Origin: Naumannella cuiyingiana
GTDB taxonomy: Bacteria > Actinomycetota > Actinomycetes > Propionibacteriales > Propionibacteriaceae
Length of the DNA: 64,000 nt
Direction: 5' to 3'
NCBI RefSeq assembly: GCF_013408305.1
Contig: NZ_JACBZS010000001.1
Location: 1,798,001 to 1,862,000 of the forward strand
The notes beneath the pieces were generated by a model that saw only the letters and a program-made list of their open reading frames with translations, was not told the DNA's origin and ran no database searches. The position numbers were made by a program, and so were the translations under genes. Below are positions 1 through 64,000 of the stretch, in pieces (position 1 is the first letter of the stretch; each line of letters opens with the position of its first letter).

Positions 1-71
1 GTGCCGATCACGGCGGCGCGGGTCAGCCCGGCACGTTCGCCGGGTCCGCGAGAACTCGTCTCGGTGATCAT
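1..71 (-). CDS. TetR-family regulator, N-terminal fragment (cut by window edge)
   Basis: Only the first 23 or so residues are inside the window. They begin MITETSSRGPGERAGLTRAA, which looks like the short N-terminal arm and start of helix 1 of a TetR/AcrR repressor. The gene is divergent from the alpha/beta hydrolase at 135, and a long palindrome lies in the gap, the usual arrangement for an autoregulated TetR gene controlling its neighbour. The ATG sits about 7 nt after a good -10 box, so the message is probably leaderless. The family call rests on a short stretch plus context; another HTH family cannot be excluded. Confidence 0.55.
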   Translation of the reverse strand, partial: MITETSSRGPGERAGLTRAAVIG

Positions 72-77
72 GGACTT

Positions 78-106
78 ATTGTACGCCATCCAGTTATACT
101 GGACAA
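78..106 (-). promoter_or_regulatory. Promoter of the tetR-type gene (leaderless)
   Basis: On the minus strand TTGTCC (101-106), a 17-nt spacer and TACAAT (78-83) form a good sigma-70-type promoter. The expected start of transcription falls at or next to the ATG at 71, implying a leaderless mRNA. On the plus strand TATACT (95-100) is a plausible -10 for the hydrolase gene, with TGGACT 18 nt upstream as a weak -35. Confidence 0.55.
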
Positions 107-111
107 CGTAC
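81..111. promoter_or_regulatory. 31-bp palindromic operator between divergent tetR and hydrolase genes
   Basis: Centred on base 96. Outer arms GTACG/CGTAC (81-85, 107-111) and inner arms TCCAG/CTGGA (89-93, 99-103) share the same centre around TTATA. The size and two-tier symmetry fit a TetR dimer-pair site. It covers both promoters, so binding would repress both genes. Binding by the adjacent regulator is inferred. Confidence 0.7.
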
Positions 112-134
112 AGCTCATCGAGAGGGGCGAATCC

Positions 135-977
135 ATGGCCGCAACGGGACCACAGATCATCGAGGGCGTGGCGGGGGGCGTACCGTACCTGGCGCTCCCG
201 CCGGCAACGCGCCGGGCGGATGCGCCGGTGGTGATCACCTGGCACCTGATGGATCCGCCGCGCTCGCCGGCCGCGATGGCCGCAGCGCTGCCGCTGGCCG
301 GGCTCGACGCCTGGCGGATCCACCTGGAGCTTCCGATGACCGGTGCGCGGATGCCCGAGGGCGGACCGGAGGCGCTGATGGCGAAGGGCTTCGAGGACGC
401 GGTGCTCAACCTGCAGGGGCCGATCGCCCAGCAGGGCAGCGCCGACCTGGCAGCCGCCTGGCCGGAGCTGGTCGACCAGCTCCGCCTGGGCGCGCCGCCG
501 GTCGCGCTGCTCGGCGGGTCGATGGGTTCGACCGTGGCGCAGCTCGCGACCGCCGAGACGGCGCCCGGGCTGGACATCGACCTGCGAGCGCTGGTCCTGG
601 TCTCGCCCGCGGCACAGTTGCGCCCGGTCGTTGCGGCGATGAGCGCGGAGTTCGGGGTGGAGTACGCCTGGTCGCCGGCCTCGGAGGCCGTGGCGGACCG
701 CCTGGACTTCGTCGCCCGGGCGGGAGAACTGGCGGCCGCGGTGCCGGCTGTAATGATCGCGGTGGGCGGCGCCGACCAGCCCGACGGCTTCGTCGCCCCG
801 GCCCATGCGCTCGGAGAGGCGCTGACAGCCGCGGGTGCCGACGCGCAGGTGGTCGAGCTCCCCGGCGTCGCGCACGCGCTGGCCGATGAGCCGGGGCTGG
901 AGGCCGCGCCGCAGACCGACGCGGCGCGGGCGGTCGAGACCGAGGTCGAGCCCTGGCTGGCGGCGCGCCTTCGCTGA
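135..977 (+). CDS. Alpha/beta hydrolase family protein
   Basis: A 280-residue cytosolic protein with the alpha/beta-hydrolase layout: nucleophile elbow LGGSMGS near residue 128, an acid-side stretch AVGGADQPDG, and the catalytic His in VELPGVAHALAD near the C-terminus. The ATG at 135 has a strong GAGAGGGG ribosome-binding site. It is divergent from a TetR-type gene with a shared operator, so expression is probably induced by a small molecule that the hydrolase may act on. The substrate cannot be read from the sequence. Confidence 0.8.
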   Translation: MAATGPQIIEGVAGGVPYLALPPATRRADAPVVITWHLMDPPRSPAAMAAALPLAGLDAWRIHLELPMTGARMPEGGPEALMAKGFEDAVLNLQGPIAQQGSADLAAAWPELVDQLRLGAPPVALLGGSMGSTVAQLATAETAPGLDIDLRALVLVSPAAQLRPVVAAMSAEFGVEYAWSPASEAVADRLDFVARAGELAAAVPAVMIAVGGADQPDGFVAPAHALGEALTAAGADAQVVELPGVAHALADEPGLEAAPQTDAARAVETEVEPWLAARLR

Positions 978-998
978 TCCTTGGACCCGCGGGCCCGG

Positions 999-2348
999 TC
1001 AGGCGGGTGCGTCGCTGGGCGTACCCTCCTCGAACCGGGCCCGCCCGATCCGGTTCGCCGCCAGGGCGAACGCCACCGCGATCACCACAAAGATCCCCGC
1101 CAGTGCGACGAACCCCGCGATCGTGTGCCCATCCGCCGGGAACAGCAGCATCGTCAGCACCGCCGATCCGACGAAGGCCACATTGAAGACCATGTCGTAG
1201 AGCACGAAGACGCGCCCCTTGTACTCGTCCTCGACATGGGCCTGGACCAAGGTGTCCACACCGATCTTCAGCGCCTGCGCGGCCAGCCCCAGCCCGAACG
1301 CCGCCACCACCAGCGTCGGCTCGGTGATGATCGAACCCGGCGCGAGCTGCAGCACGGCGGAGCTGATCAACATGAACGAGATGGTGTTCCGCAGCCCGAT
1401 CCGGCGCGCCAGCACCGGCGTGACCGCCGCAGCCAGCAGGAATCCGGCACCGGTCGCTCCGACCCAGACGCCGAGCCCGGCCAGTGCCGGACCGACCTCG
1501 TCGACGCGGTGGAACCAGTTGCGGTAGAGCAAGATCACGCTCACGGTGATCATGCCGTACGCCAACCGCTGGGCGAAGATCATCACCAGGCCAAGCCCGG
1601 CCGGCGAGCGCTCCCGCAGGTGCCGCACGGCATCGCCGAGGCCGACCAGCACCAGCCGGGCGCGTCCGGCCCACGAGCCGCTGCCCCGGCGTACCGTCCG
1701 ATGATCGGGCCCCAGCGCGTCGCGGGGAATCCGCAGCGCCAGCACCACGCTGATCACGAAACCTCCGGTGCCCGCGGCGAAGATCAGCGCGTCGGCCTGC
1801 CAGGCTGGCATCGACGCCCCACCGACCAGCCGGATGGCGCCCGCGGTGCCCGCGCCGATCGCCGCGCCCACCGGGCCGACGACCGGCATCACCGAGCTCG
1901 CCAGTAGGTACTCGTCCCGATCGACCGTGTGGGTCAGTGCCGCCGACATCCCGGCCATCATGAACCGGTTGATGCTGAGCGCCAGCAGCGCCAGCACGAA
2001 GAACCCGGTCAGCGCGGCCGGCGTGCGCCCGCCGAGCAGCACCAGCGCGCACAGGCCGGCCGCGAGCAGGACGCGGATGAGATCGGTGATCACGAAGACC
2101 TGCCGCCGGTTCCAGGTGTCGAGCGCACCCGAGACGAACGGACCCACCAGCGAGAAGGGCAACAAGGTGACCGCCAGCACCGCCGCGATCGAGCCGGCAT
2201 CGGGCTGATTGTTCGGCGAGAACAGCACATAGGTCGCGAGGCCCACCTGGAGCGCGGCGTCGCTGGCCTGGGTGGCGATCCGCAGCGCCAGCAGCCGCCG
2301 GAACAGCGGGTGCCGCCACAGCCGGCGCAGCGCGCGGGGGAAGTCCAC
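999..2348 (-). CDS. MFS transporter
   Basis: About 449 residues with roughly 12 hydrophobic segments; the first repeat shows the DTWNRRQVFVITDLIR loop typical of the macrolide-efflux-like MFS branch (DxxxRR between TM2 and TM3). The frame stays open to 2537, but the extra 63 residues are Arg/Pro-rich and unlike a transporter, so I place the start at the GTG at 2348 (VDFPRALRRLWRHP). The substrate is unknown; efflux of a drug or metabolite is the usual role of this branch. It ends convergently 21 bp from the hydrolase gene. Confidence 0.82.
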   Translation of the reverse strand: MDFPRALRRLWRHPLFRRLLALRIATQASDAALQVGLATYVLFSPNNQPDAGSIAAVLAVTLLPFSLVGPFVSGALDTWNRRQVFVITDLIRVLLAAGLCALVLLGGRTPAALTGFFVLALLALSINRFMMAGMSAALTHTVDRDEYLLASSVMPVVGPVGAAIGAGTAGAIRLVGGASMPAWQADALIFAAGTGGFVISVVLALRIPRDALGPDHRTVRRGSGSWAGRARLVLVGLGDAVRHLRERSPAGLGLVMIFAQRLAYGMITVSVILLYRNWFHRVDEVGPALAGLGVWVGATGAGFLLAAAVTPVLARRIGLRNTISFMLISSAVLQLAPGSIITEPTLVVAAFGLGLAAQALKIGVDTLVQAHVEDEYKGRVFVLYDMVFNVAFVGSAVLTMLLFPADGHTIAGFVALAGIFVVIAVAFALAANRIGRARFEEGTPSDAPA

Positions 2349-2423
2349 CGGGCAAGCGTACGGGCGCCGCCGCGGGGGCCGACCACACCGCCGGTTCGGG
2401 GGCCCGGTCCGGCGCAACGAATT

Positions 2424-2489
2424 GGACACTATTCGAAACGACACGACACGGACCGCTGTTGCACGTGGGGCAGATCGCGATAGTGTTCC
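2424..2489. repeat. Spaced inverted repeat upstream of the MFS gene
   Basis: GGACACTATTCG at 2424-2435 and CGATAGTGTTCC at 2478-2489 are near-perfect inverted copies 42 bp apart, in the gap between the MFS start (2348) and the terminator at 2576. They may be two operator half-sites bridged by a looped regulator, or chance. The rest of 2349-2575 holds no gene I can support. Confidence 0.3.
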
Positions 2490-2575
2490 CGCGTTCCCGG
2501 ATGGGCTCCCCCCCGAGGTCCATCCGGGAACCCTCACCTTGACGCGGGCTCGATTTCCGGGCCCCCACAGACATG

Positions 2576-2610
2576 AACCGGCCCCGTCGCACGATGCGAC
2601 GGGGCCGGTT
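2576..2610 (-). terminator. Strong hairpin after the secreted lysozyme-like gene
   Basis: A perfect 16-bp stem (2576-2591 with 2595-2610) and a 3-nt loop, GC-rich with A/T at the base of the stem. It lies 18 bp past the stop of the gene at 2628 and has no long U-tract, as is usual in high-GC actinobacteria. It would also insulate the divergent MFS promoter region. Confidence 0.8.
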
Positions 2611-2627
2611 TCGGTTCGGGCAGGGAA

Positions 2628-3587
2628 TCAGTGGAAGTGGATCAGGATCTTCCACACGCTGGCGTCGACGGTGGAGCCGGCCGACAGCTTGTAGTTGGCC
2701 CGGAAGGTCTCGACGGCCTTCTGCGTGGCCGGGCCGAAGCTGCCGTCCACATCGACGGAGTAACCGTGCGCGTTCAGCTCGGTCTGCAGCGCCTTCACGG
2801 CGGCGCCCTTGGCGCCCGGCTTCAGCGTCGGGACCAACTTGGCCCAGGTCGCCGGCCCGACGATCCCGTCGTCGGTCAGGCCGTTGCGGGACTGAAAGGT
2901 CTTCACCGCGGCCTTGGTGGCGGGACCGTAGGAGCCGTCGACATCGACCTTGATCCCGGCCTGCTGCAGCGAGTACTGCGCAACCTTGACCCGGGTGGAC
3001 TTCTCACCGTAGGCGATCTGCTTCCAGTCATAGCTGACGGGCGTGTCGCCGTCGACCAGGCTCTTGGCCCGCTGCTCGAGCTCGCGCGCCTTCGACTCCG
3101 CCTCGTCGTAGCGATCCGGGAAGGCCGAGCGCTGCACGGCCTGGGCGATCCGGCCCGCGGACCAGCTCGGGTTGCTGGCCGCCTTCGGAATCGCCTGCTC
3201 GAGGAACTTGTTTGTCGCATAGGTGACGTCGCGGATCTGCTCGGCGGTGCCCCAGCCCTGCGACGGGCGCTGCTGGAAGACGCCGAGGGAGTCCCGGTCG
3301 CCGCAGTTCAGGTTGTTGGCGTGCGACTCGACCCACGCCGTCTCGTAGGTGGCCAGCCGCACCTTGGCGGAGGCCTTCTTGGCGTTCAGTGCCTGCTCCA
3401 CCTTGATCAACACATTGTCGTCGGCCTTGGCGGGCACCGCGCAGCTCACCTCGGCGGGCAGCGGGGCCGCGGGGGCCGGTGCGGCGTACGCGGTGCCGGT
3501 CAGCGGCGCCAGCAGCCCCGCGGTGGCGCCCGCGGCCAGGGCGAGGCCCGCGAGTCCGCGTACCGGACGGATGCTCGTGTTCTTCAT
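2628..3587 (-). CDS. Secreted lytic-transglycosylase-like protein with two peptidoglycan-binding domains
   Basis: 319 residues. A Sec signal peptide ends around residue 35 (TAYA|AP). Residues about 45-150 form a lysozyme/SLT-like region with ETAWVESH (probable catalytic Glu) and the conserved SLGVFQQRPSQGWG patch. Two PG_binding_1 repeats follow (about 195-245 and 255-310), each with the DGSYGPAT/DGSFGPAT signature. Expected to cleave or remodel peptidoglycan outside the membrane. AAGGAG lies before the ATG. It follows the VanY-like gene by 84 bp in the same direction and probably shares its transcript. Confidence 0.8.
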   Translation of the reverse strand: MKNTSIRPVRGLAGLALAAGATAGLLAPLTGTAYAAPAPAAPLPAEVSCAVPAKADDNVLIKVEQALNAKKASAKVRLATYETAWVESHANNLNCGDRDSLGVFQQRPSQGWGTAEQIRDVTYATNKFLEQAIPKAASNPSWSAGRIAQAVQRSAFPDRYDEAESKARELEQRAKSLVDGDTPVSYDWKQIAYGEKSTRVKVAQYSLQQAGIKVDVDGSYGPATKAAVKTFQSRNGLTDDGIVGPATWAKLVPTLKPGAKGAAVKALQTELNAHGYSVDVDGSFGPATQKAVETFRANYKLSAGSTVDASVWKILIHFH

Positions 3588-3671
3588 GATCGTTCTCCTT
3601 CGGTCGGTTCTCTTGGGTCGGTTCTTCGGGGGTCGGGTCGGTTCTTCGGTGGGGAGTCGGGTACGCCGGGA

Positions 3672-4667
3672 TCAGCCGACGGCGGGCTGCTTGGTGTCGA
3701 AGTGCCACGGCTCGGAGGAGACGGTCCACTTGAACCCGTACTTCTGGCCGTTGGCGCGCAGCCACTTGTGCGCGGCGCTGCCCCAGCCGCTGTTCTTCAC
3801 ATCGATCGCGAGGCCGTACTCGTGGATCGAGGTGCCCGGCTTGGCGGTGTTCGGCGAGCAGCTCGACGCCGGCATCTGGTAGATGGCGTACTCGCTCGTT
3901 CCGCAGTGCTTCTTGCGCAGTGCGATCTGCTCGTCGCGGCTGCGCCAGGAGCTGTTGCTGGACAGCGTCACGCCGTCGCGGGCCGCGGCGTCGACCATCG
4001 CGTTGACGCTCGGCACCAGGCAGGAGGCGACGCGGAAGTTGCCCTTGGCGACGCCGGTCCGCTCCTTGCCGATGCCGCCGCTGATCGAGTCCGAGCACTT
4101 CTTCCAGTCGCCGACGGCGGCCTTCGCGCCGAACAGGTACGCCCAGGTGGTGGCGTCGACCTTGCCGGTCTGGCTGACGCCGACCTTGGACTGGAAGGCC
4201 TTGACGTACTTCTCGGTGGTCGGGCCGAACGATCCGTCGATGTCGAGGGAGTAGCCGACCTTGGACAGCAGCGTCTGCACGGCCTTGGTGGTGTTCTTGT
4301 TGGGCGAGTTGGGGAAGCCGGTGGTCGAGGTCAGCGACTTCATCGTCTCCGGCCCGGCGGAGCCGTCGACCTGCAGGCCCTTCTTCTTCTGGTAGGTCGT
4401 CACGGACTCGGTGGTCTTCGGGCCGTAGGAGCCGTCGGCGTCGGTGGGTACGCCCCACGCGCTGAGCAGGTACTGCAGGGCGGTGATGTTGGATGCGTCG
4501 GACCGGGCGCTGACCGACGGGGTCGGCGCGCTGGCCCGCTGGGTCTGGCCGCTGTCGCTGGTCGAGTCGTCGACGGGCGCGGCGTGGGCGGCCTGGGCGC
4601 CCAGGGCGAGCAGGGGAGCGGCGAGCAGTGGGACGGCTGCCGCGGCGGCCTTGCGGAAGGCGTTCAT
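3672..4667 (-). CDS. Secreted VanY-like D,D-carboxypeptidase (M15) with two peptidoglycan-binding domains
   Basis: 331 residues from the ATG at 4667, which has a strong AGGAG site; the frame is open upstream, but this start gives a clean signal peptide (cut near AHA|AP). Two PG_binding_1 repeats (about 60-105 and 120-170, DGSYGPKT and DGSFGPTT) precede an M15 peptidase domain. That domain carries the zinc motif SIHEYGLAID and the later EPWHFD, which supplies another zinc His. It should trim the terminal D-Ala from peptidoglycan stems. It is first of a two-gene secreted cell-wall set and divergent from the HTH-membrane gene at 4811. Confidence 0.85.
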   Translation of the reverse strand: MNAFRKAAAAAVPLLAAPLLALGAQAAHAAPVDDSTSDSGQTQRASAPTPSVSARSDASNITALQYLLSAWGVPTDADGSYGPKTTESVTTYQKKKGLQVDGSAGPETMKSLTSTTGFPNSPNKNTTKAVQTLLSKVGYSLDIDGSFGPTTEKYVKAFQSKVGVSQTGKVDATTWAYLFGAKAAVGDWKKCSDSISGGIGKERTGVAKGNFRVASCLVPSVNAMVDAAARDGVTLSSNSSWRSRDEQIALRKKHCGTSEYAIYQMPASSCSPNTAKPGTSIHEYGLAIDVKNSGWGSAAHKWLRANGQKYGFKWTVSSEPWHFDTKQPAVG

Positions 4668-4810
4668 CGGGTTCTCCTGGTGGGTGGTGCCGGGGTGTTG
4701 CGTACCGGCCGATGGCTCCACTCCAGCGGCGGCGGGCCGCGTCCGGGAACTGCCGGAACGTCCGGACACCCGTCCGGCGCGGACCGGACGCGTCCGGCTA
4801 GGGTGTCCGC

Positions 4811-5647
4811 GTGCAACCGGCCGAGGTGTTTGCGAAGCGGTTGAAGGGCGCTGTGCGCGGGCACAGCGTGCGTCGCCTGGCGAAGGAATCCGGGTGGGGC
4901 CGCTCGACCGTGCACGACTGGCTCTCGGGTACGCGGGTCCCGAGCGCGGAACAGGTCGACGACCTGCTGGAGGCGGCCGAGGTGCCGCCGCAGGCCAGGT
5001 CGGAGGTGCACCGGTTGCGCGACGAGGCGAGCAGTCAGGCGGGCTCGCCCGGCAGCGCGGCCGCGGCACCGGCCACGGCCGCCGCGAACGGAGGCCCGGT
5101 CCTCTCACATGTTGAGATGCCGGCGCCCGAGGCGGCGGCGCCGGACGACGAACCCGCAGCCGGGCTCGCAGTCGCCCCGGGCGCGTCGCCGGCGACGCCC
5201 GGCTCGCCCGAGCCGCCGGCGCCCGCGCGATCGGCCGGGCCGAGGGGCCGGCCGATGCTGCTGGTGGCGGTCGCCCTGCTCGGGGCGCTGCTGATCGCCG
5301 GCGCGGCGTTCTGGCTGGGCCAGCGCTTCGGGCGCGGCGGCGTCGATGCGGCCAGCCCGGAGCTGGTGCCGGCCCGGATCGCGAACACCCAGGACCGCGG
5401 CGTGGTCGGGCGCGCGCTGCCCACCCGAGAGTCCGACCATCTGGCGTCGTTCTTCAACGACGAAACCGTGTTCGTGGTCTGCCTGCTGCCGAACGGCGAG
5501 CCGATCACCGACGACAAGATGGGTCAGACGCGCACCGTCTGGGCCCTGCTCAGCAACGGCGTGTGGATCAACGACCTCTATCTCGATCTGGACCGGAGCT
5601 GGGGCCCGCCGGGCGCCCCGCCGCCCCCGCTGCGCTTCTGCCGCTGA
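4811..5647 (+). CDS. Single-pass membrane protein with N-terminal HTH domain
   Basis: 278 residues from a GTG. Residues about 1-60 form a helix-turn-helix (SVRRLAKESGWGRSTVHDWL), as in XRE-type and transposase-type HTHs. A long Ala/Pro-rich linker follows, then one transmembrane segment near 150-170 (LLVAVALLGALLIAGAAFWL) and an extracytoplasmic C-terminal domain of about 100 residues that I do not recognise. The layout is RodZ-like: cytoplasmic HTH, one TM, outer domain. It is divergent from the VanY-like gene, so a membrane-bound regulator of wall remodelling is a reasonable but unproven guess. Confidence 0.65.
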   Translation: MQPAEVFAKRLKGAVRGHSVRRLAKESGWGRSTVHDWLSGTRVPSAEQVDDLLEAAEVPPQARSEVHRLRDEASSQAGSPGSAAAAPATAAANGGPVLSHVEMPAPEAAAPDDEPAAGLAVAPGASPATPGSPEPPAPARSAGPRGRPMLLVAVALLGALLIAGAAFWLGQRFGRGGVDAASPELVPARIANTQDRGVVGRALPTRESDHLASFFNDETVFVVCLLPNGEPITDDKMGQTRTVWALLSNGVWINDLYLDLDRSWGPPGAPPPPLRFCR

Positions 5648-5755
5648 GCGCCCCGGCAAGCAGATGCGGCCATGACCGCAACCTGCCAGTTCCGTGGTCC
5701 CGACGGCGTCGGCGGCTCGGCTAGCGTCCGTGACTCACGACCTTCGGAAGAAGGC

Positions 5756-5764
5756 TGTGGACAA
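5756..5764 (-). promoter_or_regulatory. Lone DnaA-box-like site upstream of the pilus operon
   Basis: The minus strand reads TTGTCCACA, the actinobacterial DnaA-box consensus. It lies 75 bp before the first tad gene, with an ATCGGC-N4-GCCGAT inverted repeat at 5783-5798 just downstream. A single box may be chance or a DnaA-controlled promoter. The gap 5648-5838 holds no other feature I can support. Confidence 0.3.
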
Positions 5765-5838
5765 CCGGGGGAATCGCTTCCAATCGGCATGCGCCGATCT
5801 GTTGACTGGCTCTCGTGGTGCACAGCCGAGAGGGAGCC

Positions 5839-6534
5839 ATGACGGTCGACGAACGCAGCCGGACGCCGGCGCGGGCCAGCGCGCCTGCCGAGCAATCGTT
5901 CGCGGATCCGTTCCAGGTACGCCCGGCGCAACCCCCGCTGCGGCCCCGGCGCCGGCCCAAGCTGATCGCGGCTGGCGTGCTGGCCGTCTGTCTCGGCGGC
6001 CTCGCCGGCGCCGCGATCCACCTGCAGTCGATCGACCAGACGCCGGTGATCATGGTCACCCGGGCGGTGGCGCGGGGCGAGGTGATCGAGGCGGCCGATC
6101 TCGGCACCGTCGGCATCGGCGCGGCGCCGGGGCTGGCCACCGTGCCCGCGGCAGAGCTGGAATCCCTGATCGGCCAGACCGCACGGATCGACCTGGCCGC
6201 GGGCTCGGTCCTGCCGGCCGGCGCCGTCGGCGCGGACCCGCTGCCGGAGGGCTTCTCCCGGGTCGGGTTGCGGCTACCGGCCGGGCGCCTGCCGACCAGC
6301 CCGCTGCCCCCGGGCGAGCCCGTCTCCCTGGTCCCGGTGCAGCCGACCAGCGGCGAGAACGACGACAAGCTCGCCGGGATCGGGCCCGTGGCGGCGACCA
6401 TCGCCGCCTCGCCCGAGCTGGCGCCGGACCAGTCGGCCTGGCTGGTCGATGTGAGCGTACCGACCGGTGACGCGCGGCTGGTCACCGAACTGGCCGCCGC
6501 CGACCGGATCGCGTTGGTCCACGAGGCCGGCTGA
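5839..6534 (+). CDS. SAF-domain membrane protein, CpaB/RcpC-like (Tad pilus)
   Basis: 231 residues. A basic, Pro-rich N-terminus precedes one TM segment (about 38-58), then a SAF-type domain (VTRAVARGEVIEAADL, residues about 75-140). This is the short actinobacterial counterpart of CpaB/RcpC, which sits at the Tad secretin or envelope step; with no outer membrane here its partner is unclear. I chose the ATG at 5839 because GAGGGAG lies just before it; a GTG at 5815 is also in frame. First gene of the tad operon; its stop overlaps the next start. Confidence 0.72.
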   Translation: MTVDERSRTPARASAPAEQSFADPFQVRPAQPPLRPRRRPKLIAAGVLAVCLGGLAGAAIHLQSIDQTPVIMVTRAVARGEVIEAADLGTVGIGAAPGLATVPAAELESLIGQTARIDLAAGSVLPAGAVGADPLPEGFSRVGLRLPAGRLPTSPLPPGEPVSLVPVQPTSGENDDKLAGIGPVAATIAASPELAPDQSAWLVDVSVPTGDARLVTELAAADRIALVHEAG

Positions 6535-7310
6535 TGGGCATCGTGTTGCTGACCGCGGCCGCCGGCTCGCCCGGTGTGACGACCAGCGCGCTCGGCCTCG
6601 CGCTGCTGTGGCCCGGCGACACGGTTCTCGTCGATGTCGATCCGCATCCGAGTCAGGCGGTGCTCGCGGGCTATCTGCAGGGATCCGACGGCGCCGGTCG
6701 CGGGATCGCCGCGCTCGCCGGCGCCCAGCGGCAGCCGCAACCGGCGGACCTGCTGGCGCACTGTCTCCCGCTGACCACCGAGACCAGTCCGCAGCGCGTC
6801 TTCCTGCCGGGCTTCAGCCGGCCCGGTTCGCAGCATGCCCTGGCGGGGGCGCTGCCGGGGGTCGGCCAGGCGCTGCGCGACATCGACGCCGGCGGCAGTC
6901 AGGTGATCATGGATGCCGGCCGGTTCGGCCACGAGGGGCCGCCGCGTGACCTGCTAGGCCTCGCGGCGACCGTGCTGGTCCTGACCCGGACCACCCTGCG
7001 CGCGCTGGCCGCGCTGCGGTTGCACCTGAGCATGATCAACCAGCTCGCCGCCCATGCCCGGGTCGGGCTGGTGCTGATCGGCGAGGGACAGCCCTACACC
7101 TCGGGCGAGATCGCGGCACAGTTCGCGGTGCCCGTGCTCGGCAGCGTCGTCGATGACGCGGCGGGCGCGGCCGTGCTGTCCGAGGGCGGTCCGGTGCCGC
7201 GCCGCTTCGCCCACGGCCGGTACGCCCGATCGCTGCGGGTGCTGGCCGAGCAGCTCGCCGACCGCGATCCGGGCGGCGCGCGGGCCTACCCCTCGGCGGT
7301 GGCCAGATGA
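6534..7310 (+). CDS. CpaE/MinD-like P-loop protein (Tad pilus)
   Basis: 258 residues. The N-terminus IVLLTAAAGSPGVTTSALGL has the position and fold signature of the deviant Walker motif of the MinD/ParA family, but reads GSPGVTTS, without the usual GK[ST] lysine or the signature lysine. VDVDPH follows as a switch-like Asp segment. Such degenerate CpaE-like proteins are known at Tad loci as localisation factors rather than strong ATPases. The ATG overlaps the previous TGA by 1 bp and its stop overlaps cpaF by 4 bp, so it is part of one operon. Confidence 0.7.
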   Translation: MGIVLLTAAAGSPGVTTSALGLALLWPGDTVLVDVDPHPSQAVLAGYLQGSDGAGRGIAALAGAQRQPQPADLLAHCLPLTTETSPQRVFLPGFSRPGSQHALAGALPGVGQALRDIDAGGSQVIMDAGRFGHEGPPRDLLGLAATVLVLTRTTLRALAALRLHLSMINQLAAHARVGLVLIGEGQPYTSGEIAAQFAVPVLGSVVDDAAGAAVLSEGGPVPRRFAHGRYARSLRVLAEQLADRDPGGARAYPSAVAR

Positions 7311-8719
7311 ACCGCCCGCTGGATTCCGTCGCCCTCTTCCGCACGCCGACCACGGTGCCCGGGGTGGAGACGGTGTTCGCGCGGGATCGGGTTCCGCGCC
7401 CGCCCGGCCGGATCGACTGGGCGCTGGTCGTCGAGCTGCGTCGGCGTGCCGCACAGGAGATCACCGACCGGACCAGGGTCGCCGACGCCGGCGCCGACCG
7501 GGCGTTGACCGAGGACGATCGGCGCCAGCTCGGCGCGTCGGTGATCCGCGCGGTGGTCCGCGATCATGCCGAGCAGCGCAGTTATCTCGGCGAGGAGCTG
7601 TGGAGCGCGGCCGAGGAGGATGCCTATGTCGCGGCGCTGAGCGATGCGATCTTCGGCTACGGCCGGCTGCAGCCGCTGTTCGAGATCCCGGGCGCGGAGA
7701 ACATCGAGCTGAACGGCGCCGATTCGGTGATGGTGCAGTACGGCGACGGGCGGCGCGAGGCGCTGCCGCCCGTGGCCGACAGCGATGCCGAGCTGGTCGA
7801 GGCGATCCGCTTCCTCGGCGAACAGGCCACCCCGAGCCGGCCCTTCGACGACGCCCACCCGACGATGACCCTGGCCCTGGGTGATCGCTTCCGGTTGCAC
7901 GCCATCGGCTTCGGCCTGGCGTACCGGCCGTCGATCACGATCCGCCAGCACACGCTGACCGAGGTCACGCTGGAGGAGCTGGCGGCCGGCGGGATGATGA
8001 CGCCACAGGTCGCGGAGTTCCTGCGGCTGGCGGTGCTGGCCCGCAAGTCGATGGTGATCAGCGGTGATCAGGGCGCCGGCAAGACGACCCTGCTGCGGGC
8101 GTTGATCAACGCGATCCCGCCGACCGAACGCTTCGGCACGCTGGAGACGGACTACGAGTTGCTCACCCATCTGCGGCCGGAGCGGCACAATGTCGTCGCC
8201 CTGCAGGCCCGGGTGGGGATCGGCGAACAGCTCGACGGTCGCCGGCTGGGCGAGGTCACGGTCGCGGACCTGATGCCGGAGGCGCTGCGGCAGAACCTGT
8301 CGCGGATCGTCGTGGGCGAGGTACGCGGGGCCGAGGCCGGCGCGATGTTCGAGGCGATGACGGCGGGCGCCGGGACATTGAGCACGACCCACTCCCACTC
8401 GGCGGCCTCGACCATGGACCGGCTCGCCTCGCGGGTCGCCCAGGGCGGCGTCGTCGGGATCGACGAGGCGTACCGCCAGATCGCCCACAACGTGTCCTTG
8501 CTGATCCACGTCCAGTTGATCGACGACACCTGGCGCGGCGGCGCCCGGCACCGGTTCATCTCCGAGATCCGACAGGTCACCGGCGCCATCGACGGCGACC
8601 GGCCCGCGACCCACCTGACCTGGCTGGCCCGCGGGACCGGTGCCGACGGGGCCGGCTTCAGCCCGGACCCGTCACTGCTCGCCGAGCTGGCGCCCTACCG
8701 GGGCGGAGGCCCGGCATGA
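7307..8719 (+). CDS. cpaF: Tad/Flp pilus assembly ATPase CpaF (TadA)
   Basis: 470 residues of the type II/IV secretion ATPase family. Walker A is SGDQGAGKTTLL near residue 252, Walker B RIVVGEVRGAEA near 332, and the His-box-like STTHSHSA near 361. The N-terminal domain carries the CpaF-type stretch ENIELNGADSVMV. The hexamer drives pilin polymerisation at the inner face of the membrane with TadB/TadC, encoded directly downstream. The start overlaps the CpaE-like gene (ATGA) and the stop overlaps tadB. Confidence 0.92.
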   Translation: MNRPLDSVALFRTPTTVPGVETVFARDRVPRPPGRIDWALVVELRRRAAQEITDRTRVADAGADRALTEDDRRQLGASVIRAVVRDHAEQRSYLGEELWSAAEEDAYVAALSDAIFGYGRLQPLFEIPGAENIELNGADSVMVQYGDGRREALPPVADSDAELVEAIRFLGEQATPSRPFDDAHPTMTLALGDRFRLHAIGFGLAYRPSITIRQHTLTEVTLEELAAGGMMTPQVAEFLRLAVLARKSMVISGDQGAGKTTLLRALINAIPPTERFGTLETDYELLTHLRPERHNVVALQARVGIGEQLDGRRLGEVTVADLMPEALRQNLSRIVVGEVRGAEAGAMFEAMTAGAGTLSTTHSHSAASTMDRLASRVAQGGVVGIDEAYRQIAHNVSLLIHVQLIDDTWRGGARHRFISEIRQVTGAIDGDRPATHLTWLARGTGADGAGFSPDPSLLAELAPYRGGGPA

Positions 8720-9612
8720 GCGCGGTGCTGGTCGGCGTCTGCGGCGCGTTGGTGGCCGCCGGACTGGTGGCGGTGATCGCCGGTCTGCGGCGTACCCACA
8801 TCGCACCCCCGGCCCAGCGGCTGAGCCTCGAGCAGCGCTGGGCCCGGGCCACCCGACGACCGCCCGGGGCCGCGGGCCGGCGCCGCGATCGGCTGCTGGG
8901 CGCGGGCCTGCTGCTCGGGCTGGTGGTCTTCGCGATCACGGGCTGGGTGCTCGCGGTGCCGCTGGTCCCGCTGGTGGTGTTGGTGGTGCCGTACCTGTTG
9001 GGTACGCCGGCGCAGCGCGACATCATCATGATGGAGGCCCTCGATCGCTGGGTCCGGACCTTGGCCACGCTGATCCCGACGGGCAAATCGGTGGTCGATG
9101 CTGTCCGCGCCGGTCGCCGTCAGGTGCCCGAGGCGATCGCGCCGGAGGTGGAGCGGCTGATCGGCCGGCTCGACGACCGTTGGGCGCCGGAGGCCGCGCT
9201 GCGGGCGATGGCCGACGATCTGGACAGTCCGGACGCCGATTCCGTCGTCGCCGCCCTGATGCTGGCGACCCGGCGGGGCGGGACGGGCGCGACCGCCACC
9301 CTGAAGGCGCTCTCGGACAGCATCCAGGACCGGCTGCGGGCCCGCCGCGAGATCGAGGCCGAGCGCGCGAAGCCCCGCGTGGTGGTGCGCCAGGTGACCA
9401 TGATCACGCTGATCGTGTTGGGCGCGTCGCTGTTGTTCGGGCGCGACTTCCTCGCCCCCTATGCCACCCAGATCGGCCAGTTGATCTTCGCCGGACTGGT
9501 GGCCGCCTATCTCGGCTCGATGGTGATGTTGCGCCGGCTGACCAATCCGCCGCGGCGCGACCGGATCCTGGTCCGGCGCGGGTCCGACCGCGAGGCGGTG
9601 AGCGCACCGTGA
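8716..9612 (+). CDS. tadB: TadB-like type II secretion F-domain protein
   Basis: 298 residues. TM segments lie near the N-terminus (two, about 1-20 and 55-95), followed by a cytosolic T2SSF domain with ALDRWVRTLATLIPTGKSV and later ADDLDSPDADSVVAALML, and two C-terminal TM segments (about 220-275). TadB forms the membrane platform on which CpaF acts. It overlaps cpaF by 4 bp and tadC by 4 bp (GTGA). Confidence 0.85.
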   Translation: MSAVLVGVCGALVAAGLVAVIAGLRRTHIAPPAQRLSLEQRWARATRRPPGAAGRRRDRLLGAGLLLGLVVFAITGWVLAVPLVPLVVLVVPYLLGTPAQRDIIMMEALDRWVRTLATLIPTGKSVVDAVRAGRRQVPEAIAPEVERLIGRLDDRWAPEAALRAMADDLDSPDADSVVAALMLATRRGGTGATATLKALSDSIQDRLRARREIEAERAKPRVVVRQVTMITLIVLGASLLFGRDFLAPYATQIGQLIFAGLVAAYLGSMVMLRRLTNPPRRDRILVRRGSDREAVSAP

Positions 9613-10508
9613 CGACGACCCTGGGCCTGATCGTGCTCTGCGGCGCCGTGGTCGCAGCGGGTGGCTGGCTGTTGCTGCGCGGCCTGGTCCCGGCCCAGCC
9701 GAGGCTCGGTGATGTCCTCGCCCGGCTGGACGATGCCCCGCTCGCCCGCGCGGAGGCACCGGCCTCGGCCGAGGCGGAGAGCCGCTCCGCGCGGCTGGGT
9801 GGCTGGTTGCACCGCCGTGGCTGGCTGCCGCTCGGCGAGGGCCAGCGCAGGATGCTGGAGCTGCAGGGCAAGACGATCGCCGAGTACGGGGCAGACAAGC
9901 TGATCATGGCGGGCCTGGGTCTGGTCACGCCGGTGATCGTCGGCGCGTTGCTGGGCTCGATGCTGGGCTGGGCCGCTCCGGTGCCGGTGGCCGCCGGCAT
10001 CGTCGGCGCGGTGGTCGGCTGGTTCGTACCGGATCTGCTGCTGCGGCGTGGGGCGGCGGTCGCCCGGGCGGGTGCCGGTGAGGCCCTGTTCACCTTCTTC
10101 GATCTGGTCGTCCTGGAGCGGATGGCCAATCTGTCGGCGACCCAGGCGGTGACGACGGCGGCGGCGGTGTCCGACGCACCGTTGTTCGACCGCGTCCGGA
10201 CGGCGCTGAGCCGGGCACGGTTGCAGCAGCAGGCACCGTGGGACGAGTTGCGCCGCCTCGCGAACCGGCTGAACCTGCCCGAGCTGGGCGACATCGCCGA
10301 CGTCATGCAGCTCGACGAGTCCGGTGCGGCCTTGACCGAGACGCTGCGTGCGCGGGTACGCGAGCTGCGCGATGCCCATCTCACCGTGTCCCGGATCGCG
10401 GCACACGAGGTGTCGGAGCGGATGACGGTCTACATGGTGCTGCCCGCGATGATCTTCGGCCTGATCTTCCTCACCCCGCCGCTGATGCGGCTCGTCGGGT
10501 TGGCGTGA
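9609..10508 (+). CDS. tadC: TadC-like type II secretion F-domain protein
   Basis: 299 residues from the GTG at 9609, inside the tadB stop. An N-terminal TM, a central pair of TM segments (about 100-145), a T2SSF cytosolic domain with TFFDLVVLERMANLSATQAV, and a C-terminal TM ending IFLTPPLMRLVGLA. The frame is open far upstream, but that stretch is the shadow of tadB. Pairs with TadB as the second platform protein. Confidence 0.85.
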   Translation: MTTTLGLIVLCGAVVAAGGWLLLRGLVPAQPRLGDVLARLDDAPLARAEAPASAEAESRSARLGGWLHRRGWLPLGEGQRRMLELQGKTIAEYGADKLIMAGLGLVTPVIVGALLGSMLGWAAPVPVAAGIVGAVVGWFVPDLLLRRGAAVARAGAGEALFTFFDLVVLERMANLSATQAVTTAAAVSDAPLFDRVRTALSRARLQQQAPWDELRRLANRLNLPELGDIADVMQLDESGAALTETLRARVRELRDAHLTVSRIAAHEVSERMTVYMVLPAMIFGLIFLTPPLMRLVGLA

Positions 10509-10605
10509 ACGATGCCTGCTCCCGCCCGACTCCTGCACCGACCGGCCGATCGCCGCAACGCCCATCACCGGACCATCCACCGCACGAACGACGAAGGGAA
10601 CCGAC

Positions 10606-10794
10606 ATGATCGACAAGACCAGGCAGTTGCTGACGCTGATGCTGGTGCTCTGCACCACCCCGGCGCCCCGGCGAGACGAGCGCGGGCTCTCCCAGTCCAC
10701 GGAGAATGCCATCCTGCTGGCCGGCGCCGTCACCATCGCCACCCTGGTGATCACCGCGGTCTATGCCTACGTGAACGGCCGGATGCCCAAGTAG
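10606..10794 (+). CDS. Small Flp-pilin-like membrane peptide
   Basis: 62 residues with AAGGGA before the ATG. A charged leader ends in RRDERG, followed by LSQSTENAILLAGAVTIATL, a type IV pilin-like hydrophobic helix with a Glu near its start, and a short polar tail NGRMPK. Its place after tadC matches flp genes. The Glu lies six residues after the Gly rather than the canonical five, so either cleavage is shifted or this is a pilin relative. It is the only pilin candidate in the locus. Confidence 0.65.
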   Translation: MIDKTRQLLTLMLVLCTTPAPRRDERGLSQSTENAILLAGAVTIATLVITAVYAYVNGRMPK

Positions 10795-10831
10795 CGCAGG
10801 GGTCTCGGACCTCCGCACCGGAGGATCGACC

Positions 10832-13636
10832 ATGATGCGGGCGCTGCGCGGCCTGGGCTCGGCGCTGCTGCTGGGCGCGCTGCTGGCCGGCGTACCGGCC
10901 CTGTTGGTCCGGATCGGGCGCTGGCCCCAGCTCGGTTGGCGAGACCTGCTCCGTCCCGACGACGGCAGCCTGCTGTTGGGCGCCCTGACCGCGGGTGCGT
11001 GGGCGGCCTGGCTGGTGATCGCCGCGCTGGTGCTCGTCGAGATCGTCAATGCCGTGGCCGGATTGCGCATCCGGCTGCCGGGGGTGGCGGGGCCGCAGCG
11101 GTGGGTCGCGGGCCTGGTGCTCAGCGTCGCGGCCCTGATCGGGTCCAATCATCCCGCCCAGGCCGCACCCCCGCCGGCGGCGCCGGCCGCTCCCGCGGCA
11201 CCCGCCGGCGAGGCCGGACAGGCCGCCGACCGCGACGAGCGCGCGGCCCCGCAGACGTCGCGCTGGGCGACCCATCGCGTGCAGCGCGGAGACACCTTGT
11301 GGGATCTCGCGGAGCGCTACTACCGCGACGGGATGGCGTGGCAGCGGATCCGCGACGCCAATGCCGACCTGATCGACGACCCCGACGAGCTGGAGATCGG
11401 CTGGCGGCTGGTGCTGCCGGGCGTGACCGCCGAGGCGGACGGGAACGACGGCCGACCCGCGGATCGCGGCCAACAGGAAGACGCCGATCGCCGCGGGGCG
11501 TCGGGGGAGCGGAGCGAACCCGCGGCCCAACCGCGCCGGCCGATCAGCGATCCCGGTGCCGGGCCCGCGTCCCGGCGAGCGGCGGAGCCCGCCGGGCGGC
11601 CGACCCCGGTCGGCGAGCCGGCGGCGGAGGCGGCCCTGGCCGGGGTTCCGGCGCCGGAGCTGGCCCGGGCCGGCGCTCCGGCGGCAGGCGTCGCGGTGGG
11701 TGCCTCCGCGCTGTTGGCGGCGGGCGTGGTGGGCACGGTGGCGCTGCGCCGGGCCCGCCAGCTCGCCGAGCGGGCACCGGGTCGTCGGCTGCCCGACCCC
11801 GGCGCAGCCGCGCGGCGGGTGGAGGCGGCCCTCGGTCAGCGGCAGCGGCCGAACCTGCTGCGCCGGGTCGACGCCGCGGTGCGGGAGGCCACCGCCACCC
11901 TCGGGACCGGCTCCCGAGTGCGCCTGGACCGCGTGCTGGTGGCCGGCCCCGCCGCCGCGGAGGATCGGGCGGGTGCGATCACGATGATCTTCGACGCGCC
12001 GCCGGGCCCCCCGCCGCCGGGCTGGCTGGCCGACGGGTCGGCTTGGCAGTGCCCCGCCGGGCACGAGCCCAGCCCCGCCCCCCGGCAGCCCACCCGGTGG
12101 CCGGCGCTGGCCTGCATCGGCTGGGTTTCCGATGGATCGATGCTCATGGTCGACCTGGAGTCCCGGCCGCTGCTGAACCTGGGCGCGGCCCGCCGTGACG
12201 CCTCGGGCGCCGAGGTGGCCGAGGACTTCCGCGCGGCCCTGATGCTCGAACTGACCTGCGCGCCCTGGTCGGAGCAGGCGCGAGTGATCATGATCGGCGG
12301 CGACACCGATTTCGTCACCGCGCTGGGGGAGCCGCATGCGGCGGCCGCGTCCGACCTGGCCGAGGTCACGCCCTGGCTGCGCCGGTTGATCATGGAACGC
12401 CGGGCGGCCGGCGGCGGGATCGCCCAGCGCGCCGACCCCGACCGGGCCGATGCCTGGCAGCCGGTCGTGCTGCTCTTCGCCCGGCCGCTGGGAGCCCGCG
12501 GCCTCGGTGAGTTGCGAGAGCTGCTCGCCGACGCGCGAGGGCTGGGCGTCAGTGCCGTCTGCCTGGGCGAGCCCGACGAACCGCTGGTCGATGTCGGCGG
12601 TCGACCGGCGGACTGGTTCGGCACCGACTTCGCACCGCAGCTCATCGACCGCTCGGTCCGCGCCGGCGTCACCGCGCTGCTGGCGGCGAGTCGGGATCCC
12701 GCCGCCGACCGTGCCTGGTGGTGGGCCGACGACACCGCAGCACCCGACCGCCACACCACAGCACCCGACCGCCACGACACCGAGTCGGCGGGCGCCCGGA
12801 TCACCTGGCTTCGTCCGCCGGGCGATCGGGCTCAAGATCATTCCGCCAGCTCCACGCCGAGCCAGGAGGCGTCTGCCGTGAACGACCCGCCCGCGCATTC
12901 CTCGTCTCCCGCCGCCCCGGTGGTCGGCCTGCTCGGGCCGGTGCGACTCACGGGGACGACCGGCGTACCGCCGAGCCGGGCGGGCCGCCAGTGCGTCGAG
13001 TACGCGGCCTGGTTGCTGGAGCATCCGGGCGCGACCGGGCAGGAGATGGCCGCGGGCCTGCTGGTCGCCGAGGGGACGCGGCGCTCCAACATGAGCCGGC
13101 TGCGGCTGTGGCTCGGGCACGACGCGGACGGGCTGGCGTACCTGCCGGAGGCGTATTCCGGGCGCATCGAGCTGCATCCGGATGTCACCTCGGACTGGCT
13201 GCGCCTGCAGGCGTTGCTGGTGATCGGCGTCAACCGGGCCGCCGACGGCGCCCTGCGCGCGGCGCTGGAGCTGGTCCGCGGTGCGCCGCTGGCCGATGCG
13301 GCCCCCGGTCAGTGGACCTGGGCCGAGGAGCTGCGTACCGACATGTGTTCCATGATCAGGGACGCGGCCCACGTGCTGGCCGAACGCGCGCTGGCCGGCG
13401 GCGACCATGCCACCGCGCGCTGGGCGTGCGAGCGTGGACTGCTGGCCGCCGAGGAGGACGAGCGGCTGCTCTGCCTGCGGCTGCAGATCGAGCACGACAC
13501 CGGCAACGCGCTGGACGCCGAGCGGCTGGCGCTGCGGATGACCCGGCACGCCCGCGCGCTGGGCGTCGACCTGTCCGACGACACGGTCGCCGTGATCCAG
13601 CGGGTGCTCGAGGGGCGGCCGCGCCGGCGCGCCTGA
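10832..13636 (+). CDS. LysM and BTAD domain membrane protein of the Tad locus
   Basis: 934 residues with GGAGG before tandem ATGs. Three hydrophobic segments in the first 110 residues, an Ala/Pro linker, a LysM domain at about 148-196 (HRVQRGDTLWDLAERYY), a long Pro/Ala region, a further TM near 286-310, a large domain of unknown role, and a C-terminal bacterial transcriptional activator (BTAD) domain with an OmpR-like winged helix from about 696. Such proteins accompany actinobacterial Tad operons. The LysM suggests peptidoglycan contact; the BTAD could be a scaffold or regulator. A 21-bp tandem duplication at 12732-12773 lengthens the linker. Confidence 0.75.
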   Translation: MMRALRGLGSALLLGALLAGVPALLVRIGRWPQLGWRDLLRPDDGSLLLGALTAGAWAAWLVIAALVLVEIVNAVAGLRIRLPGVAGPQRWVAGLVLSVAALIGSNHPAQAAPPPAAPAAPAAPAGEAGQAADRDERAAPQTSRWATHRVQRGDTLWDLAERYYRDGMAWQRIRDANADLIDDPDELEIGWRLVLPGVTAEADGNDGRPADRGQQEDADRRGASGERSEPAAQPRRPISDPGAGPASRRAAEPAGRPTPVGEPAAEAALAGVPAPELARAGAPAAGVAVGASALLAAGVVGTVALRRARQLAERAPGRRLPDPGAAARRVEAALGQRQRPNLLRRVDAAVREATATLGTGSRVRLDRVLVAGPAAAEDRAGAITMIFDAPPGPPPPGWLADGSAWQCPAGHEPSPAPRQPTRWPALACIGWVSDGSMLMVDLESRPLLNLGAARRDASGAEVAEDFRAALMLELTCAPWSEQARVIMIGGDTDFVTALGEPHAAAASDLAEVTPWLRRLIMERRAAGGGIAQRADPDRADAWQPVVLLFARPLGARGLGELRELLADARGLGVSAVCLGEPDEPLVDVGGRPADWFGTDFAPQLIDRSVRAGVTALLAASRDPAADRAWWWADDTAAPDRHTTAPDRHDTESAGARITWLRPPGDRAQDHSASSTPSQEASAVNDPPAHSSSPAAPVVGLLGPVRLTGTTGVPPSRAGRQCVEYAAWLLEHPGATGQEMAAGLLVAEGTRRSNMSRLRLWLGHDADGLAYLPEAYSGRIELHPDVTSDWLRLQALLVIGVNRAADGALRAALELVRGAPLADAAPGQWTWAEELRTDMCSMIRDAAHVLAERALAGGDHATARWACERGLLAAEEDERLLCLRLQIEHDTGNALDAERLALRMTRHARALGVDLSDDTVAVIQRVLEGRPRRRA
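12732..12773 (+). repeat. 21-bp tandem duplication inside the LysM-BTAD gene
   Basis: Two adjacent 21-bp units (12732-12752 and 12753-12773) differ at one base and are followed by a partial third. In frame they encode repeated TAPDRH. They sit in the low-complexity linker before the BTAD domain, so length change should be tolerated. Confidence 0.7.
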
Positions 13637-13649
13637 CCGGCGGTCGCGG

Positions 13650-15071
13650 CTACTCGGCCCGCGCCTGCCGGTCCGTCCCGCGCGTACCCCAGTCCTCGGT
13701 GCGGTCGCGCAGGGTGCGGTACGCCGCCAGCACCTCGGGCGTCGGCTCGGCGGTGAAGGTCTGCACGGACGGTTGCGGCCAATCCGGCGGCGCGTCGGTG
13801 CCGGCGAGCGCCCAGGCGGCCTGGCGGGCCGCGCCGCGCGCGACGTACTCGCCGTCCTCGGGCAGTGACACCGCGAGTTGCAGGATCGCCGGAGCCAGCT
13901 CGCGCACCGCCGGGGAGCGGGTCGCCCCGCCGACCATCAGCACCTCCCGGGTGCTCGATCCCGTCGCCGCGTCCAGCGCGGCCACCGCATCGGCGACCGA
14001 GCAGAGCATCGCCTCGATCGCGGCGCGCGCCAGGTCCTCACGCGACGAGGCCGAGGTCAGCCCCTGCAGGGTGCCGTGCGCGTCGGGGCGGTTCGGTGTG
14101 CGCTCGCCGTCCAGATAGGGCAGCAGCGTCAGCCCGTTGGCGCCGGGCGGTGCGGCGAGCGCGAGGCTCGACAGTCCCGCATGATCAACATCGAGCAGCC
14201 GGGCCGCGAGCTGCAGGATCCGGGCACAGTTCAGCGTGACCGCGATCGGCAACCAGCGGCCGGTCGCGTCGGCGAACCCGGCGACCATGCCCGACTCGTC
14301 GGCCACCGGCCGCTCGGCCACCGTCGTCGCCACGCCCGAGGTGCCGAGCGAGATCAGCACCTGGCCCGGCCGCAGCCCCAGCCCCAGCGCGGCCGCGGCG
14401 TTGTCGCCCGCCCCGGCGCCCAGCAGGATCCCGTCGCGGGTCTGTCCGGCGACCGCATTCGGCGCCAGGATCTCCGGCAACCGCGGCTCGTGCCCGAGCG
14501 CCATGGTCGCGAGCTCGGGATCCCAGCCGTTCAGGGCGGGCGAGAAGTACCCGGTGCCCGAGGCGTCCGAACGATCCGTGATCAACTTCTCCGGATCGGA
14601 CTGCAGCCGCCAGGTCAGGTAGTCGTGCGGCAGCAGCACGGCCGCCGTTTGCTCGGCCGCCTCCGGCTCGTTGTCCCGCAACCAGCGCAGCTTGGTGGAG
14701 GTGATGCTCTGCACCAGCACGCTGCCGGTACGCCGGGCGCACTCCGCCGGCCCGCCCAGCTCCTTGATCAATTCAACGGCCTGGGGTGCGGAACGGACGT
14801 CGTTCCAGAGCAGCGCCGGGCGCACCACCTCGCCGCGTTGATCAAGGCAGATCATCCCGTGCTGTTGACCACCGACGGCCGCCGCCCGCGCCCCGGCCAG
14901 CAGCGGGGCGGCCGCGGTGGCGAATGCCTCGTCCCAGGCGCGGGGATCGACCTCCGTGCCGTCCGGATGCGGCGCCTGCCGCTGCTCCAGCAGGGTGCCG
15001 TCGGCGGCATCGAAGAGCAGGGCCTTGGTCGACTGCGTCGATGAGTCCACCCCGAGCACCCGGTCCGCCAT
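13650..15071 (-). CDS. xylB: Xylulokinase (FGGY family)
   Basis: 473 residues from the ATG at 15071, preceded by GAAGGAG; the frame is open upstream but lacks family sequence. N-terminal phosphate-binding loop [17 protein letters not shown], the xylulokinase-type [11 protein letters not shown], and the C-terminal [16 protein letters not shown] of FGGY kinases. Phosphorylates D-xylulose (or a related ketose) with ATP, feeding the pentose phosphate pathway. It converges on the tad operon and is divergent from furA. No xylose isomerase is nearby; the mannitol/fructuronate-type dehydrogenase at 28246 could supply a ketose, but is not linked. Confidence 0.85.
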
Positions 15072-15155
15072 GGCCACCGCTCCTTCGTCGCTGCCGCAGT
15101 CAACGTGACGAGACAGTACTGGAGGACGCGCCGGGGGTGCCAGCGCCGCCACGGT

Positions 15156-15167
15156 GTCATCGATGAC
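15156..15167. promoter_or_regulatory. Perfect 12-bp palindrome between xylB and furA
   Basis: GTCATCGATGAC lies in the 180-bp divergent gap. It is a candidate operator for xylB or furA; the cognate regulator is unknown. Confidence 0.3.
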
Positions 15168-15211
15168 CCGCCGCGACGGGGCCGGAGTGGGAGATCGAGC
15201 CCGCCGCCGCA

Positions 15212-15235
15212 GTTTCTTGACCGCGTCCAGAAAAC
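15212..15235. promoter_or_regulatory. Candidate FurA operator
   Basis: GTTTCT at 15212-15217 and AGAAAAC at 15229-15235 form an imperfect inverted repeat in an A/T-rich patch 17 bp before the furA start. TTGACC (15217-15222) inside it could be the -35. FurA autorepression from such a site is known in actinobacteria; here it is inferred. Confidence 0.35.
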
Positions 15236-15251
15236 CCGGCAGGGTTGGGAC

Positions 15252-17983
<2,732 letters not shown>

Positions 17984-18002
17984 TCGGGGGGTACGCGAGG
18001 CG

Positions 18003-18044
18003 AATCGGCAGCCGCGAGCGTTACTCCGTTCGCGGCTGCCGGTT
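18003..18044 (+). terminator. Hairpin terminator after katG
   Basis: Stem 18003-18017 with 18030-18044, 15 bp with one G-U pair, loop of 12 nt, 20 bp past the katG stop. There is no U-tract. The right arm is part of the 26-nt motif that recurs at 28017 and 35964. Confidence 0.65.
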
Positions 18045-18065
18045 CGGCTCGCGTATGGGTGATTG

Positions 18066-18383
18066 GCCTCTGCCCGGGCCTTGCGCCGAAAGCGACCACT
18101 CGCCCGGGTTGTGGTCGGCCTCTGCCCGGGCCTTGTGCCGATATCGACCGTTCGCCCGGGTTGTGGTCGAGGTTCGGTGCTCCGGCTAGCCCTCCCGCCG
18201 AAAGCGACCACTTGCCCGGGTTGTGGTCGGCCTCTGCCCGGGACTTGCGCCGATATCGACCGCTCGCCCGGGTTTTGGTCGGGGTTCGGTGCTCCGGCTA
18301 GCCCTCCCGCCGAAAGCGACCACTCGCTCGGGTATCGGTCGGGGTTCGGCGCCATTGCCCGCCAGAAGCCGGGCGAGTGGTCG
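18066..18383. repeat. Higher-order tandem repeat block between katG and the helicase gene
   Basis: Five units of a CGACCAC-like arm, TCGCCCGGG-like middle and GTGGTCG-like arm start at 18093, 18145, 18205, 18257 and 18317, so spacing alternates 52 and 60 bp and gives a 112-bp super-repeat. Units alternate GAAAGCGACCAC and GATATCGACCG. A sixth, inverted copy is at about 18370-18383. Most units can form a small hairpin. This fills most of the 441-bp gap 17984-18424, where I see no gene. Confidence 0.85.
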
Positions 18384-18424
18384 CTATCGGCGGAGCCGGT
18401 ACGCGGCGAGAGCGGGCGTCGCCG

Positions 18425-20269
18425 TCAGCCCCGGTCCTTCTTGTGCCGGGGCTTCTTCGGGCCGGACTTGGCGCCGGCGCGATCCGGGCGCCGATCGGTA
18501 CGCTCCCGCCCGGCCGGGCGCCCGCCGCGGCGCTCGCCACCGTCCGGGCGCCCGCCGCGGCGCTCGCCACCGTCCGGGCGCCCGCCGCGGCGCTCGCCAC
18601 CGTCCGGCCGCCCGCCGCCGTCGGGGCGCCCCCGGTCGAGCTCCATGTCGATCAGTCTCCCCGAGATCCGGGTACGCGCGAGCTTGTCCCAGGCCTCGCG
18701 GGGCAGCTCGGCGGGCAGCTCGACCAGCGAGTGGTCGGGTCGGATGATGATCTTGCCGAAGTCGCGATGGCTCAGCCCGCCCTCGTTGGCGATCGCGCCG
18801 ACGATCTGGCGCGGCTCCACCTTGTGCCGCTTGCCGACCGCGATCCGGTAAGTCGCGCGCGGCCCGCCCTGCGGTTCGCGATCGGTACGCCCACCGCGCT
18901 TGCCCGCCTTCGCCCCGCGCTCCGGCGCCGGCTTGATCTCATCACCCGGTTCCAGCAGCAGCGGGGTGTCGCCCTGCATCGCCACGGCGAGCGCGGCGGC
19001 CACATCGACCTCCGGCACGTCGTGATGGCGCACATAGTGCGAGACGATGTCGCGGAACTGCTCCACCTGTGGCGCCTCCAGCGCAGCGGTGATCCGATCG
19101 TCGAACCGGGCCAGCCGGGTCGTGTTCACCTCGTCCACGCTGGGCAGCTTCATCTCGGCCAGCGGCTGCCGGGTGGCCTTCTCGATCTGGCGCAGCAGGT
19201 AGCGCTCTCGCGGCGTGACGAATGAGATCGCCACCCCGCTGCGGCCCGCGCGCCCGGTCCGCCCGATCCGGTGCACATAGGACTCGGTGTCGGTCGGGAT
19301 GTCGAAGTTGATCACGTGGCTGACGCGCTCCACGTCGAGCCCGCGCGCGGCGACATCGGTCGCCACCAGGATGTCCAGATCGCCGCGCTTGAAGCGGTTG
19401 ACGGTTCGCTCGCGCTGCGCCTGGGCGACATCGCCGTTGATCGCCTCCGCGGAGAATCCCCGCGCGCGCAGCCGCTCGGCCAGCTCCTCGGTCGCATTCT
19501 TCGTCCGGACGAAGATGATCATGCCGTCGAAGTTCTCCACCTCGAGCAGCCGGGTGATCGCCTCCAGCTTCTGCGGATAGCTCAGGATCAGGTAGCGCTG
19601 CTCGATGTTGTCGGCGGTACGCGTCTTCGCCTCGATCGCGATCTCGACGGGATCGCTCAGATACTTGTCCGCCAGCCGGCGGATCGAGCGCGGCATGGTC
19701 GCGGAGAACAGCGCAACCTGCTTGTCGTCGGGGGTGTCGGCGAGGATCGTCTCGACGTCCTCGGCGAAGCCCATGTTCAACATCTCGTCGGCCTCGTCGA
19801 GCACCAGGTACTTCAACTGACCAAGATCAAGAGTGCCGCGCTCCAGGTGATCCATGATGCGGCCCGGCGTGCCCACCACGACGTGTACGCCGCGGCGCAG
19901 CGCGGAGAGCTGCACCCCGTAGCCCTGCCCGCCGTAGACCGGGAGCACGTGCACCCCGCGGGTGTGCGCGGCGTACCGTTCGAACGCCTCGCAGACCTGC
20001 AGCGCCAGCTCGCGGGTCGGCGCGAGCACCAGGGCCTGCACCGATTTGTCCTTGGGGTCGATCCGGTCGAGGATCGGCAGCGCGAATGCGGCGGTCTTGC
20101 CGGTGCCGGTCTGGGCCAGCCCGACCACGTCGTGGCCGGCCAGCAGCTCGGGGATGGTCCGCTCCTGGATGGCCGACGGGGTCTCGTAGCCGACGTCGGA
20201 GAGCGACTTGAGCACGCCCGTGCCGAGCCCGAGATCGGCGAACGTGGCGGGTTGTTGCTCGGTGTTCAC
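18425..20269 (-). CDS. deaD: DEAD-box RNA helicase (DeaD/CsdA type)
   Basis: 614 residues from the GTG at 20269 (VNTEQQPATFADLGL); a GTG six codons upstream has no ribosome-binding site. All core motifs are present: Q motif TPSAIQ, AQTGTGKT, PTRELA, TPGR, DEAD, SAT, VHRIGRTGRAGR. The C-terminal region carries a DbpA/CsdA-like RNA-binding domain (about 475-550, GAIANEGGLSHRDFGKI) and a basic Gly/Arg tail. The tail includes three exact GGERRGGRPD repeats encoded by a 30-bp DNA repeat. Unwinds RNA in ribosome assembly, cold response or decay. Confidence 0.93.
   Translation of the reverse strand: MNTEQQPATFADLGLGTGVLKSLSDVGYETPSAIQERTIPELLAGHDVVGLAQTGTGKTAAFALPILDRIDPKDKSVQALVLAPTRELALQVCEAFERYAAHTRGVHVLPVYGGQGYGVQLSALRRGVHVVVGTPGRIMDHLERGTLDLGQLKYLVLDEADEMLNMGFAEDVETILADTPDDKQVALFSATMPRSIRRLADKYLSDPVEIAIEAKTRTADNIEQRYLILSYPQKLEAITRLLEVENFDGMIIFVRTKNATEELAERLRARGFSAEAINGDVAQAQRERTVNRFKRGDLDILVATDVAARGLDVERVSHVINFDIPTDTESYVHRIGRTGRAGRSGVAISFVTPRERYLLRQIEKATRQPLAEMKLPSVDEVNTTRLARFDDRITAALEAPQVEQFRDIVSHYVRHHDVPEVDVAAALAVAMQGDTPLLLEPGDEIKPAPERGAKAGKRGGRTDREPQGGPRATYRIAVGKRHKVEPRQIVGAIANEGGLSHRDFGKIIIRPDHSLVELPAELPREAWDKLARTRISGRLIDMELDRGRPDGGGRPDGGERRGGRPDGGERRGGRPDGGERRGGRPAGRERTDRRPDRAGAKSGPKKPRHKKDRG
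18510..18608 (-). repeat. 30-bp tandem repeat in the helicase tail
   Basis: Three near-identical 30-bp units encode GGERRGGRPD, with a partial unit at the end. The unit is a multiple of three, so copy-number change would alter the RNA-binding tail without a frameshift. Confidence 0.85.
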
Positions 20270-20364
20270 CGCCCCACGGTAGTGCACGATGGCGCGGATG
20301 CCTTGCCGCTTCGAGTAGCGTGACGACCGGGCAAGATCATCGCCGTGGACGAAGGAGGGCCGAG

Positions 20365-21144
20365 ATGGGCGTGCTGGACGCGTTCTCGTTGCAGGGCAGG
20401 GTCGCCGTGGTGACCGGCGCCAACAAGGGGATCGGGCGGGCGCTGGCGCGTTCGCTCGCCGAGGCCGGGGCGGATGTCGGCCTCCTGGTACGCGATCCGG
20501 CGGCCGCCGAGCCGGTGGTTGCCGAGCTCGCCGACCTCGGGGTGCGCACGAGCGTGGCGGCCGCCGATGTCACCGACCGCGACGCGCTGGTGGCCGCGGC
20601 CGAGTCGATCACCGAGGAGCTCGGCGTACCCGACGTCCTGGTCAACAATGCCGGCACCTGCATCCACAAGGAAGCATTCGAGGTCACCGACGCCGAATGG
20701 GACCAGGTGATCGACATCAACCTGTCGGGCCTGTGGAAGGCAAGTCAGGTCTTCGGCCGGGCGATGGCGCAGCGAAGCGACGGCCGCACCGGCGGGGTGA
20801 TGGTCAACATCGGCTCGATCTCCTCGATCATCGTCAACCGGCCGCAGTGGCAGGCGGGCTACAACGCCTCCAAGGCGGCCGTGCACCAGCTCACCCGCTC
20901 GCTCGCCGCCGAGTGGGCGCCGCTCGGCATCCGGGTGAACGCGCTCGCGCCGGGCTATGTGCGTACCGAGATGGCCCCGGTGGACGACCCCAGGTTCAAG
21001 CCGCGCTGGATCGATGACGCCCCGATGCAGCGTGCCGCCGAGCCCGCCGAGCTGGGCCCGACCGTCGTCTGGATGGCCAGCGACGCGTCGTCGTTCATGA
21101 CCGGTTCGATCATCGTGGTCGACGGCGGGTACACGGTCTACTGA
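20365..21144 (+). CDS. SDR-family oxidoreductase
   Basis: 259 residues. Cofactor loop TGANKGIGRALA (residues about 17-28), NNAG, catalytic Ser in IGSISS, and YNASK. The Asp/Arg choice after the second strand (LLVRDPAA) suggests NADP(H). Closest in feel to gluconate 5-dehydrogenase/polyol dehydrogenases, with C-terminal FMTGSIIVVDGGYTVY. GAAGGAGGG lies before the ATG at 20365. Divergent from the helicase gene. The substrate is not determinable. Confidence 0.85.
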   Translation: MGVLDAFSLQGRVAVVTGANKGIGRALARSLAEAGADVGLLVRDPAAAEPVVAELADLGVRTSVAAADVTDRDALVAAAESITEELGVPDVLVNNAGTCIHKEAFEVTDAEWDQVIDINLSGLWKASQVFGRAMAQRSDGRTGGVMVNIGSISSIIVNRPQWQAGYNASKAAVHQLTRSLAAEWAPLGIRVNALAPGYVRTEMAPVDDPRFKPRWIDDAPMQRAAEPAELGPTVVWMASDASSFMTGSIIVVDGGYTVY

Positions 21145-21258
21145 GCCGGACGAGCCGGTGGCCGCTTCGGATGAATCCCGAATCAATCGCCCGCCGGGTG
21201 GTCGGCGGCGGCGGTCCGGCCTAGGGTTCGGATGCATCCAGCGAAGGGAGACCGAGCC

Positions 21259-22062
21259 GTGGCGATTCCGGAACTGTCCGGCGTGGAGTACGCCGTGACC
21301 GGCGCGCGCGGCCGGCCGCTGCTCGTCCTCGGGCCGTCCCTCGGCACGAGCGCGGCCACCTTGTGGGAGCCCGCCGCGCGGGTGCTCGCCGAGCGGTTCG
21401 ACGTGGTGGCCTGGGACCTGCCGGGCCACGGCACGTCGAGGCCGGCGACCGGGTTCTCGATGGCAGATCTCGCCGACGGGGTCGAGGCGCTCGCCGCTCG
21501 GGCGCGCGAGGTCCGCGGCGATCCGGGCGCGCCGTACTGGTACGCCGGCGACTCCGTCGGCGGCTGCGTCGGCCTGCAGCTCGCGATCACCGGCCGGCTG
21601 GCCGGGCTTGCCGCGATCGCCACCGGGGCCAGGGTCGGCGACCCGGCGGGCTGGGCGGACCGGGCGGCCCAGGTGCGCGCGTCGGGTACGGCGTCGATGG
21701 TCGAGGGATCGGCCCAGCGCTGGTTCGGGCCCGGCTTCGCGGATCGTGAACCGGGTGTGGCGGACGCGCTGCTGACCGCGCTGCGCGACGTCGACGACGA
21801 GTCCTATGCGGCCGTCTGCGAGGCGCTGGGCGGGTTCGACGTTCGGGATCGGCTGAGCGAGATCGACGTGCCGGTGCTCGCCGTGGCGGGTGAGGCGGAT
21901 GCCGCGGTCGGCGCGGAGCAGCTGACACTGATCGCCGAGCGGGTACGCCGCGGCACGCTCGTCACGCTGCCCGGCGTTGGGCACCTGCCGCCCGCGGAGG
22001 CGCCGGAGCGTACCGCCGAGTTGATCACCCGACTCGTCGCGGGCCGCCCTGGCGCGGATTGA
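21259..22062 (+). CDS. Alpha/beta hydrolase, 3-oxoadipate enol-lactonase-like
   Basis: 267 residues. Nucleophile elbow WYAGDSVGGCVGL, AWDLPGHGTS loop after strand 4, and catalytic His in PGVGHLPPAEAPE. The pattern resembles PcaD-like enol-lactonases, but no other beta-ketoadipate genes are present, so the true substrate is open. I place the start at the GTG at 21259, 9 nt after GAAGGGAG; an ATG at 21232 lies upstream of that site. The 3-prime end overlaps the convergent PPOX gene by 38 bp. Confidence 0.75.
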   Translation: MAIPELSGVEYAVTGARGRPLLVLGPSLGTSAATLWEPAARVLAERFDVVAWDLPGHGTSRPATGFSMADLADGVEALAARAREVRGDPGAPYWYAGDSVGGCVGLQLAITGRLAGLAAIATGARVGDPAGWADRAAQVRASGTASMVEGSAQRWFGPGFADREPGVADALLTALRDVDDESYAAVCEALGGFDVRDRLSEIDVPVLAVAGEADAAVGAEQLTLIAERVRRGTLVTLPGVGHLPPAEAPERTAELITRLVAGRPGAD

Positions 22063-22414
22063 GCCCGATCGAGAACACCCACTCCGGCCGGATCCGGATG
22101 CCGGCGCCGTCGAAGTAGGCGCCGGCCTTCCCGGTGATCTGCTCGGCCCGGCCGCGGATCTCCACGCTGCGCGGTCGCCACGGGTCCGTCGACGCGAGGT
22201 CGTCGACCACGAACGCGACCCGGTCGTGGCTCACGATGTTCTTGTACTTGCGGCTGTTGGCCATGTCGCGGCCGAAGATGTCGATCGAGTCGTCGTCGTT
22301 CAGCCGGTAGCCGACCGGGCTGTTCTGCAGGGTGCCCGACGGTTGCAGGGTCGCCAACCGGCCGATCGGTTGGCGCGCGAGATAGCCGCGCTCGGGCTCG
22401 GTGAATGCCGTCAT
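22025..22414 (-). CDS. PPOX-class F420/FMN-dependent protein
   Basis: 129 residues from the ATG at 22414. A split-beta-barrel fold typical of pyridoxamine-phosphate-oxidase-like proteins: RPIGRLATL-type first strand (QPIGRLATLQPSG), NSPVGYRL, and YKNIVSHDRVAFVVDDL. Actinobacterial members usually bind F420 or FMN and reduce quinones or unsaturated compounds. Tail to tail with the hydrolase. Role unknown. Confidence 0.75.
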   Translation of the reverse strand: MTAFTEPERGYLARQPIGRLATLQPSGTLQNSPVGYRLNDDDSIDIFGRDMANSRKYKNIVSHDRVAFVVDDLASTDPWRPRSVEIRGRAEQITGKAGAYFDGAGIRIRPEWVFSIGLNPRQGGPRRVG

Positions 22415-22447
22415 GCGGCCAGCGTGGCCGCTCATCCGGGGTTGAGG

Positions 22448-23341
22448 TCAAGCCCCGGCACGCCGGCACAGGTCGAGGAACTCGGCGAGCACCGGCGACA
22501 GCGGTCGCCGGGCATCGGTGACCACGAACGCCCGCAGGAACAGGCCGCGGCCGTCGGGCCCCACCGTGGCCGGCACGAAGCTGACTCCGGGGATCGCCAG
22601 GGTCTGCGCGTGCCCGGCGTAGAACACGGTCCAGCTCGGCGGCCCGATGGCGAGCGCGGCGAATCCCTCGTGCAGCGCGTCGCCGAACTCGCCGGCGATC
22701 GTCGGGACGAAACCCGACTCCGCGGCGGCGGCGTACACGGTGTCGTGCAGGTCGGGATTGCGATCGCGGGGCACGATTCGCAGCGGTACGCCCGCCAGCG
22801 CACCGAGCGGGATCGCCGCCTCCGCGGCCAGCGGGTGCGCCGAGGGCAGCGCGATCACCAGCTCGTCGGTCCACACCTCGGTGAAGTCGAGCTCGGCGCT
22901 CGCCCGGCTGTCCCCGCGTACCACCGCGGCGTCGAGCCGGCCCGCACCGACCGCGGCCAGCCGGTCGTCCGCCGGGGCGTAGCTCAGCTCCAGCCGAATC
23001 GGCGGCTCGGCCAGCTGGGCGCGCTCTGCCAGGGCGGCGATGCGCGTGCCGAGGCCGGCGCTGGTGCCGAGCCGCACCACACGCGACGGCACACGCACGC
23101 TGTCCGCGGCGGCGTTCGCCGCGTCGAGGACGGCCCGGGCCCGCGGGGCGAACCGCTGCCCCGCCTCGGTCAGCCGCACCGCGCGATGCGAGCGGTCGAG
23201 CAGCGGCGTACCCAGCTCGCGTTCCAACCGCGCCACCTGCTGGCTGACGGCCGAGGGCGCAACGCGCAGCGCTTCGGCCGCCCGCCCGAAGTGCAGCTCA
23301 CGCGCGACCTCGAGGAAATAGCGCAACTGGCGCAGCTCCAC
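22448..23341 (-). CDS. LysR-family transcriptional regulator
   Basis: 297 residues from the GTG at 23341 (VELRQLRYFLEVARELHFGRAAEAL), the classical LysR start. The HTH lies at residues 18-40, with AVSQQVARLERELGTPLLDR; the ligand-binding domain fills the rest. Divergent from an alpha/beta hydrolase and an MFS pump at 23462-25758, its probable targets. The gap 23342-23461 holds GCGATCG/CGATCGC arms and A/T-rich patches that may be its site. Confidence 0.9.
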   Translation of the reverse strand: MELRQLRYFLEVARELHFGRAAEALRVAPSAVSQQVARLERELGTPLLDRSHRAVRLTEAGQRFAPRARAVLDAANAAADSVRVPSRVVRLGTSAGLGTRIAALAERAQLAEPPIRLELSYAPADDRLAAVGAGRLDAAVVRGDSRASAELDFTEVWTDELVIALPSAHPLAAEAAIPLGALAGVPLRIVPRDRNPDLHDTVYAAAAESGFVPTIAGEFGDALHEGFAALAIGPPSWTVFYAGHAQTLAIPGVSFVPATVGPDGRGLFLRAFVVTDARRPLSPVLAEFLDLCRRAGA

Positions 23342-23461
23342 CGCTACCCCCGTCTCGCCGGTTGCTGCGGGCCCCACGGCGCCCGGCGTTCGGCGATCGC
23401 GAACGCAGCGTGCACGATATGACACTCGATCGCGCGGGCGGTGCGCGGCCACGATCGAGCC

Positions 23462-24226
23462 ATGAACGACGCACTCCCCACTCCTCCCCCGGCGGGCCCC
23501 GGCCTGCTCCTGGTGCACGGCACGGCCGGAGACTCCGCGATCTGGGAACCGATGCTGCCGCAGTGGTCCGACACCCGGACCGTCGTCGCGCCCGATCTGG
23601 CCGGCGCCGGCTCCGACGAGGACCCCGGCGAGCTGAGCGTCGCCGGGATCGCCGCGCAGGCCCTGGCCGCCGCCGACGCCGCCGGGCTGACCGAGTTCGA
23701 CGTCGTCGGGCACTCCCTCGGCGCGGTGGTCGCCGCCGAACTGGCCGCGGCCGCGCCGGGACGCGTCCGGCGCCTGGTGCTGCACGCGGGCTGGGTGCGT
23801 ACCGATGCCCGCCAGTTCGCCGAGTTCGATCACTGGATCCGGCTGCTGCGTACCGAGGTGGATCTGTTTCTCGGCTACCTGCCGCTGATGGCATTCGGGC
23901 CGCGGTTCTGGGCCGCGGCGAACGAGTCGACCACCAAGGAGCTGCTCGAGCTGCTCCGGCCCGGCTTCCGGGTCGCGCCGACGATCCGCCAGATAGAGCT
24001 CGACCAGCGCGTCGACCTGACCGACCGGCTGGCCGAGATCAGCGCGCCGACGCTGGTCCTGACCTCGCGGCACGATCGGCTGATCGACTGCGCCAGCCAG
24101 CGCGCCCTCGTCTCCGGGATCACCGGCGCGACGCAGGCCGGGCTGGACGCCGGCCACGGGGCGCCCGCGGAGGATCCCGCCGAGTTCGCGGCGGCCGTCA
24201 CCGCGTTCCTCGAAGAGGCCCGGTGA
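23462..24226 (+). CDS. Alpha/beta hydrolase
   Basis: 254 residues from the ATG at 23462. LLVHGTAGDSAIW oxyanion loop, nucleophile elbow VVGHSLGAVVAAEL near residue 93, Asp side in LTSRHDRLI and His in DAGHGAPAEDP. It is translationally coupled to the MFS pump downstream (GTGA overlap) and divergent from a LysR gene, so hydrolase and exporter may form a detoxification pair for one inducer. Substrate unknown. Confidence 0.82.
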   Translation: MNDALPTPPPAGPGLLLVHGTAGDSAIWEPMLPQWSDTRTVVAPDLAGAGSDEDPGELSVAGIAAQALAAADAAGLTEFDVVGHSLGAVVAAELAAAAPGRVRRLVLHAGWVRTDARQFAEFDHWIRLLRTEVDLFLGYLPLMAFGPRFWAAANESTTKELLELLRPGFRVAPTIRQIELDQRVDLTDRLAEISAPTLVLTSRHDRLIDCASQRALVSGITGATQAGLDAGHGAPAEDPAEFAAAVTAFLEEAR

Positions 24227-25758
24227 GTACGCCGGGCGCGGAGTCCGAGCGCCGGCCGTGGGGGCCCGCGGTGCTGCTCTGCGCGACCGTCCTCCTGGTG
24301 CCCGTCGGCGCGCCCGGGGCCACGGTGTCCATCCCGGCCCTGGCCACCGACCTGGACGCGCCGGCCGCCGTCACCAACTGGGTGATCAACGCCTTCATGC
24401 TGGCCTTCGCCAGCGCGCTCGCCGTCGCGGGCGCGCTGGCCGACCGCTGGGGTCGACGCCGGATGCTGGCGATCGGCCTGTTGATCTTCGTCGCGGGCAA
24501 CCTGCTGATCGCCGCGGCGCCGGCGATCTGGGCGGTCGTCCTCGGCCGCGCCGTGTCCGGGATCGGGGCCGCGGCGATCACCACCGGCGGCTCGGCCCTG
24601 TTGTCGAGCAGCTACCGCGGCGCCCAGCGCGCGACCGTGTTCGCGATCCTCGGCACGAGCCTGGGCCTCGGCCTGGCGTTCGGCCCGACGCTGTCCGGGC
24701 TGGCGATCACCGCGGTCGGCAGTTGGCGCGGGCTGTACCTGGTGTACGCCGCGGTCGCCGTGCCCTCCCTGCTGCTCGCTCGGCGCGTGTTGCCCCGCGA
24801 TCTCGCCGTGTCGCGCCCCGAGCGGTTCGATCTTGCCGGCGCGCTGACCTGGACCGTTGCGCTGGCGGCGTTCATGATCGCGGTCTCGCTCGGCCCGGAG
24901 GCCGGCTGGGTGAGCTGGCCGACGGCCGCGGCGTTCGGGGTCAGCGTGCTTGCCGCGATCGCCTTCCTCGCCGCGGAGCGCCGGGCCGACCAGCCGTTGA
25001 TCGAGCTCGCGCTGTTGCGGGTACGCCAGTTCGGCGCGGTCTGCCTGGCGGTGACGCTGGCGGCCTTCGGGTTCGTCTCGCTGGTGTTCACCCTCGGCGT
25101 CTTCCTCAGCGTCGCGCACGGCGCGTCCGCGCTGGGGACCGGGCTGATGCTGCTCGCGCTCACCGCGCCCACGCTGGTGGTGCCGATGCTGATCGGTCGG
25201 GTGGCGCACCGGCTCTCGCTGCGTTGGCTGCTGCCCGGGTCGATGCTGGTGATCGCGCTCGGCTGCGTACTTCTCGCGGCGGTCGGCCCCGACGGGCCGA
25301 TGCTGATCGCCGGCCCCCCGATGGTGATCATCGGCGCCGGGTTCGGGCTCTCGCTGGCCGTGCTGGACGGCGCCGCGCTGGCGGTCGCGCCCGCCGGGCG
25401 GGAGGGGATGGCGGCGGGCATGTTCAACACCGTCCGGGTGGGCACGGAGGCGATCGCGGTGGTGGTCGTCACCGCCGTCGTGCACACGGTGACCTCGACC
25501 CGCGTGGGCGCCCCCGCGGCCGCCGCGCTGTTGTCGGGCCGGCCCGCTGCCGGTGCGGCCGGGATCGCGGCGTACTCGGCGGGTTGGCAGGTCGCTCTGG
25601 TGGCGATCGCGGCGCTCTGCGCGGCCGGCGCGTTCGTGATCCGGCGCCAGCTGCGCCCCGAGCGTGACGCCGGCGGTCTCAGGCGGTCGCCGGGGGCGGG
25701 GCGAGGCAGCCGCCGCCGGGCGAGCGCGGAGCCAGCAGCGTACGCGCCGCGGTCGTGA
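24223..25758 (+). CDS. MFS drug-efflux transporter, DHA2 (EmrB/QacA) type
   Basis: 511 residues, about 14 TM segments. Motif A reads GALADRWGRRRML between TM2 and TM3, and motif C-like GTSLGLGLAFGPTLSG lies in TM5, as in antiporters. Starts at the GTG inside the hydrolase stop. The last 27 or so residues are basic, and the 3-prime end overlaps the convergent E1 gene by 80 bp, so the true stop region is shared coding sequence on both strands. Proton-driven export of a toxic compound is the family role. Confidence 0.85.
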   Translation: MSTPGAESERRPWGPAVLLCATVLLVPVGAPGATVSIPALATDLDAPAAVTNWVINAFMLAFASALAVAGALADRWGRRRMLAIGLLIFVAGNLLIAAAPAIWAVVLGRAVSGIGAAAITTGGSALLSSSYRGAQRATVFAILGTSLGLGLAFGPTLSGLAITAVGSWRGLYLVYAAVAVPSLLLARRVLPRDLAVSRPERFDLAGALTWTVALAAFMIAVSLGPEAGWVSWPTAAAFGVSVLAAIAFLAAERRADQPLIELALLRVRQFGAVCLAVTLAAFGFVSLVFTLGVFLSVAHGASALGTGLMLLALTAPTLVVPMLIGRVAHRLSLRWLLPGSMLVIALGCVLLAAVGPDGPMLIAGPPMVIIGAGFGLSLAVLDGAALAVAPAGREGMAAGMFNTVRVGTEAIAVVVVTAVVHTVTSTRVGAPAAAALLSGRPAAGAAGIAAYSAGWQVALVAIAALCAAGAFVIRRQLRPERDAGGLRRSPGAGRGSRRRASAEPAAYAPRS

Positions 25759-27892
25759 TGTCGTCCTCGCCGAGCAGCACCAGGTTGGCGGCGGCGCCGA
25801 GCGGCACATAGCTGTCCCGGCTGGCCACCCGGGCCAGCGCCCCGGCGTACCCCCCGGCGCGCAGCGCCTCTGCCACCCCCTCGCCGACGCCGCCGGACGC
25901 GCGGGTCTCGTCGGCGATCAGCACCCGGCCGGTCGCGCGCGCCGCCGCGAGCAGGTCGGCGGTCGGCAGCGGGCTCAGCCAGCGCAGGTCGAGCACCTGC
26001 GCGCCGATCCCCTCGGCGGCGAGGGTGTGCGCGGCGCGCAGGCTCATCCGCAGCCCGTTGCCGAACGTGACGATGGTCAGGTCGGTGCCGTCGCCGTGCC
26101 GGCGCGCGGCACCGATCGGCGCCGGTTGATCATGGTCGGTGCCGAGCCAACCCCGATCGCCGGGCTGGTGGAGGTCCTTCTCGTGGTAGAGCGCGATCGG
26201 CTCCACGAGGACGCCGACCCGGCCGTCGCGGGCCGCGGCGTCGAGCAGGGCGGCGAGCATCGGCGCCGCGTCCTCCGGCCGGGCGGGTACGCCGACGAGC
26301 AGACCTGGGATGTCGCGCAGGACGGCGAGCGCGTTGTCGTTGTGGAAGTGCCCGCCGAATCCCTTCTGGTAGGCCAGTCCGGCGATCCGCACCACCATCG
26401 GATTGCGGTAGCCGTCGTTGGAGAAGAAGCGCAGGCTGGCGGCCTCGCCGCGGAGTTGATCTTCGGCATTGTGCAGGTACGCGAGGTACTGGATCTCCGG
26501 CACGCCGAGCAGCCCGCTGACCCCGAGGCCGAGCCCGAGGCCGAGGATCGACTGTTCGTCGAGCAGCGTGTCGAAGACGCGGCGCCGCCCGTGCCGCTCC
26601 TGCAGGCCCTTGGTCACCCCGTACACGCCGCCCTTGCGTCCGACGTCCTCGCCGAAGATCAACATCTCCGGGCGGGCGGCGAGCTCGGAGTCGAGCGCGG
26701 CGTTGATCGCCTGGGCGAGCGTGCGCCCGGTCGCCGGGGGCGTGGGGGCGGGGGCCGCGCGGCGGGCGGGGGAGGCGGCGCCGAGCGGCGCCATCACCTG
26801 GGCGGCGCTGCGCAGCGTCGGCTCGGTGGCGACCTGCCCGGCGAGCTCGGCGATCCGATCGGACAGCTCGGCGTAGCGGTCGGCGGCTCCGTCGATGCCG
26901 TGGGCGGCCGCGTGCGCGAGCAGCGGGTCGCGTACCAGTTCGGCCGCGATCTCGGCCGCCGCGCGGTAGCCGGACTCCAGATCGGTGCCCGCGTGCCCGA
27001 GGAACCGTACGCAGCGCAGGTGCAGTGTGGCGGGCCGGCGGGTGGCGCGTACGTGCGCGACGGCCTCCGCGGCGGTGCGGGCGAGCGCGTCCGGGTCGTC
27101 GCCGTCGGCGCTGAAGTGGGCGAGGCCGGGGCGGGGCAGCGCCGCGGCGACCCACCCGGCCGGGGTCGGCACGGAGATGCCGAGCCCGTTGTCCTCGCAG
27201 ACGAACAGCAGCGGCAGCGCGACGCCCTGCCAGGCGGTGTGCGCGGCGGCGTTCAGCGCGCCCGCGGCGGTGGAATGGTTCAGGCTGGCGTCGCCGAAAC
27301 TGGCGACCGCGATGGCGTCCGCGGGCCAGCGCACGTCCGCGCCGATCCGGTGCCCGCGGGCGATGGCGAAGCCGACGCCGACCGCGCGCGGCAGGTGCGA
27401 GGCGATGGTGGAGGTCTGCGGGATGATCGCCAGCTCCGGGTCGCCGAACACCTTGTGCCGCCCGCCGGACGCCGGGTCGGTCGTGGCGCCGAACATGCTC
27501 CGCAGGACGGCCAGCAGGCCGTCGTCGATGCTGCGCCCGGCCTGGAGCTGTCGGGCCAGGAAGAATCCGCCGGAGCGGTAGTGCAGCAGCGCCGGATCGT
27601 CGGTACGCAGCGCCGCCGCGACCGCGGTATTCGACTCGTGCCCGGCGGAGCCGATCGTGTAGTAGCCCTGCCCGCGCGCCCGCAGCCGGCGGGCCCAGAT
27701 GTCCAGCAGGCGGCTGCCCGCCATCGCGTCGAAGATCGCGTCCGGTTTGAGCGCGTCGGGTTTGAGCGCGTCGGGTGTCAGCGCGGGGGCACCGTCGGCC
27801 GGGCGAGGCGCGGCGTCGTCGAGCCGGCGCAGCGCGTCCCGCACGTGCCGGTCAAGGATCTCGTGCGGCGCGGCATCGTCGTTGATCGCCAT
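25679..27892 (-). CDS. Fused E1 alpha/beta 2-oxoacid dehydrogenase (TPP-dependent)
   Basis: 737 residues. The N-terminal half is an E1-alpha domain (YYTIGSAGHESNTAVAAAL, then the TPP/Mg motif ASFGDASLNHSTAAGALNAA with CEDNGLGIS). The C-terminal half, from about 395, is an E1-beta domain (FGEDVGRKGGVYGVTKGLQ, and DETRASGGVGEGVAE). The alpha and beta chains are usually separate genes; here they are one. No E2 or E3 is nearby, so it depends on subunits encoded elsewhere. Start chosen at the ATG at 27892; an in-frame ATG at 27904 is possible. A small KPDAL repeat lies near residue 40. Confidence 0.82.
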   Translation of the reverse strand: MAINDDAAPHEILDRHVRDALRRLDDAAPRPADGAPALTPDALKPDALKPDAIFDAMAGSRLLDIWARRLRARGQGYYTIGSAGHESNTAVAAALRTDDPALLHYRSGGFFLARQLQAGRSIDDGLLAVLRSMFGATTDPASGGRHKVFGDPELAIIPQTSTIASHLPRAVGVGFAIARGHRIGADVRWPADAIAVASFGDASLNHSTAAGALNAAAHTAWQGVALPLLFVCEDNGLGISVPTPAGWVAAALPRPGLAHFSADGDDPDALARTAAEAVAHVRATRRPATLHLRCVRFLGHAGTDLESGYRAAAEIAAELVRDPLLAHAAAHGIDGAADRYAELSDRIAELAGQVATEPTLRSAAQVMAPLGAASPARRAAPAPTPPATGRTLAQAINAALDSELAARPEMLIFGEDVGRKGGVYGVTKGLQERHGRRRVFDTLLDEQSILGLGLGLGVSGLLGVPEIQYLAYLHNAEDQLRGEAASLRFFSNDGYRNPMVVRIAGLAYQKGFGGHFHNDNALAVLRDIPGLLVGVPARPEDAAPMLAALLDAAARDGRVGVLVEPIALYHEKDLHQPGDRGWLGTDHDQPAPIGAARRHGDGTDLTIVTFGNGLRMSLRAAHTLAAEGIGAQVLDLRWLSPLPTADLLAAARATGRVLIADETRASGGVGEGVAEALRAGGYAGALARVASRDSYVPLGAAANLVLLGEDDITTAARTLLAPRSPGGGCLAPPPATA

Positions 27893-27925
27893 GGCCCCGA
27901 TCATGCCCGGGAGCCCGCCGCCGGT

Positions 27926-28159
27926 CGAGCCGCGGCCCCGCTCCCGCTCCCGGCATGCCGAACTTGCGCATGCGTGGCGGGCACCGCAGGCAACTGCAAG
28001 TTCGGCATGCGCCCGGGCTCGCGGCTGCCGGTTGGGTTCGCGCGGGCGAGGCGTACGCCGAGCCGCGGCCCCGCTCCCGCTCCCGGGGCATGCCCAACTT
28101 GCGCATGCGTGGCGGGCACCGCAGGCAACTGCAAGTTCGGCATGCGCCCGGGCTCGCGG
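27926..28159. repeat. Duplicated hairpin element upstream of the E1 gene
   Basis: Two direct copies of about 100 bp (27926-28024 and 28059-28159). Each holds a 15-bp stem around an identical 28-nt loop: arms 27953-27967/27996-28010, perfect, and 28088-28102/28131-28145, one mismatch. The copies are followed by the same GCCCGGGCTCGCGG. The gap 27893-28245 has no gene I can support; besides this repeat it holds one copy of the 26-nt motif (28017-28042) and GGTCGGGCGGC-like short repeats to 28230. Confidence 0.9.
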
Positions 28160-28245
28160 GGGCGTACGCCGTGGCGCGGGGTCGGGCGGCTGGCGCGAGG
28201 TCGGGCGGCAGGCGCGGGGTCGGTCGGCGCCCGCGAGGGAGAGCC

Positions 28246-29742
28246 TCAGACCAGGTCCTCCAGGGTGGCCCGCGCGCCTCGCTCGTGCAGGGACCGCAGT
28301 GCCCACAGATAGGGCTCGGTGAACTCGGGCCGCTCGGCGAGATCGCCGAACAGCGACCGGTTCTTCACGAAGGCGAGCGGGTCGTCTGCCTGGGAGCGGG
28401 CCAGCGGCACCAGCTCCTCGGCGAACTGGTCGACGACCTCGATCGGCTCACCGGACTCATCGACGCCCTCGGCATAGCGCGCCCAGGACGCCACGATCGC
28501 CGCGGACAGCGCCACCGGGCGGCCGGCGGCGAGCTGCTCGTTGATCACCGGCACCAGCCACTTCGGGATCCGGTTGGACGAGTCGGCGGCCAGCCGGGCG
28601 ACAGTGTCGCGTACCTCCGGATTGCCGAACCGCTCCAGCAGCGTGTCCTTGTACTCGCCAAGATCAACACCCGGCACCGGACGCAGCGTCGGCGTCGCCT
28701 CGTCGTCCATGTAGCGCCGCAGGAACCGGGCCAGCAACGGATCGCGCGCAGCATCGTGCACGAGCCGATACCCGAGCAGCCAGCCGAAGTACGCGATCCC
28801 CTGGTGGCTGGCGTTCAACAGCCGCAGCTTCATCAGCTCATACGGCTCGACCTCGTCGACGACCTGTACGCCAGCGTCCTGCAGCGGCGGCCGGCCGGCC
28901 GGGAAATGATCTTCCAGCACCCACTGGGTGAACGGTTCGGCCACCACCGGCCACGGATCCTCGATCCCCCACCGCTCGCGCACCTCGGCGCGGTCGTCGT
29001 CGGTGGTCACCGGCGTGATCCGGTCGACCATCGAGTTCGGGAAGGCGACATTTGCCTCCAGCCAGTCGGCCAGCTCGGAATCGGCTGCCCGGGCATAGGC
29101 CGCGAACGAACGCCGCGCCATGTCCCCGTTGCCCTGGATGTTGTCGCAGCTCATGATCGTGAATGGCTCGATCCCGCGTTCGCGCCGTCGCCGCAATCCC
29201 TCGATGATCAAGCCGAAGGTGGTCGCGGGCGGCGCGTCCCCGCGCAGATCGGCCGCGACCGCCGGATTGTCAAGATCGAACTCTCCGGTCACCGGGTCGA
29301 AGTTGTAGCCGCCCTCGGTCACCGTCAGCGAGACGATCCTGATCTGCGGCGAGGCGAGCTTCTCCAGCACCGCCTCGGGATCGTCGGGGGCATAGAGATA
29401 GTCGATGACCGATCCGATCACCCGCGCCTCCCGCGTACCGTCCGGATGCTTGAGCACCAGCGTGAACAGTCCGTCCGTCGCGCGCAGCGCGTCGCGCATC
29501 TGGGCGTCGCGCGGCATCAGCCCGACCCCACAGATGCCCCAGTCCGCCGCCTCGCCGTCGTTCAGCAGCCGGTCCAGATACATCGCCTGGTGCGAGCGGT
29601 GGAAGTTCCCCACCCCGAAGTGCGCGATCCCGGCGCGCACCTCCGAGCGGTCGTAGCGGGGGCGCCCGACCTCGGCCGGCAGCCGGTCGAGCGCGTCGTC
29701 GGTCAACGATAGGGCGGCCGCGCCGCCGTTGTCAGATGCCAC
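28246..29742 (-). CDS. Mannitol/fructuronate-type polyol dehydrogenase
   Basis: 498 residues, the family length. N-terminal Rossmann signature GIAHFGVGNFHRSHQAMYLD, and the catalytic-region KLRLLNASHQGIAYFG with the Lys and Asn-His typical of long-chain polyol dehydrogenases (mannitol 2-dehydrogenase, UxuB, arabinitol dehydrogenase). Interconverts a sugar alcohol or aldonate and a ketose with NAD(H). Start uncertain: GTGs at 29748 and 29742 both fit. Divergent from a PPOX gene. Substrate unresolved. Confidence 0.85.
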   Translation of the reverse strand: MASDNGGAAALSLTDDALDRLPAEVGRPRYDRSEVRAGIAHFGVGNFHRSHQAMYLDRLLNDGEAADWGICGVGLMPRDAQMRDALRATDGLFTLVLKHPDGTREARVIGSVIDYLYAPDDPEAVLEKLASPQIRIVSLTVTEGGYNFDPVTGEFDLDNPAVAADLRGDAPPATTFGLIIEGLRRRRERGIEPFTIMSCDNIQGNGDMARRSFAAYARAADSELADWLEANVAFPNSMVDRITPVTTDDDRAEVRERWGIEDPWPVVAEPFTQWVLEDHFPAGRPPLQDAGVQVVDEVEPYELMKLRLLNASHQGIAYFGWLLGYRLVHDAARDPLLARFLRRYMDDEATPTLRPVPGVDLGEYKDTLLERFGNPEVRDTVARLAADSSNRIPKWLVPVINEQLAAGRPVALSAAIVASWARYAEGVDESGEPIEVVDQFAEELVPLARSQADDPLAFVKNRSLFGDLAERPEFTEPYLWALRSLHERGARATLEDLV

Positions 29743-29842
29743 CAGCACACGGTACGCCCGTGCGCTCCGAAACTGGTCAGTGGCTACGGAACATTCTGGC
29801 CTTGTGCGAGAGGCCGCAATGGCGTTCGCTGGCCGGGTGACG

Positions 29843-30490
29843 ATGACCACCGACCACCTGACCACCCTGCACCGCAAGCCCGACCGGGGCCGCACCGACC
29901 GCGCCGAGCTGGATGCCGTGCTCGACGCGATGCTGGTCGGCACGCTGGCCACGGTCGTCGACGGGGAGCCCTGGGCGGTGCCGATGCTGTACGCCCGGCA
30001 CGGCGACCACATCCTGCTGCACGGTTCGACCGGCGCCGGCGCGCTGCGCCACGTCGGCGCCGGTGCGCCCGCGGCGTTCACCGTCGCCCGGATCGACGGG
30101 GTGGTGCTCGCCGATCACCTCTTCGACCACTCGGCCAACTACCGCTCGGCGGTGGTCCGCGGAAATCTCGAGGTGGTCGGCGAGGACGAGGAGTGGGACG
30201 CGCTGATCGCCCTGTCCGAGCGGCTGGTGCCGGGCCGGCCCGCCGAGGTGGTCGACATGACCCGCAAGGACCGCGCGGCGACCCTCACCCTGCGGCTGCC
30301 GATCCGCGATGGTCGGTGGATCGTCAAGGTACGCGATGCCGGTGCGGGCCCCGCCGGGCGCGATCCGAGCGCCTGGCGCGGCGTCGTCCCGCTGGCGGAG
30401 GTCTGGGGCGATCCCGTTCCGGAGACCGATCTGGCCCCCGGTGTCGAGGCGCCCGCCTCGGTCCAGGGCCTGCGCGGCGCCCGCTCCTGA
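29843..30490 (+). CDS. PPOX/nitroreductase-like flavin-binding protein
   Basis: 215 residues from the ATG at 29843 (MTTDHLTTLHRKPDRGRTD); another ATG at 29819 with GAGAGG before it is also possible. Split-barrel flavin fold: LDAMLVGTLATVVDGEPWAVPMLYARHGDHILLHGSTGAGALRH, split here as the GTLATV strand, the PMLYA strand and the LLHGSTGAGALRH turn. Later SANYRSAVVRG. This subgroup is often annotated as nitroimidazole-resistance (NimA-like) or pyridoxamine-phosphate-oxidase-like. A near-perfect palindrome follows its stop. Confidence 0.78.
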   Translation: MTTDHLTTLHRKPDRGRTDRAELDAVLDAMLVGTLATVVDGEPWAVPMLYARHGDHILLHGSTGAGALRHVGAGAPAAFTVARIDGVVLADHLFDHSANYRSAVVRGNLEVVGEDEEWDALIALSERLVPGRPAEVVDMTRKDRAATLTLRLPIRDGRWIVKVRDAGAGPAGRDPSAWRGVVPLAEVWGDPVPETDLAPGVEAPASVQGLRGARS

Positions 30491-30501
30491 GACCCTCGCC
30501 C

Positions 30502-30573
30502 TCCCAATCGTGTCGTCGGTTATCGCCCCGTGGGAGCCCTCCCACGGGGCGATAACCGACGACACGATTGGGA
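30502..30573. repeat. 72-bp palindrome (35-bp perfect arms)
   Basis: Arm 30502-30536 is the exact reverse complement of 30539-30573, with only CC between. It begins 12 bp after the PPOX stop and ends 36 bp before the next gene on the same strand. It would act as a very strong RNA hairpin (terminator or attenuator) and could extrude as a cruciform. Thirty-five exact pairs far exceed what a terminator needs, which suggests a recent insertion or a palindromic repeat family. Confidence 0.9.
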
Positions 30574-30609
30574 CCCACGGGGAGCCTCGCGGGAGTACGC
30601 TCACCAGCC

Positions 30610-32379
30610 GTGGTGACGCAGACGGCAACGGCGCCCGAACCGGCGGGCACCGCCGGGTCGCTGGCGCCCCGGCTGTCTCTCGTCGCGCTCGGCGTACCCA
30701 TCGTCCTGATCGCCATCGCCGGCGCCCACCGGCGCTGGATGTCCGACGACGGCTACATCAACGCCCGGGTGGTCGAGCAGATCCTCGCGGGCAACGGTCC
30801 GGTCTACAACGCCGGCGAGCGGGTCGAGGTCACCACCTCCACGCTGTGGCTGTGGTTGATGGTCGCCGGTCGTGCGCTCACCGGCGGACTCGAGGTGGGG
30901 ATCAGCGCCGTCTGGCTCGGGGTCGCGCTGACCGTGGCCGGGTTCGTGCTGGTCACCCTCGCCGGGCTCCGGCTGACCCGGCCCGTCGGCGGCATCGCGC
31001 TCCCCGCGGGCACCCTGGTGCTTGCGGCATTGCCGCCGATGTGGGACTTCGCCAGCTCGGGCCTGGAGACCGGGCTCGGCTTCTGCTGGATCGGTGCCTG
31101 TTGCTGGCTGCTGGCCCGCCGACTCCCGACGGACCCGGCGACAGTGTCGGACCTGCCCGCCTGGCGCCCGCTCGGCGTACCGGTCGTGATCGGTCTCGGG
31201 CCATTGGTCCGCCCGGACTTCGCGCTCTTCTCGCTCGCCTTCGCGATCGCGCTGGTGCTGACCAGCCGCCGCAACGTGCGCGGGGTCCTCGCCGCCGCCG
31301 TCGCCGCCCTGGCGCTCCCGCTGGTCTATGAGGTGTTCCGCGCCGGCTATTTCGCCGCGCTGGTCCCGAACACCGCGATCGCCAAGGATGCTAGCGGCAG
31401 CGACTGGTCCGCCGGATTCCACTACCTGTCCGATCTGTACGCCACCTACTGGCTGCCCGTGCCGCTGCTGGCGCTGGCCGCGGCGCTGCTGGCCGGCCGG
31501 CTGCTCCCGCGCGGGCGGGGCGCGCGCGCGGTCGCCGCGGCGCCGTTCCTGGCCGGGGCGCTGCACACGCTCTACGTGGTCCGGGTGGGCGGCGACTTCA
31601 TGCACGGCCGGATGCTGCTGCCCGGGTTGTTCGCGATGCTGGCACCGCTGGCGGTGCTGCGGGTGGCGTCGCTGCGTACCCCCGCCGCTGCCGCGGTTGC
31701 GGTGATCACCGGCTGGGCGCTGGTCGCGGTGCCCGCGCTCCGGGTCGACTACGGGGGCGCATTCGATCGCCAGGGGCTGGCCGACGAGCGTTCCTTCTGG
31801 TCCATGATCAACGGCGTACCCGGCCCCGTCACGTCCGCCGACTGGACCTATGCCGGGCTGCCCGGGGCGGCGGTACGCCGTGATCATGCCGCGGGGATCT
31901 CCTACTACAAGCCGGACCCCACAGATCCGGACGCACCGACGTGGCCCGCCGCCCGGCCCGGCGACACCGTGATCGCTCACGCAGCGATCGGGATCATCGG
32001 CTACGAGGCCGGCACCGCGCCCGGCGCGCTGGTGGTCGACCGGCTCTCGCTGGCCGACCCGATCACGGCCCGGGTGGACGTCGGCCGCGAGGGCGGGATG
32101 GCCCGGCCGGGCCACACCCAGGAGGCGCCGGAGGTCTGGCGGCTGGCCCGCTACGCAGATCTGGACACCGTCGCCGTCGCCGATCCCGGGCTCGCCGCGG
32201 CCGCGGCCGAGGCCTCGGCCGCCCTGGGGTGTGGCGAGCTGGGAGAACTCTCCGATGCGGTCACCGAATCCCTGACGTGGCCGCGCTTCTGGCGCAATGT
32301 CGCGCTCGCGCCCGCGCTGACCACCCTGTCCATCCCGGGCGATCCCGCGACCGCGCGCGCCGCATTCTGCGGCCCCTGA
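30610..32379 (+). CDS. AftB/ZomB-like polytopic glycosyltransferase
   Basis: 589 residues, about 11 TM segments in the first 400, then a soluble extracytoplasmic C-terminal domain. RRWMSDDGYINARVVEQ after TM1 is the acidic (DD) lipid-linked-sugar site of GT-C enzymes, and the following NAGERVEVTTSTLW stretch resembles the AftB/ZomB family. That family includes mycobacterial terminal arabinofuranosyltransferase AftB. It may transfer a sugar from a decaprenyl carrier to a wall polymer; the specific sugar is not readable. Starts at GTG-GTG 30610 after the large palindrome. First of a three-gene operon. Confidence 0.68.
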   Translation: MVTQTATAPEPAGTAGSLAPRLSLVALGVPIVLIAIAGAHRRWMSDDGYINARVVEQILAGNGPVYNAGERVEVTTSTLWLWLMVAGRALTGGLEVGISAVWLGVALTVAGFVLVTLAGLRLTRPVGGIALPAGTLVLAALPPMWDFASSGLETGLGFCWIGACCWLLARRLPTDPATVSDLPAWRPLGVPVVIGLGPLVRPDFALFSLAFAIALVLTSRRNVRGVLAAAVAALALPLVYEVFRAGYFAALVPNTAIAKDASGSDWSAGFHYLSDLYATYWLPVPLLALAAALLAGRLLPRGRGARAVAAAPFLAGALHTLYVVRVGGDFMHGRMLLPGLFAMLAPLAVLRVASLRTPAAAAVAVITGWALVAVPALRVDYGGAFDRQGLADERSFWSMINGVPGPVTSADWTYAGLPGAAVRRDHAAGISYYKPDPTDPDAPTWPAARPGDTVIAHAAIGIIGYEAGTAPGALVVDRLSLADPITARVDVGREGGMARPGHTQEAPEVWRLARYADLDTVAVADPGLAAAAAEASAALGCGELGELSDAVTESLTWPRFWRNVALAPALTTLSIPGDPATARAAFCGP

Positions 32380-32399
32380 CCTCTTAGGGTGTCCGCGTG

Positions 32400-34136
32400 A
32401 TGACGAGTGGGGGTGCGCGACCCGGGCCGGCGCTGCCACCTCCACCGCCGTTCGCGCCGCCGGTCGGCCCGCCGGCGCGGCGCCGCTCGCGCGCCGGGGC
32501 GGTGCTGGTGGTGTTGTCGCTGGTGGTCGCGGCCGCCATCTCGGCGACGTCGATCATCCGCCTCCCGGTGCTCAACACGGGCGGCGACGCCGAGGCGTAC
32601 CTGCCCGAGGGGGAGTCGCTGACCTGGCTCGCCGGCGGCCCGCATCCGGTGAGCGTGCAGACGCAGGTACGCACCAGCTCGGCGCCGGGCGCCCTGGGGC
32701 CGCCGGAGTTCAAGGACACGACGGGTTTCGAGTCGATGGTCTCCTGGACGGTCACCACGAGCATCGACGAGCAGGTGCCGGGCGAGCCGGACCGGACGCT
32801 CGGCCTGCGGCTGATGGCACGGACCACCGACGACGGTCTGCGCCTCGGCGCGCTGCGCCGATCGCGCGGCCCCGACGTCGCCGGCGACGGTAGCTTCCGG
32901 TTCGAACCCGGGGTGCTCGAACTGCCCGCGGATGTGGTCGCGGGTTCGGCCTGGGTGACGGCCGGCGATGTCTACAGCGGCGAGCGCCCGATCGGGGCGT
33001 ACCGCCTGGAACGCATCGCCGAACCGGCGCCCGAACTCGGGCAGGGCTGCCTGCGGGTACGCACGACCGGCGACCTGCTGACCGGCGCGATGCCATGGCC
33101 GATCGTGACCGAGGGCTGGTGCGCCGGCCGCGGCCGGGTGGAACTCGATGCCGGCGGCGGCCCGCTGCGCGCCGCGCCGCGTCCCGACCTGTCGATGCCT
33201 TCGCTGCCCGGTCCGGAGGTCTGGCCCCGGCTGAACCGCCCGCGCGACGTGATCGAGGGCACCGTGGACGAGCTGGCCCCGATCGGTCCCGAAGCCGTGG
33301 CCGTGGCCACCGTCGACACGCCGGGCCTGACGGTCCGCCGCCGCAGCGGCGAGGGCTGGTCCACGGCGGGCTGGCTGGGCATCGGGCAGGTGGTGTCTCT
33401 GGTGCCGGCGGGCGGGTTCGCGGTTGCGGCCACCCTGCAGCGCCGGCTGTGGGCGGTCGACGGCTTCGGCCGCCCGTTGTGGGTGGCCGAGCTCCCGGAT
33501 CTGCCCGCGGACGCGCCGCAGCAAGTCGGCAGCGCGATCGTCGTGACCACGCTCGACGGGTCGACCAGCGCGCTCGACCGGGCCACCGGCCGGGAGCTGT
33601 GGCGCACCGAGACCCCGGACGCGGTGCGGATGGCGGTCGCCGACGGCGTGGTCGCGGTCGCCGCCGAGGATCGGATGGAGGGTTTCGCGCTGGCCGACGG
33701 TACGCCGCGCTGGCGCATCGAACTCGGCGATGACAACCCGTTCTGGCTGATCGGGGCGGGCGATCGGGTGCTGGTCGCCAACCGGGCCGGCGTCTCGGCA
33801 TTGGATCCGATCACCGGCAACGAGGTCTGGTCGCTGCCGGGCTACCCGCGAGCCGGTGCGGCGGCAGCCGGCATCGTGGTGGTCGCCGGGGACGAGCTGG
33901 TGACCGCGGTCGCGGCGTCCGACGGCGCCGAGCGCTGGCGGGCGCCGGTGTCCGCCGCGTCCGCGCTGGCAATGGATGCCGACGGCCGGGTCCTCGTCGG
34001 TGCGCCAGGGGGAACCAGGCTGATCGCCGACGGCAGCGAGCTGGTCGCCTGGCCCGAGCTGGCGGCGCCGACCCTGATCGCGGGGCCCAGCCCGTATCTG
34101 ATCATCCAGCGCGCTGCCAAGGAACTGGCGCCGTGA
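32400..34136 (+). CDS. Membrane-anchored PQQ-type beta-propeller protein
   Basis: About 578 residues; ATG at 32400 overlaps a GTG at 32397. A Pro-rich N-terminus, one TM (about residues 32-52), then an extracellular region. The second half carries PQQ-like propeller repeats: STSALDRATGRELWRTETPD, SALDPITGNEVWSLPG and GAERWRAPVSAAS each match the A-x-D-x-x-TG-x-x-x-W blade signature. Such propellers bind partners (BamB-like) or cofactors. It lies 20 bp after the glycosyltransferase-like gene and overlaps the next gene, so it likely serves the same envelope process. Function unknown. Confidence 0.7.
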   Translation: MTSGGARPGPALPPPPPFAPPVGPPARRRSRAGAVLVVLSLVVAAAISATSIIRLPVLNTGGDAEAYLPEGESLTWLAGGPHPVSVQTQVRTSSAPGALGPPEFKDTTGFESMVSWTVTTSIDEQVPGEPDRTLGLRLMARTTDDGLRLGALRRSRGPDVAGDGSFRFEPGVLELPADVVAGSAWVTAGDVYSGERPIGAYRLERIAEPAPELGQGCLRVRTTGDLLTGAMPWPIVTEGWCAGRGRVELDAGGGPLRAAPRPDLSMPSLPGPEVWPRLNRPRDVIEGTVDELAPIGPEAVAVATVDTPGLTVRRRSGEGWSTAGWLGIGQVVSLVPAGGFAVAATLQRRLWAVDGFGRPLWVAELPDLPADAPQQVGSAIVVTTLDGSTSALDRATGRELWRTETPDAVRMAVADGVVAVAAEDRMEGFALADGTPRWRIELGDDNPFWLIGAGDRVLVANRAGVSALDPITGNEVWSLPGYPRAGAAAAGIVVVAGDELVTAVAASDGAERWRAPVSAASALAMDADGRVLVGAPGGTRLIADGSELVAWPELAAPTLIAGPSPYLIIQRAAKELAP

Positions 34137-35956
34137 GCGGCCGGCTGATCAATCCCGACACCCGCACCGGTCGGCTGGCCGGCGGGGTGCGCGGCTTCGT
34201 CCGTGAGGTCTTCGTGGTTCCGGTACGCCGGGGCAGCCCCAGGCCCAGCGGCTGGCCGCCCGGCCTTCGCGCGATCATGATCGGTACGGCTGTCTGCTAT
34301 CTGATCGCCATTGCGATGATCTTGGTCTCGGGGCCGATGCGTTCGTCGACCGAGCTGGTGCTGGCCGGTGACCTGATGACCTATCCGCGGGTCGCCGGAC
34401 CCGTAGTGATCATGATCCTGACGCTGTGTCTCGCCCTGCTGCTGACCGGGCTTTTGCACGTCCATCCCGCCGTCCGGATCCCCGGGCTGTTCGTGGCCAC
34501 CGCGATTGCCCTGCTCCCCGCGGGCGGGTTCATGGCGGTGCTCGGTTCGCTGCGGCTGGTCATCCTGGTCCCGTTGCTCTTCTTGTTGTTGATCATCCTG
34601 GTCCGCTGGCGAGAGAGCTTCCACTGGTTGGAGTTCGTGCTGATCCTGGCGATCGTGGTGTTGGTCTTCACCCTGCCGGTGGCGCTGATCTCCATCGCTG
34701 GCAGCGCGCTCGGCTCCGATGTCACGGGTTCGGTGACCACCGTGGTGTTGCTGGGGTTGATCCCGCTGGCCATCCCGGCGGCCTTCGCGGCCGGCAGCGC
34801 CTTCGTCGAGCTGGTCGGCAGTGCCGCAATCTGGTCGGTCTCGGAGTTGCGCGGGGAGACCGGTCGGATCGGTGCCGGCCACCTGGCCCGCGCGCGGTTC
34901 GGTTCGCAGCGTCGACGGGTTCCCGTGCTGTGGTGGCTGATCTTCGCGGCCTTGGTCGCGGCGTGTGTGGCGTCGTTCGTCAATCGGTACCCGCCGGCCG
35001 CGTTGCCGGGTGTGCTGCCCGGCAATCTCGCGGTGCTCGCCGCGCTGATCGCCCTGACCGCGCTGGTGGTGCTTTTCGTCCGGCGGGCACCCGGTCGCGG
35101 TCTCGACCCCACTCCGCTGCGGATCCTCGGGAGCGCCGCGGTGCTGGCCCTCCCGGTCGGGACGGTGGTCACCCTGCCCGTCCTGGTCAAGACCGTACTG
35201 CTGGCGCTGGGTATCTCGTTGAACGGTGTGTCGGGCACCGGCCTGGGCGATCCGCTGAACGCGCTGGGCGACCGGATCTCGGGTCTGGAGATGGAGCCGA
35301 TCCGGGCGTTCCTCGCGCTGCCGGCAGCGGTGCTGGCGATCTGGTACGCCCGGCGGGGCAACCTGGTTTCGGCGCTCGTCTGGGTGGGGCTGGTCGGCTG
35401 GTCGTTGCTGATGCTCGGCGCGTGGCTGGATCTGCCCCTGCTGGAGCCGGTGTTGCTGGCCGGCTGTGTGCTGATCCTGGTGCTCGCCGCGCTGAGCTGG
35501 GCGGTCCGCCGGCAGCTCGGGCCGACCCGGCGGTTCGGGCTGCTGGCGGGTCTTGCGTTCTGTCTGGTGCTGCCCTATCGCGACCAGATCGCCGATCCGG
35601 TGGCCTGGCTGCTCGGGGCCAGCGGCATCGCCGCGGTGCTGTTCGGTCTGTTGTGGCGCGTGCTGACCGATGCTGACTTCACCCACGTCGACTCACCCGG
35701 TTTCCCTCGCGCCGCACGGGTGCTGTTGTTCGCCGCGAACGCGCTGTTCGCGAGCCTCGCGCTGCTGATGATCGCGATCAGCCGGTACTCCGAATCGGCG
35801 ATCGACCTGGAGGTGTTCACCGGCGCCGGCAGCCAGCTCGTCGGCAGTGTGGCGGCCGTCGCCGTGGTGGCCGGGTTGTTGATCACCCTTGCCGGCGGCC
35901 GCGAGGTCGACCCGGAGGCCGAACGCATGACCGACGTCTCGGTGATCAATCGCTGA
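34133..35956 (+). CDS. Polytopic membrane protein of unknown function
   Basis: 607 residues from a GTG overlapping the previous stop. About 14-16 hydrophobic segments, almost no soluble domain, few charged residues in the membrane core and no motif I recognise. The N-terminal 45 residues and a loop near 240-265 (SELRGETGRIGAGHL) are cytosolic by charge. Tight coupling with the propeller protein and the AftB-like enzyme suggests a joint envelope role, for example a flippase or polymer-export partner; this is only inference. Confidence 0.6.
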   Translation: MSGRLINPDTRTGRLAGGVRGFVREVFVVPVRRGSPRPSGWPPGLRAIMIGTAVCYLIAIAMILVSGPMRSSTELVLAGDLMTYPRVAGPVVIMILTLCLALLLTGLLHVHPAVRIPGLFVATAIALLPAGGFMAVLGSLRLVILVPLLFLLLIILVRWRESFHWLEFVLILAIVVLVFTLPVALISIAGSALGSDVTGSVTTVVLLGLIPLAIPAAFAAGSAFVELVGSAAIWSVSELRGETGRIGAGHLARARFGSQRRRVPVLWWLIFAALVAACVASFVNRYPPAALPGVLPGNLAVLAALIALTALVVLFVRRAPGRGLDPTPLRILGSAAVLALPVGTVVTLPVLVKTVLLALGISLNGVSGTGLGDPLNALGDRISGLEMEPIRAFLALPAAVLAIWYARRGNLVSALVWVGLVGWSLLMLGAWLDLPLLEPVLLAGCVLILVLAALSWAVRRQLGPTRRFGLLAGLAFCLVLPYRDQIADPVAWLLGASGIAAVLFGLLWRVLTDADFTHVDSPGFPRAARVLLFAANALFASLALLMIAISRYSESAIDLEVFTGAGSQLVGSVAAVAVVAGLLITLAGGREVDPEAERMTDVSVINR

Positions 35957-35963
35957 CTGTCAC

Positions 35964-35989
35964 GTTCGCGGGTGCCGGTTGGGTTCGCG
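35964..35989 (+). repeat. Third copy of an interspersed 26-nt motif
   Basis: Matches 18028-18053 and 28017-28042 with a few substitutions; the shared core is TGCCGGTT between TTCGCG/CTCGCG ends. All three lie in intergenic DNA and on the plus strand. Region 35957-36097 otherwise has no feature I recognise. Confidence 0.6.
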
Positions 35990-36097
35990 TTTGGTGGGTG
36001 GGGTTCTCATCCGCGGGCTGAGTCGGCGGGCGCGGCGTTGATCATCGCGAGTGCGGGACGGGCCGCGGGTGGATGAGGGGCGCCCGGGAGCACAGAC

Positions 36098-36126
36098 GCG
36101 CCCGCCACCGGATCGGTGACGGGCGC
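36098..36126 (-). terminator. Hairpin terminator after the HU gene
   Basis: Stem 36098-36110 with 36114-36126 (13 positions, one C-A mismatch), loop GAT, 24 bp past the HU stop. Placement and strength fit a factor-independent terminator, without a U-tract. Confidence 0.7.
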
Positions 36127-36150
36127 GCCGGATACTTGATCAGCGCAAGA

Positions 36151-36429
36151 TCACTTGCCGGAGACGGCGCTCTTAAGCTGGGTGGCCGGCTTGAACGCCG
36201 GAGCCTTGGAGGCGGCGATCTGGATGGTCTCGCCGGTCTGCGGGTTGCGACCGGAGCGCGCGGAGCGCTCGCGGACCTCGAAGGTACCGAAGCCCGGCAC
36301 GGCAACCTTGTCACCCTTGGCCAGCGCGCCCGAGATGGCGGACACGACGGCCCCCAGGGCTTTGTCGGCGTCGGCCTGGGTCAGGTCCGCTTCCTTGGCG
36401 ATCGCGTCAACGAGTTCCTTCTTGGTCAT
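36151..36429 (-). CDS. hup: HU-family DNA-binding protein
   Basis: 92 residues, the short HU form without the Lys/Ala-rich tail of mycobacterial HupB. MTKKELVDAIAKEADLTQAD and the DNA-binding arm VPGFGTFEVRERSARSGRNPQTG are standard. Bends and compacts DNA. AAAGGA lies before the ATG. Its start codon is inside the last 23 bp of cydDC, so its own promoter must lie within that coding region; see the candidate at 36466-36493. Confidence 0.96.
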   Translation of the reverse strand: MTKKELVDAIAKEADLTQADADKALGAVVSAISGALAKGDKVAVPGFGTFEVRERSARSGRNPQTGETIQIAASKAPAFKPATQLKSAVSGK

Positions 36430-39400
36430 GAGATTCCTTTGCTGATTGGAAGTCGGTCGGCTGACACTTTATCCCCACCGGGCCGCCTGTCACGTCGGCG
36501 ACGCGCGTACGGGGCCCCCACGTGTCGCGGATCAGGTCGGGCTGATGACTGACGACGAGAATCGCGGCGTCCGGCAGGGCGGCGTCGATGTCGGCGAGCA
36601 GGGCACGCGCGGTCGGGCTGTCCAGGTGCTCGGTGGGCTCGTCCAGCAGCAACACGTCCGGGCGCTGCGCGAGCACCCGGGCGAGCGCCAGCCGTCGCCC
36701 CTCGCCGCCGGACACCGAACTCCCGTGCTCGCCCACCCGGCGGTCCGGAGGCAGTCCGGGCAGCCCGGCGGCGACCAGAGCGGCGTGCACGGCGACCTCG
36801 TCGGCTCCGGGGTCGCCCAGCCGGACGTTCTCGGCGACGGTGGTGTCGAAGATGTGCGCATCCTGGCCCAGGCAGCCGACCAGCCCGCCGGTGGCGATCC
36901 GGCCCGACCCGACGGGCAACTGGCCCAGCAGCGTGGCCAACAGGGTGGACTTGCCGACGCCGGAGGGACCGGCGATCACCATCCGGTCCCCGGGCCGCAC
37001 GCGAAGATCGACCGGCGGCAGCGATCCGCGCTGCAGGACGAGCTGATCGGCGGCGATTCCCGGCTCTCCCAGCGGCTCCGGTGGCGGCGGGTAGGGCAGC
37101 TCGGCGGCCTGCTCGATCGTCTGCTCAACCCGCGCGATCGCCGCTGTGGAACGGATTCCGGCCTGCATGGCGGCCGTGTGCTGGGCGTACAACTCGTGCA
37201 GCGCCAGCGGGAGGAGCGCGACCGTGGCGATCATGATCGTTGTCCAGGCGCCGCTGGCAGCGGCCTGTTGCGCGGCGATGATCATCAACGGCCAGGCCGC
37301 CGCGAGGACGAGCAACTGTCCCGCCGCGGCGAGCGCGCGTGCGGTGGCCGCCCGCCGCTCGCCGGCGACCAGGGCCGCGTCGGCATCGGCCAGCCGGGCG
37401 AGCTGACGGGCACCGGCCCCGTGCGTGTGCAGCAGCGGAGCGTGCCGATGGATCAGGAAGGCCTGTTCGGCCAGCGCGCCGCGCAGCGTCCCGAGCCGGC
37501 GGTCGGCGCGGGTGGAGATCAGGGCGCCGACCCGGGGCCAGATCCAGCCGGCGAGGACGGCGTACCCCGCGAACAGCGCGGCAACAGGCAGCGACCAGCG
37601 GGCCAGGAAGGCGACCACGGCGACGCTCACCACCGCGTGGGCGAGCAGGGGCAGCCGGGCGCGCAGCACGAGGTCCTGGGCGGCCGCGACGTCGCCGACC
37701 AGGCGGTCGACGAGCTCGCCGTGTCGGCGGGCGGCCGCGGGGGAGTCGGCGAGGGCGGCGAAGGTACGCAGGCGCAACGCCGACTGGTCTCGCAATCCGA
37801 GATCGTGACCGGCCAAGCGTTCCGCATAGCGAAACACCCCGCGGCCGAGGCCGAAGAAGCGCACCGCCACCACGGCCACCATCAGGTGCAGGACGGGCGG
37901 CTGTTCGGAGGCCTTGGCCAGCAGCCAACCGGAGGTGCCGAGCAGCGCGACGGCGCAGCCGGCCGCCGCGGCCCCGAGCAGCAGCGTCCCGGACCACAGC
38001 GCCCGCCGGCGCCAGCCGCCTCGGATCCAGAGCCGGGAGACCAGCCCGTCGCCACCGGATGTGACGGGAGCGGTCCTCGGCTCGCCCGCCCGCGCATCAT
38101 CGTCCCGCGGGCTCGCCTCGCCGGCCGGGTCCTCGACCGGTGGCGTCGTGGCGACCGGGCTCGGCGGGAGCGAGATCACCTGCCCGGCGAGGTCCAGGGC
38201 GGCGGTGCGGTGGCTGATCACGATCACCGTGACACCAAGATCGGCCAGGCCGCGGACCACCCGGGCCTCGGTTGCCCGGTCCAGCCCGGCGGTGGGCTCG
38301 TCGAGCAGCAGGACCTGGGCGCCGCCGCACTCGATCCGGAGCAGGGCCCGGGCGAGCGCGATCCGGCGTACCTCCCCGGCGGACAGGCCCCCGCCGTCGA
38401 CCCCGAGCTCTCGTTCGGGCGCCAGAGCGTCTGCGCCCGCGCGCCGCAGCGCCGCGATCACCCGCCCGGGTGGCGCGCCCGGCGCCCCGAGCGCCACATT
38501 CTCGGCGATCGTCCCGGGCAGCAGTCGAGGATCTTGTTCCACCCAGGCGACCTGGCCGAGCAGGTGTTCGCGATCAAGATCGGCAATGGGTACGCCGCCG
38601 ATCAGGACCCGGCCGGCGACCACATTCCCGTGGCCGAGCAGGGCCCGCAGCAGCGTGGTCTTGCCCGCCCCGCTCGGACCGGCCACCGCCACCACCTCGC
38701 CCGGGCCGATCACGAAGGACAGCTCGCGCTGGGCCGCCGGCGCCCCGGCGGCCGGGGCGAGCGCCGCCTCGTCGAACTCGATCGCCGCCTCGCGCAGATC
38801 GACCCGGGTGCCGCCGGGCGCACGCGACTCAGCGTCGATCAGCGCGAAGGCATCCTCCGCGGCGGCCATCCCGTCGGCCGCATCGTGGTAGCGGGCGCCG
38901 ACCTGGCGCAGCGGCAGATACACCTCCGGTGCCAGCACCAGCGCGAACAGGCCGAGCAACAAGGTGAACTCCCCGGTCACCACCCGCAGCCCGATGCTGA
39001 CCGCCACCAACGCCACGGACAACGTCGCCAGCACCTCCAGCACCAGCGCCGACAAGAACGCGACCCGCAGCACCTGCAGGGTGGCGCCGCGGTGGCGCTC
39101 CTCGACCCGGCGCAGCCCGGCCAACTGGCTGCGCGCGCGGCCGAAGACCTGCAGGGTCGGCAGCCCGGCGAGCAGGTCGGCGAAGTGATGGCCGAGCCGG
39201 GCATTCGAGCGCCAGCGCGCATCCATCCGGTCCCTGGTCGCGAGCCCGATCAGCACCATGAAGATCGGGATCAGCGGCAGTGTGACGGCGATGATCACCG
39301 CCGAGGTCGGGTCGGCGGTGGCGATCGCCACCAGCAGGGTGAGGGGCACGATCGCGGCCAGGACGAGCTGCGGCAGATATCCCGAGTACCACCCGTCGAG

Positions 39401-39778
39401 CGCCTCGACCCCTTCGGTGACCAGGGTGACCAGCCGGCCGCCGGAGGTGTCGGCGGCGAACGGCCGGTCCAGCCGGGCCCGGAGCAGATCGGCCCGCAGC
39501 CGCGACTTCACCGCGGCCGCGGCCCGCTGACCCGCCCACTGCTGCCCGGCCGACAGGGCGGCCCGCACCGCGAAGCCCGCGGCGACGCCGGCGAGCTGGG
39601 GGACGAACTCGGGCCACGGCCGGCCGGCGACCATCCCGGAGACAGAGACCGCCAGCAGCCAGGCCTGACCGATCAGGACCACGGCCTGGGCCAACCCGAG
39701 GACGATCAGCGCACCGACGAACCGGCGAGTGGGTCGGCTGCGCCGGAGCAGGCGCGGGTCAACCGGGCCTTTGGCCAT
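36407..39778 (-). CDS. cydDC: Fused CydD-CydC ABC transporter
   Basis: 1123 residues, two complete ABC exporter halves in one chain: TM domain 1 (about 20-300), NBD 1 with GPSGAGKTTLLRALLG near 368 and LSAGEVRRIALARALL; then a Pro/Ala linker, TM domain 2 (about 585-860) and NBD 2 with GPSGVGKSTLLATLLG near 934, VSGGEGRRLALARVLA and LLLDEPTEHLD. CydDC exports thiols and is needed for cytochrome bd maturation; the fusion is common in actinobacteria. GGAGGG before the ATG, 10 bp after cydB. The C-terminal 25 or so residues run into the HU leader. Confidence 0.93.
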   Translation of the reverse strand: MAKGPVDPRLLRRSRPTRRFVGALIVLGLAQAVVLIGQAWLLAVSVSGMVAGRPWPEFVPQLAGVAAGFAVRAALSAGQQWAGQRAAAAVKSRLRADLLRARLDRPFAADTSGGRLVTLVTEGVEALDGWYSGYLPQLVLAAIVPLTLLVAIATADPTSAVIIAVTLPLIPIFMVLIGLATRDRMDARWRSNARLGHHFADLLAGLPTLQVFGRARSQLAGLRRVEERHRGATLQVLRVAFLSALVLEVLATLSVALVAVSIGLRVVTGEFTLLLGLFALVLAPEVYLPLRQVGARYHDAADGMAAAEDAFALIDAESRAPGGTRVDLREAAIEFDEAALAPAAGAPAAQRELSFVIGPGEVVAVAGPSGAGKTTLLRALLGHGNVVAGRVLIGGVPIADLDREHLLGQVAWVEQDPRLLPGTIAENVALGAPGAPPGRVIAALRRAGADALAPERELGVDGGGLSAGEVRRIALARALLRIECGGAQVLLLDEPTAGLDRATEARVVRGLADLGVTVIVISHRTAALDLAGQVISLPPSPVATTPPVEDPAGEASPRDDDARAGEPRTAPVTSGGDGLVSRLWIRGGWRRRALWSGTLLLGAAAAGCAVALLGTSGWLLAKASEQPPVLHLMVAVVAVRFFGLGRGVFRYAERLAGHDLGLRDQSALRLRTFAALADSPAAARRHGELVDRLVGDVAAAQDLVLRARLPLLAHAVVSVAVVAFLARWSLPVAALFAGYAVLAGWIWPRVGALISTRADRRLGTLRGALAEQAFLIHRHAPLLHTHGAGARQLARLADADAALVAGERRAATARALAAAGQLLVLAAAWPLMIIAAQQAAASGAWTTIMIATVALLPLALHELYAQHTAAMQAGIRSTAAIARVEQTIEQAAELPYPPPPEPLGEPGIAADQLVLQRGSLPPVDLRVRPGDRMVIAGPSGVGKSTLLATLLGQLPVGSGRIATGGLVGCLGQDAHIFDTTVAENVRLGDPGADEVAVHAALVAAGLPGLPPDRRVGEHGSSVSGGEGRRLALARVLAQRPDVLLLDEPTEHLDSPTARALLADIDAALPDAAILVVSHQPDLIRDTWGPRTRVADVTGGPVGIKCQPTDFQSAKESHDQEGTR
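36466..36493 (-). promoter_or_regulatory. Candidate HU promoter inside the 3-prime end of cydDC
   Basis: On the minus strand GTGACA (36488-36493), 16 nt, TAAAGT (36466-36471). It sits 37 bp before the HU start and inside cydDC codons. A moderate match to consensus; it would free HU from the cytochrome bd operon. Confidence 0.4.
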
Positions 39779-39788
39779 CGGGCCCTCC

Positions 39789-40820
39789 TCAGTTGGCAGC
39801 GGGCTCGTCGGAGCCTACCGCCGCCTCGGGCATGTGCTGGGTGCCGAGGCGCCGCCGGAAGACCCAATAGGTCCAGGCCTGGTAGCCGATCACGATCGGG
39901 GTGAAGATCACCGCGGCGATGGTCATGATCTGCAGCGTGTACGGCGTCGACGACGAGTTCGCGATGGTGAGGTTCCAGGCGGGGTTCAGCGAGGAGACCA
40001 TCACATTCGGGAAGAGCGTCGCGAAGACCATGCAGGTGAAGGCGAGGATCGCGACCGCGGTGCCGAGGAAAGCCCAGCCCTCGCGGCCCGCCGCGATCGC
40101 GGCCAGCCCTGCCAGGAAGGCGATCGCCGTCACGCCGCCGAAGACCCAGGTCAGCATGGTGTGGGAGTACGCCAGCGCGGTCCAGGCGATGAAGGCAACG
40201 GCGACGACCGCCGTCGCCAGCCCGATCCGCACGGCGTACCGGCGAGCCCGCAGGCGAAGATCACCCAGCGTCTTCAGTGCGGTGAAGATCGCTCCGTGGG
40301 TGAGGAACACCCCGCAGGTCAACAGCCCGCCGAGCAGGGTGTAGGGCGAGATGAGCGAGGCCAGCGAGCCGACGAAGTTCTTCTCCGCATCGATCGGTAC
40401 GCCCTGCAGCAGGTTGGCGAAGGCCACGCCCCACAACACGCTGGGCACGAAGGAGCCGATGATGATGCAGCGTTCCCAGTTCGCCTGCCAGCGCGGGTCA
40501 TCGCGCTTGTGCCGGTACTCGAAGGCGACGCCGCGGATGATCAGCGCGAGCAGGATCACCAGCAGCGGCAGGTAGAAGCCGCTGAACATCGTGGCGTACC
40601 AGTCGGGGAAGGCCGCGAAGGTCGCCCCTCCGGCAACCAGCAGCCAGACCTCGTTACCGTCCCAGACCGGTCCGATGGTGTTGATCATCACCCGCCGCTC
40701 GGTCCGGTTGCGGGCCAGTTTGGCGAGCAGCATCCCGACCCCGAAGTCGAAGCCCTCCAGGACGAGATAGCCGATCCACAAGGTGGCGATGATGCCGAAC
40801 CAGATGACATTGAGTTCCAT
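39789..40820 (-). CDS. cydB: Cytochrome bd oxidase subunit II
   Basis: 343 residues, about eight or nine TM segments, starting MELNVIWFGIIATLWIGYLVLEGFDFGVGML, here quoted only to its conserved LEGFDFGVG motif; also GPVWDGNEVWL and AFEYRHKRDD. Subunit II pairs with CydA and binds the complex in the cytoplasmic membrane. It lies 12 bp after cydA. Confidence 0.95.
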   Translation of the reverse strand: MELNVIWFGIIATLWIGYLVLEGFDFGVGMLLAKLARNRTERRVMINTIGPVWDGNEVWLLVAGGATFAAFPDWYATMFSGFYLPLLVILLALIIRGVAFEYRHKRDDPRWQANWERCIIIGSFVPSVLWGVAFANLLQGVPIDAEKNFVGSLASLISPYTLLGGLLTCGVFLTHGAIFTALKTLGDLRLRARRYAVRIGLATAVVAVAFIAWTALAYSHTMLTWVFGGVTAIAFLAGLAAIAAGREGWAFLGTAVAILAFTCMVFATLFPNVMVSSLNPAWNLTIANSSSTPYTLQIMTIAAVIFTPIVIGYQAWTYWVFRRRLGTQHMPEAAVGSDEPAAN

Positions 40821-40832
40821 GGCGATCCCCGG

Positions 40833-42284
40833 TCAGTAGGCGAAGGAGAGCGGCTGGTCGTCGTCGGCGATCTCGGGCTGCTGCTCCTCCTGCAGTCCCT
40901 TGCCGATGTAGCGCAGCATCAGGCGTACCTCGATCACCGCGAGAATCCCGTAGATCAACGTGAACGCGGTCAACGAGATGGCAACGTCGATCACCGTGGT
41001 CGACGGCGAGACCCCGGTCGCGGTCGGCATCAGCCCGAAGACCAGCCACGGTTGTCGGCCGGTCTCGGTGAAGATCCAGCCGAACGAGTTGGCGAACAGT
41101 GGCAGCAGCGGCAGGACGACCAGCACCAGCGTGCCGAACCGGGGCAGCCGCAGCAGCCAGCGCGGCACATCGCCCTTGCGGGTGAACCACAACATCGCCG
41201 CGCCGATCACCATGGCCGCCAGCCCGAGGCCGATCATCAGCCGGAAGCTCCAGTAGGCGAGCGGGATGTTCGGCGAGTAGGTGCCCGGGCCCCAGGTGGC
41301 CTCGTAGGCGGCCTGCAACTGGTTGATCCCCTCCACCGGCGCGGTGAACGAGCCGGTGGACAGGAAGCTCAGCAGGTAGGGCACGCGCAGCGACCACAGC
41401 TCCTGGCTGCCGTCGAGCGAGCCGATCGTGAAGATCGAGAACGATGCCGGCTGCGCGGTGTTGTAGAGCGCCTCGGCCGCCGCCATCTTCATCGGCTGGA
41501 CGTGGGTCATCACCTTGGCCTGGAAGTCGCCGCTGATCAGCACGCCGATGCCGGAGATCAACAAGGTGGCCGCGCCGAGCCGCAACGCGTTGACGAAGGT
41601 ACGCAGGGTGCGGTCGGGCGGTTCCTGATCATTCCCGGAGGCCCGCAGCTCGCGGGAGCGGCGCAGAACCCAGTAGCCGGCCACCGCCGCGACGAAGGCG
41701 CCGGCCACCATGTAGCAGGCGAAGATCTGGTGCGGGAAGGTGACCAGGGTGACCTCATTGGTCAGCACGGCGCCGATGTCGGTCAGTTCGGCGCGGCCGC
41801 GTTCGGCGTTGTAGGTGAAGCCGACCGGGTTCTGCATGAACGAGTTCGCGGCGAGGATGAAGTACGCCGAGGCGATGGTGCCGATCGCCACCAGCCAGAT
41901 GCAGGCCAGGTGCACCTTGCGCGGCAGCCGGTCCCAGCCGAAGATCCACAGGCCGAGGAAGGTCGACTCCATGAAGAAGGCGACCAGACCCTCGAGCGCG
42001 AGCGGCGCGCCGAAGATGTCGCCGACGAAGCGGGAGTACTCGCTCCAGTTCATCCCGAACTGGAACTCCTGGACGATGCCGGTGACCACGCCCATCGCGA
42101 AGTTGATCAACATCAGCCGGCCGAAGAACTTGGTCAACTGCAGCCACCGGTCGTTGTCGGTGCGCAGCCAGATCGTCTGCATGACGGCCACCAGGCCGCT
42201 CAGTCCGATCGTCAGCGGAACGAAGAAGAAGTGGTAGACGGTCGTGATCGCAAACTGCCACCTCGCCAGGGATACGGCGTCCAT
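40833..42284 (-). CDS. cydA: Cytochrome bd ubiquinol/menaquinol oxidase subunit I
   Basis: 483 residues with about nine TM segments. His18 (ITTVYHFFFVPLTIG) is the haem b595 ligand position; the GMNWSEYSRFVGDIFGAPLA stretch and LEGLVAFFMESTFLG are conserved. The Q-loop is the short type usual outside E. coli. Reduces oxygen with quinol electrons at high affinity, used under low oxygen or when the bcc-aa3 branch is blocked. First gene of cydA-cydB-cydDC. Its promoter region contains three BlaI-like palindromes shared with the divergent blaI gene. Confidence 0.96.
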   Translation of the reverse strand: MDAVSLARWQFAITTVYHFFFVPLTIGLSGLVAVMQTIWLRTDNDRWLQLTKFFGRLMLINFAMGVVTGIVQEFQFGMNWSEYSRFVGDIFGAPLALEGLVAFFMESTFLGLWIFGWDRLPRKVHLACIWLVAIGTIASAYFILAANSFMQNPVGFTYNAERGRAELTDIGAVLTNEVTLVTFPHQIFACYMVAGAFVAAVAGYWVLRRSRELRASGNDQEPPDRTLRTFVNALRLGAATLLISGIGVLISGDFQAKVMTHVQPMKMAAAEALYNTAQPASFSIFTIGSLDGSQELWSLRVPYLLSFLSTGSFTAPVEGINQLQAAYEATWGPGTYSPNIPLAYWSFRLMIGLGLAAMVIGAAMLWFTRKGDVPRWLLRLPRFGTLVLVVLPLLPLFANSFGWIFTETGRQPWLVFGLMPTATGVSPSTTVIDVAISLTAFTLIYGILAVIEVRLMLRYIGKGLQEEQQPEIADDDQPLSFAY

Positions 42285-42294
42285 GCCGGCAACA

Positions 42295-42344
42295 TACTAC
42301 GGAGCGTCGTACTAGTCCAGGTGGTAGTACTAGGGCCGATAGTA
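42295..42344. promoter_or_regulatory. Three phased BlaI-type palindromes in the cydA-blaI gap
   Basis: Site 1: TACTACG-GAG-CGTCGTA (42295-42311, one mismatch). Site 2: GTACTA-N10-TAGTAC (42309-42330). Site 3: TACTA-N7-TAGTA (42328-42344). Their centres, 42303, 42319.5 and 42336, are 16.5 bp apart and the half-sites overlap. TACTA/TAGTA-type arms match the class of site bound by BlaI/MecI repressors. The cluster lies between divergent cydA and blaI and could control both. Confidence 0.7.
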
Positions 42345-42388
42345 GGAATTCGGTTAGGCTGCACGGTGATGAGCAGGCAGGCGGACAG

Positions 42389-42790
42389 GTGAGCAAGCGG
42401 CGGCAGGCGCGACTCGGCGATCTCGAGCGCGTGATCATGGATCACCTGTGGGGCGCCGGCGGCTCGCAGACCGTCCGCGATGTCTACACCGCCCTCGCCG
42501 AGCGCCGCGAGATCGCCTACACGACCGTGATGACCGTGCTGGATCGGCTGGCCAAGAAGGAACTGGTGGTACGCGAGCGCGACGGCCGCGCCTGGCGCTA
42601 CCAGCCGGCCCAGGGCCGCGACGCCCTGGCCGCCGAGATCATGGACACCGCGCTCGGGGTGGACGCGGGCGAGCGCAGCGCCGCACTGGTCGCCTTCGCC
42701 GACCGGGTCACGCCCGAGGAGGCCGCGCTGCTGCGCGAGGCGCTGGCCGCGGTCGAGGCCGCCGGCGACAAACCACGAACCAAGCGCTGA
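42389..42790 (+). CDS. blaI: BlaI/MecI/CopY-family repressor
   Basis: 133 residues from a GTG. Winged helix in the first 80 residues: LGDLERVIMDHLWGAGG, TVRDVYTALAERREIAYTTV and MTVLDRLAKKELVVRER are the family blocks; the C-terminal half is the dimerisation helix. It is paired with an M56 peptidase gene 7 bp downstream, as in BlaI-BlaR1 pairs. Divergent from cydA with shared palindromes. A 7-codon ORF (MSRQADR, 42369-42392) overlaps its start codon and may couple translation. Confidence 0.9.
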   Translation: MSKRRQARLGDLERVIMDHLWGAGGSQTVRDVYTALAERREIAYTTVMTVLDRLAKKELVVRERDGRAWRYQPAQGRDALAAEIMDTALGVDAGERSAALVAFADRVTPEEAALLREALAAVEAAGDKPRTKR

Positions 42791-42797
42791 GCCCGGC

Positions 42798-43664
42798 ATG
42801 CGACCCGAGATCCTGGTCGGGCCGTTGCTCGCGGTGTTGGCGCTGATCCTGGTCCTGCCGGGGCCCGCCTGGGTCCGCCACTGGGCCTTTCTGGATCGCG
42901 TACCCCGCGCGGCGATCGTGTTGTGGCAGGCGGGCACCGTCGCGGCGCTGGTCGCCGCCGTCGGCGCCGGCGTGCGGGTCGGGCTGGACCTGTGGCAGCA
43001 CCGGCCGGCCGAGCGGGTCTGGGTCGCGGCGATGGCGCTGGCGGCACTGTTCGCCGGCAGCGTGGTGGTGCGGTTGGTGTGGTCGGTGGTCGCGGTGGCC
43101 CGGGAGACCGGTCACCGGCGGGCCCGCCACCGCGCCGCGGTCGACATCGTGGCCCGGGCATCGCGCGAGCGCGGCCTGCGGGTGCTCGCCGAGGCCGCGC
43201 CGATGGCGTACTGCCTGCCCGGCCTGCGCGATGCCCGCGTCGTGCTCAGCCAGGGCACCCTGGACACCCTGGCGCCGGACGAGGTGGCCGCGGTGCTCGC
43301 CCACGAGCGGGCCCACCTGCGCGCGCGGCACGATGTGGTGCTGGACTTCTTCACCGCGCTGCACCGGGCGTTCCCGCATGCGGTACGCAGCGACATCGCG
43401 CTCACCGAGTGCCGCGAGCTCGTCGAGATGCTCGCCGACGACGCCGCCCGCCGCCGGGTCGGCCCGGAGAGCCTGGCGCGGGCCCTGGTCAGCATGGCGG
43501 GCTCGCCGGTGCCCCGGCACGCGCTCGGCGCCGGTGGCCAGGTGCTGCGGCGGGTACGCCGGCTCCGACACGATCACGCCCACCCGGTGCTCGCGGCCGG
43601 CGTCTACGCCCTGGCCGCCGGGCTGGTCGCGCTGCCCGCGGTGATCCTCGCGATCGGATCCTGA
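42798..43664 (+). CDS. M56 (BlaR1-like) membrane metallopeptidase without sensor domain
   Basis: 288 residues. Three TM segments near the N-terminus and one at the C-terminus; zinc motif LAHERAHLRARHD (HERAH, near residue 168) and a downstream Glu region ECRELVEMLADDAARR that supplies the third ligand. No extracellular penicillin-binding domain, so unlike BlaR1 of staphylococci it cannot sense beta-lactams that way. It probably inactivates the BlaI-type repressor in response to a membrane signal. Matches the short M56 partners known next to blaI in mycobacteria. Confidence 0.85.
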   Translation: MRPEILVGPLLAVLALILVLPGPAWVRHWAFLDRVPRAAIVLWQAGTVAALVAAVGAGVRVGLDLWQHRPAERVWVAAMALAALFAGSVVVRLVWSVVAVARETGHRRARHRAAVDIVARASRERGLRVLAEAAPMAYCLPGLRDARVVLSQGTLDTLAPDEVAAVLAHERAHLRARHDVVLDFFTALHRAFPHAVRSDIALTECRELVEMLADDAARRRVGPESLARALVSMAGSPVPRHALGAGGQVLRRVRRLRHDHAHPVLAAGVYALAAGLVALPAVILAIGS

Positions 43665-43748
43665 ACCGGGCGGCGGAGAAAGGGCAGACAGGGCGCGTGC
43701 CAGGCTCTAGGCTGCGGGCACCGCGAACGGTCCTCAGGAGTATCCGTG

Positions 43749-45314
43749 ATGCACGCAACGACACCCGGGCGGCACCGGCTGGCCGCAGCCCTCGCCATCC
43801 TGCTGCTCGGCCTGGCCGGGGCGCTCACCGCGACCCCCCGTGCCGCCGCCGCGCCGCCGGACCCGATGGCCTTCGCCGAGAACCTCGACCGCGACGCGAT
43901 CGCGGCCGATCTCGCCGCACTGCAGAGGATCGCCGACGAGAACGGCGGCAATCGCGCGGACGGTACGCCGGGCGGCGACGCCACCGTGGAGTACCTCGCG
44001 ACCAGGCTGGCCGAGGCCGGCTACGACGTGCAACGCCAGACCTTTACCACCCGCGCCGGACACGAGTCGGTGAACCTGATCGCCGAGACGCCGACCGGGC
44101 GTACCGACAATGTGATCATGCTCGGCGCCCACTGGGACGGCGTCGAGGCAGGCGCCGGGATGAACGACAACGCCTCGGGCACGGCGGCCCTGCTGCAGGT
44201 GGCGACCGAGCTGGCCGACTTCGGCGCGCTGAACAACCAGGTCCGATTCGCCTTCTGGGGCGCCGAGGAAACCGGCCTGGAGGGCTCGCGCCACTATGTC
44301 GGCGAGCTTTCCGAGGACGAGGTCGATCAACTCGTCGTCTACTACAACTACGACATGATCGGCTCGCCGAACTACCTGATCGGCGTCGAGAACGGCAAGG
44401 CCGAGACCTACAACGACAAGCCCCTGGCCGACGGATCGGCACAGGCGATGGACGTCCAGTCGGGCTATTTCGACGCCATCGGCCAGCCGTGGCAGCCGAG
44501 CGAGATGTGCTGCACCGACTACAACGCCTTCCACGACGCGGGCGTGCCCATCGGCGGCCTCTACACCGGCGGCAGGGAGGCCCCGAAGACGGAGGAGGAG
44601 GCGGCGAAGTTCGGCGGGACCGCCGGCGAGTTCCCCGACCCGAACTATCACAGCGCCGGTGACGACCTCGCCAACGTCAGCCTGGAAGGCGTGGGAATCA
44701 ATGCCGGCGTGATGGCCTACGCCGCCGCATCGCTCGGGCTGTCCAGCGAGCCGATCAACGGGGTCGCGCCACCGGCGGCGAAGCTCGACCCGAGCGCGGC
44801 CCGGCCCGGCGCCGAGATCACCATCAGCGGCAGCGGCTTCGTGCCGGGCGAGCCGATCGAGATCACGATCGGCGATCAGCAGGTGGCCACGGTCCGTGCC
44901 GGCGAGGATGGGGCCCTCGATGCGCGGGCGACGGTCCCCGACGACGCCCCGGCCGGAGCCACCACGGTCACCATCGCCCAGGACCCGCTTGCCCCGATCG
45001 AGCTGGACCTCGAGGTAGAGTCGGTGCCGGCGCCGTCGCCGACCGGTTCGCCGTCGAGCACCGCGCCGAGCAGCCCGACCAGCCCGAGTTCCCCGCCGGG
45101 CGGCGACGACACGACCGCTCCGACGGCCTCGGCGGAGCCGACCGCGACCGCCAGCCCGACCGCCGTGCCGAGCCAAACCACGGCCGCTCCGGCGCCGCGC
45201 CCGCGCCCGCCCGGCGTACCCCTCGCCTCCACCGGCGGCCCCGCCCTGGGCGCCGCCGCGCTCGGCGTGGCCGCGCTGCTGGCCGGGGCGATGCTGCTGC
45301 GCCGGCGTACCTGA
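43749..45314 (+). CDS. Secreted M28 aminopeptidase with LAxTG wall anchor
   Basis: About 521 residues. Signal peptide to about residue 35 (AAA|AP). M28 catalytic domain with zinc ligands in LGAHWDGVEAGAGMNDNASG, AFWGAEETGLEGS and YHSAGDD. An Ig-like domain (about 340-425), a Ser/Thr/Pro linker, then the sorting signal PLASTGG, a hydrophobic helix and RRRT. LAxTG is the motif of class E sortases, so the enzyme should be covalently wall-bound. AGGAG lies before GTG 43746 and ATG 43749; the spacing favours the ATG. Confidence 0.85.
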   Translation: MHATTPGRHRLAAALAILLLGLAGALTATPRAAAAPPDPMAFAENLDRDAIAADLAALQRIADENGGNRADGTPGGDATVEYLATRLAEAGYDVQRQTFTTRAGHESVNLIAETPTGRTDNVIMLGAHWDGVEAGAGMNDNASGTAALLQVATELADFGALNNQVRFAFWGAEETGLEGSRHYVGELSEDEVDQLVVYYNYDMIGSPNYLIGVENGKAETYNDKPLADGSAQAMDVQSGYFDAIGQPWQPSEMCCTDYNAFHDAGVPIGGLYTGGREAPKTEEEAAKFGGTAGEFPDPNYHSAGDDLANVSLEGVGINAGVMAYAAASLGLSSEPINGVAPPAAKLDPSAARPGAEITISGSGFVPGEPIEITIGDQQVATVRAGEDGALDARATVPDDAPAGATTVTIAQDPLAPIELDLEVESVPAPSPTGSPSSTAPSSPTSPSSPPGGDDTTAPTASAEPTATASPTAVPSQTTAAPAPRPRPPGVPLASTGGPALGAAALGVAALLAGAMLLRRRT

Positions 45315-45389
45315 TCAGCCCGAAGGTCGTCGCGTCCGCGCCGCATCGAGCCCGAGCAGGCGCTGGTTCCGTGATCATTTCGGACCATG

Positions 45390-45418
45390 GAACGCTCGCC
45401 GCCGAAGACTGAGCGTTC
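45390..45418. promoter_or_regulatory. Inverted repeat at the SDR promoter
   Basis: GAACGCTC (45390-45397) and GAGCGTTC (45411-45418), spacer 13 bp, directly before TATATG (45421-45426), a likely -10 box 10 bp from the start codon. It has the shape of a repressor operator; the regulator is not in the window. Confidence 0.5.
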
Positions 45419-45436
45419 GCTATATGCTCCGGGGAC

Positions 45437-46210
45437 ATGAGCAATGACGCATCAGCACAACATCCCAAGGTCGCCATCGTCACCGGCGGCGCCCGTGGCA
45501 TCGGCGCAGGCGTGGCCAAGCGCCTGGCCGCCGACGGAAACGCCGTAGCGATCTTCGATCTGGAGACCGAGGCCGCAGCGCAGACCGTCGCCGAGATCGA
45601 GGCCGCCGGCGGGAAGGCGCTCGCTCTGGGCGTCGACGTGTCCGACGAGCAGCAGGTCGGCGACGCGGTGACCAAGGTCGCAGAAGAGCTCGGGCCGCCC
45701 GTGATCGTGGTCAACAACGCTGGTCTGCTTCGCGACAATCTGATCTTCAAGATGTCCGTCGACGACTGGGACACGGTGATGAATGTGCACCTGCGCGGAG
45801 CGTTCCTGACCACGCGGGCGGCGCAGAAGTACATGGTGGACAACAAGTTCGGCCGGGTGATCAACCTGTCGTCGACCTCGGCGCTGGGCAACCGCGGTCA
45901 GGTCAACTATGCGGCCGCCAAGGCGGGTATGCAGGGCTTCACCAAGACTCTGGCCTTCGAGCTGGGCAAGTTCGGGGTGACCGCGAATGCCATTGCCCCG
46001 GGCCTGATCGAGACCGATATGACCAGGCAGACGGCGGAGCGCGTCGGCGTACCGTACGACGAGTACGTCGCCGCCGCGGCCAAGGGCATCCCGGTGCAGC
46101 GCACGGGCAAGCCCGAGGACATCGCCGCCCTCGCCTCCTTCTTCGCCAGCGACGAGGCCGGCTTCGTCAGCGGCCAGGTCGTCTACGTCGCGGGCGGCCC
46201 GAAGGCCTGA
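45437..46210 (+). CDS. SDR oxidoreductase, FabG-like
   Basis: 257 residues. TGGARGIGAGVAKRL cofactor loop, acidic FDLETEAA after strand 2 (favouring NAD(H)), NNAG, INLSSTSALGN and YAAAKAGMQGF catalytic motifs, and PGLIETDMT. Typical of 3-oxoacyl-ACP/CoA reductases and hydroxyacyl-CoA dehydrogenases. It precedes an esterase by 10 bp, possibly co-transcribed. The operator-like repeat and close -10 imply a nearly leaderless, regulated transcript. Confidence 0.85.
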   Translation: MSNDASAQHPKVAIVTGGARGIGAGVAKRLAADGNAVAIFDLETEAAAQTVAEIEAAGGKALALGVDVSDEQQVGDAVTKVAEELGPPVIVVNNAGLLRDNLIFKMSVDDWDTVMNVHLRGAFLTTRAAQKYMVDNKFGRVINLSSTSALGNRGQVNYAAAKAGMQGFTKTLAFELGKFGVTANAIAPGLIETDMTRQTAERVGVPYDEYVAAAAKGIPVQRTGKPEDIAALASFFASDEAGFVSGQVVYVAGGPKA

Positions 46211-46220
46211 ACCGACCCCG

Positions 46221-47327
46221 GTGGATGATCAGGCCGCATTCCTGGCGGCGGTCGGCATCGCCGGCGACGCCGGGCTGCCCACGGTGGAGCGGCCCCGTCT
46301 TGCCGCGCCCGCGGCACCGGGGCCGCGTACCCGTTGGCTGGCAGAGGTACGCCGGGCGCGGGCGATGGCCAATGCCGCGGCCGTGCGTGCCGCGGAGCAA
46401 CTAGGCCCGCGGCTGGCCGGGCTGCCCGGTGATCACGGTGGACCGCTGTATCCGGGTGGCGGCGGCGAGGTGATCGTCGAGAGCGAGGAGTTCGGCGTAC
46501 CCACCGACGCTCGCTGGCCCGACGACGGGTTGGCCGCCGCGGTCGCGGCACCCATCGATCCGGTGGTGCCCCATCCCGATGCGGTACGCGACACGATCGC
46601 CGCCACGCTGTTCCGGCCCGCGGAGCCGCACGGCGCGCTGATCATGGTGCACGGCGGGGGCTGGTGGATGGGCGACGGCCGGGCGCGCGAACGACTCGGC
46701 GCGGAGCAGGCGCGGGCGATCGCCGCCGGCGCGGGCTGGGCGGTCCTCGACATCGACGTCCGACTGGCGCCGGAACATCCCTATCCGCTGCCGGTGTTCG
46801 ACGTGTTGGCGGCCCTCGACCGGGTGGCCGGGCGCGACGATCTCGGCCCGCGCGTCGCGCTGCTGGGCATCTCCTCCGGCGCCCACACGGTCGCCGTCGC
46901 CACCCTGATGGCCGCCCATCAGGGGCGTCGGGTGGACGGCCAGGCACTGATCGTGCCATCGCTGGACCTCGCCACCCTCGGCCCTGCCAACAATGCCGAC
47001 GACGCCGCGCGGGAGGCCCGATGGGACCAGTTGCAGGGAGTCTTCGGGTTGCCGACCCCCGAGCAGGCGCGCGAACTCGTCGGCATCTCCCCGCTGGCCT
47101 CGCCGGTCCTGATCGATCCGCGACTGGCGCGGGTCGCGCCGCCGACCATGATCGCGACCGGCGAGTACGACGAGGCCGTCGTCGGCGGCGAGGCCTATGC
47201 CGCCGAGCTGGCCGGCGCGGGCGTGCCGGTGCTGGCGGGCAGCTATGTCCGCAGTCACACCCTGTCCACTCCCGCAGAGTCCCGCCGCCTGCACACCGAC
47301 CTGGCGCGCTGGCTCAACACCTTGTGA
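46221..47327 (+). CDS. HSL-type alpha/beta hydrolase (esterase/lipase)
   Basis: 368 residues from a GTG. Oxyanion motif MVHGGGWWMGDG (HGGGW), nucleophile elbow LLGISSGAH and VRLAPEHPYPLP mark the hormone-sensitive-lipase family; the Asp is in TGEYDEAVVGG and the His in VRSHTLS. Cytosolic. The first 100 residues are an Ala/Arg-rich cap. Follows the FabG-like gene by 10 bp; a shared role in acyl or ester breakdown is possible. Confidence 0.85.
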   Translation: MDDQAAFLAAVGIAGDAGLPTVERPRLAAPAAPGPRTRWLAEVRRARAMANAAAVRAAEQLGPRLAGLPGDHGGPLYPGGGGEVIVESEEFGVPTDARWPDDGLAAAVAAPIDPVVPHPDAVRDTIAATLFRPAEPHGALIMVHGGGWWMGDGRARERLGAEQARAIAAGAGWAVLDIDVRLAPEHPYPLPVFDVLAALDRVAGRDDLGPRVALLGISSGAHTVAVATLMAAHQGRRVDGQALIVPSLDLATLGPANNADDAAREARWDQLQGVFGLPTPEQARELVGISPLASPVLIDPRLARVAPPTMIATGEYDEAVVGGEAYAAELAGAGVPVLAGSYVRSHTLSTPAESRRLHTDLARWLNTL

Positions 47328-47349
47328 GGCCGCGTCGGCGGCGACAGCG

Positions 47350-48123
47350 TCACGCCTCGTGGTTGTACTGGGACAGCCCGGCGTCGGCGGTGACCGTGGT
47401 CGCGGTCAGATAGCTCGCGCGATCGCTGAGCAGGAACGCGACCAGCTCGCCGATCTCGTCGGGCTCGCCGACGCGACCGAGCGGAATGGTCGCGTTCGCA
47501 CGCTCGACATTGCCGGGATCGGCCAGCCACGGCTCGTTCAGCCGAGTCCGGATCGCGCCGGGTGCGACGTTGATCATCCGGATGCCGTGCGGACCGAGTT
47601 CGAGTGCGGCATTGCGCGTCAGCATGCGCACGCCACCCTTGGCGATGCAATAGGGGGTGTTGTCCGGCATCGGCCAGTCCTCGTGCACCGACGAGGTGGT
47701 GATGATCACGCCTCCGCCGCCCTGCTCGATGAATCGGCGAGCCGCGAGCTGGGCACCGATCACCGGTCCGCGCAGATTCACCGCAAGAACGCGATCAAGA
47801 TCATCGTCGGTCATCTCGAGCAACGTGCCGGGTCCGGCGATGCCCGCATTGGAGACCCACCCGTCGAGTCGGTGCCAGGTCTCGATCGCGGTGGCCAGCA
47901 GGTTCTCCTGGTCGTCGCGACGGCTGACATCGCAGCGCACGGCGACGGCCTCGCCACCGAGCTCGTCGACCTCGGCCAGCAGCCCCTCGGTGGTGTCGTC
48001 GAGCAGGTTGTCCCCGATCACGATCCGCGCGCCCTGCCGCGCGCAGGCCCGGACGATGCCGGCCCCGATCCCGGCATTGCCGCCCGTCACCACGATCACG
48101 CGTTGGTTCAGTTCCACGAACAA
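47350..48123 (-). CDS. SDR oxidoreductase
   Basis: 257 residues. VTGGNAGIGAGIVRACA loop, IGDNLLDD acidic turn (NAD(H) preference), SNAG, IITTSSVHEDWP and YCIAKGGVRML (the YxxxK tyrosine), C-terminal TADAGLSQYNHEA. Glucose-1-dehydrogenase-like by pattern, substrate unknown. Tail to tail with the esterase. Confidence 0.85.
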   Translation of the reverse strand: MFVELNQRVIVVTGGNAGIGAGIVRACARQGARIVIGDNLLDDTTEGLLAEVDELGGEAVAVRCDVSRRDDQENLLATAIETWHRLDGWVSNAGIAGPGTLLEMTDDDLDRVLAVNLRGPVIGAQLAARRFIEQGGGGVIITTSSVHEDWPMPDNTPYCIAKGGVRMLTRNAALELGPHGIRMINVAPGAIRTRLNEPWLADPGNVERANATIPLGRVGEPDEIGELVAFLLSDRASYLTATTVTADAGLSQYNHEA

Positions 48124-48157
48124 AGTGTGGCAGGCGGTGTCGCCCGGCTGTCGGAAC

Positions 48158-49291
48158 TCAGAGCAGAGGTCGAGCCAGGGGCACCCCGGGCCGATAGGCC
48201 AGGTGCAGGTGGTTCGGCGCGTCCAGCACGGTCAGGTACGCGGGGTCGCCGACCCGGATCCGGCCGAGGTCGTCACGACGCAGGGCGAGCGCGCCGCCGC
48301 GGGTCGCGGCCCACAGGGCCTCGGTCGGCGTGAGGCCCATCTCGCGTACCGCCATCGCGATCATGAACGGCATCGAGGTCGAATAGCAGGTGCCCGGATT
48401 GCAGTCGGTCGCCAGGGCGATCGTGACCCCGGCATCCAGCAGGCGCCGCGCGTCCGGATAGGGCGAGCGGGTGGAGAACTCCACCCCCGGCAGCAGCGTC
48501 GCGACCGTGCTCGATCCCGCCAGGGCATCGACATCGGCGTCGTCGAGGAAGGTGCAGTGATCGACGCTGGCGGCGCCCAGCTCGACGGCGAGGCGGACAC
48601 CGGGCCCCGGGCCGAGCTGGTTGCCGTGCACGCGCAGCTCCAGCCCCGCGTCCCGGCCGGCCGTCAGGATCGCGCGGGACTCCTCGCCGTCGAAGGCGTG
48701 CGGGCTGTTCGGCTCGCAGAACACGTCGATCCAGCGGGCATGGGGAGCGGCGCGCTCGAGCATCGGCCCGCGCACCAGATCCAGATAGCCCGCGCGGTCA
48801 CCGGCGTACTCCGCGGGGACGACGTGCGCGCCGAGGAACGTCGTCTCGGTGGTGAACTCCGCGGCGATCCGTAGCGCGCGGACCTCGTCGGGAGTGTTCA
48901 GGCCATAGCCGGACTTGATCTCGATCACCCCGGTGCCCTGCGCCCGCAGCTCGGCGACACGGGCGGCGACGAGCTCGCGCAGGCGGTCGTCATCGGCCGA
49001 GCGGGTCGCCTCGACCGTCGTCGCGATACCGCCGCCGTCATAGCGTCTCCCCGTCATCCGCGCGGCGAACTCCGCGGAGCGGTCGCCGTCGAAGACCAGA
49101 TGGCTGTGCGAATCCACGAAGGCCGGAAGCACCGTCCCGTCGGCGTCGATCCTGGAATCGGCGGGCGGGGCGTCGGCCGCCGGGCCGATCCAGGCCACGA
49201 TCCCCTCGGAGACGATCAGCGCCGGGTCGGCCGGCGCGGGCTGGTCATTGGTGATCAACTCGGTGATGCCCGTGATCAGGGTTGCGCTCAT
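48158..49291 (-). CDS. hutI: Imidazolonepropionase
   Basis: 377 residues of the amidohydrolase superfamily. Metal site [15 protein letters not shown], then [31 protein letters not shown] and [11 protein letters not shown], all HutI blocks. Hydrolyses 4-imidazolone-5-propionate to N-formimino-L-glutamate, step three of histidine breakdown. Last gene of the hut operon; its start overlaps hutF by 4 bp. Confidence 0.94.
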
Positions 49292-50460
49292 CGTAGGTCT
49301 CCGATCGCGTCGTGCAGCAGCTTGCCGATATCGCCGAGCCGGTGCTCGCCGTTCCCGACGATCGTCTCGCCGAGGCAGACCACCTCGCGCACGTCCGCCG
49401 CCGACGCCGACATGATCATCTGTTCGGGCTCCGATCCGGCGGTGCGCGGGCTGGCATCGTCGATGATCACCCGGTCGTCGACTGTTCCCGGATCCCAGCC
49501 CAGGGCGCGCCAGCCGTTCGTGGTGCCGATGGTGATCAGCGCTTCGGGGGAGAAGTTGCCGCGCCGGCCCGACGCCAGCCGCTCGTCGAGCTCGACCGCG
49601 CGTACCTCCTCGAACGGGTCGACGATCGCGTGCTGGTCGGAACCGACCGCCAGCGCCGCGCCGGCGTCGGCCAGCCGCCGGGCCGGCCCGATGCCGTCGG
49701 CGAGATCGCGTTCGGTGGTCGGGCAGAATGCGGCGGTCGCGCCGGCCCGCCCGAGCAGCGCGATGTCGTCATCGGTCAGGTGGGTGGCGTGTACCGCGGT
49801 CAGCCGCGAGTCGAGCAGCCCGCAGTCGGCGAGCAATCGGGTGGGGGTACGCCCGTAGCGCGCCACGCAGGCGGCATTCTCCGCGGGCTGTTCGGACAGA
49901 TGCAGATGGATTGGCAGCTCGCGGCCGGCCAGGGTCTCGGCGATCCGGATCAGCGCGGCCTCGGGCACCGCGCGTACCGAATGGATCGCCACCCCCAGCC
50001 GGACATGATCACCCCAGTCCGGCCGATCCAGCGCGCGCTCCAGCCAGGCATCGACCGAGCCGTCGGAGAAGCGCATCTGATGATCATCGAGCGCGAGGTG
50101 TCCGTGCGAGTCCAGGCCGCCGGCCAGATAGCAGGTGTCGAGCAGCGTGAGCCGGATTCCCGCCTCGCCGGCCGCCGCCGCGAGCGCCGCACCCATGGCA
50201 TTCGGATCGGCATAGCGACGCCCGCCCGGGCGGTGATGGAGGTAGTGGAACTCGCCGACGCCCGTCCAGCCGGCCAGCACCAGCTCGGCGAAGGTCGCGC
50301 GCGCCAGGGCGAAGTAGCGGTCCGGGTCGAGCCGGTCCGCGACGGCGTACATCAGCTTCCGCCAGCTCCAGAAGGTCCCGCCGGCGTCATGGGTACGCCC
50401 CCGCAGGGCTCGGTGGAAGGCGTGGCTGTGGGCATTGGCGAAACCGGGGAACGTGATCAT
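49288..50460 (-). CDS. hutF: Formimidoylglutamate deiminase
   Basis: 390 residues from the ATG at 50460; the frame is open to 51540 but that part is the shadow of the M20 gene. Metal motif [48 protein letters not shown] and VGSDQHA are HutF signatures. Converts N-formimino-Glu to N-formyl-Glu plus ammonia, the deiminase branch of the pathway. The family usually starts with an extra N-terminal strand domain, so this form is slightly short. Overlaps both neighbours by 4 bp. Confidence 0.92.
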
Positions 50461-51659
50461 CGCGGGCCGCCGGTCAGGGCGCCGACGGCCCGGGCGAGCG
50501 CCTCGACGCCGGCCAGGCAGTCGTCGCGTTCGGCGTGCTCGGCCGGCGAGTGGGAGACGCCGGTCGGGTTGCGAACGAAGATCATCGACGTCGGGATCCC
50601 GTGCGCGGCGAGGATCCCGGCGTCGTGCCCCGCGCCCGTGCCGAGCACCGGCGCGTCGAGCAGGTCGGCCAGTTTGCCGGTCAGCGCGGTGTCGAACCGG
50701 GTGGTCGGCGTCCACGACTCGCGGGTGAGCGTGGCCTCCCGGCGCGCGGCAGCCTCCGCGATCGCGGCGACGCAGGCGGTCACCGCCGCCTCGTCGGCGC
50801 CGCGGACATCGAGCCAGCCGGTGACCCGGGACGGGATGGCGTTCACGCCGTTGGGCTCGACCCGGACCTTGCCCATGGTCGCGACCACGCCGTGCCCGGC
50901 CGCCACTCGCCGGGCGTCGAGCACGGTCTCGGCGTACCCGAGCATCGCGTCGTGCCGGTCGGCGAGGGCGGTGGTGCCGGCGTGATTCGCCTCGCCCACG
51001 AACTCGAGCCGCCATCGGCCGTGTGGCCAGATGTCGCTGCCGATCCCGATCGGTACGCCGTGCTCGACCAGGCCCTTGCCCTGTTCGACGTGCAACTCGA
51101 CGAACCGGTCGACCAGGCCGAGCAGGTCGGGATCGGCGCCGAGCGCGTCCGGGTTGCGCCCCGCGGTGCGCCAGGCCTCGGCAAGGGTGATCCCGTCGCC
51201 ATCGCGCAGACCCCGTGCGCGGTCGGCGTCGAGCTGGCCGGTGAGGATCCGCGAGCCCGCGCAGGCGATGCCGAACCGGGCGCCCTCCTCGTCGGCGAAG
51301 TTGATCACCGCGATGGGCCGGTCCGGGGTGTGACCGGCCGCGCGCAGCGCATCGACGGCGGCGAGCGAGCTGACCACGCCGAGCGGGCCGTCGAACGCAC
51401 CACCGTCCGGCACCGAGTCCAGGTGCGAGCCGATCGCCAGCGCGCCGCCGCGGGTCGCGTCGCCCCACCACGCCCACTGGTTCCCGGCGCGGTCCTCGGT
51501 GAGGTCGAGCCCGTGGCGCGCGGCCTCGCCGGCGAACCATTCACGCAGGGTGTGGTCCTCCCGCGTCCACGCATAGCGCCGGTAGCCGCCGGTGCCGGCC
51601 CGCCCGATCGGCGCGAGGTCGGCCCAGGCGGCATCGAATGCCGCGACCGGATCGCTCAT
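50457..51659 (-). CDS. M20 amidohydrolase (AllC-like) in the hut operon
   Basis: 400 residues. Metal ligands in AIGSHLDSVPDGGAFDGPLG and NFADEEGARFG, HVEQGKGL, and a C-terminal GHDAGILA. By family it resembles allantoate amidohydrolase/N-carbamoyl-amino-acid hydrolase. Its place between hutF and the permease, with no hutG in the window, suggests it hydrolyses N-formyl-L-glutamate to glutamate and formate. The same gene order is known in Streptomyces hut clusters. Function by context, not by direct evidence. Confidence 0.8.
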   Translation of the reverse strand: MSDPVAAFDAAWADLAPIGRAGTGGYRRYAWTREDHTLREWFAGEAARHGLDLTEDRAGNQWAWWGDATRGGALAIGSHLDSVPDGGAFDGPLGVVSSLAAVDALRAAGHTPDRPIAVINFADEEGARFGIACAGSRILTGQLDADRARGLRDGDGITLAEAWRTAGRNPDALGADPDLLGLVDRFVELHVEQGKGLVEHGVPIGIGSDIWPHGRWRLEFVGEANHAGTTALADRHDAMLGYAETVLDARRVAAGHGVVATMGKVRVEPNGVNAIPSRVTGWLDVRGADEAAVTACVAAIAEAAARREATLTRESWTPTTRFDTALTGKLADLLDAPVLGTGAGHDAGILAAHGIPTSMIFVRNPTGVSHSPAEHAERDDCLAGVEALARAVGALTGGPR

Positions 51660-53080
51660 CGCTCCGCCTCGGCCGGCCGGATCAGCTCATCCGGCCAGCG
51701 GCGCTGTGCGCGCGCGATCGGCCAGTAGACGAGGCCGGTGATCACCAGGCCGACGATCCAGGAGATGTCCGCGCCGCCGAGGGCCGTGGCCACCGGCCCG
51801 GTGTAGAGCGCCTGGGACAGGAACGGGATCTGCACGACGATGCCGAGCAGATAGCAACCGAGCGCAGGCCAGTTCACCGCGCCGTACCGCCCGGCGGGGT
51901 CGTACAGCGCCGGGATGTCGACCCGCTCGCGCGAGACCAGGTAGTAGTCGACGAGGTTGATCGCGCTCCACGGCGTGAACACCATCAACAACACCAGCAC
52001 GAAGTTCTTGAACAGGTTGATGAAGTCGCTGCTCGCGCCGATCGCGATGATCACCGAGACGGCGATGAAGCCGACGATGTAGCCCGCGCGCGCCACCGGC
52101 GAGATGCGGGCCTCACGGCGTACCGCGGAGACCGTCGTCAGCATCGTCATCGCGCCGCCGTAGGCGTTCAGCGTGTTCACGGTCAGCTTGCCGACGACGA
52201 TCACCAGGTAGATGGCCAGCGCGATCAGCCCGCCGCCGGCGATCTCGCCGACGAAGCCGACCTGGTTCTTGGTGAACGCCGAGCCGCCGGCCGCGGCCGG
52301 GATCGCGGCGATCAACGCGCCGAGGGTCATCGAGATCATCGAGCCGATCACCGAACCGCCCAGGGTGAACCAGAAGGTGGACCGCGGCGAGGTGTCGCGG
52401 GGCAGGTAGCGCGAGTAGTCGGCCACATAGGGCCCGAAGGTGAGCTGCCAGCCCGCGCCGAGCGCGACGGCGAGCAGGAACGTCGACCACTCGAACGGCT
52501 TGGTGCCGAGGTAGGCCGCTGCGTTGTGGGTGCCGAGCAGTTGGTACGCCAGCCAGGCCAGCCCGAGCAGGCCGAGCACGGTGGCGACACGACCCAGGCG
52601 GTGGATCCAGCGGTAGCCGACGATGGCCGCGACCGCGGTCAGCGCGCCGAAGATCACGATGCCGATCCAGGGCTGCGACACCCCGATGATCAGGTTGATC
52701 GCCTGGCCGGTGAGCACCGTGCCGGTGGCGGCAAAGCCCAGGTACATGATCACCACCAGGACCAGCGGCACGATCGCCCCGATCACCCCGAACTGCGCGC
52801 GGGAGCTGATCATCTGCGGCAGCCCGAGCCGCGGCCCCTGCGCTGAGTGCAGGGCCATCACCGCGCCGCCGAGCAGGTTGCCGACCAGCAGGCCGGCGAT
52901 CGCCCAGGCGGGGTCGGCGCCGAACACCACCGCGAGCGCGCCGTCGACGATCGCGGTGATCTGCAGGTTCGCCCCGCACCACAGCGTGAACTGGCTGAAC
53001 GGGTGGCCGTGCCGCTCCGAATCCGGCACGACGTCGATGCTGCGCCGCTCGACGATCGCCGTGCTTGCCTGATCGCTCAC
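51656..53080 (-). CDS. NCS1-family permease (cytosine/purine permease-like)
   Basis: 474 residues, about 12 TM segments. The first helix region FTLWCGANLQITAIVDGAL and the loop GPRLGLPQMISSRAQFG are NCS1 signatures, and FGPYVADYSRYLP follows in TM5-6. Coupled to hutU (2-bp gap) and overlapping the M20 gene, so it likely imports histidine, urocanate or another imidazole rather than a nucleobase. Confidence 0.85.
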   Translation of the reverse strand: MSDQASTAIVERRSIDVVPDSERHGHPFSQFTLWCGANLQITAIVDGALAVVFGADPAWAIAGLLVGNLLGGAVMALHSAQGPRLGLPQMISSRAQFGVIGAIVPLVLVVIMYLGFAATGTVLTGQAINLIIGVSQPWIGIVIFGALTAVAAIVGYRWIHRLGRVATVLGLLGLAWLAYQLLGTHNAAAYLGTKPFEWSTFLLAVALGAGWQLTFGPYVADYSRYLPRDTSPRSTFWFTLGGSVIGSMISMTLGALIAAIPAAAGGSAFTKNQVGFVGEIAGGGLIALAIYLVIVVGKLTVNTLNAYGGAMTMLTTVSAVRREARISPVARAGYIVGFIAVSVIIAIGASSDFINLFKNFVLVLLMVFTPWSAINLVDYYLVSRERVDIPALYDPAGRYGAVNWPALGCYLLGIVVQIPFLSQALYTGPVATALGGADISWIVGLVITGLVYWPIARAQRRWPDELIRPAEAER

Positions 53081-53082
53081 TG

Positions 53083-54738
53083 CTACTCCTCGTTCATGGG
53101 GACACGGACGCCGCGCTGGTGGGCAACTTCGCGGGCGGCCGGGTAGCCGGCGTCCACGTGTCGGATCACTCCCATCCCGGGATCGTTGCTGAGCACCCGG
53201 GCGAGCTTCTCCGCGGCCAGCTCGGTGCCGTCCGCGAGCGATACCTGGCCGGCGTGGATGGACCGGCCGATGCCGACCCCGCCGCCGTGGTGCAGCGACA
53301 CCCAGGACGCGCCGGAGGCGGTATTGATCATGGCATTGAGCAGCGGCCAGTCGGCGATGGCGTCGGACCCGTCGGCCATCGACTCGGTCTCGCGGTAGGG
53401 GCTGGCGACCGATCCGCAGTCGAGATGATCACGCCCGATCACGACCGGCGCGCTGATCTCGCCCGAGGCGACCAACTCGTTGAAGCGCAGCCCCGCCCGG
53501 TCGCGCTCGCCGTAGCCCAGCCAGCAGATCCGGGCCGGCAATCCCTGGAAGGCGATCCGCTCCTGCGCGCCACGGATCCATTTGTGCAGCCGGTCGTTGT
53601 CGGGAAACAGCTCCAACACTGCGCGGTCGGTCGCGGCGATGTCGGCCGGGTCGCCGGACAGCGCCGCCCAGCGGAAGGGGCCCTTGCCCTCGCAGAACAG
53701 CGGCCGGATGTAGGCCGGCACGAACCCGGGGAACTCGAACGCACGCCCGTAGCCGCCCTGGCGCGCCTCGTCGCGGATCGAGTTGCCGTAGTCGAAGACC
53801 TCGGCCCCGCGGTCGGCGAAGCCGACCATCGCCTCGACGTGGCGGGCCATCGATTCCCGCGCCCGGTCGGTGAACTCCTCGGGCTTCTTGTCGGCGTAGT
53901 CGGCCCAGTCGTCGAGCTCGATCCCCTCCGGCAGATAGGACAGCGGGTCGTGTGCGGAGGTCTGGTCGGTGACGATGTCGATCTCCACCCCGCGCCGCAA
54001 CAACTCCGGGAAGACCTCCGCGGCATTGCCGACCACGCCGACGGACCAGCCGCGCCGCTCGGTCTTCGCGGCCAGCGCCTTGTCGATCGCGGAGTCGAGA
54101 TCATCGGCGATCTCGTCCAGATAGCGGTGATCGACCCGCCGCTGCAGCCGGGAGCGGTCGACATCGACGATCAGGCAGGCGCCCTCGTTCAGGGTCACCG
54201 CCAACGGCTGGGCCCCGCCCATCCCGCCGCAGCCACCGGTCAGGGTGAGGGTGCCGGCGAGCGTACCCCCGAACCGCTTCTCGGCGACCGCCGCGAAGGT
54301 CTCGTAGGTGCCCTGGACGATGCCCTGGGTGCCGATGTAGATCCACGAGCCGGCCGTCATCTGGCCGTACATGGTCAGGCCGAGCTGTTCCAGCCGGCGG
54401 AACTCCGGCCAGTTGGCCCAGTCGGGAACGAGGTTGGAGTTGGCGATCAGCACCCGCGGAGCCCATTCATGGGTACGCATCACGCCGACCGGCCGCCCCG
54501 ACTGGACCAGCATCGTCTCGTCGGGAGCGAGCGTGGTCAGCGTGCGGACCATCGCGTCGAAGGAGCGCCAGTCGCGCGCCGCGCGGCCGGTGCCGCCGTA
54601 GACCACAAGATCATCGGGCCGCTCGGCGACCTCGGGGTCGAGATTGTTCTGCAGCATCCGCAGTGGGGCCTCGGTGGCCCAGGTGCGGGCGGTCAGCGTC
54701 GTACCGCGGGCTGCGCGGACCGGGCGGGCCCCCTCCAT
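53083..54738 (-). CDS. hutU: Urocanate hydratase
   Basis: 551 residues, the usual length. NAD-binding signatures [15 protein letters not shown] and [14 protein letters not shown], and the [12 protein letters not shown] block. Adds water to urocanate using tightly bound NAD+, giving imidazolonepropionate. First gene of the operon hutU-permease-M20-hutF-hutI. A palindromic operator lies 77-92 bp before its start. Confidence 0.95.
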
Positions 54739-54814
54739 GGCGGCATCCTTTCGTCGGGTGCCCCCATTTCACGCCCCGCCCGGCCGTCTGCGCAGCCTGC
54801 TCGCCGCGACCGAT

Positions 54815-54830
54815 GTCTCGTATCCGAGAC
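54815..54830. promoter_or_regulatory. Hut operator upstream of hutU
   Basis: GTCTCG-TATC-CGAGAC, 16 bp. The same arms with GATT in the middle occur before hutH (60177-60192). The pattern TCTC-N6-GAGA resembles the HutR (IclR-type) motif reported for Corynebacterium. Binding by the IclR gene at 61131 is inferred. Confidence 0.75.
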
Positions 54831-54834
54831 CGCC

Positions 54835-55320
54835 TCAGGCGACCAGGTCGTCGATCTGGTTGATCGCGGCAGTCGAACCCTCGACCACGCCCATGTCGAG
54901 CACCTGCTGCAGCGCCTCGGCGCTGGCGTAGGTGCTGACATAGCGCGCCTTCGTGCCCGCCCCGCCCGCGGTGAAGGTGAACCCGTTCTTCGAGACGGGC
55001 AGGTCGGGATTGGGGTTGAAGTCGGCATCGGCGAAACCGTCGTCGAAGGTGAAGCCGTTCGGCTCGTCGACACCGGTGATGTCCCAGTAGCCGGCGAACT
55101 TCTCGCCCTCGGGGCCGGTCATGAAGTAGGTGACCCGGCCGCCCGCGGTGAAGTCGTGATCGACCACGGTGGCGGGGTAGCCCGGCGGGCCCCACACCTT
55201 CTCGAGCTGGCGCGGATCGGCGTACACCTGCCAGATCCGCTCGACCGGCGCGGCGAACTCCGCGTCGATCGTCAGCGTGAGTTGATCAAGATCGGGGGTG
55301 ACATTGGTGACAGGCATCAT
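54835..55320 (-). CDS. AHSA1/SRPBCC-domain protein
   Basis: 161 residues. The SRPBCC (START-like) fold is shown by LTIDAEFAAPVERIWQVYADP, YPATVVDHDFTAGGRVTYFMTGPEG split across the first strands, and a C-terminal helix ALQQVLDMGVVEG. Overlaps the ArsR-type gene by 4 bp; this pair is widespread and probably binds a hydrophobic ligand, with the repressor controlling both. Confidence 0.85.
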   Translation of the reverse strand: MMPVTNVTPDLDQLTLTIDAEFAAPVERIWQVYADPRQLEKVWGPPGYPATVVDHDFTAGGRVTYFMTGPEGEKFAGYWDITGVDEPNGFTFDDGFADADFNPNPDLPVSKNGFTFTAGGAGTKARYVSTYASAEALQQVLDMGVVEGSTAAINQIDDLVA

Positions 55321-55676
55321 CGTTCCTTCGGTTCGGGCTTCTCGGTTGGTTCGGTATCGGTGGTGATCAGTTCATCGATCCGGGAGATCCGGCCGCGCCA
55401 CAGCGATTCCAGGTCGCTGAGCATCGCGCCGACGGACCGCACCGCCGCGACATCGCCGCTGGCCAGGGCCTCTCGGCCCTGGCGGCGCTTGGTGATCAAC
55501 CCGGCGCGTTCCAGCACGGCGACGTGCTTCTGTACCGCGGCGAAGCTCATGTCGTAGCGCGCCGCGAGCGCCGAGACGGAGTGCTCCCCGGCCAGCACCC
55601 GGCGCAGGATGTCGCGTCGGGTCCGGTCGGCGAGCGCATGGAACCAGGCATCCGCCCGGTCCTCATCCTCGGTCAC
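55317..55676 (-). CDS. ArsR-family repressor
   Basis: 119 residues from the GTG at 55676 (VTEDEDRADAWFHALADRTR). HTH with HSVSALAARYDMSFAAVQKH and AGLITKRRQGRE. No cysteine metal site, so of the non-metal SmtB/ArsR branch that pairs with SRPBCC proteins. Its promoter overlaps a perfect 20-bp palindrome and predicts a leaderless mRNA beginning at the GTG. Confidence 0.88.
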   Translation of the reverse strand: MTEDEDRADAWFHALADRTRRDILRRVLAGEHSVSALAARYDMSFAAVQKHVAVLERAGLITKRRQGREALASGDVAAVRSVGAMLSDLESLWRGRISRIDELITTDTEPTEKPEPKER

Positions 55677-55682
55677 AGAACG

Positions 55683-55713
55683 AATATACAACTGATCAGT
55701 TGTATGTTGTCAA
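55683..55713 (-). promoter_or_regulatory. arsR promoter overlapping a perfect 20-bp palindrome
   Basis: ATACAACTGATCAGTTGTAT (55686-55705) equals its reverse complement. On the minus strand TTGACA (55708-55713), 17 nt, TGTATA (55685-55690); transcription would begin near the GTG at 55676. Classic autorepression layout. Confidence 0.75.
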
Positions 55714-55741
55714 GAGGCACTGGCGAGCCCGACGGGCGCCC

Positions 55742-58501
55742 TCAGGGGCGACGCCGGAGCAGGAGATACGCCAGCAGCAGCGCGGCCGCCGCCGCGGCGC
55801 CCGGAACCATCCCCGGCGCACCGGTGTCGGCAAGTGGCGAGCCCGGGCGAGCCGGCGGCGGAGGCACCGCGGCCGACGGGGTCCCCGGCCGCGGAGAGCC
55901 CGGGCCGGGTGTCCCCGGGCCGGAGTCGCCGGGCGTCGGAGACCCGGTGGTGGTCTCGGAGGGGGTGCTGCCGGAGGTCGGCGTACCCGTGGGGACCGGC
56001 GTCGCGGTCGGGGACGACGTGCCCGGGGGCGGCGTCGGCGAGTCCGTGACGGTCGGCGTAGCCGAGTCCGTGACGGTAGGCGTCGGCGTCCCGGGCCCGG
56101 GATTGATCGTGAACGCGGCGTCGTTGACGTCGAAGAAGATGTTGTCGACGGCGCTGATCATGATCCGGGCCCGATCCGTGTCGACCGCGGGCCAGACGAT
56201 CTCCGCCCGGCCGGAGTTCGGCACCGAGTCGGCCAGTACGCGGTCGAAGGTGGCGCCGCCGTCGGTGGACAGGCTGATCCGGACGCGCTCGGCAAGCTCG
56301 GGCCGGTCGGTGCCGTTGACCTGCCAGGTGATCGTTCCGGCCTCGCCCGCGCCGACCGTGCCGCCTTGTTGCGAGGTGACCAGGAAGGGTCCGGCGTCGC
56401 GCGCCAGCCGCACGGTCGACTCGGCCATCGCGACCCCGCCGGCCGGCATCACATCGTCACGCGCGGTGACCCGGAAGCGCAGGTCCTCGGCGTAGTCCGC
56501 CGTCGGGAGGAACTCGGCGAAGCAGGCGACCTGCTCGACCGTCGGCAGCTCACCAGCGGCCGGCTCGGGGCACCGGCCGGTCTCGGCGTTGGTGTTCTGG
56601 GCGAGCACCTGGGCAAGATCGGGAACGGTCCTGGTCGGCTGATCGGCCGGCCGATTGCGCCCGGAATAGTACGGCCAGGTGAGCGCATCCTCCTCCGTGC
56701 CGAAGATCGAGAACAGCGGGCCGTCGGTCCGTTCGTTGGCGACCAGCGTGCCCTGGCCCGGGTTGCTCTGCTCCCACAGGTAGCTGAGCGCATCGCCATC
56801 GGCATCGCTGCCGGTGGCCGTCAGCCGGAAGGGGGTACGCACCGGAATGGTCACGGTCTGCTGCCCGCTGACCTCGGGCGCGGTGTTGTCGGTGTCTGTC
56901 ACCGATCCCGGTGACCAGTCACCGCCATCGTTGATCGTCAGGGTGAGCGCATCCGGCGCGTCCTCGATGATCAGTTCGGGCAGGTCGGTCCCACCGGGGC
57001 CGTAGAGCGCGAAACCGCGCTGGTCCGGCGCCTCCGCGCCGTCGAGCCCACCGATGCCGACCGACTCGCCGACCACGGCGGCGATCGCCTCCGCGATGGC
57101 GTCGGCGCCGTAGTCGCTGATCGGCTCGGTGACCGCATCGCCGATCCGGATCCGCAGTGGCCGATCGGTCGTCCCGGCCGGCAGGTACACGAACTGGGTC
57201 TCCGACGCAGGCTCTCGGGAGAACGGCGGGTCGATCACCGCATTCATCTCGTCCCGGCTGCCGTGGCCGTAGTAGGGGTCGCGCGTCGACTGCACGGCGT
57301 CGGCATTGCAGACATTGGGATAGCTCATCAGCGACATCCCGCCGCCGGGTTCGAGGGCGCTCGACCAGACTCCCTCGCCCACGCAGGCCTCGTCCGTGCT
57401 GGCAAAGCTGTGATTGGCTCCGAGCTGATGACCGACCTCGTGTTCGAACACCTCGGTCGCGGGGCTGTCGTCCGCCGGGTCCGCACCGGTGCACCCCGCG
57501 GTCCGATCGGTCGCCGAGCCGGCCCCGCCGACCGATGCCATCCCGTTGCCGGCGCCGCCGAGCAGCAGGTGGCCGAGGTCGAAGCTCGCCGGATCGCGCA
57601 GCCGGTACGCCGCGGCGATCTTCACCCGGTCGATCGTGTCCTCGGTGCAGGTTTCCAGCTCTGCTGCGTCGAAGCACGGATTACGCGGCCCGCAGGAGTC
57701 CGGGCCGGTGGCCTCGGCATCCGTCGCCAGATTCAGCTTGTCGGTTTCCGCGATCAACCGGAAGGTGGTGGCCCGCTCGGTCTCGAAGACATCGTTGGCC
57801 TGGTTGATCAGCTTCGCCTTGGCCGCGAGGACGCGGCTGCCGTCGCCGTCGTCGCCGACAGAGCGCGCGTAGAGCGGGTCGGACAGCAGCGCGAGCCGGA
57901 ACACGCGCAGGCCGACCGGCTTGCCGTTGTATCGGGTGGGGTCGGCCGGCGCCGGGTCCCGCAGCATCCGCTCCGCGGTGACCGCCCGGCCGGCCTCGGG
58001 AATCTCGGGTGCCGCACCCGTCGCGCTGCGGTACGCCGCCGCGGGCTCGCCGGCAGAGCCGGGCGCCGGGTTGACGTACCAGAACTGTCCCCCCGAGTTC
58101 ACATACGCGCTGAACCCGAGCACCGTCTCGGAGATCCTGATCCGCACGCGCGGATCGTCGACGGCACGCCCGGCATAGGTCGCGATGCGCGGATCGGGCC
58201 GCTCCAGGACCTGGCTGGGGGCCACCCGGAACGCCACGAGCGTCCCGTCGGGACGCGGCACGGTCACCTCGCCGGCGGCCAGGTCGGCCCGCATCGCCGG
58301 CAGGTCCAGGCGCCATGCCGGGTCGGCCCGCCGCTGTGTGGCGGGCGCCGGCTGCCAGAGCCGATCGGCGTCGGCGGGCGCGGCACTCGATCGCACGGGT
58401 AGCCCGGCGAGCAGCAGCGCCAGCGCCCCGAAGAACAGGGCCGCGCACAGCGCGCCGCGGCGCAGGGCCGACAGGTGGGAACGGGCAGGCACGTGCGTCA
58501 T
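55742..58501 (-). CDS. Secreted reprolysin-like zinc metalloprotease with LADTG anchor
   Basis: 919 residues. Signal peptide (AAP near 40), a propeptide-like region, then a catalytic domain with the metzincin zinc motif HEVGHQLGANHSF (HExxHxxxxxH) near residue 354 and a downstream SLMSYPNVC Met-turn. Ig/fibronectin-like stretches follow (about 580-790), a Pro/Thr/Ser linker, then SPLADTGAPG, a hydrophobic helix and RRRP. The LADTG is a class E sortase signal, so the protein is wall-bound. It splits the hut genes but has no pathway link. Confidence 0.85.
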   Translation of the reverse strand: MTHVPARSHLSALRRGALCAALFFGALALLLAGLPVRSSAAPADADRLWQPAPATQRRADPAWRLDLPAMRADLAAGEVTVPRPDGTLVAFRVAPSQVLERPDPRIATYAGRAVDDPRVRIRISETVLGFSAYVNSGGQFWYVNPAPGSAGEPAAAYRSATGAAPEIPEAGRAVTAERMLRDPAPADPTRYNGKPVGLRVFRLALLSDPLYARSVGDDGDGSRVLAAKAKLINQANDVFETERATTFRLIAETDKLNLATDAEATGPDSCGPRNPCFDAAELETCTEDTIDRVKIAAAYRLRDPASFDLGHLLLGGAGNGMASVGGAGSATDRTAGCTGADPADDSPATEVFEHEVGHQLGANHSFASTDEACVGEGVWSSALEPGGGMSLMSYPNVCNADAVQSTRDPYYGHGSRDEMNAVIDPPFSREPASETQFVYLPAGTTDRPLRIRIGDAVTEPISDYGADAIAEAIAAVVGESVGIGGLDGAEAPDQRGFALYGPGGTDLPELIIEDAPDALTLTINDGGDWSPGSVTDTDNTAPEVSGQQTVTIPVRTPFRLTATGSDADGDALSYLWEQSNPGQGTLVANERTDGPLFSIFGTEEDALTWPYYSGRNRPADQPTRTVPDLAQVLAQNTNAETGRCPEPAAGELPTVEQVACFAEFLPTADYAEDLRFRVTARDDVMPAGGVAMAESTVRLARDAGPFLVTSQQGGTVGAGEAGTITWQVNGTDRPELAERVRISLSTDGGATFDRVLADSVPNSGRAEIVWPAVDTDRARIMISAVDNIFFDVNDAAFTINPGPGTPTPTVTDSATPTVTDSPTPPPGTSSPTATPVPTGTPTSGSTPSETTTGSPTPGDSGPGTPGPGSPRPGTPSAAVPPPPARPGSPLADTGAPGMVPGAAAAAALLLAYLLLRRRP

Positions 58502-58579
58502 CGCGTCTCATCTCCTCGGGCCGATCGGTCCCGACGAGTCCGGCACCCGCCTCCCGGGTTCCGCGCCGAGCGGTCGGTC

Positions 58580-60121
58580 TCAGGCGAGCGGCCCGGTCAC
58601 CGCCTCGGCGGCGCGGACCGCGTCGCCGGAACCGACGAACGCGACGGCCCGCTCGATCTCGGGGGAGAGGAAGCGGTCGGGCCCGGGGCCCGGTACGCCC
58701 TCGCGCAGCGCGGCGATCACCGCGGCGGTCGCCGGCCCCGGTCGCAACGGCGCGCGCAGCTCGATGCCCCGCGCCGCGGTCAGCAGCTCGATCGCCAGCA
58801 CCCGGGTGAGCCCGTCGATCGCCCGGCGCAGCTTGCGGGCCGCCGACCAGCCCATCGACACGTGATCCTCCTGCATCGCGCTGCTCGGGATCGAGTCGAC
58901 CGACGCCGGCACCGCCAGCCGTTTCAGCTCCGCCACGATGCCCGCCTGCCCGTACTGGGCGATCATCAGGCCCGAGTCCACGCCCGGATCGTCGGCCAGG
59001 AACGGCGGCAGCCCGTTGTTGCGCGCCCGATCGAGGAAGCGGTCGGTACGCCGCTCGCTGATGCTCGCCAGGTCGGCGACGGCGATGGCCAGGAAGTCGA
59101 GGACATAGGCGATCGGCGCGCCGTGGAAATTGCCGTTGGACTCCACCCGGCCGTCCGGGGTGACCACGGGATTGTCCACCGCCGCGGCCAGTTCCCGGCC
59201 GGCGACGGCGGCCGCATGTTCGATGGTGTCGCGGACCGCGCCCGCCACCTGGGGCGAGCAGCGCAATGAATAGGCATCCTGTACGCGGGTGCAGGCGGCC
59301 GGATCGCGATGCGATTCCCGGATCGGCGAGCCGGCCAGCAGTGCACGCAGGTTGGCTGCCGACGCTGCCTGGCCGGGCTGCGGGCGCAGCGCCTGCAGGT
59401 CTGCCGCGAACACGGCGTCGCTGCCGAGCAGCCCCTCCACGCTCATCGCCGCAGTGATGTCGGCGGTGATCGACAACCGCCGCAGGTCGGCCAGCCCCAT
59501 GATCAACATGCCCAGCATCCCGTCGGTGCCGTTGATCAGCGCCAGCCCCTCCTTCTCGACCAGCTCCACCGGCACGATGCCGTGTTCGGACAAGGTCGTC
59601 GCCGCGTCGACGATCTCGCCACCGGCCACGCGTACCTCACCCTCGCCCATGATCGCCAGCGCGCAGTGGGCGAGCGGGGCAAGATCACCCGAACAGCCCA
59701 GCGAGCCGTACTCGCGGACCACCGGGGTGATCTGTGCGTTCAGGAGCGCCGCATAGGCCTGCGCGGTGGCCGGGCGTACCCCGGTCCGGCCCGTGGCCAG
59801 CGTCGACAACCGCAGCAGCATCAGCGCGCGGACCACCTCGGCCTCGACCTCGGGGCCGGTGCCGGCGGCGTGGGAACGGATCAGCGAGCGTTGCAACTGG
59901 GCTCGCGATTCGACCGGGATGTGCCGGGTCGCCAGCGCCCCGAACCCGGTGGACACCCCGTAGTGGGGCACCGGGTCCTCGGCGAGCCCGGCGATCACGC
60001 TCCGCGTCTCGGCGATCGCGTCCACTGCCTCCTCGGTCAGCCGTACGCGCGCCCCGTCGCGGGCAACCGCGACCACCTCGGCGGCGCTCAGCGGGCCGAT
60101 GCCGATCATGATCTCGCTCAT
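58580..60121 (-). CDS. hutH: Histidine ammonia-lyase
   Basis: 513 residues from the ATG at 60121; one at 60130 is also in frame. The MIO-forming loop reads EYGSLGCSGDLAPLAH, with Cys-Ser-Gly in place of Ala-Ser-Gly; the essential Ser and Gly are present. YGVSTGFG, NGNFHG and QEDHVSMG are conserved. Deaminates histidine to urocanate, step one of the pathway. It is transcribed apart from the hutU operon but shares its operator. Confidence 0.94.
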   Translation of the reverse strand: MSEIMIGIGPLSAAEVVAVARDGARVRLTEEAVDAIAETRSVIAGLAEDPVPHYGVSTGFGALATRHIPVESRAQLQRSLIRSHAAGTGPEVEAEVVRALMLLRLSTLATGRTGVRPATAQAYAALLNAQITPVVREYGSLGCSGDLAPLAHCALAIMGEGEVRVAGGEIVDAATTLSEHGIVPVELVEKEGLALINGTDGMLGMLIMGLADLRRLSITADITAAMSVEGLLGSDAVFAADLQALRPQPGQAASAANLRALLAGSPIRESHRDPAACTRVQDAYSLRCSPQVAGAVRDTIEHAAAVAGRELAAAVDNPVVTPDGRVESNGNFHGAPIAYVLDFLAIAVADLASISERRTDRFLDRARNNGLPPFLADDPGVDSGLMIAQYGQAGIVAELKRLAVPASVDSIPSSAMQEDHVSMGWSAARKLRRAIDGLTRVLAIELLTAARGIELRAPLRPGPATAAVIAALREGVPGPGPDRFLSPEIERAVAFVGSGDAVRAAEAVTGPLA

Positions 60122-60176
60122 GCCTGCCATTGCAGTCGACCCGAAACGCCGTCCCTGCGCGGCCGGCAGCGTTGCC

Positions 60177-60192
60177 GTCTCGGATTCGAGAC
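60177..60192. promoter_or_regulatory. Hut operator upstream of hutH
   Basis: GTCTCG-GATT-CGAGAC, 16 bp, 55 bp before the hutH start; arms identical to the hutU site. The gap 60122-60265 also serves the plus-strand gene at 60266. Confidence 0.75.
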
Positions 60193-60265
60193 AGTTGCCC
60201 TGACGCCGAGTCCGGATAAGCTGCGCCGAAGGCACAGTGCCGTTGCTGCTCGGGGGAGACAGAAC

Positions 60266-61072
60266 ATGAGTGAAGCGCGCCGGGCCATGCCCGGACCGCC
60301 GGTACCGCCCAGAAGCGGAGGCCGCCGTGCCGTCCTGATCGTCGGCGCCGTCGCGCTGGCGATCCTCGCCGGCTTCGGGGTCGGCCTGGCGGCCCGGCAA
60401 ATGGGGATCGGCGCCGCGCCCGGCGCGCCCGTCGCGGCCAGCACGCCGGAACAGCACGACCCGGCGTCGCACGAGCCCGCGCCTCCCGGCCAGGAGCCAC
60501 CCAGCTTGGGGCCGGCCAGCCCGGAGCCGACCAGCGCGTCGTCTCCGTCGGTCTCCGCCCCCAGCGCCGACCAGTTGAGCGCGTGTGTCGCGCGGGTGGC
60601 GGCGGGCGATCGGGTGATCAGCGAGGCGCGCACCGGTGTGGGCCACTGGTCGGAGCACGTGCAGGCGCAGACCGACGTCAACTCGGACAAGATCGACACC
60701 GATCAGATGGACGCGATCTTCAAGCGCACCCGTGAGGCCGGTCCGGACGACCTGCGGCGCTACGACGATGCGAAGAAGGAGCTCTCCGGCACCGACGGCG
60801 ACTGCGGCGGGTCCGCCGACGCGTCGGCCGCGGAGACCAAGCGGATGGACCAGTGCCAACAGCGCCTCGACGCCCAGGCGCGGCCGATGCAGCGCGCCGA
60901 GGCGGCGATGAAGGACTGGCGCCGCCACCAGGCCGACATGGCCCGCTCGCGGCACGAACACAATCCCGATGCCGCGGAGATCTGGCGCAAGGCGTGGGGC
61001 GCGGCCCCGCCGAACATCAACGCCTTCGACGACGCGATCGCGGGCTACGAGAAGGCGCCCGCCTGCAAGTAG
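60266..61072 (+). CDS. Membrane-anchored extracytoplasmic protein of unknown function
   Basis: 268 residues from the ATG at 60266, after GGGGGAGA. Residues 22-45 form one TM (or an uncleaved signal), followed by a Pro/Ala/Ser linker to about 110 and a helical, charged domain with four cysteines (SACVARV, GDCGGS, DQCQQR, PACK) that could form two disulfides outside the cell. No family recognised. Divergent from hutH and followed by a small hairpin; no evidence it belongs to hut. Confidence 0.65.
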   Translation: MSEARRAMPGPPVPPRSGGRRAVLIVGAVALAILAGFGVGLAARQMGIGAAPGAPVAASTPEQHDPASHEPAPPGQEPPSLGPASPEPTSASSPSVSAPSADQLSACVARVAAGDRVISEARTGVGHWSEHVQAQTDVNSDKIDTDQMDAIFKRTREAGPDDLRRYDDAKKELSGTDGDCGGSADASAAETKRMDQCQQRLDAQARPMQRAEAAMKDWRRHQADMARSRHEHNPDAAEIWRKAWGAAPPNINAFDDAIAGYEKAPACK

Positions 61073-61089
61073 CGCCGGTCGAGCCGGCG
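61073..61089. terminator. Small hairpin after the gene at 60266
   Basis: CGCCGG-TCGAG-CCGGCG directly after the stop codon, between convergent genes. Weak but well placed; an outward CGAGAC/GTCTCG pair follows at 61111-61125. Confidence 0.45.
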
Positions 61090-61130
61090 AGGCGCCAGGC
61101 CGAGCGCGGTCGAGACCACGTCTCGAAAGC

Positions 61131-61892
61131 TCACCCGCGGTGCAGCCGGCGACCCAACCGGGCGGCGGCATCGCGTACCCCGATGATCAACTCCGCGACC
61201 TCGTCGGAGGGCGTACCCGGATCGGGATAGGTCAGCGCGAACGCTCCGACCGGGTGGCCGGTGTGGTCGAGCGCCGCGACCGCGACCGACGACAGGCCGG
61301 CGGTGACCGAGCCGCGCTCGCAGGCGTACCCGGCGCCGCGCACGTCGATCAGCGCGTGCCGAAGCTGCGTCGGCGTCCGCGGGCCGGCCTCGAGCCGGTG
61401 GGTGAACGCGGCCGCAGAGGGGTAGAGCGCGCGGATCTGGCGCGGCCCGAGCGCGGCGAGCAGCGCCATCCCGCTGGCCGTCAGGTGCGCGGGCAGGCGT
61501 ACGCCCACATCGGTGACCAGCGACGGGCGCCCCGGCGCCCGCTCCTCGATCAGATAGACGACGTCGCCGCCGTGCAGCGCCGCGAAGTGCCCGTTGTGCC
61601 CGCTCCGGTCAACCAGCCGGTTCAGCAGCGGGCGGGCGAGCCGCTGCAGCGGCGCCTGCCGGGCGTACGCCGAACCCAGCTCGTGCGCAGCCACCCCGAG
61701 GCCGTAGCGGCGCTCCTCGGGCAGGTGCACGACGTAGCCGTGATCGACCAGTACGCCGAGCAGGTGGTAGGTGCTGGACCGCGGCAGGCCCAGCTCGGCC
61801 GCGATCCTGGTGGCGGGCAGCGGTTCGGGCTGACGCGCCAGCAGGCTCAACACCCCGAGCGCGTGCCCGGCCGCAGGTGCCCGCTGTTGCAT
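61131..61892 (-). CDS. IclR-family regulator, probable hut regulator
   Basis: 253 residues. N-terminal winged helix (PLPATRIAAELGLPRSSTYH), then the IclR effector domain with GHNGHFAALHGGDVVYL, LTASGMALLAAL and YACERGSVTAGLSSVAVA. IclR-type HutR controls histidine use in corynebacteria. The matching palindromes before hutU and hutH and its position one gene from hutH support the same role. It is divergent from the binding-fold gene at 61991. Confidence 0.85.
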   Translation of the reverse strand: MQQRAPAAGHALGVLSLLARQPEPLPATRIAAELGLPRSSTYHLLGVLVDHGYVVHLPEERRYGLGVAAHELGSAYARQAPLQRLARPLLNRLVDRSGHNGHFAALHGGDVVYLIEERAPGRPSLVTDVGVRLPAHLTASGMALLAALGPRQIRALYPSAAAFTHRLEAGPRTPTQLRHALIDVRGAGYACERGSVTAGLSSVAVAALDHTGHPVGAFALTYPDPGTPSDEVAELIIGVRDAAARLGRRLHRG

Positions 61893-61990
61893 CCGCCCAG
61901 TGTGTCAGGCCGCGCCATCCGTCGGTCGAGCTTGGTCGCGCTTGTCGAGACCCCGTTGGTCCAGGTGACTCCTCTGGGATGATCACGGGC

Positions 61991-62704
61991 ATGGACGAGA
62001 CCTCGCCCGGCGCTGCGCTGGCACCGACCGGTTCCCTGCGCGCCGTGATCAACCTGGGCAATCCGGTGCTCGCCGGTGGTACGCCCGATGCGCCGAGCGG
62101 GGTGACGACGGAGCTTGCGCGAGCGTTGGCCGATGATCTTGGTGTCGACCTGCGGCTGAGCACGGTCGACGGGGCGCGCAAGGCATTCGACGCGCTGGTC
62201 GCGGGCGAGGTGGACATCGCCTTCCTCGCCGACGAGCCCGCCCGCGCCGAACAGGTGATCTTCACCGCCCCCTACCTGTTGATCGAGGGCGTGTACGCGG
62301 TGCCCGAGGGCAGTGAGCTCGCGGCCGCCGACGAGGTCGACCGCGCCGGCGTACGGATCGCGGTGAAGGAGGGCTCGGCCTACGACCTCTACCTGACGCG
62401 AACGCTGGCGGCCGCCGAGGTGGTCCGCGGCGCCGACGGCCCGCAGGTGCTGGCCGACGGGCGCGCGGACGTGCTCGCCGGCATCCGGCAGCCGGTGACC
62501 GAGTACGCCCGCGCGCACGGGCTGCGGGTGGTGGAGCCGGCGTTCATGCAGATCCGGCAGGCGGTCGCGGGCCCGCGAGGGCTCGCGCCGGCAGCCGCGG
62601 CGTACCTTCGCGGATTCGTCGAGCGGGCCAAGGCGTCCGGGCTGGTCGCCGATGCGCTCGCCCGCGCCGGGCAGGTCGCGACCGTCGCGCCGCCCGCCGA
62701 CTGA
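61991..62704 (+). CDS. Periplasmic-binding-fold protein without signal peptide
   Basis: 237 residues; ATG at 61991, or 61979. SBP_bac_3-like: GSLRAVINLGNPVLAG first strand, TTELARALADDLGVDL, FDALVAGEVDIAFLADEPARA, VAVKEG-type hinge (RIAVKEGSAYDLYLT). No signal peptide, lipobox or TM, and no ABC permease nearby, so it is predicted cytosolic. It may be a ligand-binding protein or an enzyme derived from the fold (as in cyclohexadienyl dehydratase). Divergent from the IclR gene and possibly controlled by it. Confidence 0.7.
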   Translation: MDETSPGAALAPTGSLRAVINLGNPVLAGGTPDAPSGVTTELARALADDLGVDLRLSTVDGARKAFDALVAGEVDIAFLADEPARAEQVIFTAPYLLIEGVYAVPEGSELAAADEVDRAGVRIAVKEGSAYDLYLTRTLAAAEVVRGADGPQVLADGRADVLAGIRQPVTEYARAHGLRVVEPAFMQIRQAVAGPRGLAPAAAAYLRGFVERAKASGLVADALARAGQVATVAPPAD

Positions 62705-62760
62705 GGCCGCACGCACCGGCAGGCGGCCGAACTGTCGGTGTGCGCTGTGATGCTGGTGGC

Positions 62761-63981
62761 GTGAGCGAGGCGGGGGCGCCGGGCGGCGCCGGGCGGGCGG
62801 CGGCGAGCATCCTGCACGCCGACCTCGACGCGTTCTACGCCTCGGTCGAGCAGCGCGACGACCCGCGGCTGCGCGGCCGGCCGGTGATCGTCGGCGGCGG
62901 GGTGGTGCTCGCGGCGAGCTATCAGGCGAAGGCCCGCGGCGTGCGCACGGCGATGGGCGGCGCCAGGGCGCGTCGGCTGTGCCCGGAGGCGATCGTCGTG
63001 CCGCCCCGGTTCGCGGCCTACACCGAGGCGAGCCGGGCGGTGTTCGCGGTGTTCGACGACACCACGCCGCTGGTGGAGCCGATCTCGATCGACGAGGCAT
63101 TCCTCGACGTGGCGGGCCTGCGCCGGATCCGCGGCTCGCCGGCCTCGATCGCGGCGCGGCTGCGCGCGCAGGTGCGCGAGCGCGTCGGGCTGCCGATCAC
63201 CGTCGGCATCGCGACGACGAAGTTCCTGGCGAAGGTGGCGAGCGCGGTCGGCAAGCCCGACGGCCTGCTGGAGGTGCCCGCGGGCGAGGAGCTGGCGTTC
63301 CTGCATCCGCTGCCGGTGCGGCGGCTGTGGGGTGTCGGCGAGGCCACCGCGGAGAAGCTGGCTCGGGAGCAGATCGTCACCGTCGGCCAGCTCGCAGCCG
63401 AGTCCGAGCGCCGACTGGCCGGGATCGTCGGGCCGGGCGCGGCGCGGCATCTGCACGCGCTGGCGCACGCGCGCGATCCGCGGCGCGTCCGCACCGGGGT
63501 ACGCCGCCGCTCGATGGGCTCCCAGCGCGCCATCGGCCGCGGCGCGCACAGCGCCGCCGAGCTGGACGCCGCGGTGCTCGGGATCGTCGACGGGCTCGGC
63601 AAGCGGTTGCGTGGCGCCGGCCGGCAGGCCCGGACGGTGGTGCTGCGGCTGCGCTTCGACGACTACTCCCGGGTCACCCGTTCGCACACCCTGCCCGGTG
63701 CCACGTCGCAGACCGAGCTGATCATGACCGCGGCGCGACGGCTGCTGCGCGACGCCTTGCCGTTGATCATCGAGCGCGGCTGCACACTGATCGGGATCAC
63801 GCTGGCCAATCTCGATCAGCCCGGCAGCCTGCAGCCGACCCTGCCGCTGGATCCGCTGCACGACACGGAGCTGGATGCGGCGCTGGACGAGGTCCGGCGG
63901 CGCTGGGGCCGGGGCGCGGTGACGCGCGGTGTGCTGGTCGGCCGCGATGCGGGCGCCGAGGTGCCGCTGCTGCCGGACTGA
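62761..63981 (+). CDS. dinB: DNA polymerase IV (Y-family)
   Basis: 406 residues from the GTG at 62761. Catalytic acids in LHADLDAFYASVEQR and PISIDEAFLDV; ITVGIATTKFLAKVAS and GVGEATAEKL (thumb HhH) are typical. The little-finger domain is complete and LQPTLPLD near residue 358 fits a beta-clamp-binding QxxLPL motif. Low-fidelity translesion synthesis. No LexA site is evident in the 56-bp gap upstream. Bases 63982-64000 carry no feature. Confidence 0.93.
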   Translation: MSEAGAPGGAGRAAASILHADLDAFYASVEQRDDPRLRGRPVIVGGGVVLAASYQAKARGVRTAMGGARARRLCPEAIVVPPRFAAYTEASRAVFAVFDDTTPLVEPISIDEAFLDVAGLRRIRGSPASIAARLRAQVRERVGLPITVGIATTKFLAKVASAVGKPDGLLEVPAGEELAFLHPLPVRRLWGVGEATAEKLAREQIVTVGQLAAESERRLAGIVGPGAARHLHALAHARDPRRVRTGVRRRSMGSQRAIGRGAHSAAELDAAVLGIVDGLGKRLRGAGRQARTVVLRLRFDDYSRVTRSHTLPGATSQTELIMTAARRLLRDALPLIIERGCTLIGITLANLDQPGSLQPTLPLDPLHDTELDAALDEVRRRWGRGAVTRGVLVGRDAGAEVPLLPD

Positions 63982-64000
63982 TCGACCCTCAGCCGCGCCG

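Follow-up and report, generated by a model that had tools for sequence, protein, structure and literature searches.

BlaI-type boxes in a shared cydA-blaI control region suggest repression of cytochrome bd by BlaI in an actinobacterium

What controls the cytochrome bd genes of an actinobacterium in which cydA stands head to head with a gene for a BlaI/MecI-family repressor? Cytochrome bd contributes to the survival of Actinobacteria, mycobacteria included, under low oxygen and under drugs that target respiration. The window, by which we mean the whole 64-kb stretch of DNA that was analysed, is part of a 3.5-Mb actinobacterial genome. In it cydA, cydB, and cydDC are transcribed leftward, and blaI and the gene of a BlaR-like membrane metalloprotease are transcribed rightward (Table 1), and cydA and blaI thus diverge across a gap of 104 bp (42285-42388), the gap to which an earlier note on this DNA had drawn attention. 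The protease gene starts 7 nt 3' of blaI and forms an operon with it. The cydD-cydC fusion is one ORF of 1123 aa that overlaps, at its 3' end, with the beginning of another ORF further downstream (36151-36429), which reads like an HU-type DNA-binding protein.

BlaI matches the Penicillinase_R winged-helix domain (PF03965) with 88.3 bits against a cut-off of 22.6, which places it in this family, and its nearest solved relative is the M. tuberculosis BlaI (2G9W, 125 bits). The copper repressors CopY and TcrY share the winged-helix family, as seen in a weak match to TIGR02698, but the score lies far below the cut-off of that model and the locus contains no copper transporter.

Table 1. Features of the cyd-blaI locus, in positions of the window
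Feature	Position	Strand	Basis or remark
cydDC fusion, ABC exporter for cytochrome bd assembly	36407..39778	-	TIGR02857 and TIGR02868 both above cut-off, single ORF
cydB, cytochrome bd subunit II	39789..40820	-	PF02322 E=5.4e-110; TIGR00203
cydA, cytochrome bd subunit I	40833..42284	-	PF01654 E=1.7e-160
Predicted cydA -10, TATGTT	42291..42296	-	6 nt before ATG, leaderless promoter
BlaI box 1, TACTACGGAGCGTCGTA	42295..42311	.	perfect TACKACN5GTMGTA; overlaps cydA -10
Degenerate middle element, TACTAGTCCAGGTGGTAGTA	42310..42329	.	two 17-bp registers 3 bp apart, 2 mismatches each
BlaI box 3, TACTAGGGCCGATAGTA	42328..42344	.	2 mismatches; upstream of blaI -10
Predicted blaI -10, TAGGCT	42355..42360	+	inferred by sequence inspection
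7-codon mini-ORF, MSRQADR	42369..42392	+	sequence reading; overlaps blaI GTG start (GTGA)
blaI, BlaI/MecI-family repressor, 133 aa	42389..42790	+	PF03965 E=5.8e-25; 2g9w E=1.6e-35
BlaR-like membrane zinc metalloprotease (M56/M48 type), 288 aa	42798..43664	+	PF01435, PF05569, zinc motif, fold

Comparison of the same gap in relatives yields a BlaI box with the 17-bp consensus TAC[T/G]AC-N5-GT[A/C]GTA. The earlier note had seen three phased palindromes, spaced exactly 16.5 bp from center to center and filling the gap. Five TACTA/TAGTA words are indeed there (at 42295, 42310, 42325, 42328, and 42340), compared with 12 in the entire window, and of the three places in the 3.5-Mb genome that match the pattern TACTA-N5..12-TAGTA, two lie within the cydA-blaI gap. 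These words make up two convincing boxes, box 1 and box 3, the latter with both of its mismatches at the inner ends of the arms, and a third element between them that is degenerate and ambiguous. Since the middle element fits the consensus equally poorly in two 17-bp registers (42310-42326 and 42313-42329), the value of 16.5 bp mixes two 17-bp units with one 20-bp palindrome and does not describe helical phasing; the middle element is possibly a weak BlaI site. The elements also occupy only 42295-42344, about half of the gap. We therefore dropped the 16.5-bp phase in favor of a 17-bp box that occurs in tandem or abutting copies, with spacings between neighboring boxes that cluster at 15, 19, 22-23, and 33 bp in a set of 52 distinct arrays of several boxes, taken from all loci. 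This clustering may reflect fixed packing modes of BlaI dimers. The distance from box 1 to box 3 is 33 bp, the value that recurs in Kribbella arrays. An inner-motif pattern that assumed even spacing, TACTACNNGTAGTA, gave zero matches.

The two boxes lie at the predicted promoters on either side of the gap. Ahead of cydA the minus strand ends in TATGTT-GCCGGC-ATG, a -10 of the TANNNT type at the distance expected of a leaderless transcript. The arrangement TANNNT-N6/7-ATG is found in the window and in all 24 Propionibacteriaceae cydA upstream regions compared (16 with BlaI, 8 without); those family members without BlaI keep the cydA -10 and do not have the box, and three BlaI-less genomes from another family of the order are without this cydA -10. 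On the other side, box 3 would sit at the presumed -35 position of the blaI promoter. Translation of blaI may be coupled to that of a short leader, because a 7-codon ORF overlaps its start codon.

The box is conserved at cydA in related genomes, as the earlier note had proposed to check, and its distribution follows that of BlaI. In a sample of the family and order, a box within one mismatch was found no more than 200 bp ahead of cydA in 16/16 genomes with BlaI and in 0/11 without, a difference with a Fisher p of 7.7e-8 that overstates independence, as the compared genomes share ancestry. An evenly drawn, class-wide sample of 78 genomes shows the same pattern: a box within one mismatch stands at a cydA in 18/18 genomes whose BlaI match reaches 133 bits or more (the window counted) and in none of the 8 without BlaI, 2 of which belong to the family and order sample as well. 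The bit-score line was set once the data had been seen and ancestry is shared among the genomes, which makes the counts less than fully independent. Weaker BlaI matches in the class sample, paralogues included, gave a mixed picture, most of them without a box. A third set consisted of named genomes chosen for having BlaI, from Mycobacterium, Mycolicibacterium, Mycobacteroides, Nocardia, Rhodococcus, Tsukamurella, Nocardiopsis, Thermobifida, Knoellia, Phycicoccus, and other genera, and here a box within one mismatch was present upstream of a cydA in 20/20 genomes where cydA was found. The box on cydA is conserved across at least six families.

Gene order varies around this conserved site. cydA and blaI are divergent neighbors in 19 of 30 loci from relatives; in five further loci 1.3-1.4 kb separates the two genes and the box keeps its place immediately ahead of cydA, and in two genomes of one genus (G005 and G029) the distance is about 5-6 kb and the only perfect box in the genome is the one at cydA. 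In three family genomes a perfect box is found exactly once, at cydA. In mycobacteria, Nocardia, and Rhodococcus, cydA genes unlinked to blaI are preceded by the box as well, and the same 17-bp box precedes blaI in Mycobacterium, Nocardia, and Rhodococcus. Palindromic operators, as in the BlaI/MecI family, are thus found both in the shared gap and in relatives, and the placement of one box before both cyd and blaI agrees with an energy regulon of the mycobacterial type. Comparative genomics strongly supports the central suggestion of the earlier note, that cytochrome bd is under BlaI control: the box is conserved on cydA, is absent without BlaI, and recurs before mycobacterial blaI.

From this pattern of boxes, predicted promoters, and homologs, we consider it highly probable that BlaI represses both cydA and blaI from the boxes in the gap, which would form a shared divergent control region for cydAB-cydDC and for blaI and the protease gene. 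BlaI dimers would bind the 17-bp boxes. Box 1 covers the predicted -10 of the leaderless cydA promoter and would block RNA polymerase there, and box 3, with any help from the middle element, would cover the presumed -35 side of blaI's own promoter and so bring about autorepression. Impaired respiration through the main oxidase would lead to the removal of BlaI and the production of cytochrome bd. The operon structure and the intact zinc ligands make it plausible, and on balance probable, that BlaI is released by the neighboring protease, with cleavage by this co-transcribed BlaR-like enzyme as the most likely route of removal. That the trigger is respiratory or a change in membrane redox state, rather than a beta-lactam, has at least an even chance and perhaps a slightly better one.

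The protease has four hydrophobic segments and the motif HERAH at 169-173, and H169, E170, H173, and E210 are invariant in 30 aligned sequences, the HExxH plus third Glu arrangement of a zinc metalloprotease. The chain ends two residues past the last hydrophobic segment, so that the C-terminal extracellular penicillin-binding sensor domain is absent, and the confident AlphaFold2 model (pLDDT 90.6) likewise shows no sensor domain; the description of the protease as sensor-less is borne out. Its assignment to M56 stands less firmly. The protein has BlaR1-like features, but the Pfam M56 model (PF05569) is matched just below the cut-off (E=1.1e-6, 28.5 bits against 31) and the M48 model (PF01435) above it (E=1.2e-10, 42 bits against 20.3). 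Its fold neighbors are ZMPSTE24/Ste24p (M48) first and S. aureus BlaR1 (M56) second, all of them weak and none with E < 0.001. One cysteine, Cys139 of an AYC-x-P motif, is conserved without exception in 30 BlaR-like proteases that represent several families and is possibly a redox or metal switch.

The distribution of the protease raises the best-surviving alternative, in which BlaI controls cyd but is released by a small ligand, a redox change, phosphorylation, or altered synthesis (for example, through WhiB4 acting on the bla operon), with the M56-like protein only fine-tuning or clearing BlaI. The protease is no constant component of the switch, since BlaI and the cyd box occur in many family genomes where no homolog of it was detected: in most Propionibacteriaceae with both, the protease-family profile found no match or only a marginal one, a search that a very divergent protease could escape. 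Genomes G002, G004, G006, G008, G014, G018, G020, G025, and G028 have BlaI and the cyd box but gave no protease homolog, and in G009 the protease match lies beside a second, more distant BlaI. These family members would have another route of BlaI release, and M. tuberculosis WhiB4 does bind the blaR promoter in a redox-dependent manner (PMC5473688). Against a purely auxiliary role, the protease adjoins blaI in nearly all loci where it is present, and its active site is invariant. We regard release without the protease as a serious possibility that is clearly less probable than release by the protease.

A second alternative is that BlaI serves a beta-lactam or cell-wall response and that cyd is induced only as part of it, as reported for M. 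tuberculosis. The name and history of the repressor family speak for this reading, as does the observation that cydAB, blaR, and blaI of M. tuberculosis rise under a beta-lactam plus clavulanate (amoxicillin-clavulanate; PMC5473688). The absence of a beta-lactamase claimed in the earlier note also holds for the locus but not for the genome, where four class A-like proteins (PF13354) score above the cut-off elsewhere. A genome scan found no exact or one-mismatch box near any of these four genes, however, the protease lacks a penicillin-binding sensor domain, and in some family genomes the only perfect box is the one at cydA. We therefore consider the beta-lactam reading unlikely.

Other regulators of cyd are known, Rex in Streptomyces and Crp in M. 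smegmatis (PMC7739888), and the palindromes could in principle serve one of these or a similar protein, with blaI as a mere neighbor. Those systems share the operon and the logic of making the bd oxidase when respiration is limited, but the regulator and its site differ. The box follows the presence of BlaI among the family and order genomes and precedes blaI where cydA is elsewhere in the genome, and none of the cydA upstream regions of the class sample, the window included, matched a strict Rex-type pattern, which counts against Rex in particular. A role for another regulator is therefore very improbable. That the elements arose by chance as AT-rich repeats within GC-rich promoter DNA is hardly credible, imperfect as box 3 and the middle element are, given their broad conservation, the rarity of at least five TACTA/TAGTA words when the gap is shuffled with its dinucleotides preserved (2 of 20,000 shuffles), and the probability of about 0.0006 that a shuffled 200-bp upstream region contains a box within one mismatch.

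Repression by BlaI may extend beyond cyd. The 3.5-Mb genome contains three exact boxes. Besides box 1, there is one inside a coding frame (C1:793941), which was set aside, and one at C1:3455252-3455268, 36 bp upstream of an orphan gene for a 122-aa membrane protein next to a panC-like gene. The 122-aa protein gene is a possible second BlaI target; conservation cannot support this box, because the protein, which matches no Pfam family, has a homolog in none of 55 relatives. Nine one-mismatch sites all overlap open frames, and since such overlap is weak evidence in G+C-rich DNA, there may be weaker targets among them. A search allowing three mismatches proved too loose, and the list that it produced is incomplete.

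In relatives, the ATP synthase I gene of M. parascrofulaceum and the ATP synthase subunit a gene of R. koreensis each have a perfect box ahead of them, and so do two genes of Nocardia terrae, one for a cytochrome b (QcrB-like) and one called ccs-like (cytochrome c biogenesis-like) from its sequence, with no Pfam match. In the sister species G001, perfect boxes lie ahead of the genes for phosphoketolase and for polyphosphate kinase 2 (PPK2), which suggests a wider energy regulon in the genus of the window. In both Nocardia and Rhodococcus, a box is found between a dxr-like gene and the gene of a DUF2631-type small membrane protein. More tentatively, and with somewhat less than even confidence, we suggest that the core and best conserved task of BlaI across the Actinomycetes is to hold down genes of respiration and energy metabolism, cyd first and then atp, joined by the cytochrome b and ccs-like genes in Nocardia and by phosphoketolase and PPK2 in the sister species. 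Control of beta-lactamase would then be a later recruitment, and the sensor-less protease, with its invariant C139 near the active-site domain, would read the state of the membrane or its redox balance directly rather than a drug.

The best-characterized relatives of this system differ from it in instructive ways. The S. aureus BlaR1-BlaI and MecR1-MecI systems have the same repressor family, palindromic operators, and an operon with a membrane zinc metalloprotease, but here there is neither a penicillin-sensor domain nor a beta-lactamase target, and the target is a terminal oxidase. The M. tuberculosis pair BlaI (Rv1846c) and BlaR (Rv1845c) is closer, with the same type of BlaI, a BlaR-like partner that also has no sensor domain (PMC5473688), and reported targets at cyd and ATP synthase promoters. 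The earlier note had taken the link to ATP synthase as established and the link to cyd as new. ATP synthase is a known mycobacterial target, supported by EMSA on the Rv1303 promoter (PMC12565901), but the connection between BlaI and cytochrome bd is not new either, because PMC5473688 (eLife 2017, citing Sala 2009) states that M. tuberculosis BlaI binds the promoters of both cytochrome bd and ATP synthase. Related mycobacteria have the same 17-bp box before blaI and cydA; unlike here, their blaI is not adjacent to cydA, and the M. tuberculosis regulon includes blaC. In the genome studied here, cyd and blaI have a control region in common, and no beta-lactamase gene with a box was detected. Literature searches found no paper describing a divergent cyd-blaI locus. 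What is new is the dedicated control region shared by cyd and blaI, the lack of a beta-lactamase with a box, the breadth of conservation, and the existence of protease-less relatives in which BlaI and the box are both retained.

The regulation of cytochrome bd is not fully explained by the regulators described so far, because a 7.3-fold induction of M. smegmatis cydAB survived mutation of a Crp site, and a further cis element has been suspected (PMC7739888). The BlaI box, known from the Mycolicibacterium species that we tested, is a candidate explanation for this residual induction, and its position on cydA makes BlaI a specific candidate repressor for cytochrome bd. BlaI, a repressor known mainly from penicillin resistance, thereby appears, from the genes that carry its box, to be largely a switch of energy metabolism, in a pairing that recurs in many related soil bacteria and in mycobacteria. 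Recasting BlaI as an energy regulator would also bring within reach, at a locus whose main target is cyd, the question of what signal BlaR-like proteases without a sensor domain detect.
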